Assembly: GCF_016863555.1 (NCBI RefSeq)
Contig: NZ_BOPC01000049.1
Location: 1-64,000 of the forward strand
Direction: 5' to 3'
Source of the DNA: Micromonospora qiuiae
GTDB taxonomy: Bacteria > Actinomycetota > Actinomycetes > Mycobacteriales > Micromonosporaceae
DNA: 64,000 bases
The notes under the pieces were generated by a model. The model did not search any database and was not told the DNA's origin. It saw only the letters and a program-made list of their open reading frames with translations. How positions within the stretch are numbered: position 1 is the stretch's first letter; every line of letters starts with the position of its first letter. Positions 1 to 64,000 of the stretch are shown one piece after another. A program made the position numbers and the translations under genes.

Positions 1-2
1 CG

Positions 3-1430
3 ACGACGCCGGGCGGCCCCACCGCAGCCCCGCCGCCCTCGGCGCCGCCGGTCTCCGGGCAGCCCGGGCAGCCCGCCTGGGCGCCCGCGGGCCAGCACCC
101 GTACCAGGCCGGCCAGCCCGGTTCCGCCCCGCCCTACCCGGGAGCGCCCTGGTACGCCGGCCAGTCCGGCTGGACCGGCAGCCCGCAGCCGACCTCGCCC
201 GGCGGGCAGCCGGGGTATCCCGGGCCGCACGCGGGCTACCCGGGCGGCCCGCGCACCGGCTACCCGGGCGCGTCGCCCACCGGCTACCCGGGCGGCCCGG
301 CCACCGGCTACCCGGGCGGCCCGCCGACCGGCTACCCGGGGCAGCCGGCACCGTGGACACCGGCACCCTCCAGCGGGGTACGGCCGGCCCGGATCGCCAA
401 GTTCGTCGGTGCCGGTGTCGCGGTGTTCGCGCTGATGCTCGGCAGCGGCGTCGCCGGTGGGTCGCTCGCCCTGGCGTTGAGCGACGGGGGTGGGATCACC
501 CGCACCTACTCCGCCGCGCCGGTCATCGACAGCGCCGACCTGCCCCGCATCGCCGCCTCCGTGCAGGACAGCGTCGTCTCGATCAGCACCGGCAGCGGCG
601 AAGGCTCCGGGGTGGTCCTCACCGCCGACGGATTCGTGCTGACCAACAACCACGTGATCGCCAGCGCGGGCGGTGGCGCCAGTGTCCGGGTGTTCTTCAT
701 CGACGGCACCAACGCTCAGGCGCAGGTCGTCGGCACCGACCCGAAGACCGACCTGGCCGTGTTGAAGGCCAGCGGGGTACGCGATCTCAAGCCGGCCACC
801 TTCGGTGACAGCGATGCGATGCAGGTCGGCGATCAGGTGCTCGCGCTGGGCAGCCCGCTCGGCCTGCAGGGCTCGGTCACTGCGGGCATCCTCAGCGCCC
901 GGGACCGCACCATCCAGGCCGGCGGCGGGCAGCAACTGCCCGGCCAGGCGGTCAGCTCGATCTCGGGGCTGCTCCAGACCGACGCGCCGATCAATCCGGG
1001 CAACTCCGGCGGCGCCCTGGTCAACACCCGGGGCGAGGTGATCGGCATCAACACCGCGATCGCCACTGCGGGACAGGGCAACACCGGCAACATCGGTGTG
1101 GGCTTCGCCATCCCGAGCAACAAGGCGAAGGATGTCGCGGACAAGCTCCAGCGGGGCGAGAAGATCAGCCACCCGTCGCTCGGCGTAAGCGTGAGCAACG
1201 CGCCGGACGGGGGTGCCGTGATCAACAACGCCAACCCGGGCAGCGCCGCCGAGCGGGCCGGGCTGCAACGCGGGGACGTAATCACACGATTCGGCGACAA
1301 GGCGATCAACGACGCGAACGATCTCGTCGGTGCCGTGCAGGCCGGCAAGGTCGGCGATCAGGTCGAGGTGACCTTCCAGCGAAACGGGGCCGAGGCGACG
1401 ACAACCGTAACGCTCGCCGAAGCGTCCTAA
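3..1430 (+). CDS. Membrane-anchored HtrA-type serine protease with PDZ domain (5' end outside window)
   Basis: The reading frame is already open at the window edge, so the N-terminus is missing. The visible part has three sections: about 125 residues rich in Pro, Gly, Tyr and Gln; one transmembrane segment (VGAGVAVFALML); and an exported trypsin-like protease with a PDZ domain. The catalytic triad is visible as His in TNNHVIA, Asp in KTDLAVLK and Ser in GNSGGAL. The PDZ domain begins near SLGVSVSNAPDGG and includes PGSAAERAGLQRGDVI. The family degrades or processes misfolded envelope proteins, and the PDZ domain binds exposed C-termini. An internal GTG at 423 would remove half of the membrane anchor, so I reject it as the start. 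A strong hairpin follows the stop codon. Confidence 0.93.
   Translation, partial: TTPGGPTAAPPPSAPPVSGQPGQPAWAPAGQHPYQAGQPGSAPPYPGAPWYAGQSGWTGSPQPTSPGGQPGYPGPHAGYPGGPRTGYPGASPTGYPGGPATGYPGGPPTGYPGQPAPWTPAPSSGVRPARIAKFVGAGVAVFALMLGSGVAGGSLALALSDGGGITRTYSAAPVIDSADLPRIAASVQDSVVSISTGSGEGSGVVLTADGFVLTNNHVIASAGGGASVRVFFIDGTNAQAQVVGTDPKTDLAVLKASGVRDLKPATFGDSDAMQVGDQVLALGSPLGLQGSVTAGILSARDRTIQAGGGQQLPGQAVSSISGLLQTDAPINPGNSGGALVNTRGEVIGINTAIATAGQGNTGNIGVGFAIPSNKAKDVADKLQRGEKISHPSLGVSVSNAPDGGAVINNANPGSAAERAGLQRGDVITRFGDKAINDANDLVGAVQAGKVGDQVEVTFQRNGAEATTTVTLAEAS
213..344 (+). repeat. In-frame tandem repeat encoding GYPG-x-P-x-T units
   Basis: About six degenerate 24-bp units encode the octapeptide GYPGGPxT in the cytoplasmic N-terminal region of the HtrA-type protease. 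Low-complexity Pro/Gly/Tyr tails are common in actinobacterial membrane proteins. Unit number is likely to vary between strains by slippage. Confidence 0.85.
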
Positions 1431-1452
1431 TCGAAGAACCTTCCTCCCTCGG

Positions 1453-1499
1453 GGCGGCGGGTGGCGCGGCCAAGGGGGTTGGCCGCGCTGCCCGCCGCC
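1453..1499 (+). terminator. Long GC hairpin after the HtrA gene
   Basis: Arms of about 21 bp (1453-1473 and 1479-1499) pair around a GGGGG loop. All pairs are Watson-Crick except two adjacent G-T wobbles. The hairpin starts 23 nt after the stop codon and has no U-tract, as is usual for terminators in high-GC actinomycetes. Confidence 0.75.
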
Positions 1500-1538
1500 C
1501 TCCTCCGTCTGCCGCCCGCCGCCCTCCTCCGTCTGCCG
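1491..1538. repeat. Perfect 24-bp tandem duplication
   Basis: Two identical 24-bp units (1491-1514 and 1515-1538) start in the 3' arm of the preceding hairpin, so one arm of that hairpin has a spare copy. Confidence 0.8.
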
Positions 1539-1571
1539 GGCGGCCCGCGAGAGCCACCTCCGCCGCCCACC

Positions 1572-1600
1572 GCGGGTTCACCCCCGCTGGGTGAACCCGC
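1572..1600. terminator. 12-bp perfect inverted repeat, hairpin
   Basis: Arms at 1572-1583 and 1589-1600 are perfectly complementary around a 5-nt loop. The hairpin lies between the HtrA gene and the BON-domain gene. It could be a second terminator or a regulatory site for the BON gene, whose start is 61 bp downstream. Confidence 0.5.
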
Positions 1601-1660
1601 CTCACCCACTCGGCGGGCAGCCTCTTTTCGGTGAAGACCTCGTGCGGCGGAGGGGATGCC

Positions 1661-2335
1661 ATGACCACCACGGCAGCGGCTGCCCGGACCGATGACCGGA
1701 TCCAGCGCGACGTGCTCGACGAACTCGCCTGGGACGCCCAGGTGCGCTCGAATGACATCGGGGTGACCGTGCACGGCGGTGTGGTGACCCTGACCGGCCA
1801 GGTGGACAGCGCCGCGCGCAAGTGGGCCGCAGTCCGCGCTGTTCAGCGGATACGCGGGGTGCGAGTGGTGGCCGACGACATCGAGGTACGTCCGGTCGGG
1901 CCGATCGACATCACCGACGACGCGGTGGCCCTCGCGGCCAGCCGGGCGCTGGAGTGGAACAGCTTCGTGCCGGCCGAGCGGCTCGACCTGACCGTCTCGA
2001 ACGGCTGGGTGATGCTGCGGGGCGAGGTGGAGTTCGGCTGGCAGCGGCGTACGGCCGAACGGGAGCTGCGCCGACTGCGGGGCGTACGCGGCGTGACCAA
2101 CCTGGTCGAGGTGGTCCCCGCCGCCCCCGCCGACGTCGACCGGATCCGCCGCGACGTGCAGCGCGCCCTGCTGAGGGGGATCGGCACCGAGCGGATCACG
2201 GTCGAGGTGCACGACGACACGGTGGCCCTGAGCGGGGTGGTGCGCTCCTGGTGGGAACGCGACCAGGCGGAACGGGTGGCCTGGTCGGCCGAGGGGGTGT
2301 GCGCGGTGCGGGTCGACCTGCTGGTGGGCGGCTGA
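1661..2335 (+). CDS. Protein with three BON domains
   Basis: The 224-residue product is essentially three BON modules in tandem, starting near residues 8, 80 and 155. Each has the pattern of an amphipathic helix followed by GVxVTNGxVTLxG-like strands; here these read VHGGVVTLTGQV, VSNGWVMLRGEV and VHDDTVALSGVV. No signal peptide or membrane segment is visible, so it is probably cytosolic or peripheral. BON domains bind phospholipids or act in osmotic and envelope-stress proteins, but the ligand here cannot be deduced. I chose the ATG because GGAGGGG lies 5 nt upstream; a GTG 30 bp earlier has no such site. The glycosyltransferase on the same strand starts 114 bp downstream. Confidence 0.88.
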   Translation: MTTTAAAARTDDRIQRDVLDELAWDAQVRSNDIGVTVHGGVVTLTGQVDSAARKWAAVRAVQRIRGVRVVADDIEVRPVGPIDITDDAVALAASRALEWNSFVPAERLDLTVSNGWVMLRGEVEFGWQRRTAERELRRLRGVRGVTNLVEVVPAAPADVDRIRRDVQRALLRGIGTERITVEVHDDTVALSGVVRSWWERDQAERVAWSAEGVCAVRVDLLVGG

Positions 2336-2449
2336 GCGGCGTAGCCGATGTCCGGTTTGCCGGTGTCGACGCCGGGAAAGCGCTCCGGTCCGGCGGGATC
2401 TCGGCGCCGGGCGCCGGGATTGACGCACCCGACCGACGGGGGAGGACTC

Positions 2450-3556
2450 GTGCCCGACAACCACGCCGCGGGTAATCAGGGTTTGCGGATCGCGATGGTG
2501 GTGCCACCGTGGCTGTCGGTGCCCCCGCCCGGCTACGGAGGGCTGGAGCAGGTGGTGGCCGGCCTGGTGGACGCCCTGGTCGACCGGGGCCACGCGGTGA
2601 CCCTGATGGGTGCCGGGGATGAGCACCGCACCGCCGCCGAGTTCCTCGCCATGCTCGACGACCTCCAGTACGACCGGCTCGGCGAATCGTTGCCGGAACT
2701 GGCCCACCTGGCCCGGGTGAATCATCTGCTGAGCATGGCCGACTTCGATCTGGTGCACGACCACACCACGGTCGGCCCGCTGGTCGCTGGCCGACGCGCG
2801 GTGCCCACCGTGGCGACGGTGCACGGCAACCCGGTGGGCGAGTACGGCACGGTGCTCAGCGACACCGACCGGGGCGTCGGCCTGGTGGCCATCTCGCACG
2901 CCCAGCGTCGGCTGAACCCCCGGCTGCCGTGGGTCGGCACCGTGCACAACGCGATGGAGACCGAGCTGTTCCCCCGCAAGAGCGAACCCAGCCACGGCCC
3001 GGTGCTGTGGCTGGCCCGGTTCAGCCCCGACAAGGGGCCGAACCTGGCCATCCGAGCCTGCCGCGCTGCGGGCCTACCGCTGGTGCTGGCCGGCAAGTGC
3101 ACCGAGCCCGCCGAACTGGGCTATTACGACGAGGTGATCCGGCCGATGCTGGGCCCGGATGTCACGGTGGTGCTCGACGCCGACCGGGATGCGGTGCTCC
3201 GGCTACTGGTCGAGGCGTGCTGCCTGATCATGCCGATTCAGTGGGAGGAGCCTTTCGGCGTCGTGATGCTGGAGGCGATGGCCACCGGCACACCGGTGGT
3301 GGCGCTGCGCCGGGGGGCGGTGCCGGAACTGGTCCGGCCGGGAGTGACCGGGCTGATCTGTGACCAGGCGGACGAGTTGCCGGCGGCACTGCGCGCGGCC
3401 TCCGGTCTCGACCCGTCGGAGTGCGTGGCGCACGTCGCGCAGACCTTCTCCACCGAGCGGATGGCGGCCGGCTACGAGGCGGTGTACCGGCGCTTCCTCG
3501 CCGGGGGGTTCCCGAACGGCCGAGTGCGGGAAGCGACCCGCAGCACGCCGGGCTGA
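2450..3556 (+). CDS. Family 4 glycosyltransferase (GT-B fold)
   Basis: The 368-residue protein transfers a sugar from a nucleotide-sugar donor, probably to a small molecule or cell-wall acceptor that cannot be identified. The N-terminal acceptor domain carries the glycine-rich loop PPPGYGGLEQVV. The C-terminal donor domain has KGPNLAIRA and the EX7E motif in EEPFGVVMLE, followed by GTPVVALRRGAVPELV. The GTG start is preceded by GGAGGA at a good distance; an upstream in-frame ATG at 2348 would add 34 Pro/Arg-rich residues unlike the family. The stop lies 6 bp from the convergent kinase gene, so the two transcripts must end against each other. Confidence 0.88.
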   Translation: MPDNHAAGNQGLRIAMVVPPWLSVPPPGYGGLEQVVAGLVDALVDRGHAVTLMGAGDEHRTAAEFLAMLDDLQYDRLGESLPELAHLARVNHLLSMADFDLVHDHTTVGPLVAGRRAVPTVATVHGNPVGEYGTVLSDTDRGVGLVAISHAQRRLNPRLPWVGTVHNAMETELFPRKSEPSHGPVLWLARFSPDKGPNLAIRACRAAGLPLVLAGKCTEPAELGYYDEVIRPMLGPDVTVVLDADRDAVLRLLVEACCLIMPIQWEEPFGVVMLEAMATGTPVVALRRGAVPELVRPGVTGLICDQADELPAALRAASGLDPSECVAHVAQTFSTERMAAGYEAVYRRFLAGGFPNGRVREATRSTPG

Positions 3557-3562
3557 TGCCGG

Positions 3563-5149
3563 TCAGGTCCGCGCGGCGCCGAGCGCGGCGATGGCCGCGT
3601 CGAGCTGTTGGGCGTACGCGGGGCTCAGCGCCTGCTCGCCGAGCCGGGTGGCCACCTTCTCGCGCAGCCGCGCGACTCCCGGCCCCAGCTCGCCATCTCC
3701 ACCGGCCACCGCCCGGGTCAGGTTGCGCAGCTCGTTTTGCAGGTCGAGGCCGACATCCTCGCGGATGCCGCCGTCGGCGAGACCGGCGCCGATCACCGCT
3801 TCGAGCCGGTTCGCGGCCTCGGTCAGGGTGTCCGTCCCGCCCGGCTGGGGCCGTGCGGTGGTCGGGCTGGGCTGGGGAGCCGGAGTGGTCGACGGCGCGA
3901 CCGGTGGCTGGGCGCTGGCGGTGTTCTCCGGCGGGGGCGGTTCGACCTGCCCGGTCGGGCCGTCGCTGGGCAGCGCGGCGGGCGGCTCGCCGCCGTCCTC
4001 CGGGAGCAGCGCCGGAACGGCAAGTGCTGCGGCGACCAGGATCGCCGCCGCGGGCACCAGGAAAGCAGGGCGTAGCAGCCGCGATGGCCCGGACCGTCGT
4101 TGGTCGGGTTCGGAGCTGTCCGGATCCGGCCCGGCGGGCCCGGTGGCCGCCTCCTTGTGGGGCTGGCCGCTGGCGGCCGATTGCGACGTCGGGGCGGCAG
4201 CGCCCGGTGACGCGGCGGCAACGGCCTGGGGCGTGCCGGCGGGAACGGCGCCGTGCGGCTCGACCGAGGGGAGCGCCACGGTGGGGACGAGCATCGTGCT
4301 GGCCTGCGGATCGGCCGGCAGCAGATGGTCGCGGAGCACGGTGGCCACCTGGCGGGCGGTGGGGCGGTCGGCCGGGTCGCGGGACAGGCAGCGCAGGCAG
4401 ACCTCGGCCACTGTCGGTGGCAGGCCGGGCACGCCGGCGAGCGTGGGCGGTGCGCCCTCAGCCAGTGCGACGCTGAGTTCCTCCCAGGTGTCCGCCGGGT
4501 ACGGGACCCGGCCGGTCAGCGTCTCGTACAGCAGCACGCCGAGCGAGTAGACGTCGGTCGCCGGCTGGGCCGGCGCCCCGTCGAGCCGTTCCGGCGCCAC
4601 GTACGCCGGGGTGCCGAAGGTGGCGCCGTCCTCGTCGTCGTCGGGGGTGCCGATCCTGGTGGCGATGCCGAAGTCGAGCACCTTGGCGCCGACCTGGGTC
4701 ATCATCACGTTGGCGGTGGTGACGTCCCGGTGCACGATGCCGAGCCGGTGCGCGCTGGCGAGTGCGTCGGCGACCTGTGCGCCGATCTCCACCGCCTCGG
4801 GCCAGGGCAGCGGCCCCTCGGTGAGCCGGAACTCCAACTCCTCGCCGGAGAGCAGTTCCATCACCACGAACGAGGTGATGGAGCCGTCCGGCGACACCGT
4901 CTCGCCGTAGTCGTGCACCGACGTCACGTGCGGGTGGACGAGTTGGGCGGCGGCCCGGGCCTCCTCGCGGACCATGTCGCGGAACCGGGCGTCGGCGGCC
5001 AGTGACGGGGCGAGCACCTTCAGCGCGACCACCCGGTCGAGCACCTCGTCGCGGGCTCGCCAGATCACCGACATGCCACCGGCGCCGATCTGGTCGATCA
5101 GCCGGTATCTGGTGGCCAGCAACCGGCCAGGCTGCAGCGCTGGCTTCAA
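3563..5149 (-). CDS. Transmembrane Ser/Thr protein kinase (PknA/B-like)
   Basis: The 528-residue protein has an N-terminal eukaryotic-like kinase domain (about 13-275), a Pro/Ala-rich linker, one transmembrane segment (FLVPAAAILVAAALAVPALL) and an extracytoplasmic tail with a Pro/Thr stalk and a helical end. Visible catalytic elements are the glycine loop GAGGMSV, Lys44 in VALKVL, HRD with Asp142, Asn147 and DFG. Unusually, the catalytic loop reads HRDVTTANVM, so the Lys normally two residues after the catalytic Asp is Thr144. No PASTA repeats are present, so the sensor differs from PknB. The start appears to be TTG after a GAGGCAGG-like site; this is the least certain part. The neighbouring patatin gene is divergent. 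Confidence 0.9.
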   Translation of the reverse strand: MKPALQPGRLLATRYRLIDQIGAGGMSVIWRARDEVLDRVVALKVLAPSLAADARFRDMVREEARAAAQLVHPHVTSVHDYGETVSPDGSITSFVVMELLSGEELEFRLTEGPLPWPEAVEIGAQVADALASAHRLGIVHRDVTTANVMMTQVGAKVLDFGIATRIGTPDDDEDGATFGTPAYVAPERLDGAPAQPATDVYSLGVLLYETLTGRVPYPADTWEELSVALAEGAPPTLAGVPGLPPTVAEVCLRCLSRDPADRPTARQVATVLRDHLLPADPQASTMLVPTVALPSVEPHGAVPAGTPQAVAAASPGAAAPTSQSAASGQPHKEAATGPAGPDPDSSEPDQRRSGPSRLLRPAFLVPAAAILVAAALAVPALLPEDGGEPPAALPSDGPTGQVEPPPPENTASAQPPVAPSTTPAPQPSPTTARPQPGGTDTLTEAANRLEAVIGAGLADGGIREDVGLDLQNELRNLTRAVAGGDGELGPGVARLREKVATRLGEQALSPAYAQQLDAAIAALGAART

Positions 5150-5358
5150 GAAATCGCACCTGCCTCTTAGGTGGGAGCGGTATCAGGTTGCGGGAATGTT
5201 GCTTCGCTGTCAACGGCACGGCGGGCCATCGCTGTCGACCCGGATCCGATCGGTGCCGGGGATCGCTGGGGTACGCGCAGCGAGCGACGCGACGGACGGC
5301 GGGCGCTCGGGCAGATCAGGATGACCGCGCTCGAGCGGGGCGTGCCAGGATTGACGGC

Positions 5359-6189
5359 ATGGGGCGGGGACCGGTGGCGTTCGTGCTCGGGGGTGGAGGT
5401 GTCCTCGGCGCGGTGGAGGTGGGCATGTTGCGTGCCCTGTTCCGCGCCGGGATCCGGCCGGACATGGTGCTCGGCACGTCGATCGGCGCGGTCAACGGGG
5501 CCCTGGTCGCTGCCGATCCCTGCGAGGCGGTCACCGACCGGCTGGTGCGGCTCTGGGCCTCCCCCGAGGCGAGTGAGGTGTACGGCGACTCGGTGGCCCG
5601 GCAACTGCGTCGCTTCGCCGCCCGTACCCACCTGCACTCGCCCCGGCCGCTACACAAGCTGCTGGAGAGCGAGCTGGGCGCGGAGACCACCTTCGCCGAC
5701 CTGAAGATCCCCTTCCGTTGCTGCGCGGCGAACATCGAGCGGGCCGCGGAGCACTGGTTCGTCAGCGGGCCGGTGGTGCCCGCGGTGCTCGCGTCGGCCT
5801 CGGTGCCCGGGTTGTTGCCGCCGGCACGCATCGGCGATCAGCACTACATCGACGGCGGGATCGTCAACTCCATCCCGATCGGTGAGGCGGTTGCGGCCGG
5901 TGCCGGCCGGATCTTCGTACTCCAGGTGGGCCGGATCGAGCGGGCGCTGGCTCCGCCGCGGCGACCGTGGGAGATCGCCCAGGTCGCGTTCGAGATCGCC
6001 CGCCGGCACCGGTTCGCCCGGGAGATGGCTGCGCTGCCCGAGGGCGTGGAGGTGCACGTGCTGCCGACCGGCGGGCTGGAACCGCGCGACGACACGCCGT
6101 GGGCGTACCGGGACATGGCGGCGGTGGGCCGGCGGATCAGCCGTGCCTACGCGGCCTCCCGGCACTACCTGGCGAACCTGGAACGCTGA
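5359..6189 (+). CDS. Patatin-like phospholipase/esterase
   Basis: The 276-residue protein belongs to the patatin/RssA family of Ser-Asp dyad lipid acyl hydrolases. The oxyanion hole is GGGGVLG (residues 11-17), the nucleophile is Ser41 in GTSIG and the dyad Asp165 is in YIDGGIVNS. Its length is typical of the short bacterial members, with no added domain. The ATG follows a short leader, and longer in-frame extensions upstream do not look coding. Its TGA overlaps the ATG of the acyltransferase by one base, so the two are translationally coupled and may act together on glycerolipid acyl chains. Confidence 0.9.
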   Translation: MGRGPVAFVLGGGGVLGAVEVGMLRALFRAGIRPDMVLGTSIGAVNGALVAADPCEAVTDRLVRLWASPEASEVYGDSVARQLRRFAARTHLHSPRPLHKLLESELGAETTFADLKIPFRCCAANIERAAEHWFVSGPVVPAVLASASVPGLLPPARIGDQHYIDGGIVNSIPIGEAVAAGAGRIFVLQVGRIERALAPPRRPWEIAQVAFEIARRHRFAREMAALPEGVEVHVLPTGGLEPRDDTPWAYRDMAAVGRRISRAYAASRHYLANLER

Positions 6190-7205
6190 TGCCGCTGCCT
6201 CCCCGTTGGCTCCGCCGCCTGCTGCTGGCGCCGGGCGTGGTGCTGCTGGTGGTCCTGTTGGTGACCACGGTGCCGCTCTGGGCGTTGCTGGCGGTGCTGC
6301 TGTCCCCGTTCGTTCCGGGAAGGCTACGGCCCCTGCGGCTGTTGTGGCTCGGCCTGTTCTACCTGCTCTGGGACGCGGCGGCGCTGCTGAGCCTGTTCGG
6401 GCTCTGGGTCGCCTCCGGGTTCGGCTGGCGGGTCCGCTCACCGGCCTTCCAGCGCGCCCACTACGTGCTGGCGGGCTGGTTCCTGCGGGTGCTGTTCTGG
6501 CAGGCCCGGTGGACGCTGCGGCTCAGCCTCGAGGTGGTCGGCACCGATCCGGACACCGCGATGCCCGGCCGGCCCGAGTTGGTGCTCTGCCGGCACGCCG
6601 GTCCGGGTGACTCCTTCATCCTGATCCACGCCCTGGTGAACTGGTTCCGGCGCGAGCCGCGGATCGTGCTCAAGGACACCCTTCAGTGGGACCCGGCGAT
6701 CGACGTGCTGCTCAACCGGCTGCCGAGCCGCTTCATCGCGCCCGGTCAGGGCGGCCCCGCCTCGCTCACCGAGCAGGTCGGGCACCTTGCGGTCGGTCTG
6801 GACGACGACGACGTCTTCGTGATCTTCCCGGAGGGCGGCAACTTCACGCCGCGGCGGCGGCTGCGGGCCATCGCCCGGCTGCGCGACCGGGGGTACGAGC
6901 GCATGGCGCTGCGGGCGGAGGCCATGCGGCACGTGCTCGCCCCGCAGCCCGGCGGGGTGCTGGCGGCGTTGGACGCCGCACCGGACGCCGGGGTGATCTT
7001 CGTGGCCCACACCGGCCTGGACCGGATGCTCACCATCGGTGACGTGTGGCGGGAGCTGCCGATGGACAAGCGGCTCGTGATGCGATTCTGGTCGGTGCCG
7101 CCGGAGGAGATCCCGGCCGGGCAGCAGGAGCGCATCGACTGGCTCTACGAGTGGTGGAGCCGGATCGACCGGTGGATCGCGGAGAACCGAGAAAGTGTCG
7201 CGTAG
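6189..7205 (+). CDS. PlsC-like lysophospholipid acyltransferase
   Basis: The 338-residue protein has a very hydrophobic N-terminus (about residues 10-75, two or three membrane helices) followed by an acyltransferase domain. It contains an HX4D motif (His and Asp in CRHAGPGDSF) and a FPEGGNFTP block that corresponds to the FPEGTRS motif of 1-acylglycerol-3-phosphate acyltransferases. It is expected to transfer an acyl group to a lysophospholipid at the inner membrane face, with unknown exact substrate. It is translationally coupled to the upstream patatin gene (TGATG), suggesting a deacylation/reacylation pair. Confidence 0.85.
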   Translation: MPLPPRWLRRLLLAPGVVLLVVLLVTTVPLWALLAVLLSPFVPGRLRPLRLLWLGLFYLLWDAAALLSLFGLWVASGFGWRVRSPAFQRAHYVLAGWFLRVLFWQARWTLRLSLEVVGTDPDTAMPGRPELVLCRHAGPGDSFILIHALVNWFRREPRIVLKDTLQWDPAIDVLLNRLPSRFIAPGQGGPASLTEQVGHLAVGLDDDDVFVIFPEGGNFTPRRRLRAIARLRDRGYERMALRAEAMRHVLAPQPGGVLAALDAAPDAGVIFVAHTGLDRMLTIGDVWRELPMDKRLVMRFWSVPPEEIPAGQQERIDWLYEWWSRIDRWIAENRESVA

Positions 7206-7325
7206 GGTGCGCACGTGAACCTGATCGGCCTGGTGACGACGGTGGTCGGCGCGCGGCTCGAGCAGACCCGCCCCTGAGTACGCGCACTCTGGTGCGGGCG
7301 GTACCCGCCTGTCGAGGATGACACC

Positions 7326-10300
7326 GTGGACAACCACTACCCCTGCCCGGCGTGCGGTGCGGCGGCGCACCTCGCCTCCGGTTGCACCGGCTGTGGCCGG
7401 CCGCCGCACCCCGCTGCCGCCGAGGTGACCCGGCTGAACCGGGAGATCGTCGTACTCGACGCGGAGGTGACCCGGGCCCGCCAGACGTACGAAGGGCTGG
7501 CCGGCCGGCTGGCCGCGGCCCGGCAACGGCGCAACGAACTGGCCGCCAGGGTGCGGGCGGAGTTCCCGGTCCCGGCCGCCGCTCCGTTTCCCCCGGCGCC
7601 GGTTGCCGCCATCCCGATGGCTGCCCGGGGTGCCGCCGTTCCGGGTGCCATCCCGCCGGGTGCCGCCGTTCCGGGTGCCACCCCGCCGGGTGCCGGCGTC
7701 CCGGGTGCCCGCGCCGTTCCGGTGAACGGCGGTTGGGTGCCGCTGCCGGCGGCGCCGGCAGCGGGCCGGTCGGGTGGGGCGGAGACCTCGACCCGCACCG
7801 TGCAGGGGCTGCTCTTCGTCCTGGGTGGGCTGCTGCTGGGCACCGCGGCGACGGTCTTCACCGCGGTGGCCTGGGCATCGGTCGGGATCGCCGGCCGGGC
7901 GTTGATCCTGTTGGCGTTCACCGCGCTGCTGCTCGCCGTGCCGATGGTCGCGCGTTGGCGCGGGCTGCGCGGCACCGCCGAGACGTTCGCCGCCGTCGGG
8001 CTACTGCTGGTGGTGCTGGACGGGTACGCGGTGTGGACGGTGGACCTGTTCGGGGTGACCGGTTGGCCGGGCAGCCGATACGCCGGGCTGGTGGCGACGG
8101 TCAGCGCGCTCGTCGCCGCCGGGTACGCCCGGCTCAGCCGGCTGACGGTCCCATGGTTCGCCGCGTTGCTGGCCGTGCAGCCGGTGTTGCCGCTGCTCGC
8201 CGCCGAGGCGCGCCCCGAGCCGGCTGGCTGGGCCCTGGTCTTCGTCGGGGTGGCGCTGGTCGACCTGTCGGTGGTCGTCGTGTTGCAACGGCGCAGGAGC
8301 GCCGCGGTCGAGGGGGCCGCGACGAGCCCGGGGGCCCTGCTCGGCGGGCAGGTGACGGCCGCTACCGGGTACGCCGCTGCACTGCTGCTCGCCGGGGGCT
8401 GTGCGCTGGTGCCGCTGCTGGTCGGCCGGGCGGGCGGCGTACCTCTGCTGGCCGGTGTGCCGATGCTGCTGGTGGCGTTGACCGTGTTCGCGGCGGCGCT
8501 GCTGCTGGGGGGCGGGACGGCGCGGGCGGTCGCGGCCGGTGCGCTGGTGCCGGTCCTGGCCGGTGCGCTGCTGCGCCCGGCGGTGGAGCTGCGGCCGTCG
8601 GTGTCGCTGGTGGTGGCGGCGTTGATCGTGGTGGCGTTGACCGGTGCCGTACGGCTGCTTCCGGCCGGATGGCGACCCGGTCCCCGGATCGGTGCGCTGC
8701 TGGTGGCCGGCGGCGGCGCGGCGGTGACCACCTTGATGACGGTGGTGCTGGCCAATGTCGCCGTGGGCCGGTCGGTTCCGCCGTGGCGGGGGGCCACGGC
8801 GGGGCCGGCCTTCGCCTGGGGCTGGCAGCTGCCGGTCGCGGTGGCCCTGGCTTTGCTCGCCGTGGGCTGGTTGCTGCCTCGGGCCGCCCGACCGTCGATC
8901 GCGGCGGCCGGCGTGGCCGTGACCGCGCTCGCCGCGCCGGTGGCCTGGGCCGCGCCGTGGCCGGCGGTGGTCGCCATCGACCTGGTGGTCGGGGCGGCGG
9001 TGTCGGCCGCCGCGGTGGCCCGCCCGGCGGGACGAGGGGCGACCGCGCTGACGTCGGCGCTGGCCGGTGCCGTGCTGCTCGGGCACGGGCTGCTGGTCGG
9101 GCTGGCCGGCCCGGCCGGTGCCGGTGCGGCCTGTGCCGTGATCCTGGCGGTCGGCCTGGGGGTGGCCGTCACCGGCCGGCACGGTGGGCCGGTGCAGAAG
9201 CGGGTGTCCGGGTTCGGGCTGCTCGCGGCAGTGCTCGTGGTGCCGGTCGGAGCGGCGGTCGCGCTGATCGGTGCCGGGGCGCCGCCGTGGTGGCAGGCCC
9301 GGGCCGCGCTGGCCGCCGTTGCGCTGCCGGCGGTCGGGCTGCTCGCGCTGCGTCGATCCTGGCCCGACCTGAGCGGGTACGCCTCGGCCGGGCTCGCCGT
9401 GGTGGCGGTGCTGACCGGTCTGTCGCCGTTGGTGGTGCCGGGCGGCGAGCGGGTGACGGCCTACGCGGCGGTGGCGGCGTTGCTGGTCGGGCTGGCCGGG
9501 TTCCGGACCCGCCCGTCGGCGGTGTTGCCGGTGGCCGGGCTGGGCCTGGCCGCGGTGGCGGTGCTGGCGGCTCTCCCGGTGGTGGTGACGGCCCTGGTCA
9601 CCCCGTACGGCCCGCCGCCCGGTATGTGGTCTGGCGTGCCGGACGCCGAGCCTGTCCCGGGCGCGTGGCCGGTCGGTCTCGCCCTGGCGGTCCTGGCCCT
9701 GTCGGCGGCGCTAACCCTCGCAAGGAAGGGCCCCCTGTTAACGCCTGCGGTAGAGGAAGGGCCCCCTCTTAACTCCGCCAGCTGGCGAGTGGCGGCGGTG
9801 GTGCTGCCGTTCGTGGCGGCTGCCGGGCTGGTGCTGCTGGTCGCCGGCGGAGCCCCCTGGCCGGTGGTGCCGGCGGCGGCGCTGCTCGGCGGCGTGGCCC
9901 TGCTGCTCTTCGTCGCGTTGGCCGCGCCACGCGGTCCGTTCCTCGGGGCCGCCGTGCCGGTGGGGCTGGTGCTGACCGGGTCGGGGCTGCTCAATCTCCA
10001 GGCCACCCGGGCGGGCACGCTCGCCGGGCTGGGTCTGCTGGTGGTGGCAGCGGCCAGCGCCGCGGTGGCCGGGCGGCATCCCGGCGTACGCCTGGCCGGT
10101 TGGCTGCTCGCGGTCACCACGGCGACGGCGTTCGCGGTCACCGCCCCGCTGGCCGGTGGGCAGCCGCTGCGCACGGCCGGGTTGGCGGTGCTCGGCGTGG
10201 CGGCCCTCGCCCTCGCCCTCGCCGCCGTGGCACCCGAACGTTGGCACGCCGTTCCGCAGGTGGCCGCGCCCGCCGGTGCGGCACCCGAACGTTGGCACGC

Positions 10301-11051
10301 CGTTCCGCAGATGGCCGCGTCCTCCGGGCCGGGGGGACCGCAGGCGACCGCCTACGCGCGTGCGGTGCGGGTCGTGCCGACGATGCCGCGGGTGAGCCGT
10401 GTGCTCGACGCGGCCGCGCAGGCGGTGGCGCTGCTCGCGCTGCTGCTCACCCTGGGTGCGCCCCGGCACGGCGCGACGGTCTGCGTGCTCTGGGGCGTCG
10501 CCGTCGGGGTGCGGCTGCTGCGCCGGGGCGAGTCGACCGGCCGGCGGTGGGCCTTCGCGGCCATCGCCGGAGGCAGCGAACTGCTCGCGACCTGGTTGTT
10601 GCTGAGGGCGGGCGGGGTGACGGTGCTGGAGGCGTACACCCTGCCGCTGGCGGTGCTGGCGCTCGTCCTGGGCGCGGTGGCGCTGCGGAGTTGGCCGGGT
10701 CTGACGAGTTGGCTGGCGCTCGGGCCCGGCCTGGCCGCGGTGCTGTTGCCCAGCCTGGCCGCCGTGCTGGTCGGTGCCGAGCACCACCCGTGGCGGCGAC
10801 TGCTGCTCGGGGCCGCCGCCCTCGCCGTGACGCTGCTCGGGGCCGCCCGCCGCTGGCAGGCGCCGGTGGTGCTGGGCGGCGGGACCCTGGCCCTGCTCGC
10901 CCTGTACGAGCTGGTGCGCAGCTGGGACCTGCTGCCCCGGTGGATCTACCTCGGCGCCGCCGGGCTGGCTTTGATCGGCCTGGCCGCCACCTATGAGCGG
11001 CGCCGCCGCGACCTGCGCCGGCTGCGCTCCGCGGTGACCCGGATGACCTGA
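7326..11051 (+). CDS. Very large polytopic membrane protein with N-terminal zinc ribbon (resembles SCO7613-type proteins)
   Basis: The 1241-residue protein starts with a two-CxxC zinc ribbon (CPACG and CTGCG), then a short coiled coil (about 35-75), a Pro/Gly/Ala linker with 10-residue repeats (GAAVPGAIPP), and more than 30 predicted membrane helices to the end. The architecture recalls an uncharacterised Streptomyces membrane protein family often annotated by its SCO7613 C-terminal domain; the function is unknown. The GTG start is preceded by GAGG. Two odd features interrupt the membrane part: an in-frame palindromic element at 9722-9773, encoding a polar linker, and a 51-bp tandem duplication at 10230 encoding APERWHAVPQ twice. 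Confidence 0.8.
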   Translation: MDNHYPCPACGAAAHLASGCTGCGRPPHPAAAEVTRLNREIVVLDAEVTRARQTYEGLAGRLAAARQRRNELAARVRAEFPVPAAAPFPPAPVAAIPMAARGAAVPGAIPPGAAVPGATPPGAGVPGARAVPVNGGWVPLPAAPAAGRSGGAETSTRTVQGLLFVLGGLLLGTAATVFTAVAWASVGIAGRALILLAFTALLLAVPMVARWRGLRGTAETFAAVGLLLVVLDGYAVWTVDLFGVTGWPGSRYAGLVATVSALVAAGYARLSRLTVPWFAALLAVQPVLPLLAAEARPEPAGWALVFVGVALVDLSVVVVLQRRRSAAVEGAATSPGALLGGQVTAATGYAAALLLAGGCALVPLLVGRAGGVPLLAGVPMLLVALTVFAAALLLGGGTARAVAAGALVPVLAGALLRPAVELRPSVSLVVAALIVVALTGAVRLLPAGWRPGPRIGALLVAGGGAAVTTLMTVVLANVAVGRSVPPWRGATAGPAFAWGWQLPVAVALALLAVGWLLPRAARPSIAAAGVAVTALAAPVAWAAPWPAVVAIDLVVGAAVSAAAVARPAGRGATALTSALAGAVLLGHGLLVGLAGPAGAGAACAVILAVGLGVAVTGRHGGPVQKRVSGFGLLAAVLVVPVGAAVALIGAGAPPWWQARAALAAVALPAVGLLALRRSWPDLSGYASAGLAVVAVLTGLSPLVVPGGERVTAYAAVAALLVGLAGFRTRPSAVLPVAGLGLAAVAVLAALPVVVTALVTPYGPPPGMWSGVPDAEPVPGAWPVGLALAVLALSAALTLARKGPLLTPAVEEGPPLNSASWRVAAVVLPFVAAAGLVLLVAGGAPWPVVPAAALLGGVALLLFVALAAPRGPFLGAAVPVGLVLTGSGLLNLQATRAGTLAGLGLLVVAAASAAVAGRHPGVRLAGWLLAVTTATAFAVTAPLAGGQPLRTAGLAVLGVAALALALAAVAPERWHAVPQVAAPAGAAPERWHAVPQMAASSGPGGPQATAYARAVRVVPTMPRVSRVLDAAAQAVALLALLLTLGAPRHGATVCVLWGVAVGVRLLRRGESTGRRWAFAAIAGGSELLATWLLLRAGGVTVLEAYTLPLAVLALVLGAVALRSWPGLTSWLALGPGLAAVLLPSLAAVLVGAEHHPWRRLLLGAAALAVTLLGAARRWQAPVVLGGGTLALLALYELVRSWDLLPRWIYLGAAGLALIGLAATYERRRRDLRRLRSAVTRMT
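7631..7705 (+). repeat. In-frame 30-bp tandem repeat (Ala/Gly/Pro linker)
   Basis: About two and a half 30-bp units encode GAAVPGAxPP in the linker between the coiled coil and the membrane domain of the large membrane protein. Confidence 0.65.
9722..9773 (+). repeat. Palindromic GGGCCC/AACGCCT element, copy 1 (inside a CDS)
   Basis: Two arms AAGGAAGGGCCCCCT(G/C)TTAAC flank the linker GCCTGCGGTAG. This is the same module found at six other places in the window. It is a multiple of three in context and keeps the frame open, adding a polar segment (ARKGPLLTPAVEEGPPLNS) between two membrane helices. Confidence 0.85.
10230..10319 (+). repeat. 51-bp tandem duplication in the membrane protein gene
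   Basis: Segments starting at 10230 and 10281 match at 38 of 39 positions and encode APERWHAVPQ(V/M)AA twice, in frame. The near-identity points to a recent duplication. Confidence 0.85.
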
Positions 11052-11060
11052 ACCGGCGTC

Positions 11061-11100
11061 GTGGTACGGGCGCACCCGGCGACGGGAGAGCCCGTACCAC
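11061..11100 (+). terminator. 11-bp stem hairpin after the large membrane protein
   Basis: GTGGTACGGGC (11061-11071) pairs perfectly with 11090-11100 around an 18-nt loop, 9 bp after the stop codon. Confidence 0.6.
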
Positions 11101-11184
11101 CGACCGGTAGGCCGAAGTCTGAGTAGCTGCCCCTGTTTCGCGGCCGTCGGCGCTGCCCCCAGCGCTGTGGACGGGGCTCACCGG

Positions 11185-11190
11185 TAGGGT
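11185..11190 (+). promoter_or_regulatory. -10 box TAGGGT of a leaderless gene
   Basis: TAGGGT lies 6 nt before the ATG at 11197. A transcript starting 6-7 nt after the box would begin at the start codon, and no ribosome binding site is visible. Confidence 0.5.
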
Positions 11191-11196
11191 CTGGCC

Positions 11197-11490
11197 ATGG
11201 CAGAGGTGCTCACCGCCGAGGCGGTACGAGACGAGCTGGGTGGGCTGGCGGGCTGGTCGGGAGACCCCGCCGGGATCACCCGCACGGTGGAGCTGGCCAG
11301 TTTCCCGGACGCCATCGAGGTGGTCGACCGGGTCGCCGTGGCGGCCGAGGAACTGGACCACCACCCCGACATCGACATCCGGTGGCGCACGGTCACCTTC
11401 CGCTGCGTGACGCATTCGGCCGGTGGGGTCACCCGGCGCGACATCGAGTTGGCTCGGCGGATCGACGAGATCGTGGGGGAGGGCCGATGA
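11197..11490 (+). CDS. 4a-hydroxytetrahydrobiopterin (pterin-4a-carbinolamine) dehydratase
   Basis: The 97-residue protein has the full length of the PCD/DCoH family and its signature: EELDHHPDIDIRW with the His-His-Pro active site, followed by VTFRCVTHSAGGVT. The enzyme dehydrates 4a-hydroxytetrahydropterins, recycling the cofactor of aromatic amino acid hydroxylases; in bacteria without such hydroxylases its role may be in other pterins. It is probably leaderless. The FHA-domain gene overlaps its stop codon (ATGA), so the two are translationally coupled, although no functional link is evident. Confidence 0.93.
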   Translation: MAEVLTAEAVRDELGGLAGWSGDPAGITRTVELASFPDAIEVVDRVAVAAEELDHHPDIDIRWRTVTFRCVTHSAGGVTRRDIELARRIDEIVGEGR

Positions 11491-12635
11491 GATTCGAGAT
11501 CAGCAAGGTGCTGGACGCGATCGAGGGTCGGGTCTGCACCGACCCTCAGCTGGTCCGGGCGGTGATCGACCTGGCCGAGATCATTCGGTACCAGGACCTC
11601 GACGGCGGGCGCCCGGCCAGCACGCTGCGTCTCGGTATGGTCATCGACGCGCTGGCGCGCAGCCTGGAGGAGGACAGCGTCCCGGTCTACGCGGTGGTGC
11701 ACCGGGGGGTGCTCTCCGACGCCGACCTGACCTCCAACGAACGCATGGTGGTCCGCCGCTGGGCCGACGACGGCCTGGTCGAGGTGCTCGACAACCCGGG
11801 TGACCGGATGCTGGAGGTCGCCGACCTGCTCGGCTTGCCGGTGCTCAGCCGGGTCCGTTTCGACGGCCTGCGCGGGCGGTTCCCCTGGCTGGTCGAGCAG
11901 CCTGGCCGGGCGCTCGCGCCGGTGCCCGGTGCCGGCGGGCCGGTTTTCATCGCCCACGTCGGTGGCGGTCACACGCCGGTGCCCGGGCCACCGTCGCCGG
12001 CCGCGGCGAAGCTGCTCGCCCGGGAATGGCGCTGCCCGGAGTCGGGCTGCAACCTGTTCGGCGGTGGTGGCGGAGGCGGTGCCTTCGCCGACCTGGCCCG
12101 GGTGGACCGCGCGCCGACCGGCCAGCCACCACCGTCACTCCGGGGCGGCGTGCCGACCTGTCCTCGGCACGGCACCCGGCTCCGCGACGTCGGGCCCCGG
12201 CCGCGCAGCGAGGTCCTCGCGGTACGCGTCGGCGGCCTGATCCGGCGTCGCTTCGTGCTCACCGAGGAGCAGCCGGTGACGGTCGGTCGGGCGCCGGACG
12301 GCTCCAACGGAATCATGCTCGGCCAGTGGCTCAACGACGAGGCCCGCCGGTGGATCAGCCGCAGCCACCTCCGGTTCGAGCTGCGCGGCGCCGACGTCGT
12401 GGCCACCGACGTGAGCACCAACGGCTCCGGCATCCGGCCGGCCGGCTCGATGGCGGAGGCGGACCGCATCCCCCTGCCACCGCAGCAGTCCCGGGTCCTC
12501 GGCGCCGGCGACATGGTGGAGCTCTATCCCGGCGTTCAGATCGCTCGTCCGGGAGACCTACCGGCCGGCGCACCGTACAACCCCGACTCGGTGATGTCCG
12601 AGGCGCCCACCATGGCGATGCGCCTGCCCCGCTGA
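11487..12635 (+). CDS. FHA-domain protein with uncharacterised N-terminal region
   Basis: The 382-residue cytosolic protein ends in a forkhead-associated domain (about residues 255-345) with the expected GRAPDGSN and SRSHLRFEL blocks and a conserved STNGSG turn. FHA domains bind phosphothreonine peptides, so a partner of a Ser/Thr kinase such as the one at 3563-5149 is plausible but unproven. The N-terminal 170 residues are not recognised; a middle segment has Cys pairs (CPESGC, then CPRHG) that could form a small zinc-binding module. It starts at the ATG in ATGA of the preceding stop. A hairpin terminator separates it from the convergent rocD. Confidence 0.85.
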   Translation: MRFEISKVLDAIEGRVCTDPQLVRAVIDLAEIIRYQDLDGGRPASTLRLGMVIDALARSLEEDSVPVYAVVHRGVLSDADLTSNERMVVRRWADDGLVEVLDNPGDRMLEVADLLGLPVLSRVRFDGLRGRFPWLVEQPGRALAPVPGAGGPVFIAHVGGGHTPVPGPPSPAAAKLLAREWRCPESGCNLFGGGGGGGAFADLARVDRAPTGQPPPSLRGGVPTCPRHGTRLRDVGPRPRSEVLAVRVGGLIRRRFVLTEEQPVTVGRAPDGSNGIMLGQWLNDEARRWISRSHLRFELRGADVVATDVSTNGSGIRPAGSMAEADRIPLPPQQSRVLGAGDMVELYPGVQIARPGDLPAGAPYNPDSVMSEAPTMAMRLPR

Positions 12636-12653
12636 GCCAGTCGGCGTGACGGA

Positions 12654-12686
12654 GGCGGGCGCGGGGACCACGCCCCGGCGCCCGCC
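12654..12686. terminator. Bidirectional hairpin between FHA gene and rocD
   Basis: GGCGGGCGC (12654-12662) pairs with 12678-12686, and GGGG/CCCC extends the stem inside after a one-base bulge. It sits between the two convergent stop codons. Confidence 0.65.
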
Positions 12687-12703
12687 GCTGTCGTTGCGAT
12701 CGC

Positions 12704-13918
12704 TCAGCCGGCCAGCACGGCGGCCAGTTGCGCCACCGCGTGGTCGATCTCCTCGGCGGTGATCACCAGCGGTGGCGCGAGCCGGATGATCGAGCCGTGC
12801 GTGTCCTTGGCCAGCACGCCACGCTCCATCAGCCGTTCGCAGGCTTCCCGGCCGCTCATCAGCGCCGGGTCGATGTCCAGACCGGCCCAGAGCCCTCGGC
12901 CACGAACCGCGACCAGGCCCTTGCCGACCAGCGCGCGCAGGCCGGCGTGCAGCCGCTCGCCCAACTCGGCCGAGCGGCGCTGGAACTCGCCGGTGGCCAG
13001 CAACCGGACCACCTCGTTGGCCACCGCGCAGGCGAGCGGGTTCCCGCCGAAGGTGGAGCCGTGCTGGCCCGGCTTGAGCACGCCCAGCACGTCGGCGTCG
13101 GCGGCCACTGCGGAGACCGGCACGATGCCACCGCCGAGTGCCTTGCCCAACAGGTACATGTCCGGCACCACGCCGTCCTGGTCGCAGGCGAAGGTGGCGC
13201 CGGTGCGGCCCAGGCCGGACTGGATCTCGTCGGCGATGAAGAGCACGTTCCGATCGGTGCAGAGCCGGCGGACGCCCGGCAGGTAACCCTCCGGCGGCAC
13301 CACCACGCCCTGCTCGCCCTGGATCGGCTCCAGCAGCACCGCGACGGTGTGCTCGTCGACCGCGTCGGCCAGCGCGGCCAGGTCGCCGTAGGGGACGATC
13401 CGAAAACCAGGGGTGTACGGCCCGAAGTCGGCCCGCGCGTCGGAGTCGGTCGAGAAGCTGACGATGGTGGTCGTACGCCCGTGGAAGTTGCCTTCCGCGA
13501 CCACGATGTTGGCCTGCCCGGCCGGTACGCCCTTGACCTGGTAGCCCCACTTGCGGGCCACCTTGATGCCGGTCTCCACGGCCTCGGCGCCGGTGTTCAT
13601 CGGCAGCACCAGGTCCTTGCCGCAGAGCGCCGCCAGTTCTCGGCAAAAGTCGGCGAACTGGTCGTGGATGAAGGCCCGGCTGGTCAGCGTGAGCTTGTCG
13701 AGCTGGGCGTGCGCGGCGGCGATCAGCGTCGGGTGTCGGTGGCCGAAGTTCAGTGCGGAGTACCCGGCCAGGCAGTCGAGGTAGCGCCGACCGTCGACGT
13801 CGGTCACCCAGGCGCCCTCGGCGGAGGAGATCACCACCGGCAGCGGGTGGTAGTTGTGGGCGGTGTGGCGCTCCGCATCCTGCACCGCGGCCGGAGTCCG
13901 CAGCATGTCCTCGATCAC
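12704..13918 (-). CDS. rocD: Ornithine--oxo-acid aminotransferase
   Basis: The 404-residue class III PLP aminotransferase converts ornithine and 2-oxoglutarate to glutamate semialdehyde and glutamate in arginine/ornithine catabolism. Visible features are the N-terminal AHNYHPLPVVI block typical of ornithine aminotransferases, the cofactor-phosphate motif MNTGAEAVETGIK, the PLP-pyridine Asp in FIADEIQSGLGRTG and the Schiff-base Lys in LLGKALGGG. I take GTG at 13918, which overlaps the ddaH stop as GTGA, instead of a longer frame running into ddaH. The overlap with ddaH shows a two-gene operon that turns methylated arginine or arginine products into ornithine-derived glutamate. Confidence 0.94.
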   Translation of the reverse strand: MIEDMLRTPAAVQDAERHTAHNYHPLPVVISSAEGAWVTDVDGRRYLDCLAGYSALNFGHRHPTLIAAAHAQLDKLTLTSRAFIHDQFADFCRELAALCGKDLVLPMNTGAEAVETGIKVARKWGYQVKGVPAGQANIVVAEGNFHGRTTTIVSFSTDSDARADFGPYTPGFRIVPYGDLAALADAVDEHTVAVLLEPIQGEQGVVVPPEGYLPGVRRLCTDRNVLFIADEIQSGLGRTGATFACDQDGVVPDMYLLGKALGGGIVPVSAVAADADVLGVLKPGQHGSTFGGNPLACAVANEVVRLLATGEFQRRSAELGERLHAGLRALVGKGLVAVRGRGLWAGLDIDPALMSGREACERLMERGVLAKDTHGSIIRLAPPLVITAEEIDHAVAQLAAVLAG

Positions 13919-14736
13919 TGGCTCGCCTTTCCCTGACGGAGTCGCAACGTGCAGCACTTCGGTCCACCGCCGGCCTTGCGCAGCTCGGACAGGTCGACAC
14001 CGATGGTCTGGTAGCCGCGGTCGCGCAACTGCGCGGCCAGGCCGGTGGCCTGGGCAGGCAGTACCACGTGCCGGCCGTCGCTGACCGCGTTGAGGCCGAG
14101 CACCTCGGCGTCGGCCATGCTGGCGTGCACCGCGTCCGGGAACAGCCGGCGCAGCACGGCCTGGCTGCCGGCGCTGAACGCCTCGGGCAGGTAGGCCACG
14201 GTCTGCTCGTCGAGCACGGTCAGCGCGGTGTCCAGGTGGTAGAAGCGCGGGTCGACCAGCTGCATGGTGATCACGGGATAGCCGAAGACCTCCTGCAACT
14301 GAGCGTGCGCGGCGTGCGCGGTGCGGAAACCGGTGCCGGCGAGCAGGTGATCGCCGGCCAGCAGGATGTCGCCCTCGCCCTCGTTGACGTGCTTCGGGTC
14401 GTACATCTCGAAGCCGGCGGCCTCGAACCAGGCGCGGTACGCGGGCGCCTCGTCGGCGCGCTGCGGGTCGCGGAACTGCACGGCCATCGCCTTGCCGTCG
14501 ATCACGGTGCCGCCGTTGGCGGCGAAGACCATGTCGGGCAGGCCCGGCAGCGGGGCGATCTCCTCGACGGTATGGCCCAGATCACGGTAAACCTGGCGCA
14601 GCCGCTCCCACTGACGCACGGCAAGGTCGGTGTCGACCGGTGCGGTCGGGTCCATCCACGGATTGATCGCATAGTCGACGGCGAAGTACGTCGGCCGGCA
14701 CATCAGGAAGCGCTGGCGGGTGGCGTCCATCGTCAT
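13915..14736 (-). CDS. ddaH: Dimethylarginine dimethylaminohydrolase / arginine-deiminase-fold hydrolase
   Basis: The 273-residue protein is a guanidino-group-modifying enzyme: MCRPTYF near the start, GLPDMVFAANGG with the substrate-binding Asp, the EGEGDILLAG block, and the C-terminal nucleophile Cys in GGPKCCTLRL. Family members hydrolyse dimethylarginine to citrulline and dimethylamine, or act on arginine or ornithine derivatives. Its pairing with rocD, overlapping by four bases, is common in actinobacteria and indicates arginine/ornithine catabolism. The ATG at 14736 follows GGGAGCAGG. A pair of 18-bp direct repeats lies 115-163 bp upstream and may be the operator. Confidence 0.88.
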   Translation of the reverse strand: MTMDATRQRFLMCRPTYFAVDYAINPWMDPTAPVDTDLAVRQWERLRQVYRDLGHTVEEIAPLPGLPDMVFAANGGTVIDGKAMAVQFRDPQRADEAPAYRAWFEAAGFEMYDPKHVNEGEGDILLAGDHLLAGTGFRTAHAAHAQLQEVFGYPVITMQLVDPRFYHLDTALTVLDEQTVAYLPEAFSAGSQAVLRRLFPDAVHASMADAEVLGLNAVSDGRHVVLPAQATGLAAQLRDRGYQTIGVDLSELRKAGGGPKCCTLRLRQGKASQ

Positions 14737-14850
14737 TGTCCTGCTCCCAGGGTCTCCGCGCGCCCGGCCACCGTCGGCCAAGGGGCTGGCGCCGTTTCTC
14801 AACGTTATGCGGCGCCGACCCGCAGGATCCACCGCCGAGCATTGCAGAAA

Positions 14851-14899
14851 TCGGCTGATCGTTGCGTGTATGCCGCACCTGTCGGCTGTTCGTTGCGTG
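14851..14899 (-). promoter_or_regulatory. 18-bp direct repeat pair upstream of ddaH-rocD (candidate operator)
   Basis: TCGGCTGATCGTTGCGTG (14851-14868) recurs as TCGGCTGTTCGTTGCGTG (14882-14899), 17 of 18 identical. The 31-bp spacing is three helical turns, placing both on the same DNA face. The regulator is unknown. Confidence 0.5.
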
Positions 14900-14918
14900 G
14901 GTCGAGAGGCGGAGACGA

Positions 14919-14950
14919 CGTCAGGGGCGGCGAAAACGCCGCCCCTGACG
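14919..14950 (-). terminator. 14-bp perfect hairpin downstream of the 15053-15814 gene
   Basis: Arms 14919-14932 and 14937-14950 are perfectly complementary with an AAAA loop. It lies about 100 bp past the stop of the minus-strand membrane protein gene. Confidence 0.7.
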
Positions 14951-15052
14951 GGAGAGTGCGCCCGGCTGGTGAACCACCAGAACTGGTCGGGCTTCGGCCG
15001 GTAACTCGCCGGCCGGGCGCCGGTGAACCACCGGCGGGCCGAACAATGCCCA

Positions 15053-15814
15053 CTAGAGACGATCGAGAATCTGTGAGTCGAGCCACTCGCGGAGGCGGAT
15101 CACCACGTCGCCGTCGGTGGTCGGCCAGTCGTACTGCCCGGTCATCGCCAGCACACCGAGGACCACTGCACCCACGCCGAAGGCCATCCCCAGCAACGCG
15201 TCGGACTTGCCGGCCACGTGCCGCCGCCGGGTGGCGATCAGCCCGAGTACGGCGAGCACCGCGCCGGCCGCGCCGAGGGCGATGCCGTACCCCGCGAGTG
15301 CTCCGGTGAGGACGAGACCGAGGCCGGCCAGCCCGCCGATCAGACCGAGGGTGGCCAGCAGGCTTGCTCGGGGTCGCGGCCCCGCCGGTGCCGGTGGGGT
15401 GTCCGGCGCGGGCGCCCGATCAACCGTCGATTCTCGGTCGGCGACGTGGTCGGGGGAGACGGTGGTGTCCCGGTGGACGCGGTTCGGGGTGACGGTGGTG
15501 TTTCCGCCGACGGTGCGGGCCCGATCTGCGGACCGGTCGAGATCGACGGTCCGGTCCGGGTCGGGTGCGCCGGTGGGGGCGGCGGCGCGGGCGTGTCGGG
15601 CGCCGCCGATGCTGGAACGGGCGGTGGCGGCCCGGGCAGCGGCGGCCCGCTCGTCAGCGGGCTGCTCGGCCGTCTGATCGGTGGCGGTGCGGTCGCGGCC
15701 GTCAACGCGATCGGTGGTGCGGGTGTCGGTGGCCACCGCCCCACTCCGTTCGGTGTCGTCGCCGGCCGTCGAGGGCGCGGGCTCCGTGTGGCGCGACAGA
15801 GAAGGAAATCTCAT
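15053..15814 (-). CDS. Small membrane protein with long polar N-terminal tail, function unknown
   Basis: The 253-residue product has a hydrophilic, Asp/Arg/Thr-rich N-terminal region of about 140 residues with loosely repeated D-R-T-V blocks. Four hydrophobic segments follow (about 145-235), and the C-terminus ends in a short amphipathic stretch (IRLREWLDSQIL). I do not recognise the polar part; the C-terminal membrane layout resembles DUF4190-like proteins only in general terms. The ATG is preceded by AGGAGG at a good distance. It is monocistronic and its own hairpin follows. Confidence 0.7.
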   Translation of the reverse strand: MRFPSLSRHTEPAPSTAGDDTERSGAVATDTRTTDRVDGRDRTATDQTAEQPADERAAAARAATARSSIGGARHARAAAPTGAPDPDRTVDLDRSADRARTVGGNTTVTPNRVHRDTTVSPDHVADRESTVDRAPAPDTPPAPAGPRPRASLLATLGLIGGLAGLGLVLTGALAGYGIALGAAGAVLAVLGLIATRRRHVAGKSDALLGMAFGVGAVVLGVLAMTGQYDWPTTDGDVVIRLREWLDSQILDRL

Positions 15815-16027
15815 GGCTTGACCTCCTGGTAGTGCGTGAGGGCGCCGCAAGCCGGCGTGAAACGTCACCACCCACGCGCGTCAATGACCGGCAGATACCC
15901 ACCCGCTCGCTCGCCGACACCCGGACCGGCCAGCGACGGCTTCCGCCCACCCAGTAGCAGGACCGCCCGCTGCTCCCGACCGGGTGAACTCGGCGGCGGT
16001 GACCGGCCCGGGTATGTCTCACCCTCT

Positions 16028-16100
16028 CCCTTTGCTCTGCTTCACTCCACGCAACAACTACCGGCCAAAACCGTTGCGTACGTTGAAGCAGAGCAAAGGG
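16028..16100. repeat. 73-nt extragenic palindrome with 17-bp perfect arms
   Basis: The arm CCCTTTGCTCTGCTTCA (16028-16044) is repeated in perfect inverted orientation at 16084-16100. A second inverted pair, ACGCAAC and GTTGCGT (16049-16055 and 16073-16079), is nested inside. It lies in the 400-bp gap between the membrane protein at 15053-15814 and the glycosylase. It is unlike the GGGCCC/AACGCCT family and is the only copy I see here. Confidence 0.8.
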
Positions 16101-16201
16101 GGAGCGGGGAACAGGGGCGGGCTGAGGCCCCGGAAGTGCACGTGCCCCGACAGCCCAGCTGCCAAGCACGCGCAGCTGGCAGGCCCGATCGCCGGTCGGA
16201 C

Positions 16202-16207
16202 TAGGCT
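16202..16207 (+). promoter_or_regulatory. -10 box TAGGCT of a leaderless gene
   Basis: TAGGCT lies 8 nt before the GTG at 16216, which favours a leaderless transcript for the glycosylase. Confidence 0.4.
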
Positions 16208-16215
16208 TGGCAGCC

Positions 16216-17022
16216 GTGCCAGAGGGACACACCATTCATCGCCTGGCGGCCCGGCACGCCGAGCTGTTCGCCGGGGACAAGGTGCTCGCCGCCAGCCCGC
16301 AGGGCCGGTTCGCCGAGGGCGCCGCACTGCTCTCCGGCACTGTGTTGGAGCGCACCGAGGCGTACGGCAAACATCTGCTGCACCACTACGCCGGTGAGCT
16401 GATCCTGCACGTACACCTCGGGTTGTACGGCAAGGTCACCGACGGTGTCGGGGTGCCGCCGGAGCCGGTGGGGCAGATCCGGCTGCGGCTGAGCAACGAC
16501 CGGCACTGGCTCGACCTGCGCGGGCCGACCGCCTGTGAGCTGTTCACCCCGCCCGAGGCAGCGGCACTGCGCGCCCGCCTGGGTCCCGACCCGCTGCGCC
16601 CTGACGCCGATCCGGAGCGGGCGTACGCCCGGATTCTGCGCAGTTCGACGCCGTTGGCGGCGCTGCTGCTGGACCAGTCGGTGGTGGCCGGCACCGGTCT
16701 GATCTTCGTGACCGAGGCGTTGTTCCGCGCCGGGCTGCCGCCTACCCGGCCCGGCCGTGAGCTGACCCGAACCAGCTGGGACGCGCTCTGGGGCGACCTG
16801 GTGGAGCTGATGACGCTCGCCGTCAGCACCGGTCGGATCGACACCGTCCGCCCCGCACACCTGCCCGAGGCGATGGGCCGCCCGGCCCGCGTCGATCGGC
16901 ACGGGGGAGAGGTGTACGTCTACCGCCGCGCCGGCCAGCCCTGCCACGTCTGCGGAACCCCGGTCAGCCGGGGCACCATCGCCGCCCGCAACCTCTACTG
17001 GTGCCCCACCTGCCAGATGTAA
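16216..17022 (+). CDS. Fpg/Nei-family DNA glycosylase/AP lyase
   Basis: The 268-residue base-excision repair enzyme removes oxidised bases and cleaves the abasic site. The protein must start at this GTG because the catalytic residues are Pro2 and Glu3 (P-E-G-H-T), exposed after Met removal. The conserved Lys is in AYGKHLL and a C-terminal zinc finger has CHVCG and CPTC. The PEGH start is more Nei-like than Fpg-like, so thymine-glycol or uracil-type lesions are likelier than 8-oxoguanine. The final CQM-stop comes from the palindromic element, whose boundary ATGTAA provides the TAA, so the extreme C-terminus is element-derived. Confidence 0.92.
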   Translation: MPEGHTIHRLAARHAELFAGDKVLAASPQGRFAEGAALLSGTVLERTEAYGKHLLHHYAGELILHVHLGLYGKVTDGVGVPPEPVGQIRLRLSNDRHWLDLRGPTACELFTPPEAAALRARLGPDPLRPDADPERAYARILRSSTPLAALLLDQSVVAGTGLIFVTEALFRAGLPPTRPGRELTRTSWDALWGDLVELMTLAVSTGRIDTVRPAHLPEAMGRPARVDRHGGEVYVYRRAGQPCHVCGTPVSRGTIAARNLYWCPTCQM

Positions 17023-17091
17023 GAAAGGGCACCTTTTTAACGCCTGATGTATAGGAGGGGGCCCTTCCTAACACTCGGTGTTAGGAAGGGC
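17019..17091. repeat. Palindromic GGGCCC/AACGCCT element, copy 2, plus extra 14-bp hairpin
   Basis: The element runs from TGTAAGAAAGGGC to GGGGGCCCTTCCTAAC with the central AACGCCTGATGTATAG. It is followed by a perfect 14-bp hairpin (17061-17074 with 17078-17091, loop TCG). It lies between two convergent genes and contains the stop codons of both. Confidence 0.9.
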
Positions 17092-17780
17092 GGCAACCTC
17101 GCCGCTCGCCGAGCAGCCAGCTCGCCGACCAGTGGCTTCGGGTCGATCACCAGCCACGGCTCGCGCTCGGCCCGCAGCACGTTGGCGGCGTGCAGGTCCT
17201 GGTTGACCAGCACCTGCTCGCCCTGGCTGCCGGCCAGGCCGGTCAGCAGGTCGAGTGCCATGTCCACCAGTCGCCGCTCGTACGGCCGGCCGGTCCGTTC
17301 CCAGGCGACCGGCAGATTGGTCGCCCAGCCGGCCACCGCGTCGGCCAACGACGTGTACGGCCGATCCGCGGGCACCCAGAGTCGGGGAAGCAGCCCCACC
17401 ACCACGTCGAGTGCGTCGTCCAGCGGCAACGCGTGCAGCGGCGTGCCGGGACAGCAGCGCTCCGCCAGCAGCGCCCGCAGGTCAGGGTCGTGGGCGAGCA
17501 GCCGGACCGCGCCCTCGCCGCGCCAGTGCCGCAGCGCGGTCGCCTCGTGCTCGCTCTCCGCGTCAGGGAACTGCAACTTGAGCACCGCACGGGTGCCGTC
17601 CGGCAGGTCGGCCGGCATCACCAGCGAGGCGAAGGCGTACCCGAAGGGCGCCCCGACCCGCAGCGACCAGCGCGCGGCGCAGGCGGCCAACCGCTCGGGC
17701 AGCTCAGCAAGCCACTGCGGGCCGCCCGCCATGCCGCGCAACCAGGTCAGCTCGTCAGGGATTCGCAGCGCGCCGGTCAC
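17037..17780 (-). CDS. Aminoglycoside/hydroxyurea-type kinase, 3'-truncated by a palindromic element
   Basis: The 247-residue product resembles the APH(6)/hydroxyurea kinase family (streptomycin phosphotransferase relatives), which phosphorylate small hydroxylated antibiotics with ATP. The ATP-binding Lys region (RAVLKLQFP), the catalytic Asp in NQDLHAANVL and the metal-binding Asp in VIDPKPLVGE are present. After this point, family members normally continue with about 50-60 further residues. Here the sequence changes to an Arg/Ala stretch and ends with SVRKGPLLYIRR, encoded by the palindromic element, whose TAA is the stop. The C-terminal helical lobe is therefore missing and activity is doubtful. 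Start is GTG at 17780. Confidence 0.75.
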   Translation of the reverse strand: MTGALRIPDELTWLRGMAGGPQWLAELPERLAACAARWSLRVGAPFGYAFASLVMPADLPDGTRAVLKLQFPDAESEHEATALRHWRGEGAVRLLAHDPDLRALLAERCCPGTPLHALPLDDALDVVVGLLPRLWVPADRPYTSLADAVAGWATNLPVAWERTGRPYERRLVDMALDLLTGLAGSQGEQVLVNQDLHAANVLRAEREPWLVIDPKPLVGELAARRAARLPPFLTPSVRKGPLLYIRR

Positions 17781-17890
17781 CGGTGCAGCGTGACCGAGTC
17801 AGGTCTGCCGACGCAACCACGGCCGTCGGCCAACGCTGCATGCGGCTTGCCGCCGATCCGATCGGGCCGTCCGGCGGGCACCGTCGCCAG

Positions 17891-18232
17891 TCAGCGCAGC
17901 CGGCGGATGTCGCCGTACGCCCGGTAGAAGCTGCCCCGACCGGACTCCCGGACCTCGGTCACCAGATAGCGCGCGCCGGGCTCGCGGATGCCCTTGGGGA
18001 ACTGCACGGACCAGTCCCGGTGGTAGCCGGTGGAGAGGACCTGCACGCGCAGCCGCCCGCTCCGCTCGACGCACTCCACGATCACGCCGTCGCTGGCGTA
18101 GCCGACCACCTCGACCTCGGTGACGGCGGCCGGCTCGGGCAGCCGGGCCGGGGCCTTGACGTCGACCACTTCGGGCACGCTGCCCGCCTCCGCCGCCCGG
18201 ATCGCCGGCTCGCTGGCGTCCACCACGCTCAC
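17891..18232 (-). CDS. Hypothetical protein, about 113 residues
   Basis: The protein reads as a small soluble domain with a C-terminal segment rich in beta strands and aromatic residues (VQVLSTGYHRDWSVQFP, then RGSFYRAYGDIRRLR). I do not recognise a family. The GTG at 18232 follows GGTGGGG at a suitable distance; two further GTG codons within 10 bp are alternatives. It lies on the same strand as the FAD oxidoreductase upstream, but a hairpin between them suggests separate transcripts. Confidence 0.6.
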   Translation of the reverse strand: MSVVDASEPAIRAAEAGSVPEVVDVKAPARLPEPAAVTEVEVVGYASDGVIVECVERSGRLRVQVLSTGYHRDWSVQFPKGIREPGARYLVTEVRESGRGSFYRAYGDIRRLR

Positions 18233-18243
18233 GCTAAGCCCCA

Positions 18244-18271
18244 CCACCGACAGAAAAGCGTTCCGTCGGTG
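18244..18271 (-). terminator. 8-bp stem hairpin after the FAD oxidoreductase gene
   Basis: CCACCGAC (18244-18251) pairs with GTCGGTGG (18264-18271) immediately downstream of the oxidoreductase stop on the minus strand. Confidence 0.5.
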
Positions 18272-18273
18272 GG

Positions 18274-19644
18274 TCAGCGGCCGAGGGCGGCCATGGTTTT
18301 GCGGGCGGCGACCAGCACCGGATCCCAGACCGGGGCATACGGCGGGGCGTAGCCGAGGTCCAGCGCGGTCATGTCGTCCACCGTCATTTCGTTCCACAGC
18401 GCCACGGCCAGCGTGTCGATTCGCTTCGCTGCCTCGGACCAGCCGACGATCTGCGCCCCGAGCAGCCGCCCGCTGGGCCGCTCGGCGATCAGTTTCACGG
18501 TCATCGGTCGGGCCCCCGGGTAGTAGCCGGCGCGGTTGGTCGACTCGGCGATCACCGAGACGAACTCGAAGCCGGCGGCCAGGGCGTCCCGCTCGCGCAG
18601 CCCGGTACGCCCCACCTCCAGATCGCAGACCTTGGTCACGGCGGTGCCGATCACCCCGGCGAAGGTGGCGTACCCGCCGCCGATGTTGATCCCGGCCACC
18701 CGGCCCTGCTTGTTGGCGTGCGTGCCGAGCGGCACGTGCACCGGCATCCCGCTGACCCGGTGCAGCGTCTCCACGCAGTCTCCGGCGGCCCACACCCCGG
18801 GTACCCCGGTGACCCGCATCCGGCGGTCCACCCGGATCCCGCCGGCCGGGCCGAGCGGCAGACCGGCCGCTTCGGCGAGCGCGGTGTTAGGGCGTACGCC
18901 GAGGCCCAGCACCACCAGGTCGGCCGGGATGTGGCCGCTGTTGGTCTCCACCCCGTGCACCCGGCCGTCGCGCTCGGACAGCCCGGTGACCCGCACTCCG
19001 GTGCGGATGTCGACGCCCACCCCGCGCATCGCCTCGGTGACCAGCCGGGCCATGTCCGGATCCACTGTCGACATCGGCTGCTCGTTGCGTTCGAGGAGGG
19101 TGACCGACAGGCCGCGCAGGACCAGCGCCTCGGCCATCTCGACGCCGATGTAGCCGCCGCCGGCCACCACCGCGCGTCGGGGCCGCGGTTCGGCGTCGAG
19201 CCACTGCCGTAGCGCCGAGCCGTCGTCGAGGGTCTGCACGCCGAAGACGCCGGCCATGTCGGTCTGCGCCCAGTCCGGCTTGATCGGCACCGCGCCGGCC
19301 GCGTACATCAGGGTGTCGAAGCGCTCGCGGACCTCGCCGCCGCCGTCCAGGTCGCGGGCGAGGACCTCGCGGCGGTCCAGGTCGATCGCGGTCACCTCGT
19401 GCCGGATCCGCACGTCGATGTCGAACTGCTTCCGGTGGGTCGCCGGGTCGCGGGCCACCAACTGCTCGCGGTCGCTCACCAGGCCACTGATCCAGTACGG
19501 GATGCCGCAGGCGGAGTACGAGGTGAAGTGCCCCCGCTCGAAGGCGACGATTTCCAGGTCGCGCCGATCCCGGCGCCGCCGTGCCTGGGCGGCGGTCGCC
19601 ATCCCGGCGGCGTCTCCGCCGACCACGATCATCCGTTCCGCCAC
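18274..19644 (-). CDS. FAD-dependent pyridine nucleotide-disulfide oxidoreductase (CoA-disulfide reductase/NADH oxidase type)
   Basis: The 456-residue flavoenzyme has the FAD dinucleotide motif at its N-terminus (VVGGDAAGMA), a single redox Cys in SYSACGIPYW, the NAD(P)H-binding GGGYIGVEMAEAL and the FAD motif AAGDCVE. One active-site Cys, not a CxxxxC pair, places it with CoA-disulfide reductases, water-forming NADH oxidases and related persulfide reductases. The substrate cannot be fixed from sequence. GGAGG lies 5 nt before the GTG start. A degraded carboxylate-amine ligase gene lies just upstream. Confidence 0.9.
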   Translation of the reverse strand: MAERMIVVGGDAAGMATAAQARRRRDRRDLEIVAFERGHFTSYSACGIPYWISGLVSDREQLVARDPATHRKQFDIDVRIRHEVTAIDLDRREVLARDLDGGGEVRERFDTLMYAAGAVPIKPDWAQTDMAGVFGVQTLDDGSALRQWLDAEPRPRRAVVAGGGYIGVEMAEALVLRGLSVTLLERNEQPMSTVDPDMARLVTEAMRGVGVDIRTGVRVTGLSERDGRVHGVETNSGHIPADLVVLGLGVRPNTALAEAAGLPLGPAGGIRVDRRMRVTGVPGVWAAGDCVETLHRVSGMPVHVPLGTHANKQGRVAGINIGGGYATFAGVIGTAVTKVCDLEVGRTGLRERDALAAGFEFVSVIAESTNRAGYYPGARPMTVKLIAERPSGRLLGAQIVGWSEAAKRIDTLAVALWNEMTVDDMTALDLGYAPPYAPVWDPVLVAARKTMAALGR

Positions 19645-19675
19645 CGCAACCTCCTGTCACCCCGGGGCCTCCCCC

Positions 19676-19965
19676 GGGTCTGTCGCGCCACCTCCGACAC
19701 CACATCCTCCATCCGGCCGGTGCGGGCGTACGCGGAACGCTGCCGCGCCGCGCCGGTGCCGTGCTGGCGCAGCTTCTCCAGCAGGCCGGTCACCTCGGCG
19801 AGGTCGCCGTGATGTCGTCCAGCGCGGTCGCCACCAGGGCGCGGACCAGCGCGGCGACCAGCACCGCGTCGTCCACCGTCGGGCAGACGTCTCCGATGCG
19901 CAGCTCGACCGTCGGGTACTTGGCCGACAGCCGGGCCGTCGCCTGCCTGACCATCGCCACGACCG
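19676..19965 (-). pseudogene. Remnant of a YbdK-type carboxylate-amine ligase (glutamate-cysteine ligase family 2)
   Basis: Two pieces of the C-terminal half survive in different frames. The upstream piece reads YPTVELRIGDVCPTVDDAV followed by LVAALVRALVATA. The downstream piece reads EVTGLLEKLRQHGTGAARQR then AYARTGRMEDVV. In intact relatives about 60-70 residues separate these blocks; here they almost abut, so there is an internal deletion as well as a frameshift. No N-terminal ATP-grasp-like half is visible upstream, where the GH16 promoter begins. Confidence 0.75.
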
Positions 19966-20082
19966 TCCGCTCTCTGCCAGTGCGGTCCGTCCGCGCCCGG
20001 TCGGCCGGGCATGTACCCCCGGTGGTGGCTGCGGGAAACGCCGGGCGGGCAGCTCCTCGTCCTCCGCATCGGCTCATCGACA

Positions 20083-20111
20083 TTGACAACTGTGGGAGTG
20101 GGACGTACAAC
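20083..20111 (+). promoter_or_regulatory. Promoter of the GH16 glucanase gene
   Basis: A consensus -35 TTGACA (20083-20088) is followed after 17 bp by TACAAC (20106-20111). The expected transcription start falls within the palindrome described next. Confidence 0.6.
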
Positions 20112-20116
20112 TCGTG

Positions 20117-20130
20117 AGAGAGCGCTCTCT
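20117..20130 (+). promoter_or_regulatory. LacI/CebR-type operator overlapping the transcription start
   Basis: AGAGAGCGCTCTCT is a perfect 14-bp palindrome with the central GAGCGCTC of CebR/CelR operators (known from Streptomyces and Thermobifida cellulase genes). Its position at +1 suits repression that is relieved by an oligosaccharide. No LacI-family gene lies in this window. Confidence 0.6.
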
Positions 20131-20158
20131 AGTCCCGTCCCGTAGAGAGGCAAGTCCT

Positions 20159-21580
20159 ATGGCACCTGCCCCGGCGGCTCCCGCCGCCCTGCCCGCCCGG
20201 CGTCGCCTTCCGCTCACGGTGGCCCTGCTCACCGCCGTCACCACCGGCCTGGCCGGGCTCACCGCGACCGCCGACGCCGCCGTGCCGCCGCCCCCGTCCG
20301 GCTGGAGCCTGGTATGGAGCGACGACTTCACCGGCGCCGCCGGCACCCTCCCGTCGGCCAGCAACTGGATCATCGACACTGGCACCAGCTACCCGGGCGG
20401 CCCGCCCAACTGGGGCACCGGCGAGATCCAGACGTACACCAACAGCACCGCCAACGTCAGCCACGACGGCGCCGGCAATCTGCGGATCACCCCACTTCGC
20501 GACAGCGCCGGCCGTTGGACCTCGGCCCGCATCGAGACGGTACGCAGCAACTTCAAGCCGCCGGCCGGCGGCGTGCTGGCCATCGAGGGCCGGATCCAGA
20601 TGCCCAACGTGACCGGCGCGGCCGCGGCCGGCTACTGGCCGGCGTTCTGGGCACTCGGGTCGCCGTACCGGGGCAACTACCAGAACTGGCCGGGCGTCGG
20701 GGAATTCGACGTGATGGAGAACGTCAACGGGCTCAACACCGTCTGGGGCGTGCTGCACTGCGGCGTCGCGCCGGGCGGCCCGTGCGACGAGTTCAACGGC
20801 ATCGGCGCCTCCCGATCCTGCCCGGGCAGCACCTGCCAGTCGGCGTTCCACACCTACCGCTTCGAGTGGGACGCCTCGGTCAGCCCTCAGCAGCTGCGCT
20901 GGTACGTCGACGGGCAGCTCTACCACACGGTCAGCCAGACCCGCGTCGGCGAGCCGTACTGGTCGCAGATGACCAGCCACTCCGGCTACTTCCTGCTGCT
21001 CAACGTGGCGATGGGCGGTGCCTTCCCGGACGGTGTGGCCGGCAGCGCCACGCCGACCGGGGCGACCGTGCCCGGCCGGCCGATGCTGGTCGACTACGTG
21101 GCCGTCTACAGCCGCGGCGGCGGCACCACCCCGCCGACCACCCCGCCCCCGACGACCCCGCCGCCGGGCGGAGTACGGGACGCGTACGCGACGATCGAGG
21201 CCGAGTCGTTCAACGCGCAGAACGGCGTGATCGTCGAGGCCTGCTCCGAGGGCGGGCAGAACATCGGGGCACTGCGCAACGGCGACTGGGTCCGCTTCGA
21301 CAATGTGGAGTTCGGCTCCACCGGCCCGCGTGACTTCGTGGCCCGGGTCGCCTCGGGCGCAGCTGCCGGTGTCAGCGGCCTGGTGGAGGTCCGACTGGAC
21401 AGCCCGACCAGCACCCCGATCGGCAGCTTCGCCATCGCCAACACCGGGGGTTGGCAGAGCTGGCGTTCGGTGCCCGGCAACGTCTCCTCGGTGACCGGCC
21501 GGCGCACGGTCTACCTCACCTTCAGCAGCGGCCAGCCCAACGACTTCGTCAACGTCAACTGGTTCCACTTCCGCCGTTGA
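20159..21580 (+). CDS. Secreted GH16 beta-glucanase with C-terminal CBM6
   Basis: The 473-residue protein has a Sec signal peptide (Arg-rich start, then a hydrophobic LTVALLTAVTTGLAGL, cleavage after ADA), a GH16 domain (about 45-320), a Pro/Thr linker and a family 6 carbohydrate-binding module (from AYATIEAESF to the end). The catalytic ExDxxE is Glu182-Phe-Asp184-Val-Met-Glu187. GH16 enzymes with CBM6 commonly cleave beta-1,3 or mixed-linkage glucans extracellularly. The ATG follows GAGAGG; a GTG start 45 bp upstream would put the operator inside the coding region. A palindromic element follows its stop directly. Confidence 0.93.
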   Translation: MAPAPAAPAALPARRRLPLTVALLTAVTTGLAGLTATADAAVPPPPSGWSLVWSDDFTGAAGTLPSASNWIIDTGTSYPGGPPNWGTGEIQTYTNSTANVSHDGAGNLRITPLRDSAGRWTSARIETVRSNFKPPAGGVLAIEGRIQMPNVTGAAAAGYWPAFWALGSPYRGNYQNWPGVGEFDVMENVNGLNTVWGVLHCGVAPGGPCDEFNGIGASRSCPGSTCQSAFHTYRFEWDASVSPQQLRWYVDGQLYHTVSQTRVGEPYWSQMTSHSGYFLLLNVAMGGAFPDGVAGSATPTGATVPGRPMLVDYVAVYSRGGGTTPPTTPPPTTPPPGGVRDAYATIEAESFNAQNGVIVEACSEGGQNIGALRNGDWVRFDNVEFGSTGPRDFVARVASGAAAGVSGLVEVRLDSPTSTPIGSFAIANTGGWQSWRSVPGNVSSVTGRRTVYLTFSSGQPNDFVNVNWFHFRR

Positions 21581-21640
21581 GGTGTAAGGAAGGGCCCCTT
21601 CTTAACGCCTCCGGTAGAGCAGGGGCCCCTTCTTAACACC
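21581..21640. repeat. Palindromic GGGCCC/AACGCCT element, copy 3
   Basis: Outer ends GGTGTAAGGAAGGGCCCC and GGGGCCCCTTCTTAACACC are inverted, with AACGCCTCCGGTAGAGC in the middle. It starts directly after the GH16 stop and lies between two tandem genes, so it may act as a terminator. Confidence 0.9.
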
Positions 21641-21770
21641 ACACCCCGGCAACCCTGGGCGAAACAGTTGACACTCTTCGCCCCGGGTGCCTGGGTCCCC
21701 TTTAGCGGGGGCGGCGATCGGGTACGGCGGGGGGTTTGCCGCCGAACCGGATCGGAGAAGGTACGGCAGC

Positions 21771-23414
21771 ATGTCTGACAGGTGGTACTCGGAGGCGGTG
21801 GTCTACTGCCTCGACATCGACACGTACTCGGACTCCAACGGGGACGGCGTCGGAGACATCCCGGGCCTGATCAGCCGGCTGGATTACCTGGCCCGGCTGG
21901 GCGTGACCTGCCTCTGGCTGCACCCCATCCACCCGTCGCCCAACGACGACGACGGGTACGACGTGACCGACTTCTACAACGTCGACCCCCGCTTCGGCAC
22001 CCTCGGCGATTTCGCCGAACTGCTGCACCAGGCAAGCAACCGGGGCATCCGGGTGATCATCGACCTGGTCGTCAACCACACCTCGGACCAGCATCCGTGG
22101 TTCCAGTCCGCGCGCTCCTCGCCGGACTCGCCGTACCGCGACTGGTACGTCTGGTCCGATCAGGAGCCGGCCGACCGCCACCAGGGCATGGTCTTCCCCG
22201 GCGAGCAGCACGAGACCTGGACCTACGACCGGACCGCGAAGGCGTGGTACTACCACCGCTTCTACAAGTTCCAGCCGGATCTCAACACCACGAACCCAGA
22301 GGTACGCGCCGAGATCAAGAAAATCATGTCGTTCTGGCTCCAGCTCGGAGTGGCCGGCTTCCGGATGGACGCGGTGCCGTTCATCATCGAGCGCACCGAG
22401 CCCGGCGACCCGAATCCGGAGCTGGACTTCGAGTTCCTCACCGAGCTGCGCCAGCACGTGCAGTGGCGCCGGGGCGACGCGATCCTGCTGGCCGAGGCGA
22501 ACGTCGAGCCGGACGAGCTGCCCGCTTTCTTCGGTGACAGCGGCGGCTCAGCGAACCGTCTGCACATGCTCTTCGACTTCATGCTCAACGGGCGGCTGAT
22601 GCTGGCCCTGGCCCGGCAGGACCCGGAACCGGTGATCGAGGCGCTGCGCGACACCCCGGCCCTGCCGGAGGGCGGGCAGTGGGCAACCTTCCTGCGCAAC
22701 CACGACGAGATCGACCTCTCCCGGCTCACCGCCGAACAGCGCAACCAGGTGTACGAGCAGTTCGGCCCCGAGGAGCACATGCGCATCTACGACCGGGGCA
22801 TCCGCCGCCGGTTCGCGCCGATGCTCGGCAACGACCGGAGGCGCATCGAGCTGGCGTACTCCCTGCAGTTCTCGCTGCGCGGCACGCCGGTGCTGCGCTA
22901 CGGCGAGGAGATCGGGATGGGCGAGGACCTCTCGCTGCCCGGGCGGGAGGCGATCCGTACCCCGATGCAGTGGTCGAGCCAGACCAACGCCGGCTTCTCC
23001 ACCGCGGAGCCGGAGAAGCTGCTCCGTCCGGTCATCGAAAATGGCGAATACGGGTACGGGAAGGTCAACGTCACGCTCCAGCGCCGGGACCGCAACTCGC
23101 TGCTGGCCTGGTTCGAGCGGATGATCCGTACGCTCCGGGAGGCACCCGAGACCGGCGTCGGCAACACCACCCACATCGACGTGCCGATGCCCCCGGGCGT
23201 GCTGGCGCACCGCGCCGACGGGCCGAGCGGCACGATGGTCTTCCTGCACAACCTGGGTACCGCCGACGCCGAGGTGGATCTGAGCCTGCTGCAACCCGAG
23301 GCGGACCTGCCCATCGACGTGCTCGCCGACCGCAACTACGACGACATCGGCAAGCTGGACAAGTTGAAGCTGGCCGGCTACGGCTACCGCTGGATCAGGC
23401 TCCGTCGATCCTGA
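21771..23414 (+). CDS. GH13 alpha-amylase-family enzyme, trehalose-synthase-like
   Basis: The 547-residue cytosolic enzyme has the GH13 regions in order: DLVVNHTSD, GFRMDAVP (nucleophile Asp200), LLAEANVEP (acid Glu242) and FLRNHDE (Asp312). Overall it looks like trehalose synthase (maltose-trehalose isomerase), including the start WYSEAVVYCLDIDTYSDSNGDG, but it lacks a fused maltokinase and has PNDDDGYDV where TreS proteins usually have a similar SPLRDDGYD. Maltose or another small alpha-glucan is the likely substrate. No signal peptide is present. The ATG follows a GAGAAGG site. It is separated from the glucanase gene by a palindromic element and about 130 bp. Confidence 0.87.
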   Translation: MSDRWYSEAVVYCLDIDTYSDSNGDGVGDIPGLISRLDYLARLGVTCLWLHPIHPSPNDDDGYDVTDFYNVDPRFGTLGDFAELLHQASNRGIRVIIDLVVNHTSDQHPWFQSARSSPDSPYRDWYVWSDQEPADRHQGMVFPGEQHETWTYDRTAKAWYYHRFYKFQPDLNTTNPEVRAEIKKIMSFWLQLGVAGFRMDAVPFIIERTEPGDPNPELDFEFLTELRQHVQWRRGDAILLAEANVEPDELPAFFGDSGGSANRLHMLFDFMLNGRLMLALARQDPEPVIEALRDTPALPEGGQWATFLRNHDEIDLSRLTAEQRNQVYEQFGPEEHMRIYDRGIRRRFAPMLGNDRRRIELAYSLQFSLRGTPVLRYGEEIGMGEDLSLPGREAIRTPMQWSSQTNAGFSTAEPEKLLRPVIENGEYGYGKVNVTLQRRDRNSLLAWFERMIRTLREAPETGVGNTTHIDVPMPPGVLAHRADGPSGTMVFLHNLGTADAEVDLSLLQPEADLPIDVLADRNYDDIGKLDKLKLAGYGYRWIRLRRS

Positions 23415-23518
23415 TCACCCCTGACTGGTCCCGCGCGGCCTGTGGTGGTCTGCGCCGGTTTTGCGGGGCCGGGGTGGGTTAGGCTCCTGCGACCGAGCTG
23501 AGTTACCGGGAGGTAATC

Positions 23519-24277
23519 GTGTCGCAGGGGCAGCGGGTCGCCATCGTGACCGGGGCGGCGCGGGGGATCGGCGCGGCCACCGCCAAGCGGCTGGCCGCCG
23601 ACGGGCTGGCCGTCGCCGTGATCGACATCGACGAATCGGCGGCCAGGGAGACCGTGGACGCCATCGCCGCCGCTGGCGGCCGGGCCCTCGGCCTCGGCGC
23701 GGACGTGGCCGACCGGACCCAGGTGGAGGCCGCCGTCGAGCGGGTCGCCGCCGTGCTGGGCGCACCGGCCGTGCTGGTCAACAACGCCGGTGTGCTCCGG
23801 GACAACCTGCTGTTCAAGATGACCGACGCCGACTGGGACAGCGTCCTCGGCGTACACCTGCGCGGAGCGTTCCTGTTCAGCCAGGCCGTGCAGACGTACA
23901 TGGTCGAGCGCCGGTGGGGCCGGATCGTCAACCTCTCCAGCACCTCCGCGCTGGGTAACCGTGGCCAGGCGAACTACTCCGCGGCAAAGGCCGGCCTGCA
24001 GGGCTTCACCAAGACCCTCGCCATCGAGCTGGGCCCGTTCGGGGTGACCGTCAACGCGGTCGCGCCGGGGTTCATCGTCACCGACATGACCGCGGCTACC
24101 GCGGCCCGGATGAAGATCGACTTTGAGGCGTTGCAGAAGCGCGCCGAGGCGGAGATCCCGGTCCGGCGGGTGGGCCGGCCCGAGGATGTGGCCCACACCA
24201 TCTCGTTCCTGGTCAGCGAGGGAGCGTCCTTCGTCTCGGGCCAGGTCGTCTACGTGGCGGGCGGCCCGAAGGACTGA
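23519..24277 (+). CDS. Short-chain dehydrogenase/reductase (FabG-like)
   Basis: The 252-residue classical SDR has the NAD(P)-binding TGAARGIG (residues 11-18), NNAGV, and the Ser-Tyr-Lys catalytic set in SSTSALGNRGQANYSAAK. The PGFIVTDMT loop and overall form are those of 3-oxoacyl-ACP reductases, which reduce beta-ketoacyl chains. However, the gene stands alone with no fatty acid or polyketide genes near it, so the substrate is open. The GTG is preceded by GGGAGG at 6 nt. A palindromic element lies 20 bp after its stop, between it and a convergent gene. Confidence 0.9.
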   Translation: MSQGQRVAIVTGAARGIGAATAKRLAADGLAVAVIDIDESAARETVDAIAAAGGRALGLGADVADRTQVEAAVERVAAVLGAPAVLVNNAGVLRDNLLFKMTDADWDSVLGVHLRGAFLFSQAVQTYMVERRWGRIVNLSSTSALGNRGQANYSAAKAGLQGFTKTLAIELGPFGVTVNAVAPGFIVTDMTAATAARMKIDFEALQKRAEAEIPVRRVGRPEDVAHTISFLVSEGASFVSGQVVYVAGGPKD

Positions 24278-24296
24278 GCGCCGGGCGGGTGCTGAT

Positions 24297-24351
24297 TGTT
24301 AAGAAGGGGCCCCTCCTATACACCAGGCGTTAAAAAGGGGCCCTTCCTTAC
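24297..24351. repeat. Palindromic GGGCCC/AACGCCT element, copy 4
   Basis: In minus orientation the order is GTAAGGAAGGGCCCC, AACGCCTGGTGTATAGG and GGGGCCCCTTCTTAACA. It lies between convergent genes, and its terminal TAA is the stop codon of the minus-strand gene. Confidence 0.9.
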
Positions 24352-24755
24352 CGGGTCTTCGCGAGCCAGGCCAGGCCGAGGATGGGGAGCAGCAGGGGGA
24401 TGTAGCCGTAGCCGCTGCCGAAGCCGGACCAGACCGTCTCGTCGGGGAAGAGATCGGGCCGGACGAGGCTGAACGCGCCGATCCCGACCACGCCGACCAA
24501 CTCCACGGTGCAGCAGGCGAGAGCGACGCGGCGACCGGTGTGGCCGGCCCGGGCCAGGCCCACCGCCGCCACGATGTAGACCACCGCGGCGAGCGCGGAG
24601 AGCAGGTACGCCAGCGGTGCCTCGTCGAACTTCGTGGCGATCTGCAGACCGGCACGACTGGTGGCCGCGATCGCGAAGAGCAGGTACACCGCGATCAGCA
24701 GCCGGCCGGGGCCGGCGTTGGTCCTCGTCGTCCGGGCGGTGCGCAGCTCAGCCAC
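24348..24755 (-). CDS. Small four-helix membrane protein, function unknown
   Basis: The 135-residue protein has four predicted membrane helices (starting near residues 19, 48, 78 and 112). I do not recognise the family. It starts at GTG, overlapping the upstream gene's end by 8 bp, with the ribosome binding site GGGAG inside that gene's last codons. The two therefore form a coupled pair of small membrane proteins that may work as a complex. The stop codon TAA is the outermost base triplet of palindromic element copy 4. Confidence 0.7.
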   Translation of the reverse strand: MAELRTARTTRTNAGPGRLLIAVYLLFAIAATSRAGLQIATKFDEAPLAYLLSALAAVVYIVAAVGLARAGHTGRRVALACCTVELVGVVGIGAFSLVRPDLFPDETVWSGFGSGYGYIPLLLPILGLAWLAKTR

Positions 24756-25134
24756 CGAGCAACTCCCAGGTCTGCTGGAGCCGGACCACGACCACCGGCG
24801 TCACCAGGCAGATCGCGCAGACGATCGCCGAGCCCCAGCGGGTTGGCTCCATCCGGGCCAGCACTGCGGCCAGCGGCGGCAGGCAGACCAGCGTCACCAG
24901 GTAGCCGAAGAACGCCCCCGGCTCACCGGGCCGTTCGCCACCGGCGAGCGCCACCCCGGCCAGCACCGCCAGGCCGAGCAGGATCAGTTCCAGCACGGCC
25001 AGGCCGATCAGCTGCACCCGGTCCGGTGCCCGGTGCCGTAGCGTGGCCACCAGCGCCCAGGCCGCGACCAACAGGGACACCACGATGGCGGCGACGGCCG
25101 GTACGCCGTCGATCGGTGACCCGGTGCCGCTCAC
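24748..25134 (-). CDS. Small membrane protein, first gene of a two-gene operon
   Basis: The 128-residue protein has four hydrophobic helices (about 13-33, 44-65, 75-93 and 103-120) and no recognised domain. The only in-frame plausible start is the GTG at 25134; upstream codons lead to non-start codons and then into a divergent pseudogene. It is followed by the 135-residue membrane protein with an 8-bp overlap. Both have comparable size and topology, suggesting an ancient duplication or a heteromeric complex. Confidence 0.65.
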   Translation of the reverse strand: MSGTGSPIDGVPAVAAIVVSLLVAAWALVATLRHRAPDRVQLIGLAVLELILLGLAVLAGVALAGGERPGEPGAFFGYLVTLVCLPPLAAVLARMEPTRWGSAIVCAICLVTPVVVVRLQQTWELLGG

Positions 25135-25201
25135 CGGCGTCGCCCGACGCTCAAGTCGTTCACCGCCCCACTCTACTAACCGCCGTAGTAAAGCCCCGTA
25201 G

Positions 25202-25738
25202 GGCCCGCCGGTCACCCCTGCCGTCGGTGAGCGCCGCGACGTCACGCCCGTTTGGGGGGCGGCTGCGGTCCGGTCCGTCTCGATCCGCCAGCCCGGCAGC
25301 CCGTACGCGCAGTCGCCCTGGCGGCGTGAGTACGGCGCGCTGTGGGACATCGGCCCGCATGCCCTGGCGATCCTGCTGCCGGTGCTCGGCCGGGTGGCCC
25401 GGGTGGTGGCCGTCGACGGGCCGGGCGGCCTGGTGCACCTGCTGCTCACCCATGACGGCGGGGCCGTCAGCACGGTGTCGCTGGCCCTGGACGCCCCGCC
25501 GGCGGCGGTGGCCGGCGAGTTCGTTTTGTACGGCGAGAACGGCGTCGAGCCGGTCCCGATCCCGGACGGGAGCCCGGCGACCGCGTTCGGGGTGGCGATC
25601 GACCAACTGTTGGCCGAGAACGACGCTGGCACCCGGGACCACCGCTGCGACGTGCGCTTCGGGCGTGAGGTGGTGGCCGTGCTCGCCGCCGCCGAGGCCG
25701 CCCGCGCCCAAGCCACCCCCGTCGATCTGCCCAGCTGA
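25202..25738 (+). pseudogene. 5'-truncated Gfo/Idh/MocA-family oxidoreductase
   Basis: The frame is open from just after a TAG at 25199 and matches only the C-terminal two thirds of the family. The block YGALWDIGPHALAILLPVLG is the characteristic substrate-domain motif, followed by beta strands (VHLLLTHDGGAVSTVSLAL) and the end VLAAAEAARAQATPVDL. The N-terminal Rossmann fold with its GxGxxG motif is missing, and no start codon with a ribosome binding site precedes the surviving part. It is probably a relic; an internal GTG at 25382 could yield only a non-catalytic 118-residue fragment. Confidence 0.75.
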
Positions 25739-25778
25739 GCAGACCGGAAAAGCGGTGGATGGGGGAGGCGGCAATCGG

Positions 25779-25784
25779 TAGGGT
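25779..25784 (+). promoter_or_regulatory. -10 box TAGGGT before the erm leader ORF
   Basis: TAGGGT lies 7 nt upstream of the ATG at 25792, the same spacing as at other leaderless genes in the window. No clear -35 is visible. Confidence 0.4.
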
Positions 25785-25791
25785 CGCGGCC

Positions 25792-25905
25792 ATGGCTATG
25801 TACGCTCTGATCAACGCGGCCGTCGCGTCGGCCGCGTTCGGGCCGCTGTTGCAGGCCCGCCCGCGAGTCCGGCGTCCGGCCCTGGCCGGCGCGATTCCCG
25901 ACTGA
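25792..25905 (+). CDS. Candidate 37-residue erm leader peptide with +X+ motifs
   Basis: A leaderless ATG with a -10 box 7 nt upstream opens a 37-codon frame that ends 160 bp before erm. The peptide starts MAMYALINAAV and contains RPRVRRP at residues 23-29. That holds two overlapping Arg-x-Arg (+X+) motifs (R23-P-R25 and R25-V-R27), the motif known to stall ribosomes in the presence of macrolides in ErmDL-type leaders. The gene is not a recognised family. High Arg content is frequent in GC-rich chance ORFs, so the assignment rests on promoter, position and motif together. Confidence 0.4.
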   Translation: MAMYALINAAVASAAFGPLLQARPRVRRPALAGAIPD

Positions 25906-25979
25906 CGCCTCCGCGTACGCCTCCGGCACCCGCCTGCCCATCGCAGGTCGCCGTGCCCTCGCGCCATCTCACCAGGGTC

Positions 25980-26057
25980 GTCCGAGTCTTTGATCCCTCG
26001 GACAGGCCCCGCTCGCGGCTGCCTGTCCGCATCCGTCGCCGTCCGGCGACAGACAGG
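25980..26057 (+). promoter_or_regulatory. Mutually exclusive hairpins in the erm leader (candidate attenuator)
   Basis: Hairpin A pairs 25980-25986 with 25997-26003. Hairpin B pairs GGACAGGC (26000-26007) with 26021-26028. Hairpin C pairs 26022-26027 with 26052-26057 and contains a nested 6-bp stem (26035-26040 with 26045-26050). A excludes B and B excludes C. C overlaps the likely AGGA ribosome binding site just before the erm ATG. Confidence 0.45.
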
Positions 26058-26065
26058 ACGACGCC

Positions 26066-26863
26066 ATGGCATCCCGCCGAACCCGCACCACCGAACGCGA
26101 CCGGTCCCGTCGCGTACTCTCGCAGAACTTTCTCGCCGACCCGGCCGCAATCGCCCGGATGGTCGACGCTGCCCGCCCGGATCCCGACGGACTGGTGCTC
26201 GAGGTGGGTGCCGGGCGTGGGCAACTGACCCGGCCACTGGCCGCGCGCTGCGGCCGGCTGGTCGCGTACGAGGTGGATCCCGACGCCGGGGCGGAACTGG
26301 CCAAAGTCTGCGCGACCCTGCCCACGGTCACCCACCGCCAGTCCGATTTCCTCGCCGCGCCGCCGCCGCGCGAGGAGTTCGCTGTGATCGGCAACATCCC
26401 GTGGTCGCTGACCGCGGCCGTGGTGCGCTGGTGCCTGGCCGCGCCCCGGCTACGTACGGCGACCCTGTTGACTCAGTTGGAGTACGCCCGCCGCCGCGCC
26501 GGTGACTACGGCCGGTGGACCCGGCTGACTGTACTGACCTGGCCGGAGTTCGACTGGCGGTTGGTCGGGCGGATTCCGCGCACCGCGTTCCGCCCGGTGC
26601 CCCGGGTCGAGGCGGGCATTCTGCGCATCGAGCGGCGGAAACAGCCACTGGTGGCGGCCTCTGCTCTGCCGTCGTACCGCCGGATGGTCGAGCTGGGCTT
26701 CGGCGGCGCCGGCGGTTCCCTCGCGGCGTCGTTGGCCCGCCGGTACCCGCGAGCCCGGCTGGCGGCGGCCCTGCGAGCCAGCCGACTCGACCCGGCCGTG
26801 CCGGTCGGGCACGTCTGGCCCGAGCAGTGGCTGACCCTGTACCGCCTGCTCCACGCCCGCTGA
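26066..26863 (+). CDS. erm: 23S rRNA (adenine-N6) methyltransferase, Erm family
   Basis: The 265-residue protein methylates A2058 of 23S rRNA (E. coli numbering), giving macrolide-lincosamide-streptogramin B resistance. It has the N-terminal RRVLSQNFLADP block, the SAM-binding motif I VLEVGAGRGQLT, and motif IV GNIPWSLT (Asn110), where the usual aromatic Tyr/Phe is Trp. It is distinguished from the housekeeping KsgA by the QNFL start and the RPVPRVEAGILRI end region. Actinomycetes carry such genes intrinsically or beside macrolide biosynthesis genes; no biosynthesis genes are visible here. An erythromycin-esterase homologue lies 350 bp downstream. A palindromic element follows the stop. Confidence 0.92.
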   Translation: MASRRTRTTERDRSRRVLSQNFLADPAAIARMVDAARPDPDGLVLEVGAGRGQLTRPLAARCGRLVAYEVDPDAGAELAKVCATLPTVTHRQSDFLAAPPPREEFAVIGNIPWSLTAAVVRWCLAAPRLRTATLLTQLEYARRRAGDYGRWTRLTVLTWPEFDWRLVGRIPRTAFRPVPRVEAGILRIERRKQPLVAASALPSYRRMVELGFGGAGGSLAASLARRYPRARLAAALRASRLDPAVPVGHVWPEQWLTLYRLLHAR

Positions 26864-26864
26864 C

Positions 26865-26926
26865 AGATGTAAGGAAGGGCCCCCTTTTAACGCCTGGTGT
26901 ATTGAAGGGGCCCCTTCCTAACATCT
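26865..26926. repeat. Palindromic GGGCCC/AACGCCT element, copy 5
   Basis: This is the most symmetric copy: AGATGTAAGGAAGGGCCCCC at the left and GGGGCCCCTTCCTAACATCT at the right are inverted, with AACGCCTGGTGTATTG in the middle. It reveals the outer terminal repeat AGATGT. It lies between erm and the convergent DUF2795 gene. Confidence 0.92.
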
Positions 26927-26939
26927 AGCGCACCCCGGG

Positions 26940-27131
26940 TCAGGACGTCGCGCGCAGTGCCTCGGCCAGCTCGGCGGGGGAGCTGAACTGCTCCACGGGC
27001 AGGGCTCGTACGGCCTGCAACTGCTCCGTACTCGCGCCGTTCTCCTGGCACCAGCGAACGAGGTCCTCCCGCGAGACGGGATAGTCCAGCCCCGAGAGGT
27101 GCTCGGGCAAGGACAAACGGCTGTCGGACAT
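26940..27131 (-). CDS. DUF2795 small protein
   Basis: The 63-residue protein has the DUF2795 pattern: LDYPVSREDLVRWCQENGA, then LPVEQFSSPAELAEAL. These are small helical proteins, common in actinobacteria, of unknown function and possibly nucleic-acid binding. The ATG is preceded by GGAGGG. It is divergent from the esterase homologue and convergent with erm. Confidence 0.8.
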   Translation of the reverse strand: MSDSRLSLPEHLSGLDYPVSREDLVRWCQENGASTEQLQAVRALPVEQFSSPAELAEALRATS

Positions 27132-27215
27132 GCCCTCCGACCTACCCGGACGACCACCTCCGCACACCACCGGGCTGCCCGCGTTTGCCCGCCGAGGTGT
27201 CGGGTAGCCGCAGTC

Positions 27216-28472
27216 ATGCTCGTACAGCGGCTCGGCGCGCCGAGCGATTTCGACCCCTTGCTGGAGCGCGTTCGGGACGCCCGGGTGGTGATGATCGGGG
27301 AGGCCACGCACGGCAGCTACGACTACTACCGGATCCGGGAGCAGCTCACCCGCCGGTTGATCGCCGAGTGCGGGTTCAGCTTCGTCGGGGTCGAGGGCGA
27401 CTGGCCCGACTGCGACCGGGTGCACCGCTCGGTGACCGGGGCGTCGGGTGGGGCGGTCGAGCCGCAAGCTGCGCTGGAGCGCTTCGAGAGGTGGCCGACC
27501 TGGATGTGGGCGAACGCCGAGGTGGCCCGCTTTTGTCGCTGGCTGCGCGCGTGGAACATGGAGCGGCCCGAGCCGGCCCGGGTCGGTTTCCACGGCCTCG
27601 ACGTCTACAGCCTCTGGGAATCGATGCAGGCGATCTTCGATTATCTCGGCGAGGAGGATCCGGCGTCGCTGGAGGCCGCGCAGGACGCGTACCGCTGCTT
27701 CGAGCCGTACGGCAAGCGGATCGAGGAGTACGGGGACGCGGCCCGGTTCGTCTCCGCGCGCTGTGAGCAGGAGGTGGTACGGCTGTTGACGCGTACCCGG
27801 GAACAGGCCGCTGTGGACGGACCGGGAGCCTTCTCGGCCTGGCAGAACGCGGAGGTGGTGGCGGGCGCGGAGCGCTACTACCGGGCGATGGTCGCTGGCG
27901 GCCCGGGTTCGTGGAATGTCCGGGACACCCACATGGCCGACACGCTGGACCGGTTGCTGGATCACTACGGGCCGGGCGCCCGGGGGGTGGTCTGGGCGCA
28001 CAACACGCATGTCGGCGACGCGCGGGCGACCGACATGGCCGCCGACGGCATGCTGAACATCGGCCAGTTGGCCCGGGAACGCCACGGCGCCGACGAGGTC
28101 GTACTGATCGGCCTCGGTAGCTGGCGCGGGACGGTGATCGCCGCGCCGAGGTGGGGCGCGCCGGCCGAGGCCATGCTCGTGCCGCCGGCCCGTGCCGGCT
28201 CGGTGGAGCAGCGGTTGCACGAGTTGATGCCGGAGCGCGCGGTGCTGGTCTTCGGCGGACCGGACCAGCCGGGCTGGGTCACCGACATCCTCGACCACCG
28301 GGCGATCGGGGTGGTGTACGACCCGTCCTTCGAGTCGTGGGGCAACTACGTGCCGACCCGGCTGGGGCAGCGGTACGACGCCTTCATCTGGTGCGACGAG
28401 ACGACGGCGCTGCATCCGTTGCCGGCGCTCACCGCCGCGGGCGAGATGGAGACGTATCCGGCCGGCGTCTGA
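27216..28472 (+). CDS. Erythromycin esterase family protein
   Basis: The 418-residue protein matches the EreA/EreC-type fold, whose characterised members hydrolyse the macrolactone of erythromycin. The conserved residues are visible: GEATHG with His32, VEGDWPD with Glu60, and NTHVGDAR with His265. Many family members in actinomycetes have no proven macrolide activity, but proximity to erm makes a resistance role plausible. The ATG at 27216 has no good ribosome binding site, and TAGCCG lies 5-6 nt upstream, so it may be leaderless; a longer frame beginning at 27099 is Arg-rich and unlikely. A palindromic element lies beyond its stop. Confidence 0.85.
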   Translation: MLVQRLGAPSDFDPLLERVRDARVVMIGEATHGSYDYYRIREQLTRRLIAECGFSFVGVEGDWPDCDRVHRSVTGASGGAVEPQAALERFERWPTWMWANAEVARFCRWLRAWNMERPEPARVGFHGLDVYSLWESMQAIFDYLGEEDPASLEAAQDAYRCFEPYGKRIEEYGDAARFVSARCEQEVVRLLTRTREQAAVDGPGAFSAWQNAEVVAGAERYYRAMVAGGPGSWNVRDTHMADTLDRLLDHYGPGARGVVWAHNTHVGDARATDMAADGMLNIGQLARERHGADEVVLIGLGSWRGTVIAAPRWGAPAEAMLVPPARAGSVEQRLHELMPERAVLVFGGPDQPGWVTDILDHRAIGVVYDPSFESWGNYVPTRLGQRYDAFIWCDETTALHPLPALTAAGEMETYPAGV

Positions 28473-28491
28473 GTCACGCGGCGGCGGGGTT

Positions 28492-28549
28492 GGTTAATAG
28501 GGGCCCCCTGCTATGCACTAGGCGTTAACAGGGGGCCCTTCCTTTACAT
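28492..28549. repeat. Palindromic GGGCCC/AACGCCT element, copy 6
   Basis: In minus orientation it reads AGATGTAAAGGAAGGGCCCC, AACGCCTAGTGCATAGC, GGGGCCCCTATTAACC. It lies between convergent genes. The ATG-TAA of its edge forms the last codon and stop of the MMPL transporter. Confidence 0.9.
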
Positions 28550-30844
28550 CTTGTCGAGCTGGGCGCGGAGCTTTTCACCCTCGATGTCGACGTTGGGCAG
28601 TGCGCGGTCCAACCACCGTGGCAGCCACCAGGCCGCCTTGCCGAGCAGCGACATCACCGCCGGAACGATGGTCATCCGTACCACGAAGGCGTCGATGGCC
28701 ACGCCGATGGCGAGCGCGAAGCCCATCGACTTGATCACCGGGTCGTCGAGGAAGACGAAGCCACCGAAGACCGACGTCATGATCAGTGCGGCCGCGGTCA
28801 CCACCCGGGCGCCGTGGCCCATCCCGTTGATGGTGGCCTGCTGGGCGGTGTCACCGTGTACGAAGTCCTCCCGCATCCGGGAGACCAGGAAGACCTCGTA
28901 GTCCATGGCCAGGCCGAACAGGATGCCGATCAGCAGGATCGGCAGGAAACTGATCAGCGGGCCGGGGGTGTCGAGGCCGACCAGGTCGGCGAGGTGACCC
29001 TGCTGGAACACCGCCACCGTGATACCGAACGTCGCGGCGACGGTGAGCAGGAAGCCCAGCGCGGCCTTGACCGGCACCAGCAGCGACCGGAACACCAGCA
29101 TGAGCAGCAGGATCGACAACCCGACGACCAGCGTCAGGTAGACCGGCAGGGCGTCGGAAAGCTTCTCCGAGATGTCGATGCCGATCGCGGTCACGCCGGT
29201 CAGCAGCACGTCCGCGTTCGGCACGCTGGCGACGGCCGTACGGATGTCGTGCACCATCGCCTCGGTGGCCGGGTCGGTCGGGCCGGTCTGCGGGATCACC
29301 CCGAGCAGCGCCGTCCGGCCGTCCGGGCTGAGCTGCGGCGGGGCCACCGCGAGCACGTTCTCGGTGCCCTGGACGAGGCCGGTCACCTGCGGGATCGCCG
29401 CGGCGGTGGCCTGGGCGTCGTCGCCGGCCACGACCACCGCGAGGCGACCGGTGAAGCCGGGACCGAAGCCCTCGGTGATCAGGTCGTTGGAGACCCGGGC
29501 CGGTGAGCCGGCCGGTGCGGTGCCGGCATCCGGCAGGGCGAGGCGCATGTCCGGCGCGGGCAGCGCCAGCAACCCGAGACCGAGTACGCCGACCAGGATC
29601 GCCGGGATCCGGAAGCGGGTGACCAGACCGGCCCAGCGGAAACCGAACGCCGAGCGATCCTCGCCGGCGAGGGCCCTGGCCTCCGGTGCCGCACGATCCA
29701 GTGCCGCGCTGCCGCCGCCACTGCTCCCGCTGCCGCTGCCGGTGGTCGGTGCGCCCTTGCCGCCCGTGGCCGCTGCGCCCTCGCCGCTGGCCGCCGCCGG
29801 GTCGCCGGTGGTGGTGGTGACCGGGACCGACGCGCGTAGTCGGCGGGGCAGCACCCGGCCACCGGCGAAGCCCAGCAGGGCCGGCTGAAGGGTGATCGCC
29901 ACCAGCACCGCGACGGTCACCGTGCCGGCCGCGGCCAGACCCATGACGGTGAGGAAGGGAATGTTCACCACGGCCAGGCCGGCCAGGGCGATGACCACCG
30001 TGGCCCCGGCGAAGACAACGGCCGAACCGGCGGTCCCGACCGCGCGACCGACCGCCTCGTCGGCCGGCAGCCCGTCGAGCAGGTTCTGCCGGTAGCGCGA
30101 GGTGATGAAGAGCGAGTAGTCGATGCCAACGGCGAGGCCGAGCATCAGCGCCAGGATCGGCGCGGTGCTGGTCAGCTCGACGACGTCGCTGAGCGCGTAC
30201 AGCCCGGCCATGCCGACGCCGACCCCGATCAGCGCGTTGAGCATGGTCATTCCCGCCGCGACCAGCGAGCCGAAGGTGACGACCAGGACGACGAGCGCCA
30301 CGGCAACGCCGATCGCCTCGGTGGAGCCGACCTCGGGCTCGGTGTTGAGCACCTCACCGCCGGGAGCCACCTGCCAGCCCTGCGCCGTGGCGTCGGCACC
30401 CACCTTCTCGTAGGCGTCCCGCTGTTCTTCGGTCACCGTGTCCGCGCCGCCGTTGAACTGCACCTGGATCAGTGCGTACTGGCCGTCGGGCGACACGGCG
30501 CCGACCTGGAAGGGGTCGACGGCGCCGACCACACCGGGCAGGGTCATGGCCTCCTGCGTGATCGCCTGGACCACCGCCTGGCCCTCGGGCGTGCCGAGTT
30601 GGCCGGCGCCTGGTGCCTTGACCGCGATGGTGCCGGTGGCGCCGGCTGCCGCCGGGAACTGCTCGTCGAGCAGGTCGAGCGCCCGCTGGGACTCGGTGCC
30701 GGGCATGGTGAAGTTGCTGGCCGTCGGGCCGCGCAGGGTCGCCGCGGCCAGGCCGAGCCCGACGAGTACGACGAGCCAGATCGCGGCGACGAGTCGCCGT
30801 CGGCGCATCGAGCCCCGGCCGAGCCGGTAGAGCAGGGTCGCCAT
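28544..30844 (-). CDS. MMPL-family RND transporter
   Basis: The 766-residue inner-membrane exporter has two MMPL halves, each with a large loop after the first helix and a cluster of membrane helices. The proton-relay motifs are LAVGIDYSLFITSRYR in the first half and LFGLAMDYEVFLVSRMRED in the second. A low-complexity Ser/Gly/Ala insertion lies in the cytoplasmic linker. Relatives move lipids, siderophores or drugs using proton motive force. The ATG follows GGAAAGGA. It is 36 bp downstream of a TetR gene on the same strand, so it is probably repressed by it. The stop codon belongs to palindromic element copy 6. Confidence 0.9.
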   Translation of the reverse strand: MATLLYRLGRGSMRRRRLVAAIWLVVLVGLGLAAATLRGPTASNFTMPGTESQRALDLLDEQFPAAAGATGTIAVKAPGAGQLGTPEGQAVVQAITQEAMTLPGVVGAVDPFQVGAVSPDGQYALIQVQFNGGADTVTEEQRDAYEKVGADATAQGWQVAPGGEVLNTEPEVGSTEAIGVAVALVVLVVTFGSLVAAGMTMLNALIGVGVGMAGLYALSDVVELTSTAPILALMLGLAVGIDYSLFITSRYRQNLLDGLPADEAVGRAVGTAGSAVVFAGATVVIALAGLAVVNIPFLTVMGLAAAGTVTVAVLVAITLQPALLGFAGGRVLPRRLRASVPVTTTTGDPAAASGEGAAATGGKGAPTTGSGSGSSGGGSAALDRAAPEARALAGEDRSAFGFRWAGLVTRFRIPAILVGVLGLGLLALPAPDMRLALPDAGTAPAGSPARVSNDLITEGFGPGFTGRLAVVVAGDDAQATAAAIPQVTGLVQGTENVLAVAPPQLSPDGRTALLGVIPQTGPTDPATEAMVHDIRTAVASVPNADVLLTGVTAIGIDISEKLSDALPVYLTLVVGLSILLLMLVFRSLLVPVKAALGFLLTVAATFGITVAVFQQGHLADLVGLDTPGPLISFLPILLIGILFGLAMDYEVFLVSRMREDFVHGDTAQQATINGMGHGARVVTAAALIMTSVFGGFVFLDDPVIKSMGFALAIGVAIDAFVVRMTIVPAVMSLLGKAAWWLPRWLDRALPNVDIEGEKLRAQLDKM

Positions 30845-30880
30845 GAGGTCCTTTCCCTCGATCGTGGATGGTGGGACGGG

Positions 30881-31429
30881 TCAGTGGACGGGCGCCAGAG
30901 CCCGTCGCAGCAGCGCCAGCAACGCGTCGCGCAGTTCCTCGTCGGCCACGTCGGAGAACTCGCCGCAGGTCTCGGCGATGCCGGCGAGCAGTACGAAGGC
31001 GGCGATCCGGGCCGAGGCCCGCTCGGATCGCCCGGCCAGCGCGGCGAGTAGCCGCTCGGAGATTTGCTGGATGTGTGCGAAGTCGGGCTGTTGCAGCAGC
31101 TCGGGGAACTCGCCGCGAAGCAGGGCGATCTCACCGCGGAAGCGGACGGCAAGGTCGACGAAGCCCTCGGCGGCGACCCGCTGGGCCGACGCCGGTTCGG
31201 GCTGGGCCGCGATCCGCTCGTCGAGTGCCCGCAACACCTCGATCGCCGGTGCCATCAATTCGGTGAGGATGGCCTCCTTGTTGGCGAAGTGGTAGAGCAC
31301 TGCTGCCTTGGAGCAGCCCACCTCGCTGGCGATGTCCTGTAGTGAGGTGCCCCGGTAGCCGGTGACGGCGAAGCGTTTCGCCGCGGCGGCGAGGATCTCG
31401 CCGTGGGTCTGCGGAGCGGGGCGGGCCAT
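30881..31429 (-). CDS. TetR-family transcriptional regulator of the MMPL transporter
   Basis: The 182-residue protein has the TetR helix-turn-helix near the N-terminus: GTSLQDIASEVGCSKAAVLY, with FANKEAIL following. The C-terminal ligand domain is helical and variable. It lies directly upstream of the MMPL gene and two palindromes precede it, so autoregulation and repression of the pump are likely. I prefer the ATG giving MARPAPQ; an ATG four codons upstream (31441) is also possible and would put the start at the very edge of the operator. The inducing ligand is unknown. Confidence 0.85.
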   Translation of the reverse strand: MARPAPQTHGEILAAAAKRFAVTGYRGTSLQDIASEVGCSKAAVLYHFANKEAILTELMAPAIEVLRALDERIAAQPEPASAQRVAAEGFVDLAVRFRGEIALLRGEFPELLQQPDFAHIQQISERLLAALAGRSERASARIAAFVLLAGIAETCGEFSDVADEELRDALLALLRRALAPVH

Positions 31430-31443
31430 GGTCCTCAGCATGC

Positions 31444-31479
31444 CTGACCGATCGGTCAGGAGCTGACCGGTCGGTCAGA
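31444..31479 (-). promoter_or_regulatory. Two tandem TetR operators
   Basis: CTGACCGATCGGTCAG (31444-31459) is a perfect 16-bp palindrome, and CTGACCGGTCGGTCAG (31464-31479) is the same with one central mismatch. Centres are 20 bp apart, about two helical turns, directly upstream of the TetR gene. Confidence 0.75.
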
Positions 31480-31556
31480 TCAGTGGCGTGCCCCACAGCC
31501 GCCGGCAGCCGATTGGCTCTCCAGGGCAGGCCGCCGCTCGCCCGACAATCGACCTC

Positions 31557-32017
31557 ATGACCGTTTCCCTGGCCGAGCAGGCGAGCCGGCTGCGGGCCCT
31601 GCACCGGCCGAACGATCCGCTGGTCCTGCCCAATTCCTGGGACGCCGGGTCGGCCCGGGCGGTGGCCGACGCCGGTTTCCCGGCCGTGGCCACCGGCAGC
31701 GCCGCCGTCGCCGAATCGCTCGGTCACACCGACGGGGAGAACCTCCCACGTGACGAGATGTTCGGCGCCGTGACCCGGATCACCCGGGCGGTCACCGTGC
31801 CGGTCACCGCCGACCTGGAGCGCGGTTACGGCCTGGGACCGGACGAACTCGTCGGCCGCCTGCTCGACGCCGGGGCGGCGCCGGGGCACCGGCGGTCGCC
31901 GAGTTGGCGGCCCTGGGGGTGGCCCGGATCAGTTACGGCTCCGGCCTGTACGCGGCGACCCGCGCGCACGCCGCCCGTCTGCTCGCCGCGATCGCCGCCG
32001 GAGACTCGCTCGCCTGA
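31557..32017 (+). pseudogene. Decayed isocitrate lyase/PEP mutase family gene
   Basis: The first 105 codons are a good N-terminal half: LHRPNDPLVLPNSWDAGSAR, ATGSAAVAESLG, VPVTADLERGYG with the metal-binding Asp and Glu region. The frame then shifts at about 31880 and the last 43 codons match the family's C-terminus in another frame (VAELAALGVARISYGSGLY, then LLAAIAAGD). The middle, about 100 residues with the catalytic Cys region (usually GCNLEDS), is deleted. The intact family cleaves or forms C-C or C-P bonds of small oxoacids. This copy cannot be active. Confidence 0.8.
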
Positions 32018-32064
32018 GCCGCGTTCCGGTTGACCGCCGGGCGCCGGGCCGGGATGGTGGTCGG

Positions 32065-33027
32065 GTGAGCGAGGCGGAGGAAACCCGGGCCGGGGTGGCG
32101 CTGACCAACCTCGACCAGGTGCTGTTCGACGGCTCCGGCGCGGTCAAGCGCGACCTGGTCGACTACCTCGACGCGGTGGCCGACCGCATCGTTCCGCAGC
32201 TGCGGGACCGTCCGCTGTCGGTGGTCCGGGTGCGCCCGGGCCAGCCGCCGTTCATGCAGAAGAACCTGCCCCGCTACACCCCCGACTGGGTGCGCCGGGT
32301 GCCGATCTGGGCCGAGGCGTCCCAGCGGGAGATCGCGTACGCGCTCTGCGACGACCGCCGTACGCTGCTCTGGTTCGCCAACCAGCGGGCAGTGGAGTAC
32401 CACCCGACCCTGGCCACGGTCGACGACCTGAGCCGCCCCACCCACCTGGTGCTCGACCTCGACCCGCCGTCCGACGGCGGTTTCGCCGCCGGGGTGGGTG
32501 CCGCGCTGCTGGTCCGGCAGGCCCTCGCAGACGCCGGGTTGGCCGGCGCGGTGAAAACCAGCGGGGCGAAGGGACTGCACGTCTTCGTCCCGGTCACCGC
32601 CGACGCGGACGCCGAGGAGGTGGGCGCGGCGACCCGGGCCCTCGCGGCGCGCGCGGAGCGGCTGGATCCGGCGTTGGCGACCACCGCGTTCATCCGCGCC
32701 GACCGGGGCGGCAAGGTCTACGTCGACCCCACCCGATCCGGCGGCGCGACCGTCGTGTCGGTCTACAGTCCACGGCTGCGTCCCGGGGTGCCGGCCTCCT
32801 TCCCGGTGTCCTGGGCGGAGCTGGAATCGGTGACCCCTGCGGACTTCACCATCCGGACCGTCACCGAGCTGGTGGCGGAGCGGGACCCGTGGGCGGAGCT
32901 GATGCCCCCGCCGCAGCAACTCCCGGCCGACCTGGTCGAGGAGGGCCGGAGCATTCCGGTGCCGAGGGTGCAGGCAATGCACGAGGGTCGCCGCCGGGCC
33001 CGCGCCCGGCGCGCCGCCGCCGACTGA
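32065..33027 (+). CDS. Stand-alone LigD-type polymerase/primase domain (NHEJ)
   Basis: The 320-residue protein corresponds to the polymerase domain of bacterial LigD, of the archaeo-eukaryotic primase superfamily, which fills in and adds ribonucleotides or deoxynucleotides at double-strand breaks. The catalytic Asp pair is in VLDLDPPSD (Asp131, Asp133), and KTSGAKGLHVF supplies the nucleotide-binding Ser/Lys/His region. No ligase or nuclease domain is fused, and no ku gene is nearby. Actinomycetes often carry several separate LigD-Pol proteins. The GTG start lacks a strong ribosome binding site. Confidence 0.9.
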   Translation: MSEAEETRAGVALTNLDQVLFDGSGAVKRDLVDYLDAVADRIVPQLRDRPLSVVRVRPGQPPFMQKNLPRYTPDWVRRVPIWAEASQREIAYALCDDRRTLLWFANQRAVEYHPTLATVDDLSRPTHLVLDLDPPSDGGFAAGVGAALLVRQALADAGLAGAVKTSGAKGLHVFVPVTADADAEEVGAATRALAARAERLDPALATTAFIRADRGGKVYVDPTRSGGATVVSVYSPRLRPGVPASFPVSWAELESVTPADFTIRTVTELVAERDPWAELMPPPQQLPADLVEEGRSIPVPRVQAMHEGRRRARARRAAAD

Positions 33028-33095
33028 GTACGCGCCGGCCCAGCGCGTGTTCGAGCTCCTCATCGCCGTTTCGTCGGCGGCCGTTTCGCCGTAAT

Positions 33096-33124
33096 GGCGG
33101 TGTCCTGACCGATCGGATACCGCC
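33096..33124. terminator. 10-bp stem hairpin between LigD-Pol and PPTase genes
   Basis: GGCGGTGTCC (33096-33105) pairs with GGATACCGCC (33115-33124), with one G-T wobble and a 9-nt loop. It lies between two convergent genes. Confidence 0.6.
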
Positions 33125-33175
33125 GTACCGACGGAACAGAGTCGATCATCTGACTGCCGGTATTCCGCGCGGTGC

Positions 33176-33838
33176 TCAGCCGGCGGTGGCCGGCACGGCG
33201 ATGGCGGTGAGCAGCAGGCCCCGGTCGACCAGGAACCGGCCCTGGAAGCTGGTCACGGGGGTTCCCCCGAGCAGCGGGCCGGGCACCAGCAGCCGGGCGA
33301 CGAACGTGCCGTCCGGGGCCAGCTCGATGTCCGCCTCGTCGAAGCCCAGCCATCGGCCGGTCAGCGGAAACCACGCCTTGTACACCGACTCCTTCGCGCT
33401 GAACAGCAGGCGGTCCCAGCAGACCGCCGGCTGGTCGGCGGCGAGCGCCGCGGTGCGGGTCCGCTCGCCGGGCAGGGCGATCGCGCCGAGCACGCCGTCC
33501 GGCAGCGGCGCGTGCGGCTCGGCGTCGACGCCGATGGTGGCGATCTCCGCCGAGCGGGCGAGGGCCGCGCCGCGGTAGCCGTCACAGTGGGTCATGCTGC
33601 CGACCACCCCGTCCGGCCAGACCGGGGCGCCCCGGACGCCCGGCAGGATCGGCGCCGGCGCCAGGCCCATCTGTCCCAGCGCCCGCCGGGCGCAGTCCCG
33701 CACGGTGGTGAACTCGCGTCGGCGCTTCTGCACCGCCTTCGCGATGACCGCCTCCTCCTCGGGGAAGAGCATCGCCCCGTCGGGGTCGCTGAAGGACTCG
33801 ACCACCACCACGGCCGGAGGCAGGATCCGCTCGATCAC
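33176..33838 (-). CDS. 4'-phosphopantetheinyl transferase (Sfp/EntD type)
   Basis: The 220-residue protein transfers phosphopantetheine from CoA to carrier-protein serines of polyketide or non-ribosomal peptide synthases. The family motifs are visible: IGVDAEPHAPL (metal-binding Asp and Glu) and LLFSAKESVYKAW (Lys, Glu and Lys). SMTHCDGYRGA is the typical preceding SxxH block. I take GTG at 33838, giving MIERILPP; upstream extensions are unlike the family. No synthase genes are in the window, so it probably serves clusters elsewhere. A hairpin follows its stop. Confidence 0.9.
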   Translation of the reverse strand: MIERILPPAVVVVESFSDPDGAMLFPEEEAVIAKAVQKRRREFTTVRDCARRALGQMGLAPAPILPGVRGAPVWPDGVVGSMTHCDGYRGAALARSAEIATIGVDAEPHAPLPDGVLGAIALPGERTRTAALAADQPAVCWDRLLFSAKESVYKAWFPLTGRWLGFDEADIELAPDGTFVARLLVPGPLLGGTPVTSFQGRFLVDRGLLLTAIAVPATAG

Positions 33839-34003
33839 GGTGATCGATGATATGCGAGCACGGCCGGGCCGGTTGAGGCTGCGAGTTGCGGTGTCTTGCG
33901 CGGGGGCCGGCGAAGGAGTGTGGCTGCGGAGGGTGGATTTTTGCTGGTCGGCGCGGGCACCTCCGGGGCATGGGTGCAACCTGCGTGAGGCGTGTGCCGG
34001 GCA

Positions 34004-34049
34004 ATCTTGGACATTTTCTGCCCCTAGCTTGGCTTTCCGCGTCCAAGAT
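34004..34049. other. Inverted repeat in the PPTase-tRNA gap
   Basis: ATCTTGGAC (34004-34012) recurs inverted at 34041-34049. The gap 33839-34080 contains no convincing gene; this 9-bp pair with a 28-nt spacer is the only structure I see. Confidence 0.4.
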
Positions 34050-34080
34050 CTACTGGGGGGACTTTCGGGGCCCAAACGAA

Positions 34081-34110
34081 CAAGCCGGACGGCAGCGGCC
34101 GTCCGGCTTG
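34081..34110 (-). terminator. Terminator of the tRNA-Arg gene
   Basis: CAAGCCGGACGG pairs perfectly with CCGTCCGGCTTG (12 bp, 6-nt loop). On the minus strand it is followed by TTCGTTT, a weak T-rich tail, 19 nt beyond the tRNA 3' end. Confidence 0.8.
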
Positions 34111-34128
34111 GTGTGCATATGGTCTATC

Positions 34129-34203
34129 TGGTGCCCCCGGCAGGATTCGAACCTGCGCCCCCGCCTCCGGAGGGCGGTGCTCTATCCCCTGAGCTACGGG
34201 GGC
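34129..34203 (-). tRNA. tRNA-Arg (anticodon CCG), CCA encoded
   Basis: On the minus strand the acceptor 5' strand GCCCCCG pairs with CGGGGGC, followed by discriminator A and an encoded CCA. The T arm contains GGTTCGAATCC. The anticodon stem CCGCC/GGCGG closes the loop CTCCGGA, giving anticodon CCG, which reads CGG. The length is 75 nt including CCA. A TAGTCT box about 15 nt upstream may be the -10. Confidence 0.96.
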
Positions 34204-34265
34204 TCAGTGACTGGAGAAGACTAGCAAACCCCGTAGCCGATCGCCGAATCGGTATCGGCGGGCTG

Positions 34266-34988
34266 TCAGGCGGCCAACGCCCGCCCGCAACTGGGCAGCG
34301 GATGCGGCACGATGCGGCGGGGAAGCCGGCGCGGCCATTCGTTGCGGGCCCAGGAGCCGTCCACGATGAGATGTACGGTGCGCTGCTCGGCGCCGCTGAG
34401 CCGGAGCACGAAGTCCCGGGGCATCCGCGGGTCCACCGACGGTGTGGTGACCATGAAGCGTACCCGGCCCCGTGCGGAGACGGCCGAGATCACGTCGGCC
34501 GCCGGCATGGTGCCCCGGAGCCGGACCCGGCCGATCCAGTACACCTCGGCGAGGTGCTCCTGCGCGGCCCGGGTGATCGCCGGATACTCGCTGCGTACCC
34601 AGCGTTCGACCGAGCCGACGCAGAGACCGCAGGCCCGCTCCCGGGGCTCCCGCGGGCCCAGCCCCCAGGCGCGCAGATAGGCGCCGACGACCCCGAGATC
34701 CAGATTCAGCCCGAAACGCTGCTGGATCAGGGCGTGCAGACTCTGTCGGGTCCACAGCTCCTCGTCCAGGCCGAAGGCGTCGGGGTGGACACCCCGGAGG
34801 GTGTCGATCAGTTCCAGCTCCTGTTCGCGGCTGAGTGTTCCCGGCTCACCCTGCCGCTGTCCGCGACGGACGGCTGCCACCGTCCCGTCACCGCCGATGG
34901 TGTGGCGCCGGCACCAGCTGGTGACCGAGCGCTGCGCGTCTCTGAGTGCAACCCCCACGTGCTGGACAACGAGTGCAGTTCCCCCCAA
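34266..34988 (-). CDS. IS630-transposase-derived winged-HTH protein (probably domesticated)
   Basis: The 240-residue protein has an N-terminal helix-turn-helix (VVQHVGVALRDAQRSVTSW) and a second winged-helix segment (LWTRQSLHALIQQRFGLNL) arranged as in IS630/Tc1-type transposases. A shortened RNase-H-like region follows (VSARGRVRFMVTT, then VHLIVDGSW). The acidic residues expected at the first and third catalytic positions are not visible: YWIGRVRLRG and RNEWPRR stand there. No terminal inverted repeats or target duplication were found. It is therefore more likely a domesticated DNA-binding protein than an active transposase. The start is probably TTG; a GTG ten codons in is an alternative. 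It lies 62 bp from tRNA-Arg. Confidence 0.65.
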   Translation of the reverse strand: MGGTALVVQHVGVALRDAQRSVTSWCRRHTIGGDGTVAAVRRGQRQGEPGTLSREQELELIDTLRGVHPDAFGLDEELWTRQSLHALIQQRFGLNLDLGVVGAYLRAWGLGPREPRERACGLCVGSVERWVRSEYPAITRAAQEHLAEVYWIGRVRLRGTMPAADVISAVSARGRVRFMVTTPSVDPRMPRDFVLRLSGAEQRTVHLIVDGSWARNEWPRRLPRRIVPHPLPSCGRALAA

Positions 34989-35066
34989 GTAACCCCTAGA
35001 GGGAAAATCGGTCTTATGGTCACAACACGGAGCGGAAGCCCCTATCTCCGACCTTTGATACGACGA

Positions 35067-35097
35067 CGCCGCCCCGCTCGTGGTGAGCGGGGCGGCG
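35067..35097 (-). terminator. 13-bp perfect GC hairpin after the DUF305 gene
   Basis: CGCCGCCCCGCTC (35067-35079) pairs with 35085-35097 around a 5-nt loop, 25 bp past the stop of the minus-strand DUF305 gene. Confidence 0.8.
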
Positions 35098-35121
35098 CTG
35101 GATCGTACGGTTGCGGGCGGC

Positions 35122-35787
35122 TCAGCCGCCGGCCTGCTGGAGCTTGCGCAGCTCGTTGATCTCCTTCTGCTGCGACAGCTTCATCGCCTCGGCCATCCGG
35201 ACCACCTCGGGACGGTCGGAGGCTTTGAGCACCCCGTCGGCCATGTGGACGCCGCCGATGTGGTGCTTGATCATCAGCTCGATGAAGAGGCGGTCGACCT
35301 CGGCGCCCTGCGCCTCGTGCAGTTGGGTGATCTGCTCGCGGGTGGCCATGCCGGGCATCAGCCCGTTGTTGTCCACCGTGATCCCGTCGGGCATCCACTC
35401 CATCGCTGGCCGGGAACCCGTCGGGAGCAGGTTCCACTCCTGCAACCAGCGCTGCATCTGGCCGATCTGGCCCTGCTGGGTCAGCGCCATGTCGTACCCG
35501 ATCTGCCGGATCGCCGGGTCCTGCCCCTTGGCGTACGCGATCATGGCCATCTCGACCGCCTGGGCGTGGTGGCGGGCCATGTCCCGGGCAAAGCCGGCCT
35601 CGGGCGAGTTCTCGCCCGGGGTGCGCCCGGCGACCAGCGTCGCGGCCGTCCAACCGACACCGAGCAGCAGCAGTGCCGCCAGGGCCAGCGTCAGGTAGCG
35701 CAGCAGCCGAGGGCTCCGGCTGGCTTCCGCCGGGCCCGTCCGCTCCTCCACCGAGGGGTCCTGAAGCGCGGTGGCCACGTCAACCAC
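35122..35787 (-). CDS. DUF305 membrane-anchored ferritin-like protein
   Basis: The 221-residue protein has one N-terminal membrane helix (LTLALAALLLLGVGW) and an extracytoplasmic helical bundle of the DUF305 family. It carries duplicated His-His motifs: FARDMARHHAQAVEMA in the first half and LMIKHHIGGVHMADGVL in the second, plus several Met, consistent with metal (possibly copper) binding. Its GTG overlaps the end of the DUF3105 gene by 8 bp, showing co-translation. The same DUF3105-DUF305 pairing is common in actinobacteria, so they likely act together in the envelope. Confidence 0.9.
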   Translation of the reverse strand: MVDVATALQDPSVEERTGPAEASRSPRLLRYLTLALAALLLLGVGWTAATLVAGRTPGENSPEAGFARDMARHHAQAVEMAMIAYAKGQDPAIRQIGYDMALTQQGQIGQMQRWLQEWNLLPTGSRPAMEWMPDGITVDNNGLMPGMATREQITQLHEAQGAEVDRLFIELMIKHHIGGVHMADGVLKASDRPEVVRMAEAMKLSQQKEINELRKLQQAGG

Positions 35788-36583
35788 CCATCGACGGCTC
35801 GAGCTCGCGCGGCTCCGTGCCGGTGCCGGTGGTGTAGTTGCCGGAGGAGCACGGCACGCCCGGCTCCACCGAGGCGTTCTGCGCCAGGACGGTGGCGAAC
35901 TCCTTGAGCCGCGGGTCGTCGGCCTTGTCGACCTTGAGCTGGTAGCCCCATGCCTGAATGGAGATCGGGGCGTCGAGGCCCTCGTACGGGCTCATCAGCA
36001 TGAAGTCGTTGTTGCGGATCACGCTGGCCAGCTTCTCCACGTCGGCGGCGGGCAGGTCGGGGCGGTAGGTGAGCCAGACCGCGCCGTGCTCCAGGCTGTG
36101 CAGCGCGTGCTCGTTGGCGATCGGCGCGTCGTAGACGTCGCCGAGGCAACGCTGCCAGGTGGCGTTGTGCGGACCGCCGACCGGCGGGCTCTGCTTGTAC
36201 TCGATCTTGCCGGTCCGGTGCTCCTGATTGCTGATGCTCTCCGGGTCCGTCTTGCGGAAGTTGACGATCCCCTCGATCTGCGCCGCCTTGTCCTGCCAGG
36301 ACTGGCTGCCCTTGAAGGTCGCCCAGGCGCCGTATCCGATGATCGAGGCGGCGAGCACACCAACGGCGACGAAGAGGGCGATCGGTCCCCAGGACCGGCC
36401 CTGGCTGACCTTGACCGGGGTTATCGGCTTGCGCGGCCCCTTGCCGCCGCCGGAGCGCTGGGGGGTCGCGGGCTTGCCGGAACCGGCCTTGGCGCCGGCG
36501 GCCGGCCGACCCGCCGCCGGCTTCTTGCCGGTGCTGACCACGGTCGGGCGGCGCTGCGGGCCGCCCGGGGTGCTGATGCTCAT
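35780..36583 (-). CDS. DUF3105 membrane-anchored protein
   Basis: The 267-residue protein has a basic, Gly/Pro/Lys-rich cytoplasmic N-terminus (about 65 residues), one membrane helix (IALFVAVGVLAASIIGYGAW) and an extracytoplasmic domain. The DUF3105 signature is visible in SPPVGGPHNATWQRCLGDVY and HALHSLEHGAVWLTYRPDL; its His residues and Cys pair suggest metal or redox binding, but the function is unknown. The ATG is followed by a typical start MSISTPG. It is the first gene of a two-gene operon with DUF305 and is divergent from argS, with about 100 bp between. Confidence 0.9.
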   Translation of the reverse strand: MSISTPGGPQRRPTVVSTGKKPAAGRPAAGAKAGSGKPATPQRSGGGKGPRKPITPVKVSQGRSWGPIALFVAVGVLAASIIGYGAWATFKGSQSWQDKAAQIEGIVNFRKTDPESISNQEHRTGKIEYKQSPPVGGPHNATWQRCLGDVYDAPIANEHALHSLEHGAVWLTYRPDLPAADVEKLASVIRNNDFMLMSPYEGLDAPISIQAWGYQLKVDKADDPRLKEFATVLAQNASVEPGVPCSSGNYTTGTGTEPRELEPSMGG

Positions 36584-36672
36584 CGTGCCTCGTCAGGTCG
36601 GTCGGTCAGAGGAGTCCGGCGGCCCGGCCCCCGATGCCGGGTCGCCGCCGCGGGGACCGAGTCTACCCCCGA

Positions 36673-36678
36673 TAACAT
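36673..36678 (+). promoter_or_regulatory. -10 box TAACAT of leaderless argS
   Basis: TAACAT ends 6 nt before the GTG at 36685 and no ribosome binding site is present, consistent with a leaderless transcript. Confidence 0.45.
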
Positions 36679-36684
36679 GGATCG

Positions 36685-38349
36685 GTGACTCCCGCAGAAC
36701 TCGCCGAAGCTGTCCTCGCCGCCGCTCACGCCGTCTTCGCCGACCGAGGGCTGGACCGCTCCGCGCTGCCCGAGCACACAACGGTCGAACGACCCCGTAA
36801 TCCTGAACATGGCGACTACGCCGCCACGCTGGCGCTCCAGCTGAGCAAGAAGGTGGGCGTCCCGCCCCGCGAGCTGGCCGCGGCGCTGGCCGCGCAGCTC
36901 GCCAGCACGCCGGGAATCAAGTCGGTGGAGATCGCCGGGCCGGGCTTCCTGAACATCCGGCTGGACGCCGCCGCCGCCGGCCAGCTCGCCCGGACGATCG
37001 TGGAGGCCGGCACGGAGTACGGCCGCAGCGACCGGCTCGCCGCTCTGAAGATCAATCTGGAGTTCGTCTCGGCCAACCCCACCGGTCCGGTGCACATCGG
37101 CGGAGTCCGATGGGCGGCGGTCGGCGACGCGCTGAGCCGGCTGCTGCGAGCCACCGGGGCGGAGGTCGGCACGGAGTACTACTTCAACGACGCCGGTTCG
37201 CAGATCGACCGGTTCGCCCGGTCGCTGCTCGCCGCCGCCAGGGGCGAGGCGGCCCCGGAGGACGGCTACGGCGGCGCGTACATCGGCGAGATCGCCGCCC
37301 AGGTCACCGCCCGCCGGCCGGACGTGCTGGAGCTGGACGAGGCCGCCGCGCAGGAGGTCTTCCGGGTGGAGGGCGTCGAGCTGATGTTCGAGGAGATCAA
37401 GTCCTCGCTGCGCGACTTCGGGGTGGAGTTTGACACCTACTTCAACGAGAAGGACCTGCACGACCGGGGCGAGCTGGAGCACGCCCTGACCCGGCTGCGC
37501 GAGCAGGGGCGGGTCTTCGAGGCCGACGGCGCCACCTGGCTGCGGACCACCGACTTCGGTGACGACAAGGACCGGGTGCTGCGCAAGTCCAACGGCGAGT
37601 GGACGTACTTCGCCGCGGACTGCGCATACTACCTGGACAAGCGGGAACGCGGCTTTGAGCGGGCTGTGATCATGCTCGGGGCCGATCATCACGGCTACGT
37701 CGGCCGGATGAAGGCGATGGCGGCCTGCTTCGGCGACGACCCCGAGGTGACCCTGGAGATCCTCATCGGTCAGTTGGTCAACCTGCTCCGGGACGGAGCG
37801 CCGATGCGGATGAGCAAGCGCGCCGGCACCGTGATCACCCTGGAGGACCTGGTCGACGCGATCGGGGTGGACGCCGCCCGATACGCCCTGGCCCGCTACT
37901 CCAGCGACTCGCCGATCGACATCGACATCGAACTGTGGACCCGGGCGACCCGTGACAATCCGGTCTATTACGTGCAGTACGTCGCGGCCCGGACGGCCAG
38001 CGTCGGACGCAACGCCGCCGAGGTCGGGCTGACCCGGGGCGATGCCGTGTCGTTCCGCCCCGAGCTGCTCGACCACGACAAGGAGAACGAGCTGCTCAAG
38101 GCGCTCGCCGAGTTCCCCGCCGTGGTGGCCGCCGCCGCCGAGTTGCGCGAGCCGCACCGGGTGGCCCGCTACCTGGAGGACCTGGCCGGGGCGTACCACC
38201 GGTTCTACGACAACTGCCGGATCCTGCCCCGCGGTGACGAGGAGGTCACCGACCTGCATCGGGCCCGGCTCTGGCTCAACGACGCCACCCGGGTGGTGAT
38301 CGCCAACGGGCTGCGCCTGCTCGGCGTCTCGGCCCCGGAGAGGATGTAA
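36685..38349 (+). CDS. argS: Arginyl-tRNA synthetase
   Basis: The 554-residue class I synthetase charges tRNA-Arg. The N-terminal Add-1 domain (about 1-110) precedes the catalytic core with PTGPVHIGG (HIGH-type motif, His137) and MRMSKRAGT (KMSKS-type motif from Met375), and a C-terminal DALR anticodon-binding domain ends the protein. Length is normal. It heads the conserved actinobacterial run argS-lysA-hom, and lysA starts 5 bp after its stop. A tRNA-Arg gene lies 2.5 kb upstream. Confidence 0.97.
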
Positions 38350-38354
38350 CCGCC

Positions 38355-39767
38355 ATGCGTGCTCACGAAGCCGGTGCGATGCACGGCGACCTCGGCAGCC
38401 GGGGGCCGGCCTGGCTGCGTACCCCGGTCGACGTCAATGCCCTGGTACCGCAGCTGTGGCCGCGCAACACCCGGCGCGGCGACGCCGGCGCGCTGGTCGT
38501 CGCGGGCCTGGACGTACGCGACATCGCCGCCGAATTCGGTACGCCGGTGTACGTGCTGGACGAGGATGACCTGCGGTCGCGTTGCCGGGACTTCCGGGCG
38601 GCGTTCCCGAACGAGGACGTCTACTACGCGGGCAAGGCGTTCCTCTGCCGCGCTGTGGTCCGGATGATCGCCGAGGAGGGCATGTTCCTCGACGTGTGCA
38701 GCGGCGGCGAGCTGGCCGTGGCGCTGGCCGGCGGGATGCCGCCGGAACGGATCGGCTTTCACGGCAACAACAAGTCCGTCGCCGAGCTGCGCCGGGCGCT
38801 GGACGCCGGAGTCGGCCGGATCATCGTCGACTCGTTCGCCGAGATCGACCGGCTCACCGCGCTGGCCCGCGAAAGGGGCGTACGTCCCCGGGTGCTTCTC
38901 CGGGTCACCGTCGGGGTCGAGGCGCACACCCACGAGTTCATCGCCACCGCCCACGAGGACCAGAAGTTCGGCTTCTCGCTGGCCGGCGGGGCGGCCATCA
39001 CCGCCGCGCTGCGCATCCTCGACGAGGATGTGCTGGAGCTGCGTGGCCTGCACTCGCACATCGGCTCGCAGATCTTCGACACCAGCGGGTTCGAGGTCTC
39101 CGCCCGCCGGGTGCTGACCCTTCAGGCGCAGATCCGCGACGCCCGCGGGGTGGAGCTGCCCGAACTTGACCTCGGTGGTGGCTTCGGCATCGCGTACACC
39201 ACCCAGGACAACCCCTCGACGCCGGAGGAGCTGGCCAAGCGGCTGCGCAAGATCGTGGATTCCGAGTGCGCGGCGGAGCGGCTGGCCGTACCGCACCTGT
39301 CCATCGAGCCCGGCCGGGCGATCGTCGGCCCGGCCGTGTTCACCCTCTACGAGGTGGGCACGGTCAAGTCCGTACTGATCGGCACTGGTAACGATCCAGC
39401 CGATGGTCGTCGTGCCTATGTCAGCGTCGACGGCGGGATGAGCGACAACATCCGCACCGCGCTCTACGACGCTTCCTACTCCGCGACGCTCGCCTCCCGA
39501 GCCAGCGTGGCGGAACCGGTGCTCGCCCGCGTGGTGGGAAAGCATTGTGAGTCCGGGGACATTGTGGTGAAGGATGAATTCCTGCCCGCCGACGTTCAGC
39601 CCGGAGATCTTGTCGCGGTGCCCGGCACGGGCGCCTACTGTCGCAGCATGGCCAGCAACTACAACCACGTGCCCCGACCCCCGGTGGTCGCGGTACGTAA
39701 CGGCCAGGCTCGGCTGATCGTTCGGCGGGAGACTGAAGAGGACCTGCTCGCTTTGGACGTGGAATGA
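38355..39767 (+). CDS. lysA: Diaminopimelate decarboxylase
   Basis: The 470-residue PLP enzyme decarboxylates meso-diaminopimelate to lysine, the last step of lysine synthesis. The cofactor Lys94 is in YYAGKAFL. LGGGFGIAYT and EPGRAIV bind the phosphate and substrate, and GKHCESGD carries the active-site Cys from the second subunit. The start is ATG five bases after argS; the first 20 residues (MRAHEAGAMHGD) are variable in the family. The stop TGA overlaps the hom start (ATGA). Confidence 0.97.
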   Translation: MRAHEAGAMHGDLGSRGPAWLRTPVDVNALVPQLWPRNTRRGDAGALVVAGLDVRDIAAEFGTPVYVLDEDDLRSRCRDFRAAFPNEDVYYAGKAFLCRAVVRMIAEEGMFLDVCSGGELAVALAGGMPPERIGFHGNNKSVAELRRALDAGVGRIIVDSFAEIDRLTALARERGVRPRVLLRVTVGVEAHTHEFIATAHEDQKFGFSLAGGAAITAALRILDEDVLELRGLHSHIGSQIFDTSGFEVSARRVLTLQAQIRDARGVELPELDLGGGFGIAYTTQDNPSTPEELAKRLRKIVDSECAAERLAVPHLSIEPGRAIVGPAVFTLYEVGTVKSVLIGTGNDPADGRRAYVSVDGGMSDNIRTALYDASYSATLASRASVAEPVLARVVGKHCESGDIVVKDEFLPADVQPGDLVAVPGTGAYCRSMASNYNHVPRPPVVAVRNGQARLIVRRETEEDLLALDVE

Positions 39768-41077
39768 AGTCACCTGTGCGCCTGGCCCTGCTCGGTTGCG
39801 GCACCGTTGGTGCCGAGGTGGTCCGGCTGCTGCATGAGCAGTCGGCGGACCTCGCCGCCCGGATCGGTGCTCCCCTGGAGATCGCCGGCATCGCGGTACG
39901 CCGGATCGGGCGCGACCGCGGCGACCTGCCGGTCGACCCGGCCCTGTTCACCACCGACGCGCTCGGGCTGATCAAGCGCGACGACGTCGACGTGGTGGTC
40001 GAGGTGGTCGGCGGGCTGGAGCCGGCGCGTAGCTGGCTGTTGGAGGCGCTGCGGGCCGGCAAGAGCGTGGTCACCGCGAACAAGGCGTTGCTCGCCGAGG
40101 ACGGCGGTGCACTGCACGACGCGGCGGCCGAGGGCGGCGGCGACCTCTACTACGAGGCGTCCGTGGCCGGGGCGATCCCGCTGTTGCGCCCGTTGCGGGA
40201 GTCGCTGCACGGGGACCGGGTGACCCAGGTCACCGGCATCGTCAACGGCACCACCAACTTCATCCTCTCCGCCATGCACGCCACCGGCGCCGGCTTCGCC
40301 GAGGCGCTGGAGGAGGCGACCGAGCTGGGGTACGCCGAGGCCGACCCGACCGCCGACGTGGAGGGCTTCGACGCGGCGGCCAAGGCGGCCATCCTCGCCT
40401 CGCTGGCCTTCCACACCCGGGTCAGCGCGGCCGACGTGCACCGGGAGGGCATCACCGAGGTCACCGCGGCCGACATGGCCAGCGCGAAGGCGATGGGCTG
40501 CACGATCAAACTGCTCTGCATCGCCGCTCGGGGCGCGGACGCGGCCGGCCGGGAGACGATCAGCGTGCGGGTGCATCCGGCGCTGATCCCGCTGAGCCAC
40601 CCGCTGGCCAGCGTCGGCGACGCGTTCAACGCGGTCTTCATCGAGGCCGAGGCCGCCGGGCAGTTGATGTTCTACGGGCGTGGCGCGGGTGGCGCGCCGA
40701 CCGCCAGCGCGGTGCTCGGCGACGTGGTGGCGGTGGCCCGCAACCGGCTCGCCGGGGTCCGCGCGGCCAGTGAGTCCGCGTACGCGGCCCTGCCGGTCCG
40801 GCCGATGGGGGAGGCGCTCACCCGCTACCACATCAGCCTCGACGTGGCCGACCGCCCGGGTGTGTTGGAGGCGGTGGCCGGGGTGTTCGCCCGGCACGAC
40901 GTCTCCATCGCCACTGTGCGGCAGGGCCCGTCGGGTGGCGGCACGGGCGACGCCGTACTGGTGATCGTGACCCACGTGGCGCCGGACGCGGCACTCGCGG
41001 CGACCGTCGACGAACTGCGCGGCCTGGAGATCGTCCGGTCGGTGGCGAGCGTGCTGCGCGTCGAGGGCGGCCTGTGA
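39764..41077 (+). CDS. hom: Homoserine dehydrogenase with C-terminal ACT domain
   Basis: The 437-residue enzyme reduces aspartate semialdehyde to homoserine, the branch point to threonine, methionine and isoleucine. The NAD(P)-binding motif GCGTVGAEV is at the start, the catalytic region contains GIVNGTTNFIL and GYAEADPTADVEGFDAAAK, and an ACT domain (from about residue 350, ISLDVADRPGVLEAVAGVF) indicates threonine feedback. It is coupled to lysA by a four-base overlap. A 23-bp tandem duplication lies between it and thrC. Confidence 0.97.
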   Translation: MKSPVRLALLGCGTVGAEVVRLLHEQSADLAARIGAPLEIAGIAVRRIGRDRGDLPVDPALFTTDALGLIKRDDVDVVVEVVGGLEPARSWLLEALRAGKSVVTANKALLAEDGGALHDAAAEGGGDLYYEASVAGAIPLLRPLRESLHGDRVTQVTGIVNGTTNFILSAMHATGAGFAEALEEATELGYAEADPTADVEGFDAAAKAAILASLAFHTRVSAADVHREGITEVTAADMASAKAMGCTIKLLCIAARGADAAGRETISVRVHPALIPLSHPLASVGDAFNAVFIEAEAAGQLMFYGRGAGGAPTASAVLGDVVAVARNRLAGVRAASESAYAALPVRPMGEALTRYHISLDVADRPGVLEAVAGVFARHDVSIATVRQGPSGGGTGDAVLVIVTHVAPDAALAATVDELRGLEIVRSVASVLRVEGGL

Positions 41078-41083
41078 CCAACA

Positions 41084-41129
41084 CTCGGCCACGGATGCTG
41101 TGACGGCTCGGCCACGGACGCTGTGACGG
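41084..41129. repeat. 23-bp tandem duplication between hom and thrC
   Basis: Units 41084-41106 and 41107-41129 are identical at 22 of 23 positions. They begin CTCGGCCACGGA and end CTGTGACGG. The near-identity suggests recent duplication in a non-coding spacer. Confidence 0.85.
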
Positions 41130-41235
41130 CGGCGTCCCGGCAGGTGGGTGGCCGGGGGTGCGCCCGGAACCGCTCCGCAGGGCTGCGCCAGGCTGGCGGT
41201 GGCCGAACGGGCATGACGAGGATGAGGAGAGCGAC

Positions 41236-42285
41236 ATGTGGCGGGGCTTGATCGACGCCTATCGGGACCGGTTGCCGGTCACCGAGGCCACGCCCATTGT
41301 CACCCTCCACGAGGGCAACACCCCGTTGCTGCCCGCGCCGGTGCTCTCCGCCAGGCTCGGCTGTGACGTCTACCTGAAGGTGGAGGGCGCGAACCCGACC
41401 GGCTCCTTCAAGGACCGCGGCATGACCATGGCGGTCTCCAAGGCGGTCGAGGCCGGCAACAAGGCGATCATCTGCGCCTCCACCGGTAACACCAGCGCCT
41501 CCGCCGCCGCGTACGCCGCCCGGGCCGGGGTGACCTGCGCGGTGCTCGTGCCCCAGGGCAAGATCGCGCTGGGCAAGCTGGCCCAGGCGCTGGTGCACGG
41601 CGCCAAGCTGCTCCAGATCAACGGCAACTTCGACGACTGCCTGGCGCTGGCCGCGAAGCTCTCCCAGGACTACCCGGTGGCCCTGGTCAACTCAGTCAAC
41701 GTCGACCGGTTGCACGGCCAGAAGACGGCGGCGTTCGAGATCGTCGAGGCGCTCGGCGACGCGCCGGACATCCACTGCCTGCCGGTGGGCAACGCCGGCA
41801 ACATCACCGCCTACTGGATGGGCTACACCGAGGACCGGGACGCCGGCAACGCCAGCCGCACCCCGAAGATGTACGGCTTCCAGGCCGCCGGCGCCGCGCC
41901 GATCGTCACGGGGAAGGTGGTGTCCGAGCCGTCCACCATCGCCACCGCCATCCGGATCGGCAACCCGGCGAGCTGGACGAAGGCCCTCGATGCCCGGGAC
42001 GCCTCCGACGGCCTGATCGACGCGGTCACCGACCGGGAGATCCTCGCCGCCTACCGGCTGCTGGCTCGGGAGGTCGGCGTCTTCGTCGAACTCGGCAGCG
42101 CGGCCAGCGTCGCGGGCCTGTTCCAGCAGGCCGCCGCCGGCCGGGTGCCGGCCGGGTCCACCGTGGTCTGCACGGTCACCGGGCACGGTCTGAAGGACCC
42201 GGAATGGGCGATCTCCACCGCTCCCGCCCCGGTCACCATCGCCAACGACCCGATCGCCGCCGCCCGCTCTCTCGATCTCACCTGA
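41236..42285 (+). CDS. thrC: Threonine synthase
   Basis: The 349-residue PLP enzyme converts O-phosphohomoserine to threonine. The cofactor Lys59 is in [12 protein letters not shown], the phosphate loop is VGNAGNI, and the start [20 protein letters not shown] is typical of the short actinobacterial type. The ATG follows GAGGAGA; an upstream in-frame GTG would add 26 Arg-rich residues. It is 159 bp from hom. The gene is followed by a hairpin and then an RND pump, whereas its usual partner thrB lies 4.9 kb further on. Confidence 0.97.
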
Positions 42286-42293
42286 CCCCCACC

Positions 42294-42316
42294 CACCCCA
42301 TCTTGATCATGGGGTG
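42294..42316 (+). terminator. 8-bp stem hairpin after thrC
   Basis: CACCCCAT (42294-42301) pairs with ATGGGGTG (42309-42316) around a 7-nt loop, 9 bp after the thrC stop. Confidence 0.55.
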
Positions 42317-42437
42317 TGACGGCGGAATCGCCGGTGGCGTCGTTGCGGATCGGTGCCGCCCCGGAGACCGACGGGCGGATCGGTTCGGGCACACTGCTCG
42401 TACCCAGGACCGTCTCCCTCAGGAGTGAGCCACGCCG

Positions 42438-45400
42438 ATGTCGCTGCTCGCCAGATTCAGCCTCGCCAACCGGGGGCTGGTAGCCCTCATCGCGGTGGTG
42501 ACCACAGCGTTCGGTGTGTACGCCGTGCCGTCGCTGAAGCAGCAACTCCTGCCGTCGCTGGAGTTTCCCGCCGCCTTCATCGTGGCCTCGTACCCCGGTG
42601 CCGCCCCGGAGGTCGTCGAGTCGCAGGTGACCGAGCCGATCGAGAACAGTCTGCGGGGCATTCCCGCCCTCGACACCGTCACCTCCACCTCCCGTGAAGG
42701 CCTCACCACCATCACCGCCCAGTACGAGTTCGGCACCGACCTGGACGACGTGGTCGGCAAGATGCAGACCGCGCTGAACCGCACCCGCCTGCCCGAGGGC
42801 GTCGACCCGCAGGTCTTCGCGGGCAGCACCGACGACCTGCCCGCCGTGGTACTGGCCGCGAGCGGTGGTGGCGACGAGCGCGCCCTGGCCGGCAAGCTGC
42901 GCGACATCGTGGTGCCGGAGCTGGCGGCGATCGAGGGCGTCCGCAGCGTCGAGCTGACCGGCGTCCGGGACGACCTTGTGGTGATCATGCCGGATCCGAC
43001 CAAGCTGGCCAGGGCGAAGGTGCAGCTGACCGCCATCGGCACCGCCTTGCGGGCCAACGGGGTGACCGTACCGGCCGGCGCCGTGGCCGACGGCGAGCGC
43101 ACCCTGCCGGTGCAGGTCGGTTCTCCGCTGGCCACGCTGGACGAGCTGCGCGGGATCGTCGTCGCGCCACCGGCCGGCAAGAAGGGCCCCGTCCGCCTCG
43201 GCGACGTCGCCACCGTCACCGAACAACTCGCCCCGCCCACGGCGATCACCCGCACCAACGGCGCGGAGAGCCTGGGCATCGCGGTCACCGCGGACCCGGA
43301 CGGCAACGCCGTGGAGATCTCGCACGCGGTCACCGACCGGCTCGCCGAGCTGCGCGAGGCCACCGGTGCCGAGCTGACCGTCGTGCTCGACCAGGCTCCC
43401 TTCGTGGAGAAGTCCATCAAGACGCTGAGCACCGAGGGCCTGCTGGGTCTGATCATGGCCGTGGTGGTCATCCTGGTGTTCCTGCTGTCGGTGCGCTCCA
43501 CGGTGGTCACCGCGGTCTCCATCCCGCTGTCCGTGGTGGTCGCACTGCTCGCGCTCTGGATCGGCGACTACTCGCTCAACCTGCTCACCCTCGGCGCGTT
43601 GACCGTCGCCGTCGGTCGGGTGGTGGACGACTCGATCGTCGTGCTGGAGAACATCAAGCGCCACCTCACGTACGGCGGAGCCAAGCGCGAGGCGATCCTC
43701 ACCGCCGTCCGCGAGGTGGCCGGAGCGGTCACCGCGTCCACCCTGACCACGGTCGCGGTCTTCGCCCCGATCGCACTGGTCGGCGGTTTCGTCGGCCAGC
43801 TGTTCGCACCGTTCGCGATCACCGTCACCGTGGCGTTGCTCGCCTCGCTGCTGGTCTCGCTGACGGTGGTCCCGGTGCTGGCGTACTGGTTCCTCAAGCC
43901 GGTGACCGGGGCCGACGGTGCCGCGATCCGCCGGGCCGCCGAGCAGCGGGAGCTGCGCAATCCGCTGCAACGGGCGTACCTGCCGGTCATCCGGTTCGCC
44001 ACCGGCCGGCGAGCGTACCGCTGGGCGACCCTGGCCGCCGGCCTGCTCGTGCTGGTCGGCACTTTCGGTCTGGCCCGTCAGCTGGAGACCAACTTCCTCG
44101 ACGACTCCGGCCAGGACACCCTCAACGTCCGGCAGGAGCTGCCGGTCGGCACCGGGCTGGCCGGCACCGACGCCGCGGCCCGACGCGTCGAGGCGGTGCT
44201 GGCGGAGACCCCGGGTGTCCAGTCGTACCAGGTGACCGCGGGCGGTGGCGACACGCCGTGGGCCGGGCGTGCCGGCAACAACGTGGCCAGCTACGCGCTG
44301 CGGCTCGACGGCGACACCGACGCCGCCGAGATGCGCGGCATCCTGCGGGAGCGGTTGGCGCAGCTCGGCGCGGCGGCCGGCGAGATCACCTTCCCGGCCG
44401 GTCAGGGCGGGGCATCCGCCAACGAGCTGGCGGTGGTGGTCCGGGCCGCCGACCCGGAGGCACTGGCCCGCGCCGCGGAGCAGGCCCAGGCGGCGCTGGC
44501 CGGTATCGCGGGGGTCGAGGACGTGTCGACCACCCTGGCCGACCGGGTGCCGCGGATCGAGGTGAAGATCGACCGGGTCGCCGCCAGCCGGGCCGGGCTC
44601 AGCGAGGCCGCGATCGGCGAGCTGGTGGGGCAGGCGTTCCGCGGTACGCCGGTGGGCCAGGTGAGCCTGGACGGCGGCCAGCGGAACGTGGTGCTGCGCC
44701 TGTCGGCGCAGCCGCCGGTGACGGTGGAGGAGCTGAAGGCGCTGCCGGTCGGCCCGGTGCGGCTGGACGCCATCGCCGAGGTCACCGAGACCGAGGGGCC
44801 GCAGCAGGTCCGGCGGATCGACGGCGAACGCAGCGTCTCGGTGACCGGCACGGTCACCGGCTCCGACCTCGGCGCGATCAGCAAGGAGCTGGAGAGCCGG
44901 CTCGACGCGATCGACGTGCCGGGTGCGACGCTCACGCTCGGCGGGGTCAGCGCCGAGCAGCGGGACACCTTCGGCGACCTGTTCCTGGCCGTGCTGGCCG
45001 CGATCGCGATCGTCTTCCTGATCATGATGGCGACGTTCCGCAGCGTGGTCCAGGCGCTGATCCTGCTGGTCTCCATCCCGTTCGCGGCCACCGGCGCGGT
45101 GGTCCTGCTGCTGGCCACCGGTACCGCGCTGAGCGTGCCGGCGCTGATCGGCGTGCTGATGCTGGTCGGCATCGTGGTGACCAACGCGATCGTGCTGCTG
45201 GATCTGGTGAACCAGTACCGGGCACAGGGGCTCGGGGTGCGCCAGGCGGTGGTCGAGGGCGGCCGGCACCGACTGCGCCCGATCCTGATGACCGCGATCG
45301 CCACCATCTTCGCGTTGATGCCGATGGCTTTCGGGCTCACCGGCGAGGGCGGTTTCATCTCCCGGCCGCTGGCGATCGTGGTGATCGGTGGGCTGCTCAG

Positions 45401-45728
45401 CTCCACCCTGCTCACCCTGATCTTGGTGCCGACGCTGTACGCGATGGTGGAGGACACCAAGCAGTCGCTACGGACGCGGCGCCAACGCCGATCCGGCGCG
45501 ATCGCCGTCGACGAGGGGCCGGACGGCGGCCCGCACCGGGCCGACACTGAGCCGGCCGGGCCCATTCCGGTGGGCGCCTCGGTCGGCAGCGGGTCGGCCG
45601 ACGTCCCCGCGCCGCAGAGCCGGCCGGTGCCGGCGGCACCCTCCGGCGCGCTGGTGGACGGCACCGACCAGTTCGAGGTGCTCCGGCTGCCGAAGAGCCA
45701 CAAGTCGCCGTTCCCGCCCAGCGGCTGA
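42438..45728 (+). CDS. RND-family efflux permease (AcrB/SwrC-like)
   Basis: The 1096-residue inner-membrane exporter has the HAE1-RND layout: helix 1, a large extracytoplasmic porter region, six helices, then the second half repeated. The start (LARFSLANRGLVALIAVVTT) and the proton-relay Asp-Asp in VGRVVDDSIVVLENIKRH are clear. A polar C-terminal tail of about 90 residues (Pro/Gly/Asp-rich) is extra. There is no adjacent membrane-fusion or outer-membrane partner, as in SwrC-type pumps of Gram-positives. The substrate is unknown. The ATG is close to GGAGTGAG. A perfect 14-bp hairpin follows. Confidence 0.93.
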   Translation: MSLLARFSLANRGLVALIAVVTTAFGVYAVPSLKQQLLPSLEFPAAFIVASYPGAAPEVVESQVTEPIENSLRGIPALDTVTSTSREGLTTITAQYEFGTDLDDVVGKMQTALNRTRLPEGVDPQVFAGSTDDLPAVVLAASGGGDERALAGKLRDIVVPELAAIEGVRSVELTGVRDDLVVIMPDPTKLARAKVQLTAIGTALRANGVTVPAGAVADGERTLPVQVGSPLATLDELRGIVVAPPAGKKGPVRLGDVATVTEQLAPPTAITRTNGAESLGIAVTADPDGNAVEISHAVTDRLAELREATGAELTVVLDQAPFVEKSIKTLSTEGLLGLIMAVVVILVFLLSVRSTVVTAVSIPLSVVVALLALWIGDYSLNLLTLGALTVAVGRVVDDSIVVLENIKRHLTYGGAKREAILTAVREVAGAVTASTLTTVAVFAPIALVGGFVGQLFAPFAITVTVALLASLLVSLTVVPVLAYWFLKPVTGADGAAIRRAAEQRELRNPLQRAYLPVIRFATGRRAYRWATLAAGLLVLVGTFGLARQLETNFLDDSGQDTLNVRQELPVGTGLAGTDAAARRVEAVLAETPGVQSYQVTAGGGDTPWAGRAGNNVASYALRLDGDTDAAEMRGILRERLAQLGAAAGEITFPAGQGGASANELAVVVRAADPEALARAAEQAQAALAGIAGVEDVSTTLADRVPRIEVKIDRVAASRAGLSEAAIGELVGQAFRGTPVGQVSLDGGQRNVVLRLSAQPPVTVEELKALPVGPVRLDAIAEVTETEGPQQVRRIDGERSVSVTGTVTGSDLGAISKELESRLDAIDVPGATLTLGGVSAEQRDTFGDLFLAVLAAIAIVFLIMMATFRSVVQALILLVSIPFAATGAVVLLLATGTALSVPALIGVLMLVGIVVTNAIVLLDLVNQYRAQGLGVRQAVVEGGRHRLRPILMTAIATIFALMPMAFGLTGEGGFISRPLAIVVIGGLLSSTLLTLILVPTLYAMVEDTKQSLRTRRQRRSGAIAVDEGPDGGPHRADTEPAGPIPVGASVGSGSADVPAPQSRPVPAAPSGALVDGTDQFEVLRLPKSHKSPFPPSG

Positions 45729-45736
45729 TCCGCCGG

Positions 45737-45772
45737 CGACGTCCCGGCGGGTCTCGATCCGCCGGGACGTCG
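45737..45772 (+). terminator. 14-bp perfect hairpin after the RND pump
   Basis: Arms 45737-45750 and 45759-45772 are perfectly complementary (GACGTCCCGGCGG core) around an 8-nt loop, 8 bp after the stop. Confidence 0.85.
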
Positions 45773-45812
45773 TGTGTCCGGGTTGCGACCAAAGCCGCCG
45801 GCAGCCGCCCGG

Positions 45813-45818
45813 TATGGT
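45813..45818 (+). promoter_or_regulatory. -10 box TATGGT of a leaderless MFS gene
   Basis: TATGGT lies 7 nt before the GTG at 45826. No ribosome binding site is visible. Confidence 0.45.
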
Positions 45819-45825
45819 CCGCCCC

Positions 45826-47064
45826 GTGGCGTCCACCCTCTCCGTCCTCACCGGCAACCGGCACTTCCGCAACCTGTTCCTGGCCCAACTGGTGGTGTTC
45901 GGCGCTGACTGGTTCGTCATGGTGCCGCTGCTGGTGCTGCTGCCGAACCTGACCGGCAGCGGTGTGTGGGGCGCGTTGGTGCTCGCCGTGGACACCGGCA
46001 TCGTGGCACTGCTGCTGCCGTACACCGGCACCATCGCGGACCGGTTCGACCGCCGCAAGATCATGATGTTGGCGAACGGCGCCGCGCTGGCCGGCGTGCT
46101 GCTCCTGCTCGGCGTGCGCGACGCCGGTACGGCCTGGTTGGCGATGCTCGGCATCGGTGTGGTCGCGGTGGCCAAGGCGTTCTACTCCCCGGCCGCGCAG
46201 GCCGCCCTGCCCAACGTGCTCGAGCCGGAAGAACTGGCCGCCGGTAACGCGGTGGCCGGGTCGGCCTGGGGCACGATGACGATCGTCGGCGCGTCGCTCG
46301 GTGGCGTGCTCAGCGCCGCGGCCGGGCCGTACGTCTGCTTCTGGGTCGGCGCGGTGGCTCTGGTCGGCGCGGCGGGCCTCACCGCGCGCATCCGCCGACC
46401 GTTGCAGGCCCCGCGGCAGCAGGGCGGGGCGACGCCACAGACCTGGGCGGCCATCCGTGAGGCACTGGGCTACATCGGGCATCGCCCGCGGGTGCTGGCG
46501 CTGGTGACGGTGAAGTCGGCGGTGGGCCTGGGTAACGGCGTGCTGACCGTCTTTCCGCTGCTCGCCGGGGTGTACGCGGTCGGCCCGGTGGGTGCCGGCC
46601 TGCTGTTCGCGGTGCGCGGCGCGGGCGCCCTGGTCGGCCCGATCCTGATGCGTCGGGTGCTGACCAACCGCGCGTGGCTGCTGCCGGGGCTGGCACTCTC
46701 CATGTCGGCGTACGGGCTGGCCTACCTCGGCGCCTCGGTGGCGCCCTGGTTCCCGCTGGTGCTGGTACTGGTCTTCGTGGCGCACTTCGCCGGTGGCAGC
46801 AACTGGGTGATGTCCAACTTCGCCTTGCAACAAGAGGTGCCGGACCGGTTGCGGGGGCGGGTGTTCGCCACCGACATGATGCTGGCGACCCTGGCGATCT
46901 CGGTCAGCCAGCTGGCGGTGGCGGGAGTGGTGGACGCGGTGGATGAGCGAGTCGTGCTGGCCGGCTGCGGCCTGGTCACGCTGGTGTACGCGGTCGGCTG
47001 GCGGATCGCGACGCGTCGGCTCCCGCTCGTCACACCGGTCGGCGATCCGACGCGGTCTCGCTGA
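45826..47064 (+). CDS. MFS transporter (drug-exporter type)
   Basis: The 412-residue membrane protein has about 11-12 hydrophobic helices and the MFS loop 2-3 signature in GTIADRFDRRKIMM. It resembles the large actinomycete group of enterobactin/macrolide-exporter-like MFS proteins (MefA/EntS type), with LRGRVFATDMM in the C-half. Substrate is unknown. I chose GTG at 45826 because a -10 box lies 7 nt upstream; a frame extended to 45772 adds Cys/Pro-rich residues. It lies between the RND pump and thrB on the same strand, with its own promoter. Confidence 0.9.
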   Translation: MASTLSVLTGNRHFRNLFLAQLVVFGADWFVMVPLLVLLPNLTGSGVWGALVLAVDTGIVALLLPYTGTIADRFDRRKIMMLANGAALAGVLLLLGVRDAGTAWLAMLGIGVVAVAKAFYSPAAQAALPNVLEPEELAAGNAVAGSAWGTMTIVGASLGGVLSAAAGPYVCFWVGAVALVGAAGLTARIRRPLQAPRQQGGATPQTWAAIREALGYIGHRPRVLALVTVKSAVGLGNGVLTVFPLLAGVYAVGPVGAGLLFAVRGAGALVGPILMRRVLTNRAWLLPGLALSMSAYGLAYLGASVAPWFPLVLVLVFVAHFAGGSNWVMSNFALQQEVPDRLRGRVFATDMMLATLAISVSQLAVAGVVDAVDERVVLAGCGLVTLVYAVGWRIATRRLPLVTPVGDPTRSR

Positions 47065-47123
47065 AACAACCGCCGGCGGATCCCAGGAACCGGGCGGCGT
47101 TCGGTGACGTCGGCATCGCGCCC

Positions 47124-47129
47124 TAGCAT
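47124..47129 (+). promoter_or_regulatory. -10 box TAGCAT of leaderless thrB
   Basis: TAGCAT is 6 nt before the GTG at 47136 and no ribosome binding site is present. Confidence 0.5.
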
Positions 47130-47135
47130 GGGCCC

Positions 47136-48080
47136 GTGTCGACCACATTCGCCACCGGGCCGGTCCGGGTCCGGGTTCCCGCCACCAGTGCGAACCTGGG
47201 ACCGGGCTTCGACGCGTTGGGTTTGGCCCTCGCGCTTCACGACGAGGTGTCCGCCGAGGTGACGACCGGCGGTGTGACGGTGGCGGTGACCGGCGAGGGT
47301 GCCGGCCAGTTGCCGGTCGATGACGAACACCTCGTGGTCCGCGCGATGCGGACGGCCTTCGACGAACTCGGCGGGCAGCCGTCGGGGTTGGCGGTGGAGT
47401 GCGTGAACCGCATTCCGCAGGCGCGCGGGCTCGGCTCCTCCTCGGCGGCGATCGTCGCCGGTGTGCTGCTGGCCCGGGCCCTGGTGGTGGGCGGGGAACG
47501 CCTCCTCGACGAGGACGCCGTGCTACGGCTCGCCGCCCGGATCGAGGGCCACCCGGACAATGTGGCGCCCTGCCTGCTCGGTGGTTTCACCGTGGCCTGG
47601 ACGGAACCTTCCGGGGCGCGGGCGGTGTCGCTGCCGGTGGCCGACGGCGTACGTCCGGCGGTGCTGGTTCCCGCCGAGCACGGGCTGACCGCGTCGGCCC
47701 GCGCGGTGCTGCCGGCGGCCGTGCCGCACGGCGACGCTGCCTTCAACGCCGGCCGCGCGGCCCTGCTGGTGCACGCGTTGACCACGCAGCCGGCCCTGCT
47801 GCTGCCGGCCACCGCCGACCGGCTGCACCAGGACAGTCGCGCACCCTCGATGCCGGGCACGGCTGCCCTGGTCAATGGGTTGCGTGAGATGGGTGTGGCG
47901 GCGGTGGTCAGTGGGGCCGGCCCGACCGTGCTCGCCCTTTCTGAGCTGCCCGAAGGCTTCGAACCGGGAACAGATTGGCGAGTTTTGCAGTTGGCGGTAG
48001 ACGTACCCGGCGCACAGGTCGGACGGGGTAGACTCGGACACGCGGAGCGGGACCCTGTTGCCGCAGGTCGGAAGAGTTGA
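47136..48080 (+). CDS. thrB: Homoserine kinase
   Basis: The 314-residue GHMP kinase phosphorylates homoserine to feed threonine synthase. The N-terminal VRVPATSANLGPGFDALGLAL, the ATP loop ARGLGSSSAA (Gly98 on) and the C-terminal VSGAGPTVLAL are all present. It is separated from thrC by two transporter genes and has its own leaderless promoter, so the threonine genes are not one operon here. Confidence 0.96.
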   Translation: MSTTFATGPVRVRVPATSANLGPGFDALGLALALHDEVSAEVTTGGVTVAVTGEGAGQLPVDDEHLVVRAMRTAFDELGGQPSGLAVECVNRIPQARGLGSSSAAIVAGVLLARALVVGGERLLDEDAVLRLAARIEGHPDNVAPCLLGGFTVAWTEPSGARAVSLPVADGVRPAVLVPAEHGLTASARAVLPAAVPHGDAAFNAGRAALLVHALTTQPALLLPATADRLHQDSRAPSMPGTAALVNGLREMGVAAVVSGAGPTVLALSELPEGFEPGTDWRVLQLAVDVPGAQVGRGRLGHAERDPVAAGRKS

Positions 48081-48375
48081 TTACGCTCTAGACTTAGCAC
48101 AGCCGCGAAGCATGCGATCTTCTGCGGGTCGGCGCACCCCCGAAGCTTTCGGCGGTAAGCCCGTCATCCCTGCCTAGGCCCACGCCGCACCGCAGTCTTC
48201 ACCGGTCGCCGCAGGCGGCGACACCCGCTCACCGGCTTCCTGGTGGGTCGGGCGACCGACCGGCTGCTGTGTCACAGACTCCCGCAGAGCGTCATGCGAG
48301 GCGGGTGCACCGAGGCCGCCCGGCCACCTGATTGTCGATCCCGGGCAGTCCCGGCCTATCGAGGGAAGGAATCCA
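48081..48375 (+). promoter_or_regulatory. Long 5' region of rho
   Basis: This 295-bp gap holds a possible -10 TAGACT (48089-48094) and then about 280 nt of untranslated leader with no ORF of note. Bacterial rho genes are commonly autoregulated by attenuation in a long leader; C-rich, G-poor runs just before the start would fit but are not conclusive. Confidence 0.35.
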
Positions 48376-50295
48376 TTGAGCGACACCACCGACGTGACGT
48401 CGGATGTTTCCAACGTCGCTGGCAATGCCACCACCGCTGCCCCTGCCCGCCGCCGACGTAGCGGCACAGGGCTGTCGGCGATGCTGCTGCCGGAGCTGCA
48501 GAGCCTGGCCGCGTCGCTCGGCATCTCGGGGACGGCTCGCATGCGAAAGGGCGAGCTGATCAGCGCGATCACCGAGCGGCAGGGCGGCGCCGCCGGGGCC
48601 CCTCGACCACGGGCCGAGGTCGCGGCGGCCGCCGCCCCGGCCCGCGAGGAGGTTCACGCGGAGGTACGCGACACGGCTGAGCAGCCGCAGGCCGAACGGC
48701 GTGACGCCGAGCAGCCGGCGGCGAGCGCCGAGACCGAGGGGCGTACCCGGACCCGGCGCAGCCGGGCAGCCGCGACCGAGCCTCGTGCCGAGGAGACCGT
48801 CGCGGAGGCTGCCGGCGAACAGGCCGAGGGCCGGACCGGCCGCGACCGCGGGGAGCGGAGCGATCGTGTCGAGCGCGAGGAGCGGGCTGAGCGCGGTACT
48901 GAGCGGGCTGAGCGCGGTGCCGAGCGGGCTGAGCGCGGTACTGAGCGGGCTGAGCGCGGTGCCGAGCGGGCTGAGCGCGGTGCCGAGCGGGCCGAGCGCG
49001 GTGCCGAGCGCGGGCAGCGGACCGAGCGGGACAACGACGGCGACGACGATGGCGATGGCGGCGGCCGACGCAGCCGACGCAGCCGCTTCCGGGACCGTCG
49101 GCGGGGGGGCCGTGGCGATCGCGGCGAGTCCGACAACGGCCGCGAGCCGCAGGTCGGCGAGGACGACGTGCTCGTACCCGTGGCCGGCATCGTGGACGTG
49201 CTCGACAACTACGCCTTCGTCCGGACCACCGGCTATCTCGCCGGGCCGAACGACGTGTACGTGTCGATGTCCCAGATCAAGAAGTACGGCCTGCGGCGCG
49301 GTGACGCGATCACCGGCGCGGTGCGGGCGGCCCGCGACGGGGAGCAGCGGCGCGACAAGTACAACCCGCTGGTCCGGCTGGACACCATCAACGGGATGGA
49401 ACCGGACGAGGCGAAGCGGCGGCCGGAGTTCTACAAGCTCACCCCGCTCTACCCGCAGGAGCGGCTGCGGTTGGAGACCGAGCCGCACATCCTCACCACC
49501 CGGGTGATCGACCTGGTCATGCCGATCGGCAAGGGGCAGCGGGCGTTGATCGTCTCGCCGCCGAAGGCCGGTAAGACCATGGTGCTCCAGGCGATCGCGA
49601 ACGCGATCACGCACAACAACCCGGAGTGCCACCTGATGGTGGTGCTGGTCGACGAGCGGCCCGAAGAGGTCACCGACATGCAGCGATCGGTCAAGGGCGA
49701 GGTGATCGCGGCCACGTTCGACCGTCCGCCGCAGGACCACACCACCGTCGCCGAGCTGGCGATCGAGCGGGCCAAGCGCCTGGTCGAGTTGGGCCACGAC
49801 GTGGTCGTACTGCTCGACTCGGTGACCCGGCTGGGTCGGTCGTACAACTTGGCGGCGCCGGCCAGCGGCCGGATCATGTCGGGTGGTATCGACTCGACCG
49901 CGCTTTACCCGCCGAAGCGGTTCCTCGGTGCGGCCCGCAACATCGAGAACGGCGGCTCGCTGACCATCCTCGCCACCGCGCTGGTGGAGACCGGCTCGAT
50001 GGCGGACACGGTCATCTTCGAGGAGTTCAAGGGCACCGGTAACGCGGAGCTGAAGCTGGACCGGAAGATCGCCGACAAGCGGACCTTCCCGGCCATCGAC
50101 ATCCACCCGTCCGGTACGCGCAAGGAGGAGATCCTGCTCGCGCCGGAGGAGCTGGCCATCGTGCACAAGCTCCGCAAGGTGCTGCACTCGCTGGACTCGC
50201 AGGCGGCGCTCGACCTCCTGCTGGACAAGCTCAAGCAGACCCGGACCAACATCGAGTTCCTGATGCAGATCGCCAAGTCGACGCCGGGGGAGTGA
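48376..50295 (+). CDS. rho: Transcription termination factor Rho with Arg/Glu-rich N-terminal insertion
   Basis: The 639-residue hexameric RNA helicase ends transcription. It starts at TTG, with GAGGGAAGGA upstream. The N-terminal helix bundle (LPELQSLAASLGISGTARMR) is followed by an insertion of about 190 residues rich in Arg, Glu and Asp, including six 7-residue repeats. The RNA-binding cold-shock-like domain follows (VAGIVDVLDNYAFVR), then the ATPase with Walker A PPKAGKT (about 394-400), VVLVDERPEEVTD and DSVTRLGRSYN. Such insertions are typical of high-GC Gram-positive Rho and add RNA contacts for GC-rich transcripts. A 13-bp hairpin follows. Confidence 0.97.
   Translation: MSDTTDVTSDVSNVAGNATTAAPARRRRSGTGLSAMLLPELQSLAASLGISGTARMRKGELISAITERQGGAAGAPRPRAEVAAAAAPAREEVHAEVRDTAEQPQAERRDAEQPAASAETEGRTRTRRSRAAATEPRAEETVAEAAGEQAEGRTGRDRGERSDRVEREERAERGTERAERGAERAERGTERAERGAERAERGAERAERGAERGQRTERDNDGDDDGDGGGRRSRRSRFRDRRRGGRGDRGESDNGREPQVGEDDVLVPVAGIVDVLDNYAFVRTTGYLAGPNDVYVSMSQIKKYGLRRGDAITGAVRAARDGEQRRDKYNPLVRLDTINGMEPDEAKRRPEFYKLTPLYPQERLRLETEPHILTTRVIDLVMPIGKGQRALIVSPPKAGKTMVLQAIANAITHNNPECHLMVVLVDERPEEVTDMQRSVKGEVIAATFDRPPQDHTTVAELAIERAKRLVELGHDVVVLLDSVTRLGRSYNLAAPASGRIMSGGIDSTALYPPKRFLGAARNIENGGSLTILATALVETGSMADTVIFEEFKGTGNAELKLDRKIADKRTFPAIDIHPSGTRKEEILLAPEELAIVHKLRKVLHSLDSQAALDLLLDKLKQTRTNIEFLMQIAKSTPGE
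48880..49005 (+). repeat. Six 21-bp units encoding ERAERG(A/T) in rho
   Basis: Six consecutive in-frame 21-bp units (GAGCGGGCTGAGCGCGGTxCx) encode ERAERGT/A. Third-position differences are few, so the array is recent and probably length-variable. Confidence 0.92.
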
Positions 50296-50311
50296 TCCTC
50301 TCCCGAGGAAC

Positions 50312-50342
50312 GAAGGGCGCAGCCGTTCCGGTTGCGCCCTTC
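50312..50342. terminator. Hairpin terminator of rho
   Basis: GAAGGGCGCA (50312-50321) pairs with 50333-50342, and the stem extends inward to 13 bp with one G-T wobble. It lies between rho and the convergent polynucleotide kinase gene and can serve both. Confidence 0.8.
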
Positions 50343-50348
50343 ACCCGT

Positions 50349-51245
50349 TCAGAAGTCGCCCTCGGCGACCTGGAAGACGGTGAGACCGAGTTCCCGCCAC
50401 ATCTTCACCACCTGCGCCCGGTCGTCGAAGACGCCGACCACCCGGTAGCGGCCCTCGATCTCGTGCTCGAATATCTCCCGTTTGACGATCGAGTCCTTGC
50501 GTGAGTCGCCGACCGCCCGCAGGTGCAGGGCCAGGTACGGCACCTTGACGTGCCGGGCGAGCCACGCCTCGGTGGCGGCGCGGGCCGTGGCGTCCCGGCC
50601 GGAGCAGAAGATCACGCCGTAGCCGGCGGCGTGCATCGCCCGGATCGCCGCGATCACGGCAGGGTTCGGGGCGTCCTCGCCGACCCGGCTCATGTCGTAC
50701 GGGCTGCGTGACACATTCAGCGCCACGGTGCCGTCGATGTCCACCAGGACGATCTCCGGTGGTTCGGCCGACGGCGGGTGCACCGCCGCGGGCCGCCCGG
50801 TGCGGGCCTGCGGTACGGGAAGCGGCAGCGTCCTGCCCGCCAGGTAGCGCTCGTGCAACCGCCGGATCGCCGCCTCGCCGACCCGGTCGGCCTCCGGGCG
50901 GGCGGCGTCGCGGCGCAGGCACTCCTGAAGCGGTACGTCGGTGAAGTCGTGCACCTCGAACTCGGCGCCGTAGCGGGTGGCCAGGTCCGCCCAGTCCCGC
51001 AGCCCACGGGAGCGCAGGTTGGTGTCGTCCACGCAGACATCGGCGCCGGCCCGGAGCAACGCCTCGACCTGGGCCCGCTGGGCGACGGTGACCTGCCATT
51101 CGGCCCGCTGGGTGAAGAGTCGTTCGCCGTGCAGCATCCGGCGCAGATCGTCCCGGTTGACCCGGACCACGGACGGCTGAAGGGTCCGGGCGAATGTGGT
51201 CTTGCCGCTGGCGGGCAGGCCTCGGGTGGCGATCAGGCGGGCCAT
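50349..51245 (-). CDS. T4-type polynucleotide kinase/3'-phosphatase
   Basis: The 298-residue protein has the domain order of phage T4 Pnkp: an N-terminal P-loop kinase (RGLPASGKTTFARTL, then NRDDLRRMLHGE and VDDTNLRSRGLRDW) and a C-terminal HAD phosphatase (LVDIDGTVALN, SGRDATAR, FDDRAQVVKMWRELGL). The closing FQVAEGDF is nearly the same as the T4 protein's end as I recall it. Such enzymes phosphorylate 5'-OH ends and remove 3'-phosphates from RNA or DNA, healing breaks before ligation. No RNA ligase is adjacent. The ATG follows CGGAGGAG. It interrupts the rho-rpmE neighbourhood on the opposite strand. Confidence 0.88.
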   Translation of the reverse strand: MARLIATRGLPASGKTTFARTLQPSVVRVNRDDLRRMLHGERLFTQRAEWQVTVAQRAQVEALLRAGADVCVDDTNLRSRGLRDWADLATRYGAEFEVHDFTDVPLQECLRRDAARPEADRVGEAAIRRLHERYLAGRTLPLPVPQARTGRPAAVHPPSAEPPEIVLVDIDGTVALNVSRSPYDMSRVGEDAPNPAVIAAIRAMHAAGYGVIFCSGRDATARAATEAWLARHVKVPYLALHLRAVGDSRKDSIVKREIFEHEIEGRYRVVGVFDDRAQVVKMWRELGLTVFQVAEGDF

Positions 51246-51528
51246 GGCTCCTCCGTGTCGTCGTACGTCCGGGTGGTCTCGCGGACGCCCGTAGCCGGGC
51301 GCCCGGGCGGGGCACGCGGACCGTACCGGGTGAATGCCCGGCGCGGCGGCGGGAATACGAGATGGCCAGGTGCACGTTGCCGATGCCGGACCTGTGGTGC
51401 GGCCCGCTTTCCGGGCTGGCTGACGCCCGTGGCACACTGGTCAGTCGGCCACCGGTTCCGGTTCACGCCCCGATGAGCGCATCAAGCCCAGGGCGACCCG
51501 GCGACCACGACGAGAGGACCGAGGCGAC

Positions 51529-51753
51529 ATGAGGCAGAACATCCACCCGGAGTACGTGACCACCGAGGTCACCTGCTCCTGCGGCAACACCTTCACCACC
51601 CGCAGCACCGCCAAGGGCGGCTCGATCCACGTCGAGACGTGCAGCGCCTGCCACCCGTTCTACACCGGCAAGCAGCGCGTCCTGGACACCGCCGGCCGGG
51701 TCGCGAAGTTCCAGCAGAAGTACGCCAAGGTTCAGGCCAAGAAGGCCAAGTAG
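51529..51753 (+). CDS. rpmE: 50S ribosomal protein L31 (zinc-binding type)
   Basis: The 74-residue protein has the zinc-ligand set of the Cys-containing L31 type: CSCGNTF and [14 protein letters not shown]. It sits in its usual place between rho and prfA. The ATG follows GAGAGGACCGAGG. A GC hairpin follows the stop. No second (Cys-less) copy is in the window. Confidence 0.97.
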
Positions 51754-51762
51754 CTCCTCGTT

Positions 51763-51801
51763 CGACGCCCGCGTCCGGTTTCCCGCCGGGCGCGGGCGTC
51801 G
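51763..51801 (+). terminator. Hairpin after rpmE
   Basis: CGACGCCCGCG (51763-51773) pairs perfectly with 51791-51801, and the loop can form a further CCGG stem. GCCGTCTTT follows. Confidence 0.75.
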
Positions 51802-51849
51802 GCCGTCTTTCGTCCCGGTCTTCCGTCATCCCTAGGAGCAATCCCCCGC

Positions 51850-52938
51850 ATGAGCAGCGAGCGCCTGGCCGCCCTCCTCGACGAGTACGCCGAGTTGGAG
51901 AGGCGGTTGGCCGATCCCACGATTCACGCCGACCAGGGCACCGCCCGCCGGGTGGGTCGCCGGTACGCGGAACTGGTCCCGCTGCACAAGGCCGCCGCCG
52001 AGCTGGAGCAGGCCCGGGCGGATCTGGCCGCGGCGCGGGAGTTGGCCGCCGAGGACGCCTCCTTCGAGGCCGAGGCCGAGGCGATCGCGTCGACGTTGCC
52101 CGGGTTGGAGAAACGGCTGGCCGAGTTGCTGATCCCGCGTGACCCGCACGACGCCAAGGACGTCATCGTCGAGATCAAGGCCGGCGAGGGCGGTGAGGAG
52201 TCGGCGCTGTTCGCCGGCGACCTGTTGCGCATGTACACCCGGTACGCGGAGCGGCGCGGCTGGCTCACCGAGGTGATCGACGCTCAGGACTCCGACCTCG
52301 GTGGAGTCAAGGACGTCTCCCTGGCGATCAAGACCAAGGGGGTGCCGGAGGGCGGCAACGGGGTCTGGTCCCGGTTGAAGTGGGAGGGCGGCGTGCACCG
52401 CGTGCAGCGGGTACCGGTCACCGAGTCGCAGGGACGCATCCACACCAGCGCGGCCGGTGTGCTGGTGCTGCCCGAGGCGGAGGAGGTCGACGTCACCATC
52501 GACCCCCACGAGCTGCGCATCGACGTGTACCGCTCGTCAGGGCCGGGCGGCCAGTCGGTCAACACCACCGACTCGGCAGTGCGGATCACCCACGTGCCCA
52601 CCGGCATCGTGGTCTCCTGCCAGAACGAGAAGTCCCAGTTGCAGAACCGGGAGCAGGCGTTGCGCATTCTCCGGGCCCGGCTGCTCGCCGCCGCTCAGGA
52701 GCAGGCCGACGCGGCCGCCTCGGACGCCCGCAAGGCGCAGGTGCGTACGGTCGATCGTTCGGAGCGCATCCGCACGTACAACTTCCCCCAGAACCGGATC
52801 ACCGACCACCGGATCGGCTACACGGCGTACAACCTGGATCTGGCGCTGGACGGGGAGCTGGACGGCGTGCTCGACGCCCTCAGCGAGGCCGACCGGGCCG
52901 CCCGCCTGGCCGGCGAGGCCGAACTCGCCCGGCGCTGA
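51850..52938 (+). CDS. prfA: Peptide chain release factor 1
   Basis: The 362-residue class I release factor reads UAA and UAG. The GGQ catalytic motif (residues 233-235, Gln235) is in [16 protein letters not shown], and the domain with [15 protein letters not shown] is typical of RF1. The N-terminal coiled helical domain is intact. Its usual partner prmC, which methylates the GGQ glutamine, lies 1.6 kb downstream beyond an inserted diguanylate cyclase gene on the opposite strand. Confidence 0.97.
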
Positions 52939-52945
52939 TCCGCCT

Positions 52946-54499
52946 TCAGGCGCTGCGCGGGCGGACCTTCGCCCGCAGCATCTCGCGGTCGGCGGCCTCG
53001 AAGGCGGCGCTGAGCGCGTCCCGCTGGCCGGGGCCGCCGGCGCGCACCTCGGAGAAGCCGATGCTCACGCCGACCGGTGTGCCCGGCACGAGCGACTCCC
53101 AGTCCTCGGTGCGTACGGCGGCGTCGATGCGGCGGGCCACCTCCGTCGCCTCGGTCATCCCCGCCCCCGGCAGCACCACCACGAACTCGTCGCCGCCGTA
53201 GCGGGCCACGAAGTCGCCCCGGCGCATCACCCGGTTGATCACACCGGCGATCCGCTGGAGGACCAGGTCCCCCGAGTGGTGTCCGTGGTGGGTGTTCACC
53301 GCCTTGAACCCGTCGAGGTCGCAGACGCCGATCACCACGCGCTCGCCCCGGGACACCACCGCCGCGATGTAGCGCTCCAGCCGGCGCCGGTTCGGCAGCC
53401 CGGTCAACGGGTCGGTCAGCGCTTCGCCCTCGAAACGCGCCGCCTCGCGCCGCATCTCCTCGTGGTCGATCCGGGCCGCGATGCCGTCGATGTAGACGTC
53501 ACGGAGCCGGTCGTGCCGCTGGGCGGCGAGCCGGAAGGCCAGCCGGTCGGCGCGGTGTGCGCCCGCGTGATCCCCCGCCCGGGCCAGCGCCATGCTACGC
53601 AGCCGGGCCCCTTCGGCGGCGCCGAGCGTCTCGGCGGCCACCTGGACGGTGTCCAGCCGGGCGATCGCCTCGACCGGTCGGCCGGCGGCGATGGCCAGGC
53701 AGACCTGACCGAGCTGGCGCATGTCCCGGGCCCGGGCGCTGTCCGCGCCGTGCCCGAGCAGTCGGGCCGGATCGCTGTCCGCGTCGGCGTCGTCGACGCG
53801 ATCGCCGAGGGCGGCCCGGCGGGCACCGGCGTAGCCGTAGGCGGCCAGGCTGCTGGGGCGCAGCCGGTCGGCGCGACCGGCCGCGATGAACCGGTCGAGG
53901 TCGACCGCGACGTCCCGCAGCACGCGCAGGCAGCCGTCGCTGTCGCCGGTGTGGTCCAGCGCCACGGCGTTGCGCAGCCGGATGCCCGGTGCGGCGAACG
54001 TCTCCTCCGGGATCCCGGCGGCGGTGCCGAGCTGCCGGGCTCGCTCGATCGCCCCGAGCGCGTAGCCGTGGAAGCTCAGGTACGAGTAGGCCATCGCCAG
54101 GTCGTGCCAGCCCCAGGCGGTGTCCCGGTCCGGGTCGTCCACCGCGTTGAACGCGCGTGCGGCCTTGACCAGATGCGTGACGCAACGGTCCAACGCGCCC
54201 TGATGGTGCGCGGCCAACGCGGCCAACGCGTGAAGGTGCCCGTGCAGGTAGGGCTCGGCGAGGTCGCGTACGGCGGCGGCGGCCTCCTCGATCGCCCGGG
54301 TGTACTCGGCCGTCCGGCCGAGGTTGATCAGCGCGGAGAGACGCTGTACGAGCGCGTCGGCGCGGGCCTGGGGATCCCGGGTGACCCGTAGCACCCGCTC
54401 CAGGATCGCGTACGCCTCGACCGAGCGGCTCACCTCCTGCAGCGCCCGCGCTTTTGTCAGGGCGTCAACCTGGTCATCGACCCGGTCGAGCCAGCCCAC
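52946..54499 (-). CDS. Diguanylate cyclase (GGDEF) with N-terminal TPR-like helical domain
   Basis: The 517-residue soluble protein has a long all-alpha, Ala/Leu/Arg-rich N-terminal part (about 1-340, TPR-like) and a C-terminal GGDEF domain that makes cyclic di-GMP from two GTP. The active-site GGDEF is at 435-439 (RYGGDEFVVVLPGAG). The RxxD product-inhibition site RRGD lies five residues before it, so feedback inhibition is expected. There is no transmembrane helix or EAL domain. The GTG start follows GGAGGTCGCG. The gene is divergent from prmC and convergent with prfA, interrupting the usual prfA-prmC pair. Confidence 0.92.
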   Translation of the reverse strand: MGWLDRVDDQVDALTKARALQEVSRSVEAYAILERVLRVTRDPQARADALVQRLSALINLGRTAEYTRAIEEAAAAVRDLAEPYLHGHLHALAALAAHHQGALDRCVTHLVKAARAFNAVDDPDRDTAWGWHDLAMAYSYLSFHGYALGAIERARQLGTAAGIPEETFAAPGIRLRNAVALDHTGDSDGCLRVLRDVAVDLDRFIAAGRADRLRPSSLAAYGYAGARRAALGDRVDDADADSDPARLLGHGADSARARDMRQLGQVCLAIAAGRPVEAIARLDTVQVAAETLGAAEGARLRSMALARAGDHAGAHRADRLAFRLAAQRHDRLRDVYIDGIAARIDHEEMRREAARFEGEALTDPLTGLPNRRRLERYIAAVVSRGERVVIGVCDLDGFKAVNTHHGHHSGDLVLQRIAGVINRVMRRGDFVARYGGDEFVVVLPGAGMTEATEVARRIDAAVRTEDWESLVPGTPVGVSIGFSEVRAGGPGQRDALSAAFEAADREMLRAKVRPRSA

Positions 54500-54570
54500 C
54501 CGCGACCTCCCGTCGGTGTGTCGCCTGCACCTGCTTATGCACGTGCACCGCGACGCCTCATGATTATTGC

Positions 54571-55524
54571 GTGACCACCGAGCCGCAACACCCGTCCGAA
54601 GGGGCGGGACAGCGACGGGCCACTCCCGTAGTGGCCGACGCCGCCCGTGACCTGGCAAAAGCCGGTGTGACCTCGGCGCGGGCCGAGGCCGAAATGCTGG
54701 CCGCGTACGTGCTCGGGGTGCCCCGGGGACGGCTGGCCCTGGCCGAAGGCTTCACCGACGGGCAGCTCGAGCATTTTCGGAATCTGGTGCGTCGCCGATC
54801 GGCACGGGAGCCGCTGCAGCATCTGACCGGCAGTGCCGGCTTCCGGCATCTGGAACTCGCCGTCGGGCCGGGCGTCTTCGTGCCGCGCCCGGAAACCGAA
54901 CTGCTCGCCGGCTGGGCCGTCGAGCGGGCCCGGAACGGCGGGGGCGCCGAGCCGTTGGTGGTGGATCTGTGCAGCGGCTCCGGGGCGATCGCGTTGTCGG
55001 TGGCCCAGGAGGTGCCGGCCGCCCGGGTGATAGCGGTGGAGCGTTCTGCGGCCGCACTGTCCTGGCTGCTCCGCAACGCGGCGGTGCGGGCCGCCGCGGG
55101 GGACCGACCGATCGAGGTGGTCGAGGCGGACGCGACCGATCCGGACCTGCTGGCCGAACTGGCCGACCAGGTGGACGTGCTGGTGTGCAACCCGCCCTAC
55201 GTTCCGCAGTCGGTGGCCGTACCGCCCGAGGTGGCCGGGCACGATCCGGCGGAGGCGGTGTTCGGCGGGGCGGACGGCCTGGCCGTCATCGGGCCGGTGA
55301 TCCACCGCGCGGCGACCCTGCTGCGCCCCGGCGGTGGACTCGGCATCGAGCACGACGACACGCACGGCTCGGTGGTCCCCGGCCTGCTCGCTGCGGACGG
55401 CCGCTACACGGCGATCGCCGACCACCAGGACCTCGCCGGCCGGCCCCGATTCGTGACCGCGTCCCGCCGCGCGGACCGTCCAGCGCCCGAGCCGGCCGAC
55501 ACATGGCAGACTGGCTCCTCGTGA
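54571..55524 (+). CDS. prmC: Release factor glutamine methyltransferase
   Basis: The 317-residue SAM enzyme methylates the Gln of the GGQ motif in RF1 and RF2. The N-terminal helical domain contains REPLQHLTGSAGFRHLELAV, the SAM site is VVDLCSGSGAIAL, and the substrate-Gln-binding NPPY is at 207-210 in CNPPYVP. The C-terminus is about 25 residues longer than usual. The GTG at 54571 lies close after TGATTAT, so the transcript may be leaderless. Its TGA overlaps the start of the next gene. Confidence 0.95.
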   Translation: MTTEPQHPSEGAGQRRATPVVADAARDLAKAGVTSARAEAEMLAAYVLGVPRGRLALAEGFTDGQLEHFRNLVRRRSAREPLQHLTGSAGFRHLELAVGPGVFVPRPETELLAGWAVERARNGGGAEPLVVDLCSGSGAIALSVAQEVPAARVIAVERSAAALSWLLRNAAVRAAAGDRPIEVVEADATDPDLLAELADQVDVLVCNPPYVPQSVAVPPEVAGHDPAEAVFGGADGLAVIGPVIHRAATLLRPGGGLGIEHDDTHGSVVPGLLAADGRYTAIADHQDLAGRPRFVTASRRADRPAPEPADTWQTGSS

Positions 55525-56165
55525 TGCTCTACGACTGCCGGTCGCTCGCCGACCGGGACCGCGGCATCGCTGCGGCCATCGAGGCGGTTCGCAACGGCGA
55601 ACTGGTCGTCCTGCCGACCGACACGGTTTACGGGATCGGCGCGGACGCCTTCACCCCGTACGCGGTGAAGGCCCTGCTCGACGCCAAGGGCGCGCACGTC
55701 CCGCCGCCGGTGCTGATCGGCTCCCGGCACACCCTCGACGGCCTGGTCTACACGCTGCCGACCGCGGCGCGTGACCTGGTGGAGGCGTTCTGGCCGGGTG
55801 CGCTGACCATCCTGGTGAAGCACTCGGCGAGCCTGCGCTGGGATCTCGGTGACGACAGCGGCGTGGTGGCGGTGCGGATGCCGCTGCACCCGGTGGCGTT
55901 GGAGGTGTTGCGGGAGACCGGCCCGATGGCCGTCGCCTCGGCCAACAAGACCGGCCAGCCACCCGCGCTCACCGCCGACGAGGCGCGCGACCAACTGGCC
56001 TACTCGGTGCGGGCGTACCTGGAGGCCGGACCGGCCTCCGATCCGATGCCGAGCACGATCGTGGACCTGACCGGCGACGAGCCGGTGGTGGTCCGGGAGG
56101 GCGCGATCGGCCTGGCCGAACTGCGTGACGTGGTGCCGGATCTGCGCGAGAGTCAGGTGGCGTAG
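55524..56165 (+). CDS. L-threonylcarbamoyladenylate synthase (TsaC/Sua5/YrdC family)
   Basis: The 213-residue protein forms threonylcarbamoyl-AMP for the t6A37 modification of ANN-decoding tRNAs. The YrdC-fold signature is visible: GELVVLPTDTVYGIGADAF, then AFWPGALTILVK, VAVRMPLHP and the nucleotide-binding ASANKTGQPP. There is no C-terminal Sua5 extension. It is coupled to prmC by a one-base overlap (TGATG) and to the phosphatase downstream by TAGTG. The conserved order prmC-tsaC is shared with mycobacteria. Confidence 0.94.
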   Translation: MLYDCRSLADRDRGIAAAIEAVRNGELVVLPTDTVYGIGADAFTPYAVKALLDAKGAHVPPPVLIGSRHTLDGLVYTLPTAARDLVEAFWPGALTILVKHSASLRWDLGDDSGVVAVRMPLHPVALEVLRETGPMAVASANKTGQPPALTADEARDQLAYSVRAYLEAGPASDPMPSTIVDLTGDEPVVVREGAIGLAELRDVVPDLRESQVA

Positions 56166-56776
56166 TGCCTCCCTTCACCGTCCTGCACGTCTGCATGGGA
56201 AACATCTGCCGCTCGCCGATGGCCGAGCGGCTGCTCACCGTCGCCGTGCGGGAGCGGCTGACCCGACGCGACGTCGACCCGGCCCGGGCCGACGAACTGC
56301 TGCACAGCCACAGCGCGGGCACCGGTGGCTGGCACGCTGGCGAGGAGATGAACCCGCCGGCGGCTCGCCAGGTGGTCAGCCGAGGCGGCGACGTCTCCGG
56401 TTTCGCCGCGCGCCGGCTGCGCTCGGAGCACATCGACGCGGCCGACCTGGTCCTGACCGCCACCGCCGATCAGCAGGAGTACGTCGTGGCGCTGCGTCCC
56501 GACGCCGCCGCCCGCACCTTCGTGCTGGGCGAGTTCGGCCGGCTGCTGGCCGCCCTGGATCCGGCCGGGCTGCCGCCGGCCGAGGTCACCCCGGACGCGG
56601 TCCACGCCCGTGGCGTGGCGCTGGTCGACACCGCGGACGCCGCCCGCCAGGGCAGCACCCCGTTGCCCTCCGACGACCTCGACGACCCATGGGGGCGCGG
56701 TGACCAGTGCTTCACCCGCGTGGCCGACGAGATCGAGGAGACCGTGCACCCGCTGGCCGCGGTGCTGCTGCCCTGA
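56165..56776 (+). CDS. Low-molecular-weight protein-tyrosine phosphatase family
   Basis: The 203-residue protein has the CX5R active-site loop at its start (Cys10-MGNIC-Arg16-Ser) and a late Asp-Pro general acid in DLDDPWGRGDQCF, as in low-molecular-weight phosphatases that dephosphorylate tyrosine or arginine residues. It is about 40 residues longer than the canonical form, with insertions in the middle. It is translationally coupled to the upstream synthase. In mycobacteria this position holds the wecA/rfe gene, so this is a lineage-specific replacement. Confidence 0.88.
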   Translation: MPPFTVLHVCMGNICRSPMAERLLTVAVRERLTRRDVDPARADELLHSHSAGTGGWHAGEEMNPPAARQVVSRGGDVSGFAARRLRSEHIDAADLVLTATADQQEYVVALRPDAAARTFVLGEFGRLLAALDPAGLPPAEVTPDAVHARGVALVDTADAARQGSTPLPSDDLDDPWGRGDQCFTRVADEIEETVHPLAAVLLP

Positions 56777-56872
56777 AAGCCTGAATTTCCTCCAGGTATG
56801 GGGGAAACGGTAGCCCAGAGGACGATTAGCGCCATTCTGGGAGGGTCCTGACGGCTCCTGCGGGGAGAGCTG

Positions 56873-58984
56873 ATGACCCGGGCCTTTCTGCCGAAAATGT
56901 TCACCGTCCTGCTGTCCGGCGCACTGGCCGGCCTGGTGCTGGCGGCGGCGGCCCTGCCGGCCGCGCTGGTGTTCGGCTTCGGCTTCTCGGCGCTCGCCGC
57001 GCCGTACGCGGAGCTGCCCAGCACGTTGCGTACGCCACCGACCGCCCAGCGGTCGAACCTGTACGCCAACGACGGCACCACCCTGATCACCTCCTTCTAC
57101 CAGGAGGACCGGGTGGATGTGCCGCTGAGCGAGGTGGCGCCGGTGATGCGCCAGGCGATCATCGCCGCCGAGGACGCCCGCTTCCACGAACACAACGGAG
57201 TCGACCTGCGCGGCATCGCGCGTGCCTTCACCGCCAACCGGCGTGACGGCGTCACCCGGCAGGGCGCCTCCACGCTGACCATGCAGTACGTCCGCAACGT
57301 GCTGAGCACCGACCCCCGACTGAACGAGGCGCAGCGGGCCGCGGCCACCGAGGTGAGCACCGCCCGCAAGCTCCGGGAGATCCGTTACGCGCTGGCGCTG
57401 GAGCGGGAGCTGAGCAAGGACCAGATCCTCACCCGGTACCTCAACATCGCCTACTTCGGGGCCGGTGCGTACGGCATCGCCGCCGCCAGCAAGCGCTACT
57501 TCTCCACCTCCCCGGCGGAGTTGACGCTGGCCCAGGCGGCGATGCTGGCCGGGCTGGTCCGCTCCCCGCACACCGACGACCCGATCAACGGCGATGCGGA
57601 CCGCGCGCTGGCCCGCCGCGGGTACGTGCTGGACCGGATGGTCGAGTCCGGCCAGTTGGCGCCCGACCTGGCGGTGAAGACTCGGGCCGAGCCGCTGAAC
57701 CTGCGGCCCAGCGAGACCCCGAACGACTGCACGGCGGTGCCCGAGGGGCACAACGACCTGGGCTTCTTCTGCGACTGGTTCACCCGCTGGTGGAACGATC
57801 AGGCCGCGTTCGGCGGCAGCGTCGACGAACGGCAGCGCACCCTGCGCCGGGGCGGGTTCACCATCGTCTCCTCGCTCGACCCGTCCGTGCAGCGGGCCGC
57901 CACCGAGCAGGTCCGGCGGGTCTACTCGGTGGACGACCGGTACGCCATGCCGACCGCCGTCATCCAGCCGGGCACCGGACGGGTCCTGGCCATGTCGGTC
58001 AACCGGGTCTACGGCGTGGCGGCGAACCCGCCGGGCCAGAAGAACTACCCGAACACGGTCAACCAGCTCGTCGCCGGGGGCGGCAGCATCGTCGGGTACC
58101 AGGCCGGGTCCACCTTCAAGCTCTTCACCCTGCTGGCCGCCCTGGAGGCCGGGATGCCGCTGAACACCGTCTTTAACGCACCGCGGCGGATCGTCACCGG
58201 ATACCGGGTCAGCGGCGAGACGAGCTGCGGCGGCTACTGGTGCCCGGAGAACGCCAACTCGTTGACCACCGGCGAGCAGGACATGTGGACCGCGTTCGGC
58301 CGCTCGGTCAACACGTACTTCGTCTGGTTGACCGAGCGGGTCGGCGCGGACCGGGTGGTGGAGATGGCCGAGCGGCTGGGCATCGTGCTGCGGGCCGAGG
58401 AAGACGCGCAACTGGCCCGGCACGGTGCGCGCGAGTGGGGGCCGTTCACCCTGGGCGTGGCCGCCACGACCCCGCTGGACCTGGCTGGCGCGTACGCCAC
58501 CCTGGCGGCCGAGGGCACCTGGTGCGCGCCCACTCCGATCACCTCGATCACCGATGCCAACGGTCGCCGGGTGACCGCCGGGCAGCCGGACTGCCGGCAG
58601 GTGCTCGACGTCGACGTGGCCCGCGCCGGGGCCGACGCGGCCCGCTGCCCGGTCGGCGACCAGTCCATGTACCACGCCTGCGCGGGCGGCACGGCCACCC
58701 CGCTGCGCAGGCAGCTCGGCCGGCCGGTCGGCGGCAAGACCGGCAGCTCCGAGCGGTACGCCACGGAGACTCTGGTGGCCTTCACTCCGCAGCTGGCGGT
58801 CGCCGCGATCGCGGCGAACCCGGACGACCCCCGCGACGCGGTCGGTCGGGTGGTTCAGACCGAGATGGTGGAGTCGGTGGGGGAGATCCTCGACTTCGCG
58901 CTGCGGGACCAGCCGGTACGCGACTTCGTGCCGCCGAGCGAGCGGACGGCGTGGCGGGCCACCGGGCAACGTACCGGCGAGTGA
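56873..58984 (+). CDS. Bifunctional class A penicillin-binding protein
   Basis: The 703-residue peptidoglycan synthase has a short cytoplasmic N-terminus, one membrane anchor (about 12-45), a GT51 glycosyltransferase domain with catalytic Glu100 in AAEDARFHEHNGVD and RQGASTLTMQYVRN, and a transpeptidase domain with Ser413-Thr-Phe-Lys, SVN and Lys622-Thr-Gly. All active-site motifs are intact. The ATG follows GGGGAGAG. A Cys-rich loop (CGGYWCPE) lies in the transpeptidase region. It is about 97 bp after the phosphatase gene. A palindromic element lies 8 bp after its stop. Confidence 0.95.
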   Translation: MTRAFLPKMFTVLLSGALAGLVLAAAALPAALVFGFGFSALAAPYAELPSTLRTPPTAQRSNLYANDGTTLITSFYQEDRVDVPLSEVAPVMRQAIIAAEDARFHEHNGVDLRGIARAFTANRRDGVTRQGASTLTMQYVRNVLSTDPRLNEAQRAAATEVSTARKLREIRYALALERELSKDQILTRYLNIAYFGAGAYGIAAASKRYFSTSPAELTLAQAAMLAGLVRSPHTDDPINGDADRALARRGYVLDRMVESGQLAPDLAVKTRAEPLNLRPSETPNDCTAVPEGHNDLGFFCDWFTRWWNDQAAFGGSVDERQRTLRRGGFTIVSSLDPSVQRAATEQVRRVYSVDDRYAMPTAVIQPGTGRVLAMSVNRVYGVAANPPGQKNYPNTVNQLVAGGGSIVGYQAGSTFKLFTLLAALEAGMPLNTVFNAPRRIVTGYRVSGETSCGGYWCPENANSLTTGEQDMWTAFGRSVNTYFVWLTERVGADRVVEMAERLGIVLRAEEDAQLARHGAREWGPFTLGVAATTPLDLAGAYATLAAEGTWCAPTPITSITDANGRRVTAGQPDCRQVLDVDVARAGADAARCPVGDQSMYHACAGGTATPLRRQLGRPVGGKTGSSERYATETLVAFTPQLAVAAIAANPDDPRDAVGRVVQTEMVESVGEILDFALRDQPVRDFVPPSERTAWRATGQRTGE

Positions 58985-58992
58985 CGCAGCGA

Positions 58993-59049
58993 GGTGTTAG
59001 AAGGGGGCCCTTTCAATGCAAAAGGCGTTAATAAGGGGCCCTTCCTTGC
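58993..59049. repeat. Palindromic GGGCCC/AACGCCT element, copy 7
   Basis: In minus orientation it reads GCAAGGAAGGGCCCC, ATTAACGCCTTTTGCATTG, AAAGGGCCCCCTTCTAACACC. It lies between the PBP gene and the small membrane gene preceding the atp operon. Confidence 0.88.
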
Positions 59050-59077
59050 GCGTGTGGGTGTTCGGGGTGGGGTCTCC

Positions 59078-59083
59078 TAGACT
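59078..59083 (+). promoter_or_regulatory. -10 box TAGACT before the atp-associated membrane gene
   Basis: TAGACT is 6 nt before GTG 59090, giving an expected leaderless transcript. This may be a promoter for the start of the ATP synthase region. Confidence 0.5.
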
Positions 59084-59089
59084 CGGTGT

Positions 59090-59560
59090 GTGGAGACCGC
59101 CAAGGGCACCGCCTGGGGGCCGGACGTGCAGCTACCCCGCGCCGGGGAACCCGGCGCCATCCGCGCTCGCCTGCCCCACCTCCGGCTGCCCCTGCTCGCC
59201 TGCGCCGCGCTGGCCGTGGTCGGCTTGCCGGCGGCCGCCTGGCTGCGCGGTCCGACCGGCGCGGCGGGGGTGGTCGCCGGGATCGGCCTGGTGGTCGTCA
59301 GCTACCTGATCTCCGGTCTCTCGGTCGCCTGGGCGGACGCGGTGCACCCCAAAATGATCATGTCGGTGGGGTTGGTCACCTACGCCACGAAGATCGTCTT
59401 CCTGGGCGTGGCGATGGCGGCCATAGCGGCCACCGGCTGGCCCGGGCTACCCGATATGGGGGTCGCGATCATCGCGGCCGTGGTGGTCTGGACGGGAGCC
59501 CATCTGACCTGGGCGCTGCGCACCCCGCTGCCCACCGTGCACCGCTCGCCTGCGCACTGA
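59090..59560 (+). CDS. Atp-operon-associated membrane protein (Rv1303/AtpI-like)
   Basis: The 156-residue protein has four hydrophobic segments (about 34-50, 60-80, 90-112 and 122-140). Its position just before atpB matches the small membrane protein Rv1303 of mycobacteria, considered an AtpI-like assembly factor for the c-ring. There is no clear sequence motif, so the assignment rests on position and topology. GTG 59090 is likely the first base of the transcript. Two other GTG codons in other frames lie within 4 bp. Confidence 0.7.
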   Translation: METAKGTAWGPDVQLPRAGEPGAIRARLPHLRLPLLACAALAVVGLPAAAWLRGPTGAAGVVAGIGLVVVSYLISGLSVAWADAVHPKMIMSVGLVTYATKIVFLGVAMAAIAATGWPGLPDMGVAIIAAVVVWTGAHLTWALRTPLPTVHRSPAH

Positions 59561-59726
59561 CCGTACGGGCGGTGTTTCCCCGGCGTTTCGTCGACCTTCC
59601 CGGCTGGCCGGACAGGAGTAGGCTGACCGTGGCTTGACGCGCCCGCACCCACCGCCCGCACGCTGCTCGCAGTGTGGGGGGTGCCGCACACTTGCGAAAC
59701 AACCGGCTGATAGTGTTCGCCTCGTC

Positions 59727-59948
59727 ATGGCCGACAACCCTCATCGCGAAAGCTCCGACGAGCAATCGTCGGAAGGCGTCGCCGGAGCCGTTCTTGGCTA
59801 CCTGCTCGCCGGCATCGTGGTGTGGGGCTTCCTCGGCTGGTTGGCGGGGGAATTCCTCGGACTGCCGGCCGGCGTGGGGATTGCCGTGGGCATGATGCTC
59901 GGCGCAGCCGGAGCGATCTACCTGATCATGAAGAGGCTCAGTGCCTGA
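59727..59948 (+). CDS. AtpZ/AtpI-type small membrane protein
   Basis: The 73-residue protein has a polar N-terminus (about 20 residues) and two membrane helices, GYLLAGIVVWGFLGWLAG and PAGVGIAVGMMLGAAGAIYL. This is the pattern of AtpZ/AtpI proteins near the start of F-ATPase operons, which help c-ring assembly or carry Mg/Ca ions. A TAGTGT box about 10 nt upstream suggests a short or absent leader. atpB starts 42 bp downstream. Confidence 0.8.
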   Translation: MADNPHRESSDEQSSEGVAGAVLGYLLAGIVVWGFLGWLAGEFLGLPAGVGIAVGMMLGAAGAIYLIMKRLSA

Positions 59949-59990
59949 GTGCCGGCACGCGCGGGTCTGTCGAGTGCGGAGGATGACACG

Positions 59991-60767
59991 GTGAGCGGAC
60001 AGCTGGTCGCAGCGGGCCTTCCCTGGCCCCCCAGCGTCGAAGACTTCTATCCGCCGGATGTCGCCGGCCCGTGGGTCACGAAGTTCACCCTCATGATCTG
60101 GCTGGCCGTCGGGCTGCTGATCATCTTTTTCATGGCCACCTACCGGAATCCCAAGCTCGTGCCGAGCAAGGGGCAGTGGATGGCCGAATCGGTCTACGGC
60201 CTGGTCCGCGACAACATCGCCCGGGAACAGATGGGCAAGGACGGCATTCGGTTCGCGCCCTATTTCACGGTGCTGTTCTGCTTCATCGTGGTGACCAACC
60301 TCTTCGGCGTCGTCCCCGGGCTGCAGATCTCGCCGAACTCGCACATCGCCTTCCCGATCGTGCTCGCGCTGGTCTCCTACGTGATGTACCTCTACATCGG
60401 TGCCCGCAAGCACGGCCTGGCCCGCTACCTCAAGCAGAGCCTGATCCTGCCGGGCGTGCCGTGGCCGATGCACTTCCTGCTGATTCCGATCGAGTTCCTG
60501 CAGACCTTCGTCGTCCGGCCGGTCACGCTGGCGGTCCGGCTCTTCGCCAACATGTTCGCCGGGCACCTGATCCTGCTGGTGTTCACCGTCGGTGGCTTCG
60601 TGATGCTCGCCTCGGACAACCTCTTCGTCCAGATCTCGTCGTTGGCCGCCTTCCTCATGGCGATTGTGATGGCCTTCTTCGAGGTGCTGGTCGCGCTGTT
60701 GCAGGCGTACGTCTTCGTCACCCTGACCGCCAACTACATCGGCAGCTCGCTCGCCGACGAGCACTGA
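59991..60767 (+). CDS. atpB: ATP synthase F0 subunit a
   Basis: The 258-residue subunit has six membrane helices and the essential proton-channel Arg183 in RPVTLAVRLFANMFAGH, with a normal C-terminus. The GTG is preceded by GGAGG at 8 nt. It forms the proton half-channels next to the c-ring. Confidence 0.97.
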   Translation: MSGQLVAAGLPWPPSVEDFYPPDVAGPWVTKFTLMIWLAVGLLIIFFMATYRNPKLVPSKGQWMAESVYGLVRDNIAREQMGKDGIRFAPYFTVLFCFIVVTNLFGVVPGLQISPNSHIAFPIVLALVSYVMYLYIGARKHGLARYLKQSLILPGVPWPMHFLLIPIEFLQTFVVRPVTLAVRLFANMFAGHLILLVFTVGGFVMLASDNLFVQISSLAAFLMAIVMAFFEVLVALLQAYVFVTLTANYIGSSLADEH

Positions 60768-60832
60768 TCCACACAGACTTCGGCGGGCCGCCCGGCCTGG
60801 CCAGAGCTTCCAGTAAGACCGCGTACGCGTGA

Positions 60833-61090
<258 letters not shown>

Positions 61091-61119
61091 CCATCCGTTA
61101 GTCGACCCGGAGGTCTGAC

Positions 61120-61644
61120 ATGAATCTCGCCGCCGAAGGCCACCACCCGCTCGTGCCGATCTGGCAGGAGCTCGTCATCGGGTCGATCGCCTTCGCCCTG
61201 CTCTGCTTCGTCCTGATGAAGTTCGTGCTCCCGCGCATGGAGACGATGTACCAGGCGCGGGTCGACGCGATCGAGGGCGGCCTCAAGCGTGCCGAGGCTG
61301 CTCAGGCCGAGGCCAACCAGCTGCTCGAGCAGTACCGGGCCCAGCTCGCCGAGGTGCGTACCGAGGCGGCCCAGATCCGGGACGACGCCCGCGCCGACGC
61401 CGAGTCGATCCGTACCGAGATTCTGGCCAAGGCCCGTGAGGAGTCGGACCGGATCATCGCCGCCGGCCGGGAGTCGCTGGCCGTGGAGCGCCAGACCATC
61501 GTGCGCGAGCTGCGCGCGGAGGTCGGTGGCCTCGCGGTCGACCTGGCCAGCCGGATCGTGGGCGAGTCGCTCGCCGACGAGGCCCGCCGCAAGGGCACCG
61601 TCGAGCGCTTCCTCACCGATCTCGAGAGCGCGGGGGCCCGCTGA
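61120..61644 (+). CDS. atpF: ATP synthase F0 subunit b
   Basis: The 174-residue stator protein has one membrane helix (LVIGSIAFALLCFVLMKFVL) followed by a long charged coiled coil, ending in a delta-binding region (SLADEARRKGTVERFLTDL). It overlaps atpH by one base (TGATG). Confidence 0.96.
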   Translation: MNLAAEGHHPLVPIWQELVIGSIAFALLCFVLMKFVLPRMETMYQARVDAIEGGLKRAEAAQAEANQLLEQYRAQLAEVRTEAAQIRDDARADAESIRTEILAKAREESDRIIAAGRESLAVERQTIVRELRAEVGGLAVDLASRIVGESLADEARRKGTVERFLTDLESAGAR

Positions 61645-62465
61645 TGCAGGCCGCCAGCCGGGAGTCCTACGCCGCCGTCCTCGCGCGGCTGGAGGAGTAC
61701 GTCCGGGGCACCGAGGCGTCGGCGGTTGCCGCCACCGGCGCCGAACTGCTCGCCGTGGCGGATCTGCTGCGGCGGGAGGTTCGGCTGCGCCGGGCGCTCT
61801 CCGACCCGGCCCGCGAGGGCGCGGATCGCAGCGGGCTGCTGAACTCGGTGCTCTCCGGCAAGGTGGGCGCGGACGCGCTCGACCTGCTCGGTGCCCTGGT
61901 CACCGGCCGCTGGTCGGCCCCGTCGGAGCTGCTCGACGGTGTCGAGCGGCTCGGTGTGCAGGCCCTGCTCGCCAGTGCCGACCGCGCCGGCGAGCTGGGC
62001 GAGGTCGAGGACGAGCTGTTCCGCTTCGGCCAGGTGGTCGCCGCGGACCCGCAGCTGTCCAACGCCCTGTCCGACCCGATCGCGCCGGTGGCCCAGCGGG
62101 CCGAGCTGGTCGGGATGCTCCTGACGGGCAAGGCCCGACCGGTGACGGTGCGACTGGTGGAGGCGGCCCTGGCCGGCTTCGGCGGCCGGTCGTTCTCCGC
62201 CGCGCTGACCCGGCTGGTGGAGCTGGCGGCGGAGCGGCGGGACCGGCAGGTGGCGTACGTCACCGTCGCGGCGCCGCTCACCGAGGACGAGGAACGGCGA
62301 CTGGGCGATCGGCTTTCCGCCATATACGATCGACAGGTCGCTGTCAAGCTTACGGTTGATCCGACGATCCTCGGCGGAGTGAGCGTCCGGGTGGGTTCGG
62401 ACCTGTACGACGGGACGATCCTGCGCCGGCTCAACGAGACCCGTAACGCGCTCGCGAAGCGCTGA
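61644..62465 (+). CDS. atpH: ATP synthase F1 subunit delta
   Basis: The 273-residue subunit links the b stalk to the alpha crown. The C-terminal part carries the delta signature (ERRLGDRLSAIYDRQVAVKL, PTILGGVSVRVGSDLYDGTI). It is longer than the E. coli 177-residue type by an N-terminal domain of about 90 residues, common in actinobacteria, although not fused to subunit b as in mycobacteria. Confidence 0.95.
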   Translation: MQAASRESYAAVLARLEEYVRGTEASAVAATGAELLAVADLLRREVRLRRALSDPAREGADRSGLLNSVLSGKVGADALDLLGALVTGRWSAPSELLDGVERLGVQALLASADRAGELGEVEDELFRFGQVVAADPQLSNALSDPIAPVAQRAELVGMLLTGKARPVTVRLVEAALAGFGGRSFSAALTRLVELAAERRDRQVAYVTVAAPLTEDEERRLGDRLSAIYDRQVAVKLTVDPTILGGVSVRVGSDLYDGTILRRLNETRNALAKR

Positions 62466-62558
62466 CCAGCACCCCGCGAAGCGCCCGGAATGACAAGTCG
62501 ACCCGAGGACCGGTCGGTACTAGGTATCCCGGGCCCCTGATACTTAAGGAAGCAGAGG

Positions 62559-64000
62559 ATGGCCGAGCTGACCATCTCGACGGAGGACATCCGTGGCGCC
62601 CTGGAGCGCTACGTCTCCTCCTACTCGCCCGACGTCTCCCGTGAGGAGGTCGGCACCGTCGCCGACACCGGCGACGGCATCGCCCACGTCGAGGGTCTGC
62701 CCTCGACCATGACCAACGAGCTGCTGGAGTTCGAGGACGGCACGCTCGGCGTGGCGCTGAACCTCGACGTCCGGGAGATCGGTGTCGTCGTCCTCGGCGA
62801 CTACGCCGGTATCGAGGAGGGGCAGCGGGTCAAGCGCACCGGCCGGGTGCTCTCGGTGCCGATCGGTGACGCCTTCCTCGGCCGCGTGGTCAACGCGCTC
62901 GGCCAGCCGATCGACGGCCTCGGCGAAATCGCCGACGAGGGCTACCGCGAGTTGGAGCTGCAGGCGCCGAACGTGATGGCCCGGCAGTCCGTCTTCGAGC
63001 CGCTGCAGACCGGCATCAAGGCCATCGACGCGATGACCCCGATCGGCCGGGGCCAGCGGCAGCTGATCATCGGTGACCGCAAGACCGGCAAGACCACGGT
63101 CGCCCTGGACGCCATCCTCAACCAGCGGGAGAACTGGGCCTCCGGCGACCCGAAGAAGCAGGTCCGCTGCATCTACGTCGCCATCGGCCAGAAGGCCTCC
63201 ACCATCGCCTCCATCAAGGGCCAGCTGGAGGAGGCGGGGGCGATGGAGTACACCACCATCGTCGCCTCCCCGGCCTCGGACCCGGCCGGCTTCAAGTACC
63301 TCGCCCCGTACACCGGTTCGGCCATCGGGCAGCACTGGATGTACAACGGCAAGCACGTCCTGATCGTCTTCGACGACCTGAGCAAGCAGGCCGAGGCGTA
63401 CCGGGCCGTGTCGCTGCTGCTGCGTCGCCCGCCGGGCCGCGAGGCGTACCCGGGTGACGTTTTCTACCTGCACTCCCGCCTGCTGGAGCGCTGCGCGAAG
63501 CTCTCCGACGAGATGGGCGGCGGCTCGATGACCGGTCTGCCGATCATCGAGACGAAGGCCAACGACATCTCGGCCTTCATCCCGACCAACGTCATCTCCA
63601 TCACCGACGGCCAGATCTTCCTGGAGACCGACCTGTTCAACCAGGGCGTCCGGCCGGCCATCAACGTCGGCACCTCGGTCTCCCGGGTCGGCGGCGCCGC
63701 CCAGATGAAGCCGATGAAGAAGGTCTCCGGTTCGCTGCGGCTGAACCTGGCCCAGTTCCGTGAGCTGGAGGCGTTCGCCGCCTTCGCCTCGGACCTGGAC
63801 AAGGCCTCCCGGGCCCAGCTGGACCGCGGTGCCCGCCTGGTGGAGCTGCTCAAGCAGCCGAACTACTCGCCGTACCCGGTGCAGGACGAGGTCGTCTCGG
63901 TCTGGGCCGGCACCGAGGGCAAGCTGGACGACATCCCGGTGGGTGAGGTCCGGCGCTTCGAGACGCAGTTCCTGGAGCACCTGCGGCGCAAGCACAACGC
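62559..64000 (+). CDS. atpA: ATP synthase F1 subunit alpha (3' end outside window)
   Basis: The first 480 codons are present. The protein starts [18 protein letters not shown] and has the Walker A GDRKTGKT at 172-179, the alpha signature [15 protein letters not shown] and the catalytic-arginine region [28 protein letters not shown] precedes the ATG. The frame is still open at the window end, with about 60-70 residues missing compared with the family. Confidence 0.97.

Follow-up and report, generated by a model that had tools for sequence, protein, structure and literature searches.

A macrolide-arrest leader followed by an attenuator is a well-known kind of control element of erm genes. The ErmC attenuator is built of four segments, of which 3 and 4 together hide the Shine-Dalgarno sequence while pairing of 2 and 3 frees it, and the stalled ribosome itself masks segment 1. 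Among actinomycetes, erm genes with inducible attenuation, such as those of ErmSV and ErmSF (tlrA) in Streptomyces, have become known one gene at a time. ErmDL, the leader of ErmD in Bacillus licheniformis, has 14 codons. It was reported to be a short ORF before erm with an Arg-x-Arg motif (RLR at codons 6-8), acting with the middle residue of the motif in the P site and through refolding of the mRNA (PMC8298421). The uORF attenuator of whiB7/wblC was reported to act on an activator through transcription attenuation, which in mycobacteria involves a stem-loop and a U-rich stretch (PMC4128351). A 2024 survey of about 250 bp before erm reported upstream ORFs as annotated in 14 of 35 known genes and predicted for 21 of 43 further homologues, and concluded that upstream ORFs of erm are not universal (PMC11264731). 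A Shine-Dalgarno search for prokaryotes is described as part of uORF4u (PMC10219788).

The erm locus described here lies in the window, i.e. the whole stretch of 64,000 nucleotides (64 kb) of a Micromonospora contig that was analysed, and the ORF upstream of the gene is likely, judging from the comparisons given below, to be a leader that regulates a chromosomal erm gene, makes it inducible by macrolides and works with a long-range relay. Like ErmDL it is a short ORF before erm, with an Arg-x-Arg motif whose middle residue would occupy the P site and with a downstream mRNA that could refold; unlike ErmDL it has 37 codons with the motif at codons 23-25, no Shine-Dalgarno sequence, a WblC-type promoter and a proposed relay helix, called for by the roughly 95 nt that separate the stalled ribosome from the hairpins. 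The possible pairings 3:4 and 2:3 are common to ErmC and the Micromonospora module, but segment 1, unlike that of ErmC, is out of the ribosome's reach, and a segment of the leader, termed segment 0, is proposed to capture it. The whiB7/wblC uORF is likewise actinobacterial, antibiotic-responsive and ribosome-mediated, whereas the target of the Micromonospora leader is erm and its putative signal a macrolide-arrest motif.

By title and abstract, no description of this leader was found among the matches listed, most subscription papers being outside the scope of the search. What seems to be new is the leaderless form, the WblC-type promoter, the family-wide conservation, the relay helix and the near-universality in the actinomycete erm loci examined (72 of 74); leaderless leaders may escape searches of the kind cited above. 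As actinomycetes make macrolides, the leader also gives a testable picture of drug sensing by relatives of the producers.

The erm gene and its leader ORF

The erm gene (26066-26863, forward strand) encodes a 23S rRNA (A2058) methyltransferase of the ErmE/ErmH/ErmO/ErmR type according to NCBIfam and Pfam (PF00398), and exceeds the curated cut-offs of NF000337 (355.9 bits, cut-off 320) and NF000499 (244.3 bits, cut-off 212). The genome is 6.76 Mb in size, and the closest named Erm relatives are from Micromonospora (M. sonchi, 95% identity). Next to erm lies an erythromycin-esterase family gene (PF05139, 27135-28472), with a relative in all 30 loci that include downstream DNA (L001-L030). An element, GAAGGGGCCC / GGGCCCCTTC, is repeated in the window at 21592, 21623, 24303, 26904 and 53605, one copy being 3' of erm. 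Just 5' of the leader, a 118-codon ORF (25382-25738) without a Pfam match gives the impression of being the tail of a Gfo/Idh/MocA-type oxidoreductase.

The leader ORF has 37 sense codons on the forward strand (25792-25905; ATG at 25792, TGA at 25903-25905) and encodes the peptide MAMYALINAAVASAAFGPLLQARPRVRRPALAGAIPD, with a gap of 160 nt between its stop codon and the erm ATG at 26066. The first-pass annotation had proposed just such an ORF, beginning behind a -10 box 7 nt upstream of its ATG and stopping 160 nt before erm, and its coordinates are borne out exactly: TAGGGT at 25779-25784 is followed by 7 nt and the ATG. A further in-frame ATG lies at 25759 (48 aa), but the -10 spacing and the relatives favour 25792. 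Residues 23-28 read RPRVRR and contain R-P-R and R-V-R; both of the Arg-x-Arg motifs pointed out in that annotation are thus present, but only the first, R23-P24-R25 (25858-25866), is conserved between genera. Ribosomes are proposed to stall there with P24 in the P site and R25 in the A site.

Upstream of the -10 box, sequence comparison with the published motif identifies a putative -35 element (TGGATG, 25756-25761, fitting TKGMNN) at a distance of 17 bp and, 3 bp 5' of the latter, an A-rich box (GAAAAG, 25747-25752) of the type bound by WblC/WhiB7 activators. The genome also encodes a WhiB protein with an RGRP hook (C14:63650-63796), the hook being the mark of WblC/WhiB7. The WblC motif reported for S. 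coelicolor is GAAAWY, 3 bp, TKGMNN, 16-19 bp and TANNNT, with the start 7-8 bp after it (PMC7157823), and the spacings found here (3 bp and 17 bp) fit, while the A-rich box agrees with GAAAWY in five of six bases, the last being G and not Y. In S. coelicolor, WblC was reported to raise an Erm(O)-type gene, and SCO6089 to belong to the WblC regulon (PMC7157823). From the predicted WblC-type promoter we infer that transcription starts at the leader ATG.

ORFs of 8-60 aa following TANNNT-N6-8-[AG]TG were also scanned for on both strands of the window. Four such leaderless-type ORFs were found, two of which contain [RK]x[RK], and the leader ORF is the only one of the four with an A-rich box near the -35 position. 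It has no NCBIfam or Rfam match, and the region 25500-26200 matches no known RNA family in Rfam up to an E value of 1.

Conservation of the leader in actinomycetes

The genus sample comprised 90 Micromonospora loci that have an Erm relative, counting that of the window, and was taken without the split or partial loci G073, G021, G123 and G147 and the loci of about 39% identity in G087, G062, G012 and G140. A leaderless ORF of the leader kind is present in 86 of the 90, and also in other Micromonosporaceae, so that the conservation in related genomes that the first-pass annotation had named as a check is indeed found; the 86 include L087 (Erm 59% identical), whose leader peptide is rather different. 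The four misses are L069, L081, L088 and L089. For L069 and L081, the leader profile locates a leader beyond the stretch read but within the genome concerned (G100:C38 and G059:C274), while no such leader was seen at L088 and L089, which have distant Erms (53% and 48% identity).

The profile, built from 25 leaders, also matched in other genera, and 18 of the 19 matches outside the genus that were chosen for reading have erm 0.1-0.4 kb downstream. The remaining match, L135, was rejected, as it has no erm downstream and sits inside a longer open frame. In all, 115 Micromonosporaceae loci were considered; 18 of the 25 from outside the genus were picked by leader-profile match, so the unbiased rate comes only from the 90 genus loci. 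Of the 115, 109 were tabulated. Outside the table are L069 and L081, whose leader is outside the stretch, L088 and L089, with no motif, L137, whose frame changes after RLR, and L197, with another leader and the motif RCR.

The promoter arrangement recurs across the tabulated loci: with 5-8 nt allowed, the -10 box stands 7 nt from the start codon in 78 of the 109 and 6 nt from it in the other 31, and among the 107 with enough upstream DNA an A/T triplet (AAA, AAT, TAA or ATT) occurs within 14 nt around the A-rich box in 106, and exact GAAAWY in 42. The spacer between leader and erm varies from 84 to 385 nt in the table. In L069, direct repeats of a CACTTCGCCGAGGTGG-like unit enlarge the spacer 300-600 nt 5' of erm.

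In a separate test on named genomes, many of whose assemblies recur among the loci above, 77 of 80 loci were used, 74 of them actinomycete. Within 600 nt of erm, 72 of these 74 have a leaderless ORF of 8-60 aa, where dinucleotide shuffles give 1.9; the ORF contains [RK]x[RK] in 68 (shuffles 0.9), is accompanied by an A-rich box in 64 (0.06) and has both in 60 (0); none of the three non-actinomycete erm loci has a leaderless ORF in the same scan. All 24 actinomycete erm loci outside Micromonosporaceae (eight of Nocardiopsis, six of Amycolatopsis, three each of Actinomadura and Catenulispora, two of Glycomyces and one each of Streptomyces and Nocardia) have a leaderless ORF with Arg-x-Arg, and 19 of them the A-rich box as well. 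By eye, their leader peptides are unlike the Micromonospora leader, and that of Streptomyces sp. GESEQ-35 (L200) resembles the ErmSV leader.

An orphan leader in a genome of the genus (L138; G003:C19:9200-12700, leader 12231-12341, minus strand) is intact together with its promoter and runs into the downstream neighbours, the erm gene being gone. In two other genomes (G123:C1:1675665-1676447 and G147:C100:58310-58997) the erm matches are in two frames or two pieces, as in decaying genes, and G123 retains the leader.

The proposed arrest motif

In the 109 tabulated loci, which were selected with the pattern R-x-[RWG] or RRxR, the motif stands at one fixed place and is R-x-R in 104 (RPR 88, RLR 13, RTR 2, RRR 1) and R-P-W in five, its middle codon lying six codons (107 loci) or five codons (two loci) ahead of the A30 codon. 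The second motif is lost in L017 (RPRAQR), L130 (RLRFQR) and L139 (RLRAGR), among others, and R25-V26-R27 was rejected as the main arrest site because it is not conserved between genera. In L137 the frame differs after RLR, which gives another later peptide, and the RNA GCCCUG is kept.

Codon changes were counted as the fewest changes on the Erm protein tree for 85 Micromonospora leaders. Codon 25 underwent at least 14 third-base changes, with all four bases in use (A/G/C/T 40/22/20/3), and three amino-acid changes, all from R to W. As third-base changes are many and amino-acid changes few, this comparison indicates that Arg25 is kept as an amino acid, i.e. by selection on the peptide. Arg23, with no amino-acid and 15 third-base changes, is probably kept as an amino acid as well; Arg28 has no amino-acid and 10 third-base changes, but uses only C and U. 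Codons 29, 30, 31 and 33 show 0-3 amino-acid and 0-1 third-base changes, and codon 32 four of each, so that codons 29-31 look as if they were kept as nucleotides too. Codons 6, 9, 12, 13, 22 and 27, several of which change their amino acid freely, likewise use just one third base; codon bias or further constraints on the RNA may play a part in such fixation, and since it occurs outside segment 0, fixed third bases are a weak sign alone, and it is the pairing evidence that carries the claim on the RNA.

Reported erythromycin-arrest motifs include +X+, X+P and XPW, and also +XW (PMC8298421, PMC13410324). Since a change from R to W yields R-P-W, which fits the reported motif XPW, one arrest motif would have been swapped for another at the same codon. 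According to the work on ErmDL, not every +X+ motif stalls ribosomes, and the Arg-x-Arg of ErmDL is strictly needed for telithromycin, not for erythromycin (PMC8298421). With the R-to-W replacements and the pairing codons, a seemingly peptide-selected and a seemingly RNA-selected part can be told apart within 11 codons.

The putative attenuator before erm

Directly 5' of erm there is a family-wide module made of CCAGGGYCGUCCGAG (segment 1), CUCGGACAGGC (segment 2), GCCUGUCC (segment 3), a small hairpin and GACAGGAC (segment 4). In the window, the 3' part of segment 1 (GTCCGAG, 25980-25986) forms the 5' limb of hairpin 1:2; segment 2 (CTCGGACAGGCCC, 25997-26009) can pair with segment 1 or segment 3, and segment 3 (GCCTGTCCG, 26021-26029) with segment 2 or segment 4. 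The small hairpin (GTCGCC...GGCGAC, 26035-26050) lies between segments 3 and 4, and segment 4 (26052-26059) holds the erm Shine-Dalgarno sequence AGGA, all on the forward strand. Helices 1:2 and 3:4 are thus mutually exclusive with 2:3, and the Shine-Dalgarno sequence is within 3:4, which is the arrangement of an ErmC-type attenuator.

The helices were tested on 44 selected sequences against 500 shuffles. Helix 2:3 is paired in 95.7% of cells, with six cells changed on both sides (1.3 in shuffles), and helix 3:4 in 99.2%, with three cells changed on both sides (0.3 in shuffles) and five of its six pairs invariant; both score higher than every one of the 500 shuffles in cells paired and in covariation. 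For helix 1:2, which pairs in 90.2% of cells, covariation does not exceed that of shuffles, and one pair fails in 13 of the 44 sequences. When slid, pairing of 1:2, 3:4 and 2:3 falls to 16-51%. The small hairpin, paired in 97% of cells, covaries most, with a change from U-A to C-G at one pair in 18 of the 44 sequences, and in L122, L126 and L127 segments 2, 3 and 4 have changed together (GGACCGG, CCGGUCC and GACUGG). The alternative hairpins that the initial reading had noticed downstream of the ORF are therefore conserved, and two of the three helices covary above shuffles.

The proposed relay helix

The toeprint of a stalled ribosome places its front edge at +16. With P24 in the P site, this distance puts the front edge at about 25877, and the classical ErmC picture of a stalled ribosome lying on segment 1 was rejected, as an edge at that position cannot reach segment 1 at 25972. 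Because the leader is too far away for the stalled ribosome to cover the hairpins, a relay helix between codons 29-32 and 25972-25980 is proposed. Codons 29-32 (CGGCCCUGG) are complementary to the downstream sequence CCAGGGYCG, the 5' limb of the erm attenuator. The leader partner, segment 0 (CGGCCCTGG, 25877-25885), begins 16 nt downstream of the start of codon 24, so that its first base coincides with the estimated front edge, and its target is the 5' part of segment 1 (CCAGGGTCG, 25972-25980).

Pairing was counted in 107 loci, without L025 (segment 1 CCAGGGCCG, whose next bases fail the anchor) and the diverged L128, and with segment 1 placed by hand in 23. Helix 0:1 is paired in 96.1% of 963 cells, against 30-56% when slid by 1-3 nt. 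In relatives the leader stop lies anywhere from 14 to 292 nt before segment 1. At the second base of codon 31 the pair is U-A in 92 loci, C-G in 12, among them L190 from a named Actinoplanes, and U-G in three, and none is broken, the search pattern for segment 1 having allowed only A or G there, so that C or U on the target side would go uncaught. On the tree, the leader base changed at least three times and the target base at least four times, which is too few for a sign test. Pair 8 is open in 16 of the 107 loci (C-C in 14), and L122, L126 and L127, from another genus, have C-G in place of G-C at this pair. By eye, segment 0 may also form a local hairpin with the codons after it in several genera.

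With segment 0 free, the minimum-energy folds of all six loci inspected contain helix 0:1 in full or in part, and barring segment 0 from pairing costs 6.1-13.7 kcal/mol. In equilibrium folding of 103 loci, freeing as against blocking segment 0 made the Shine-Dalgarno sequence more open in 17 and less open in 17, with no change in 69. When the module was folded by itself with the 5' part of segment 1 blocked, openness rose in five and fell in 24 of 89. Neither calculation reproduced the switch, which counts against it. As the Shine-Dalgarno sequence stays paired at equilibrium whether segment 0 is free or blocked, the last step of the proposed switch rests on inference about kinetics or the bulk of the ribosome.

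Proposed mechanism and alternatives

We propose the following order of events. Transcription from the WblC(WhiB7)-type promoter would begin on the A of the leader ATG or right beside it, and the leader would therefore be translated without a Shine-Dalgarno sequence. Once a macrolide occupies its tunnel, the ribosome would halt at R23-P24-R25 with P24 in the P site and its front edge just before codons 29-32, and would shield segment 0 from trailing ribosomes. Segment 0, being shielded, could then pair with CCAGGGYCG of segment 1, whose first base is 95 nt downstream of that of segment 0. Helix 0:1 would take the 5' limb away from the folds that hide the Shine-Dalgarno sequence, either 1:2 with 3:4 or 1:4 with 2:3 (when the module is folded, both 1:2 with 3:4 and 1:4 around 2:3 appear), leaving helix 2:3 and allowing erm to be translated. 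In the absence of the drug, ribosomes would run through segment 0 and the Shine-Dalgarno sequence would stay hidden.

A short, GC-rich frame without an NCBIfam or Rfam match might be thought a chance reading frame, but this explanation is refuted by the shuffle comparison (72 of the 74 actinomycete loci, where 1.9 would be expected), the window scan and the pattern of codon 25 (14 third-base against three amino-acid changes), and we give it practically no weight. It is also very improbable that erm is under WblC alone, the ORF being incidental or encoding a small protein with a role elsewhere. Such control would agree with the WblC-type promoter, with the WblC-like protein in the genome and with the place of SCO6089 in the reported S. 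coelicolor regulon (PMC7157823), whereas the complementarity of codons 29-32 to the erm attenuator, the retention of RLR and the RNA GCCCUG in L137 despite a later peptide in another frame, and the recurrence of R-x-R in dissimilar leaders of other genera all count against it.

The same leader and the same stall could also work a switch at the level of transcription, in which the structure between leader and erm would end transcription unless a ribosome stalls; we regard this as unlikely. Streptomyces tlrA is subject to transcriptional attenuation, and the spacer here is C-rich and untranslated, both of which count for such a switch. Ribosome-mediated transcription attenuation in actinobacteria was moreover reported as proposed for are5sc and described for wblC (PMC12421871), and was reported also for Mtb whiB7 and ilvB1 (PMC13236596). 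On the other hand, no intrinsic-terminator-like site was found in 25600-26200, the hairpins have no U tract, and helix 3:4 with the erm Shine-Dalgarno sequence is possible in 99.2% of cells, all of which counts against a transcriptional switch.

Leaders beyond Micromonosporaceae

A broader reading, which we offer tentatively and would put at somewhat below an even chance, is that chromosomal erm genes of Actinomycetia share one device, in which a WblC-type promoter precedes a leaderless ORF with Arg-x-Arg. It would amount to a double lock, requiring both general translation stress, sensed via WblC, and a ribosome-bound macrolide, and the arrested ribosome would mask no hairpin but guard a distance-acting helix that starts at its own front edge. 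Under the same tentative reading, the device would have been overlooked because searches look for ORFs led by a Shine-Dalgarno sequence, and, as the leaders are unlike between genera, the design would have been either reinvented or diverged beyond recognition.

Complementarity between leader and spacer in the 24 loci outside the family is not significant in 20. It reaches p of at most 0.005 in three, all of Nocardiopsis (L201, L211 and L212), and p = 0.035 in one Glycomyces (L206). The three Nocardiopsis loci have in their spacer an exact complement of 10-11 nt that starts 13-15 nt after the P-site codon, which is much the geometry of segment 0.
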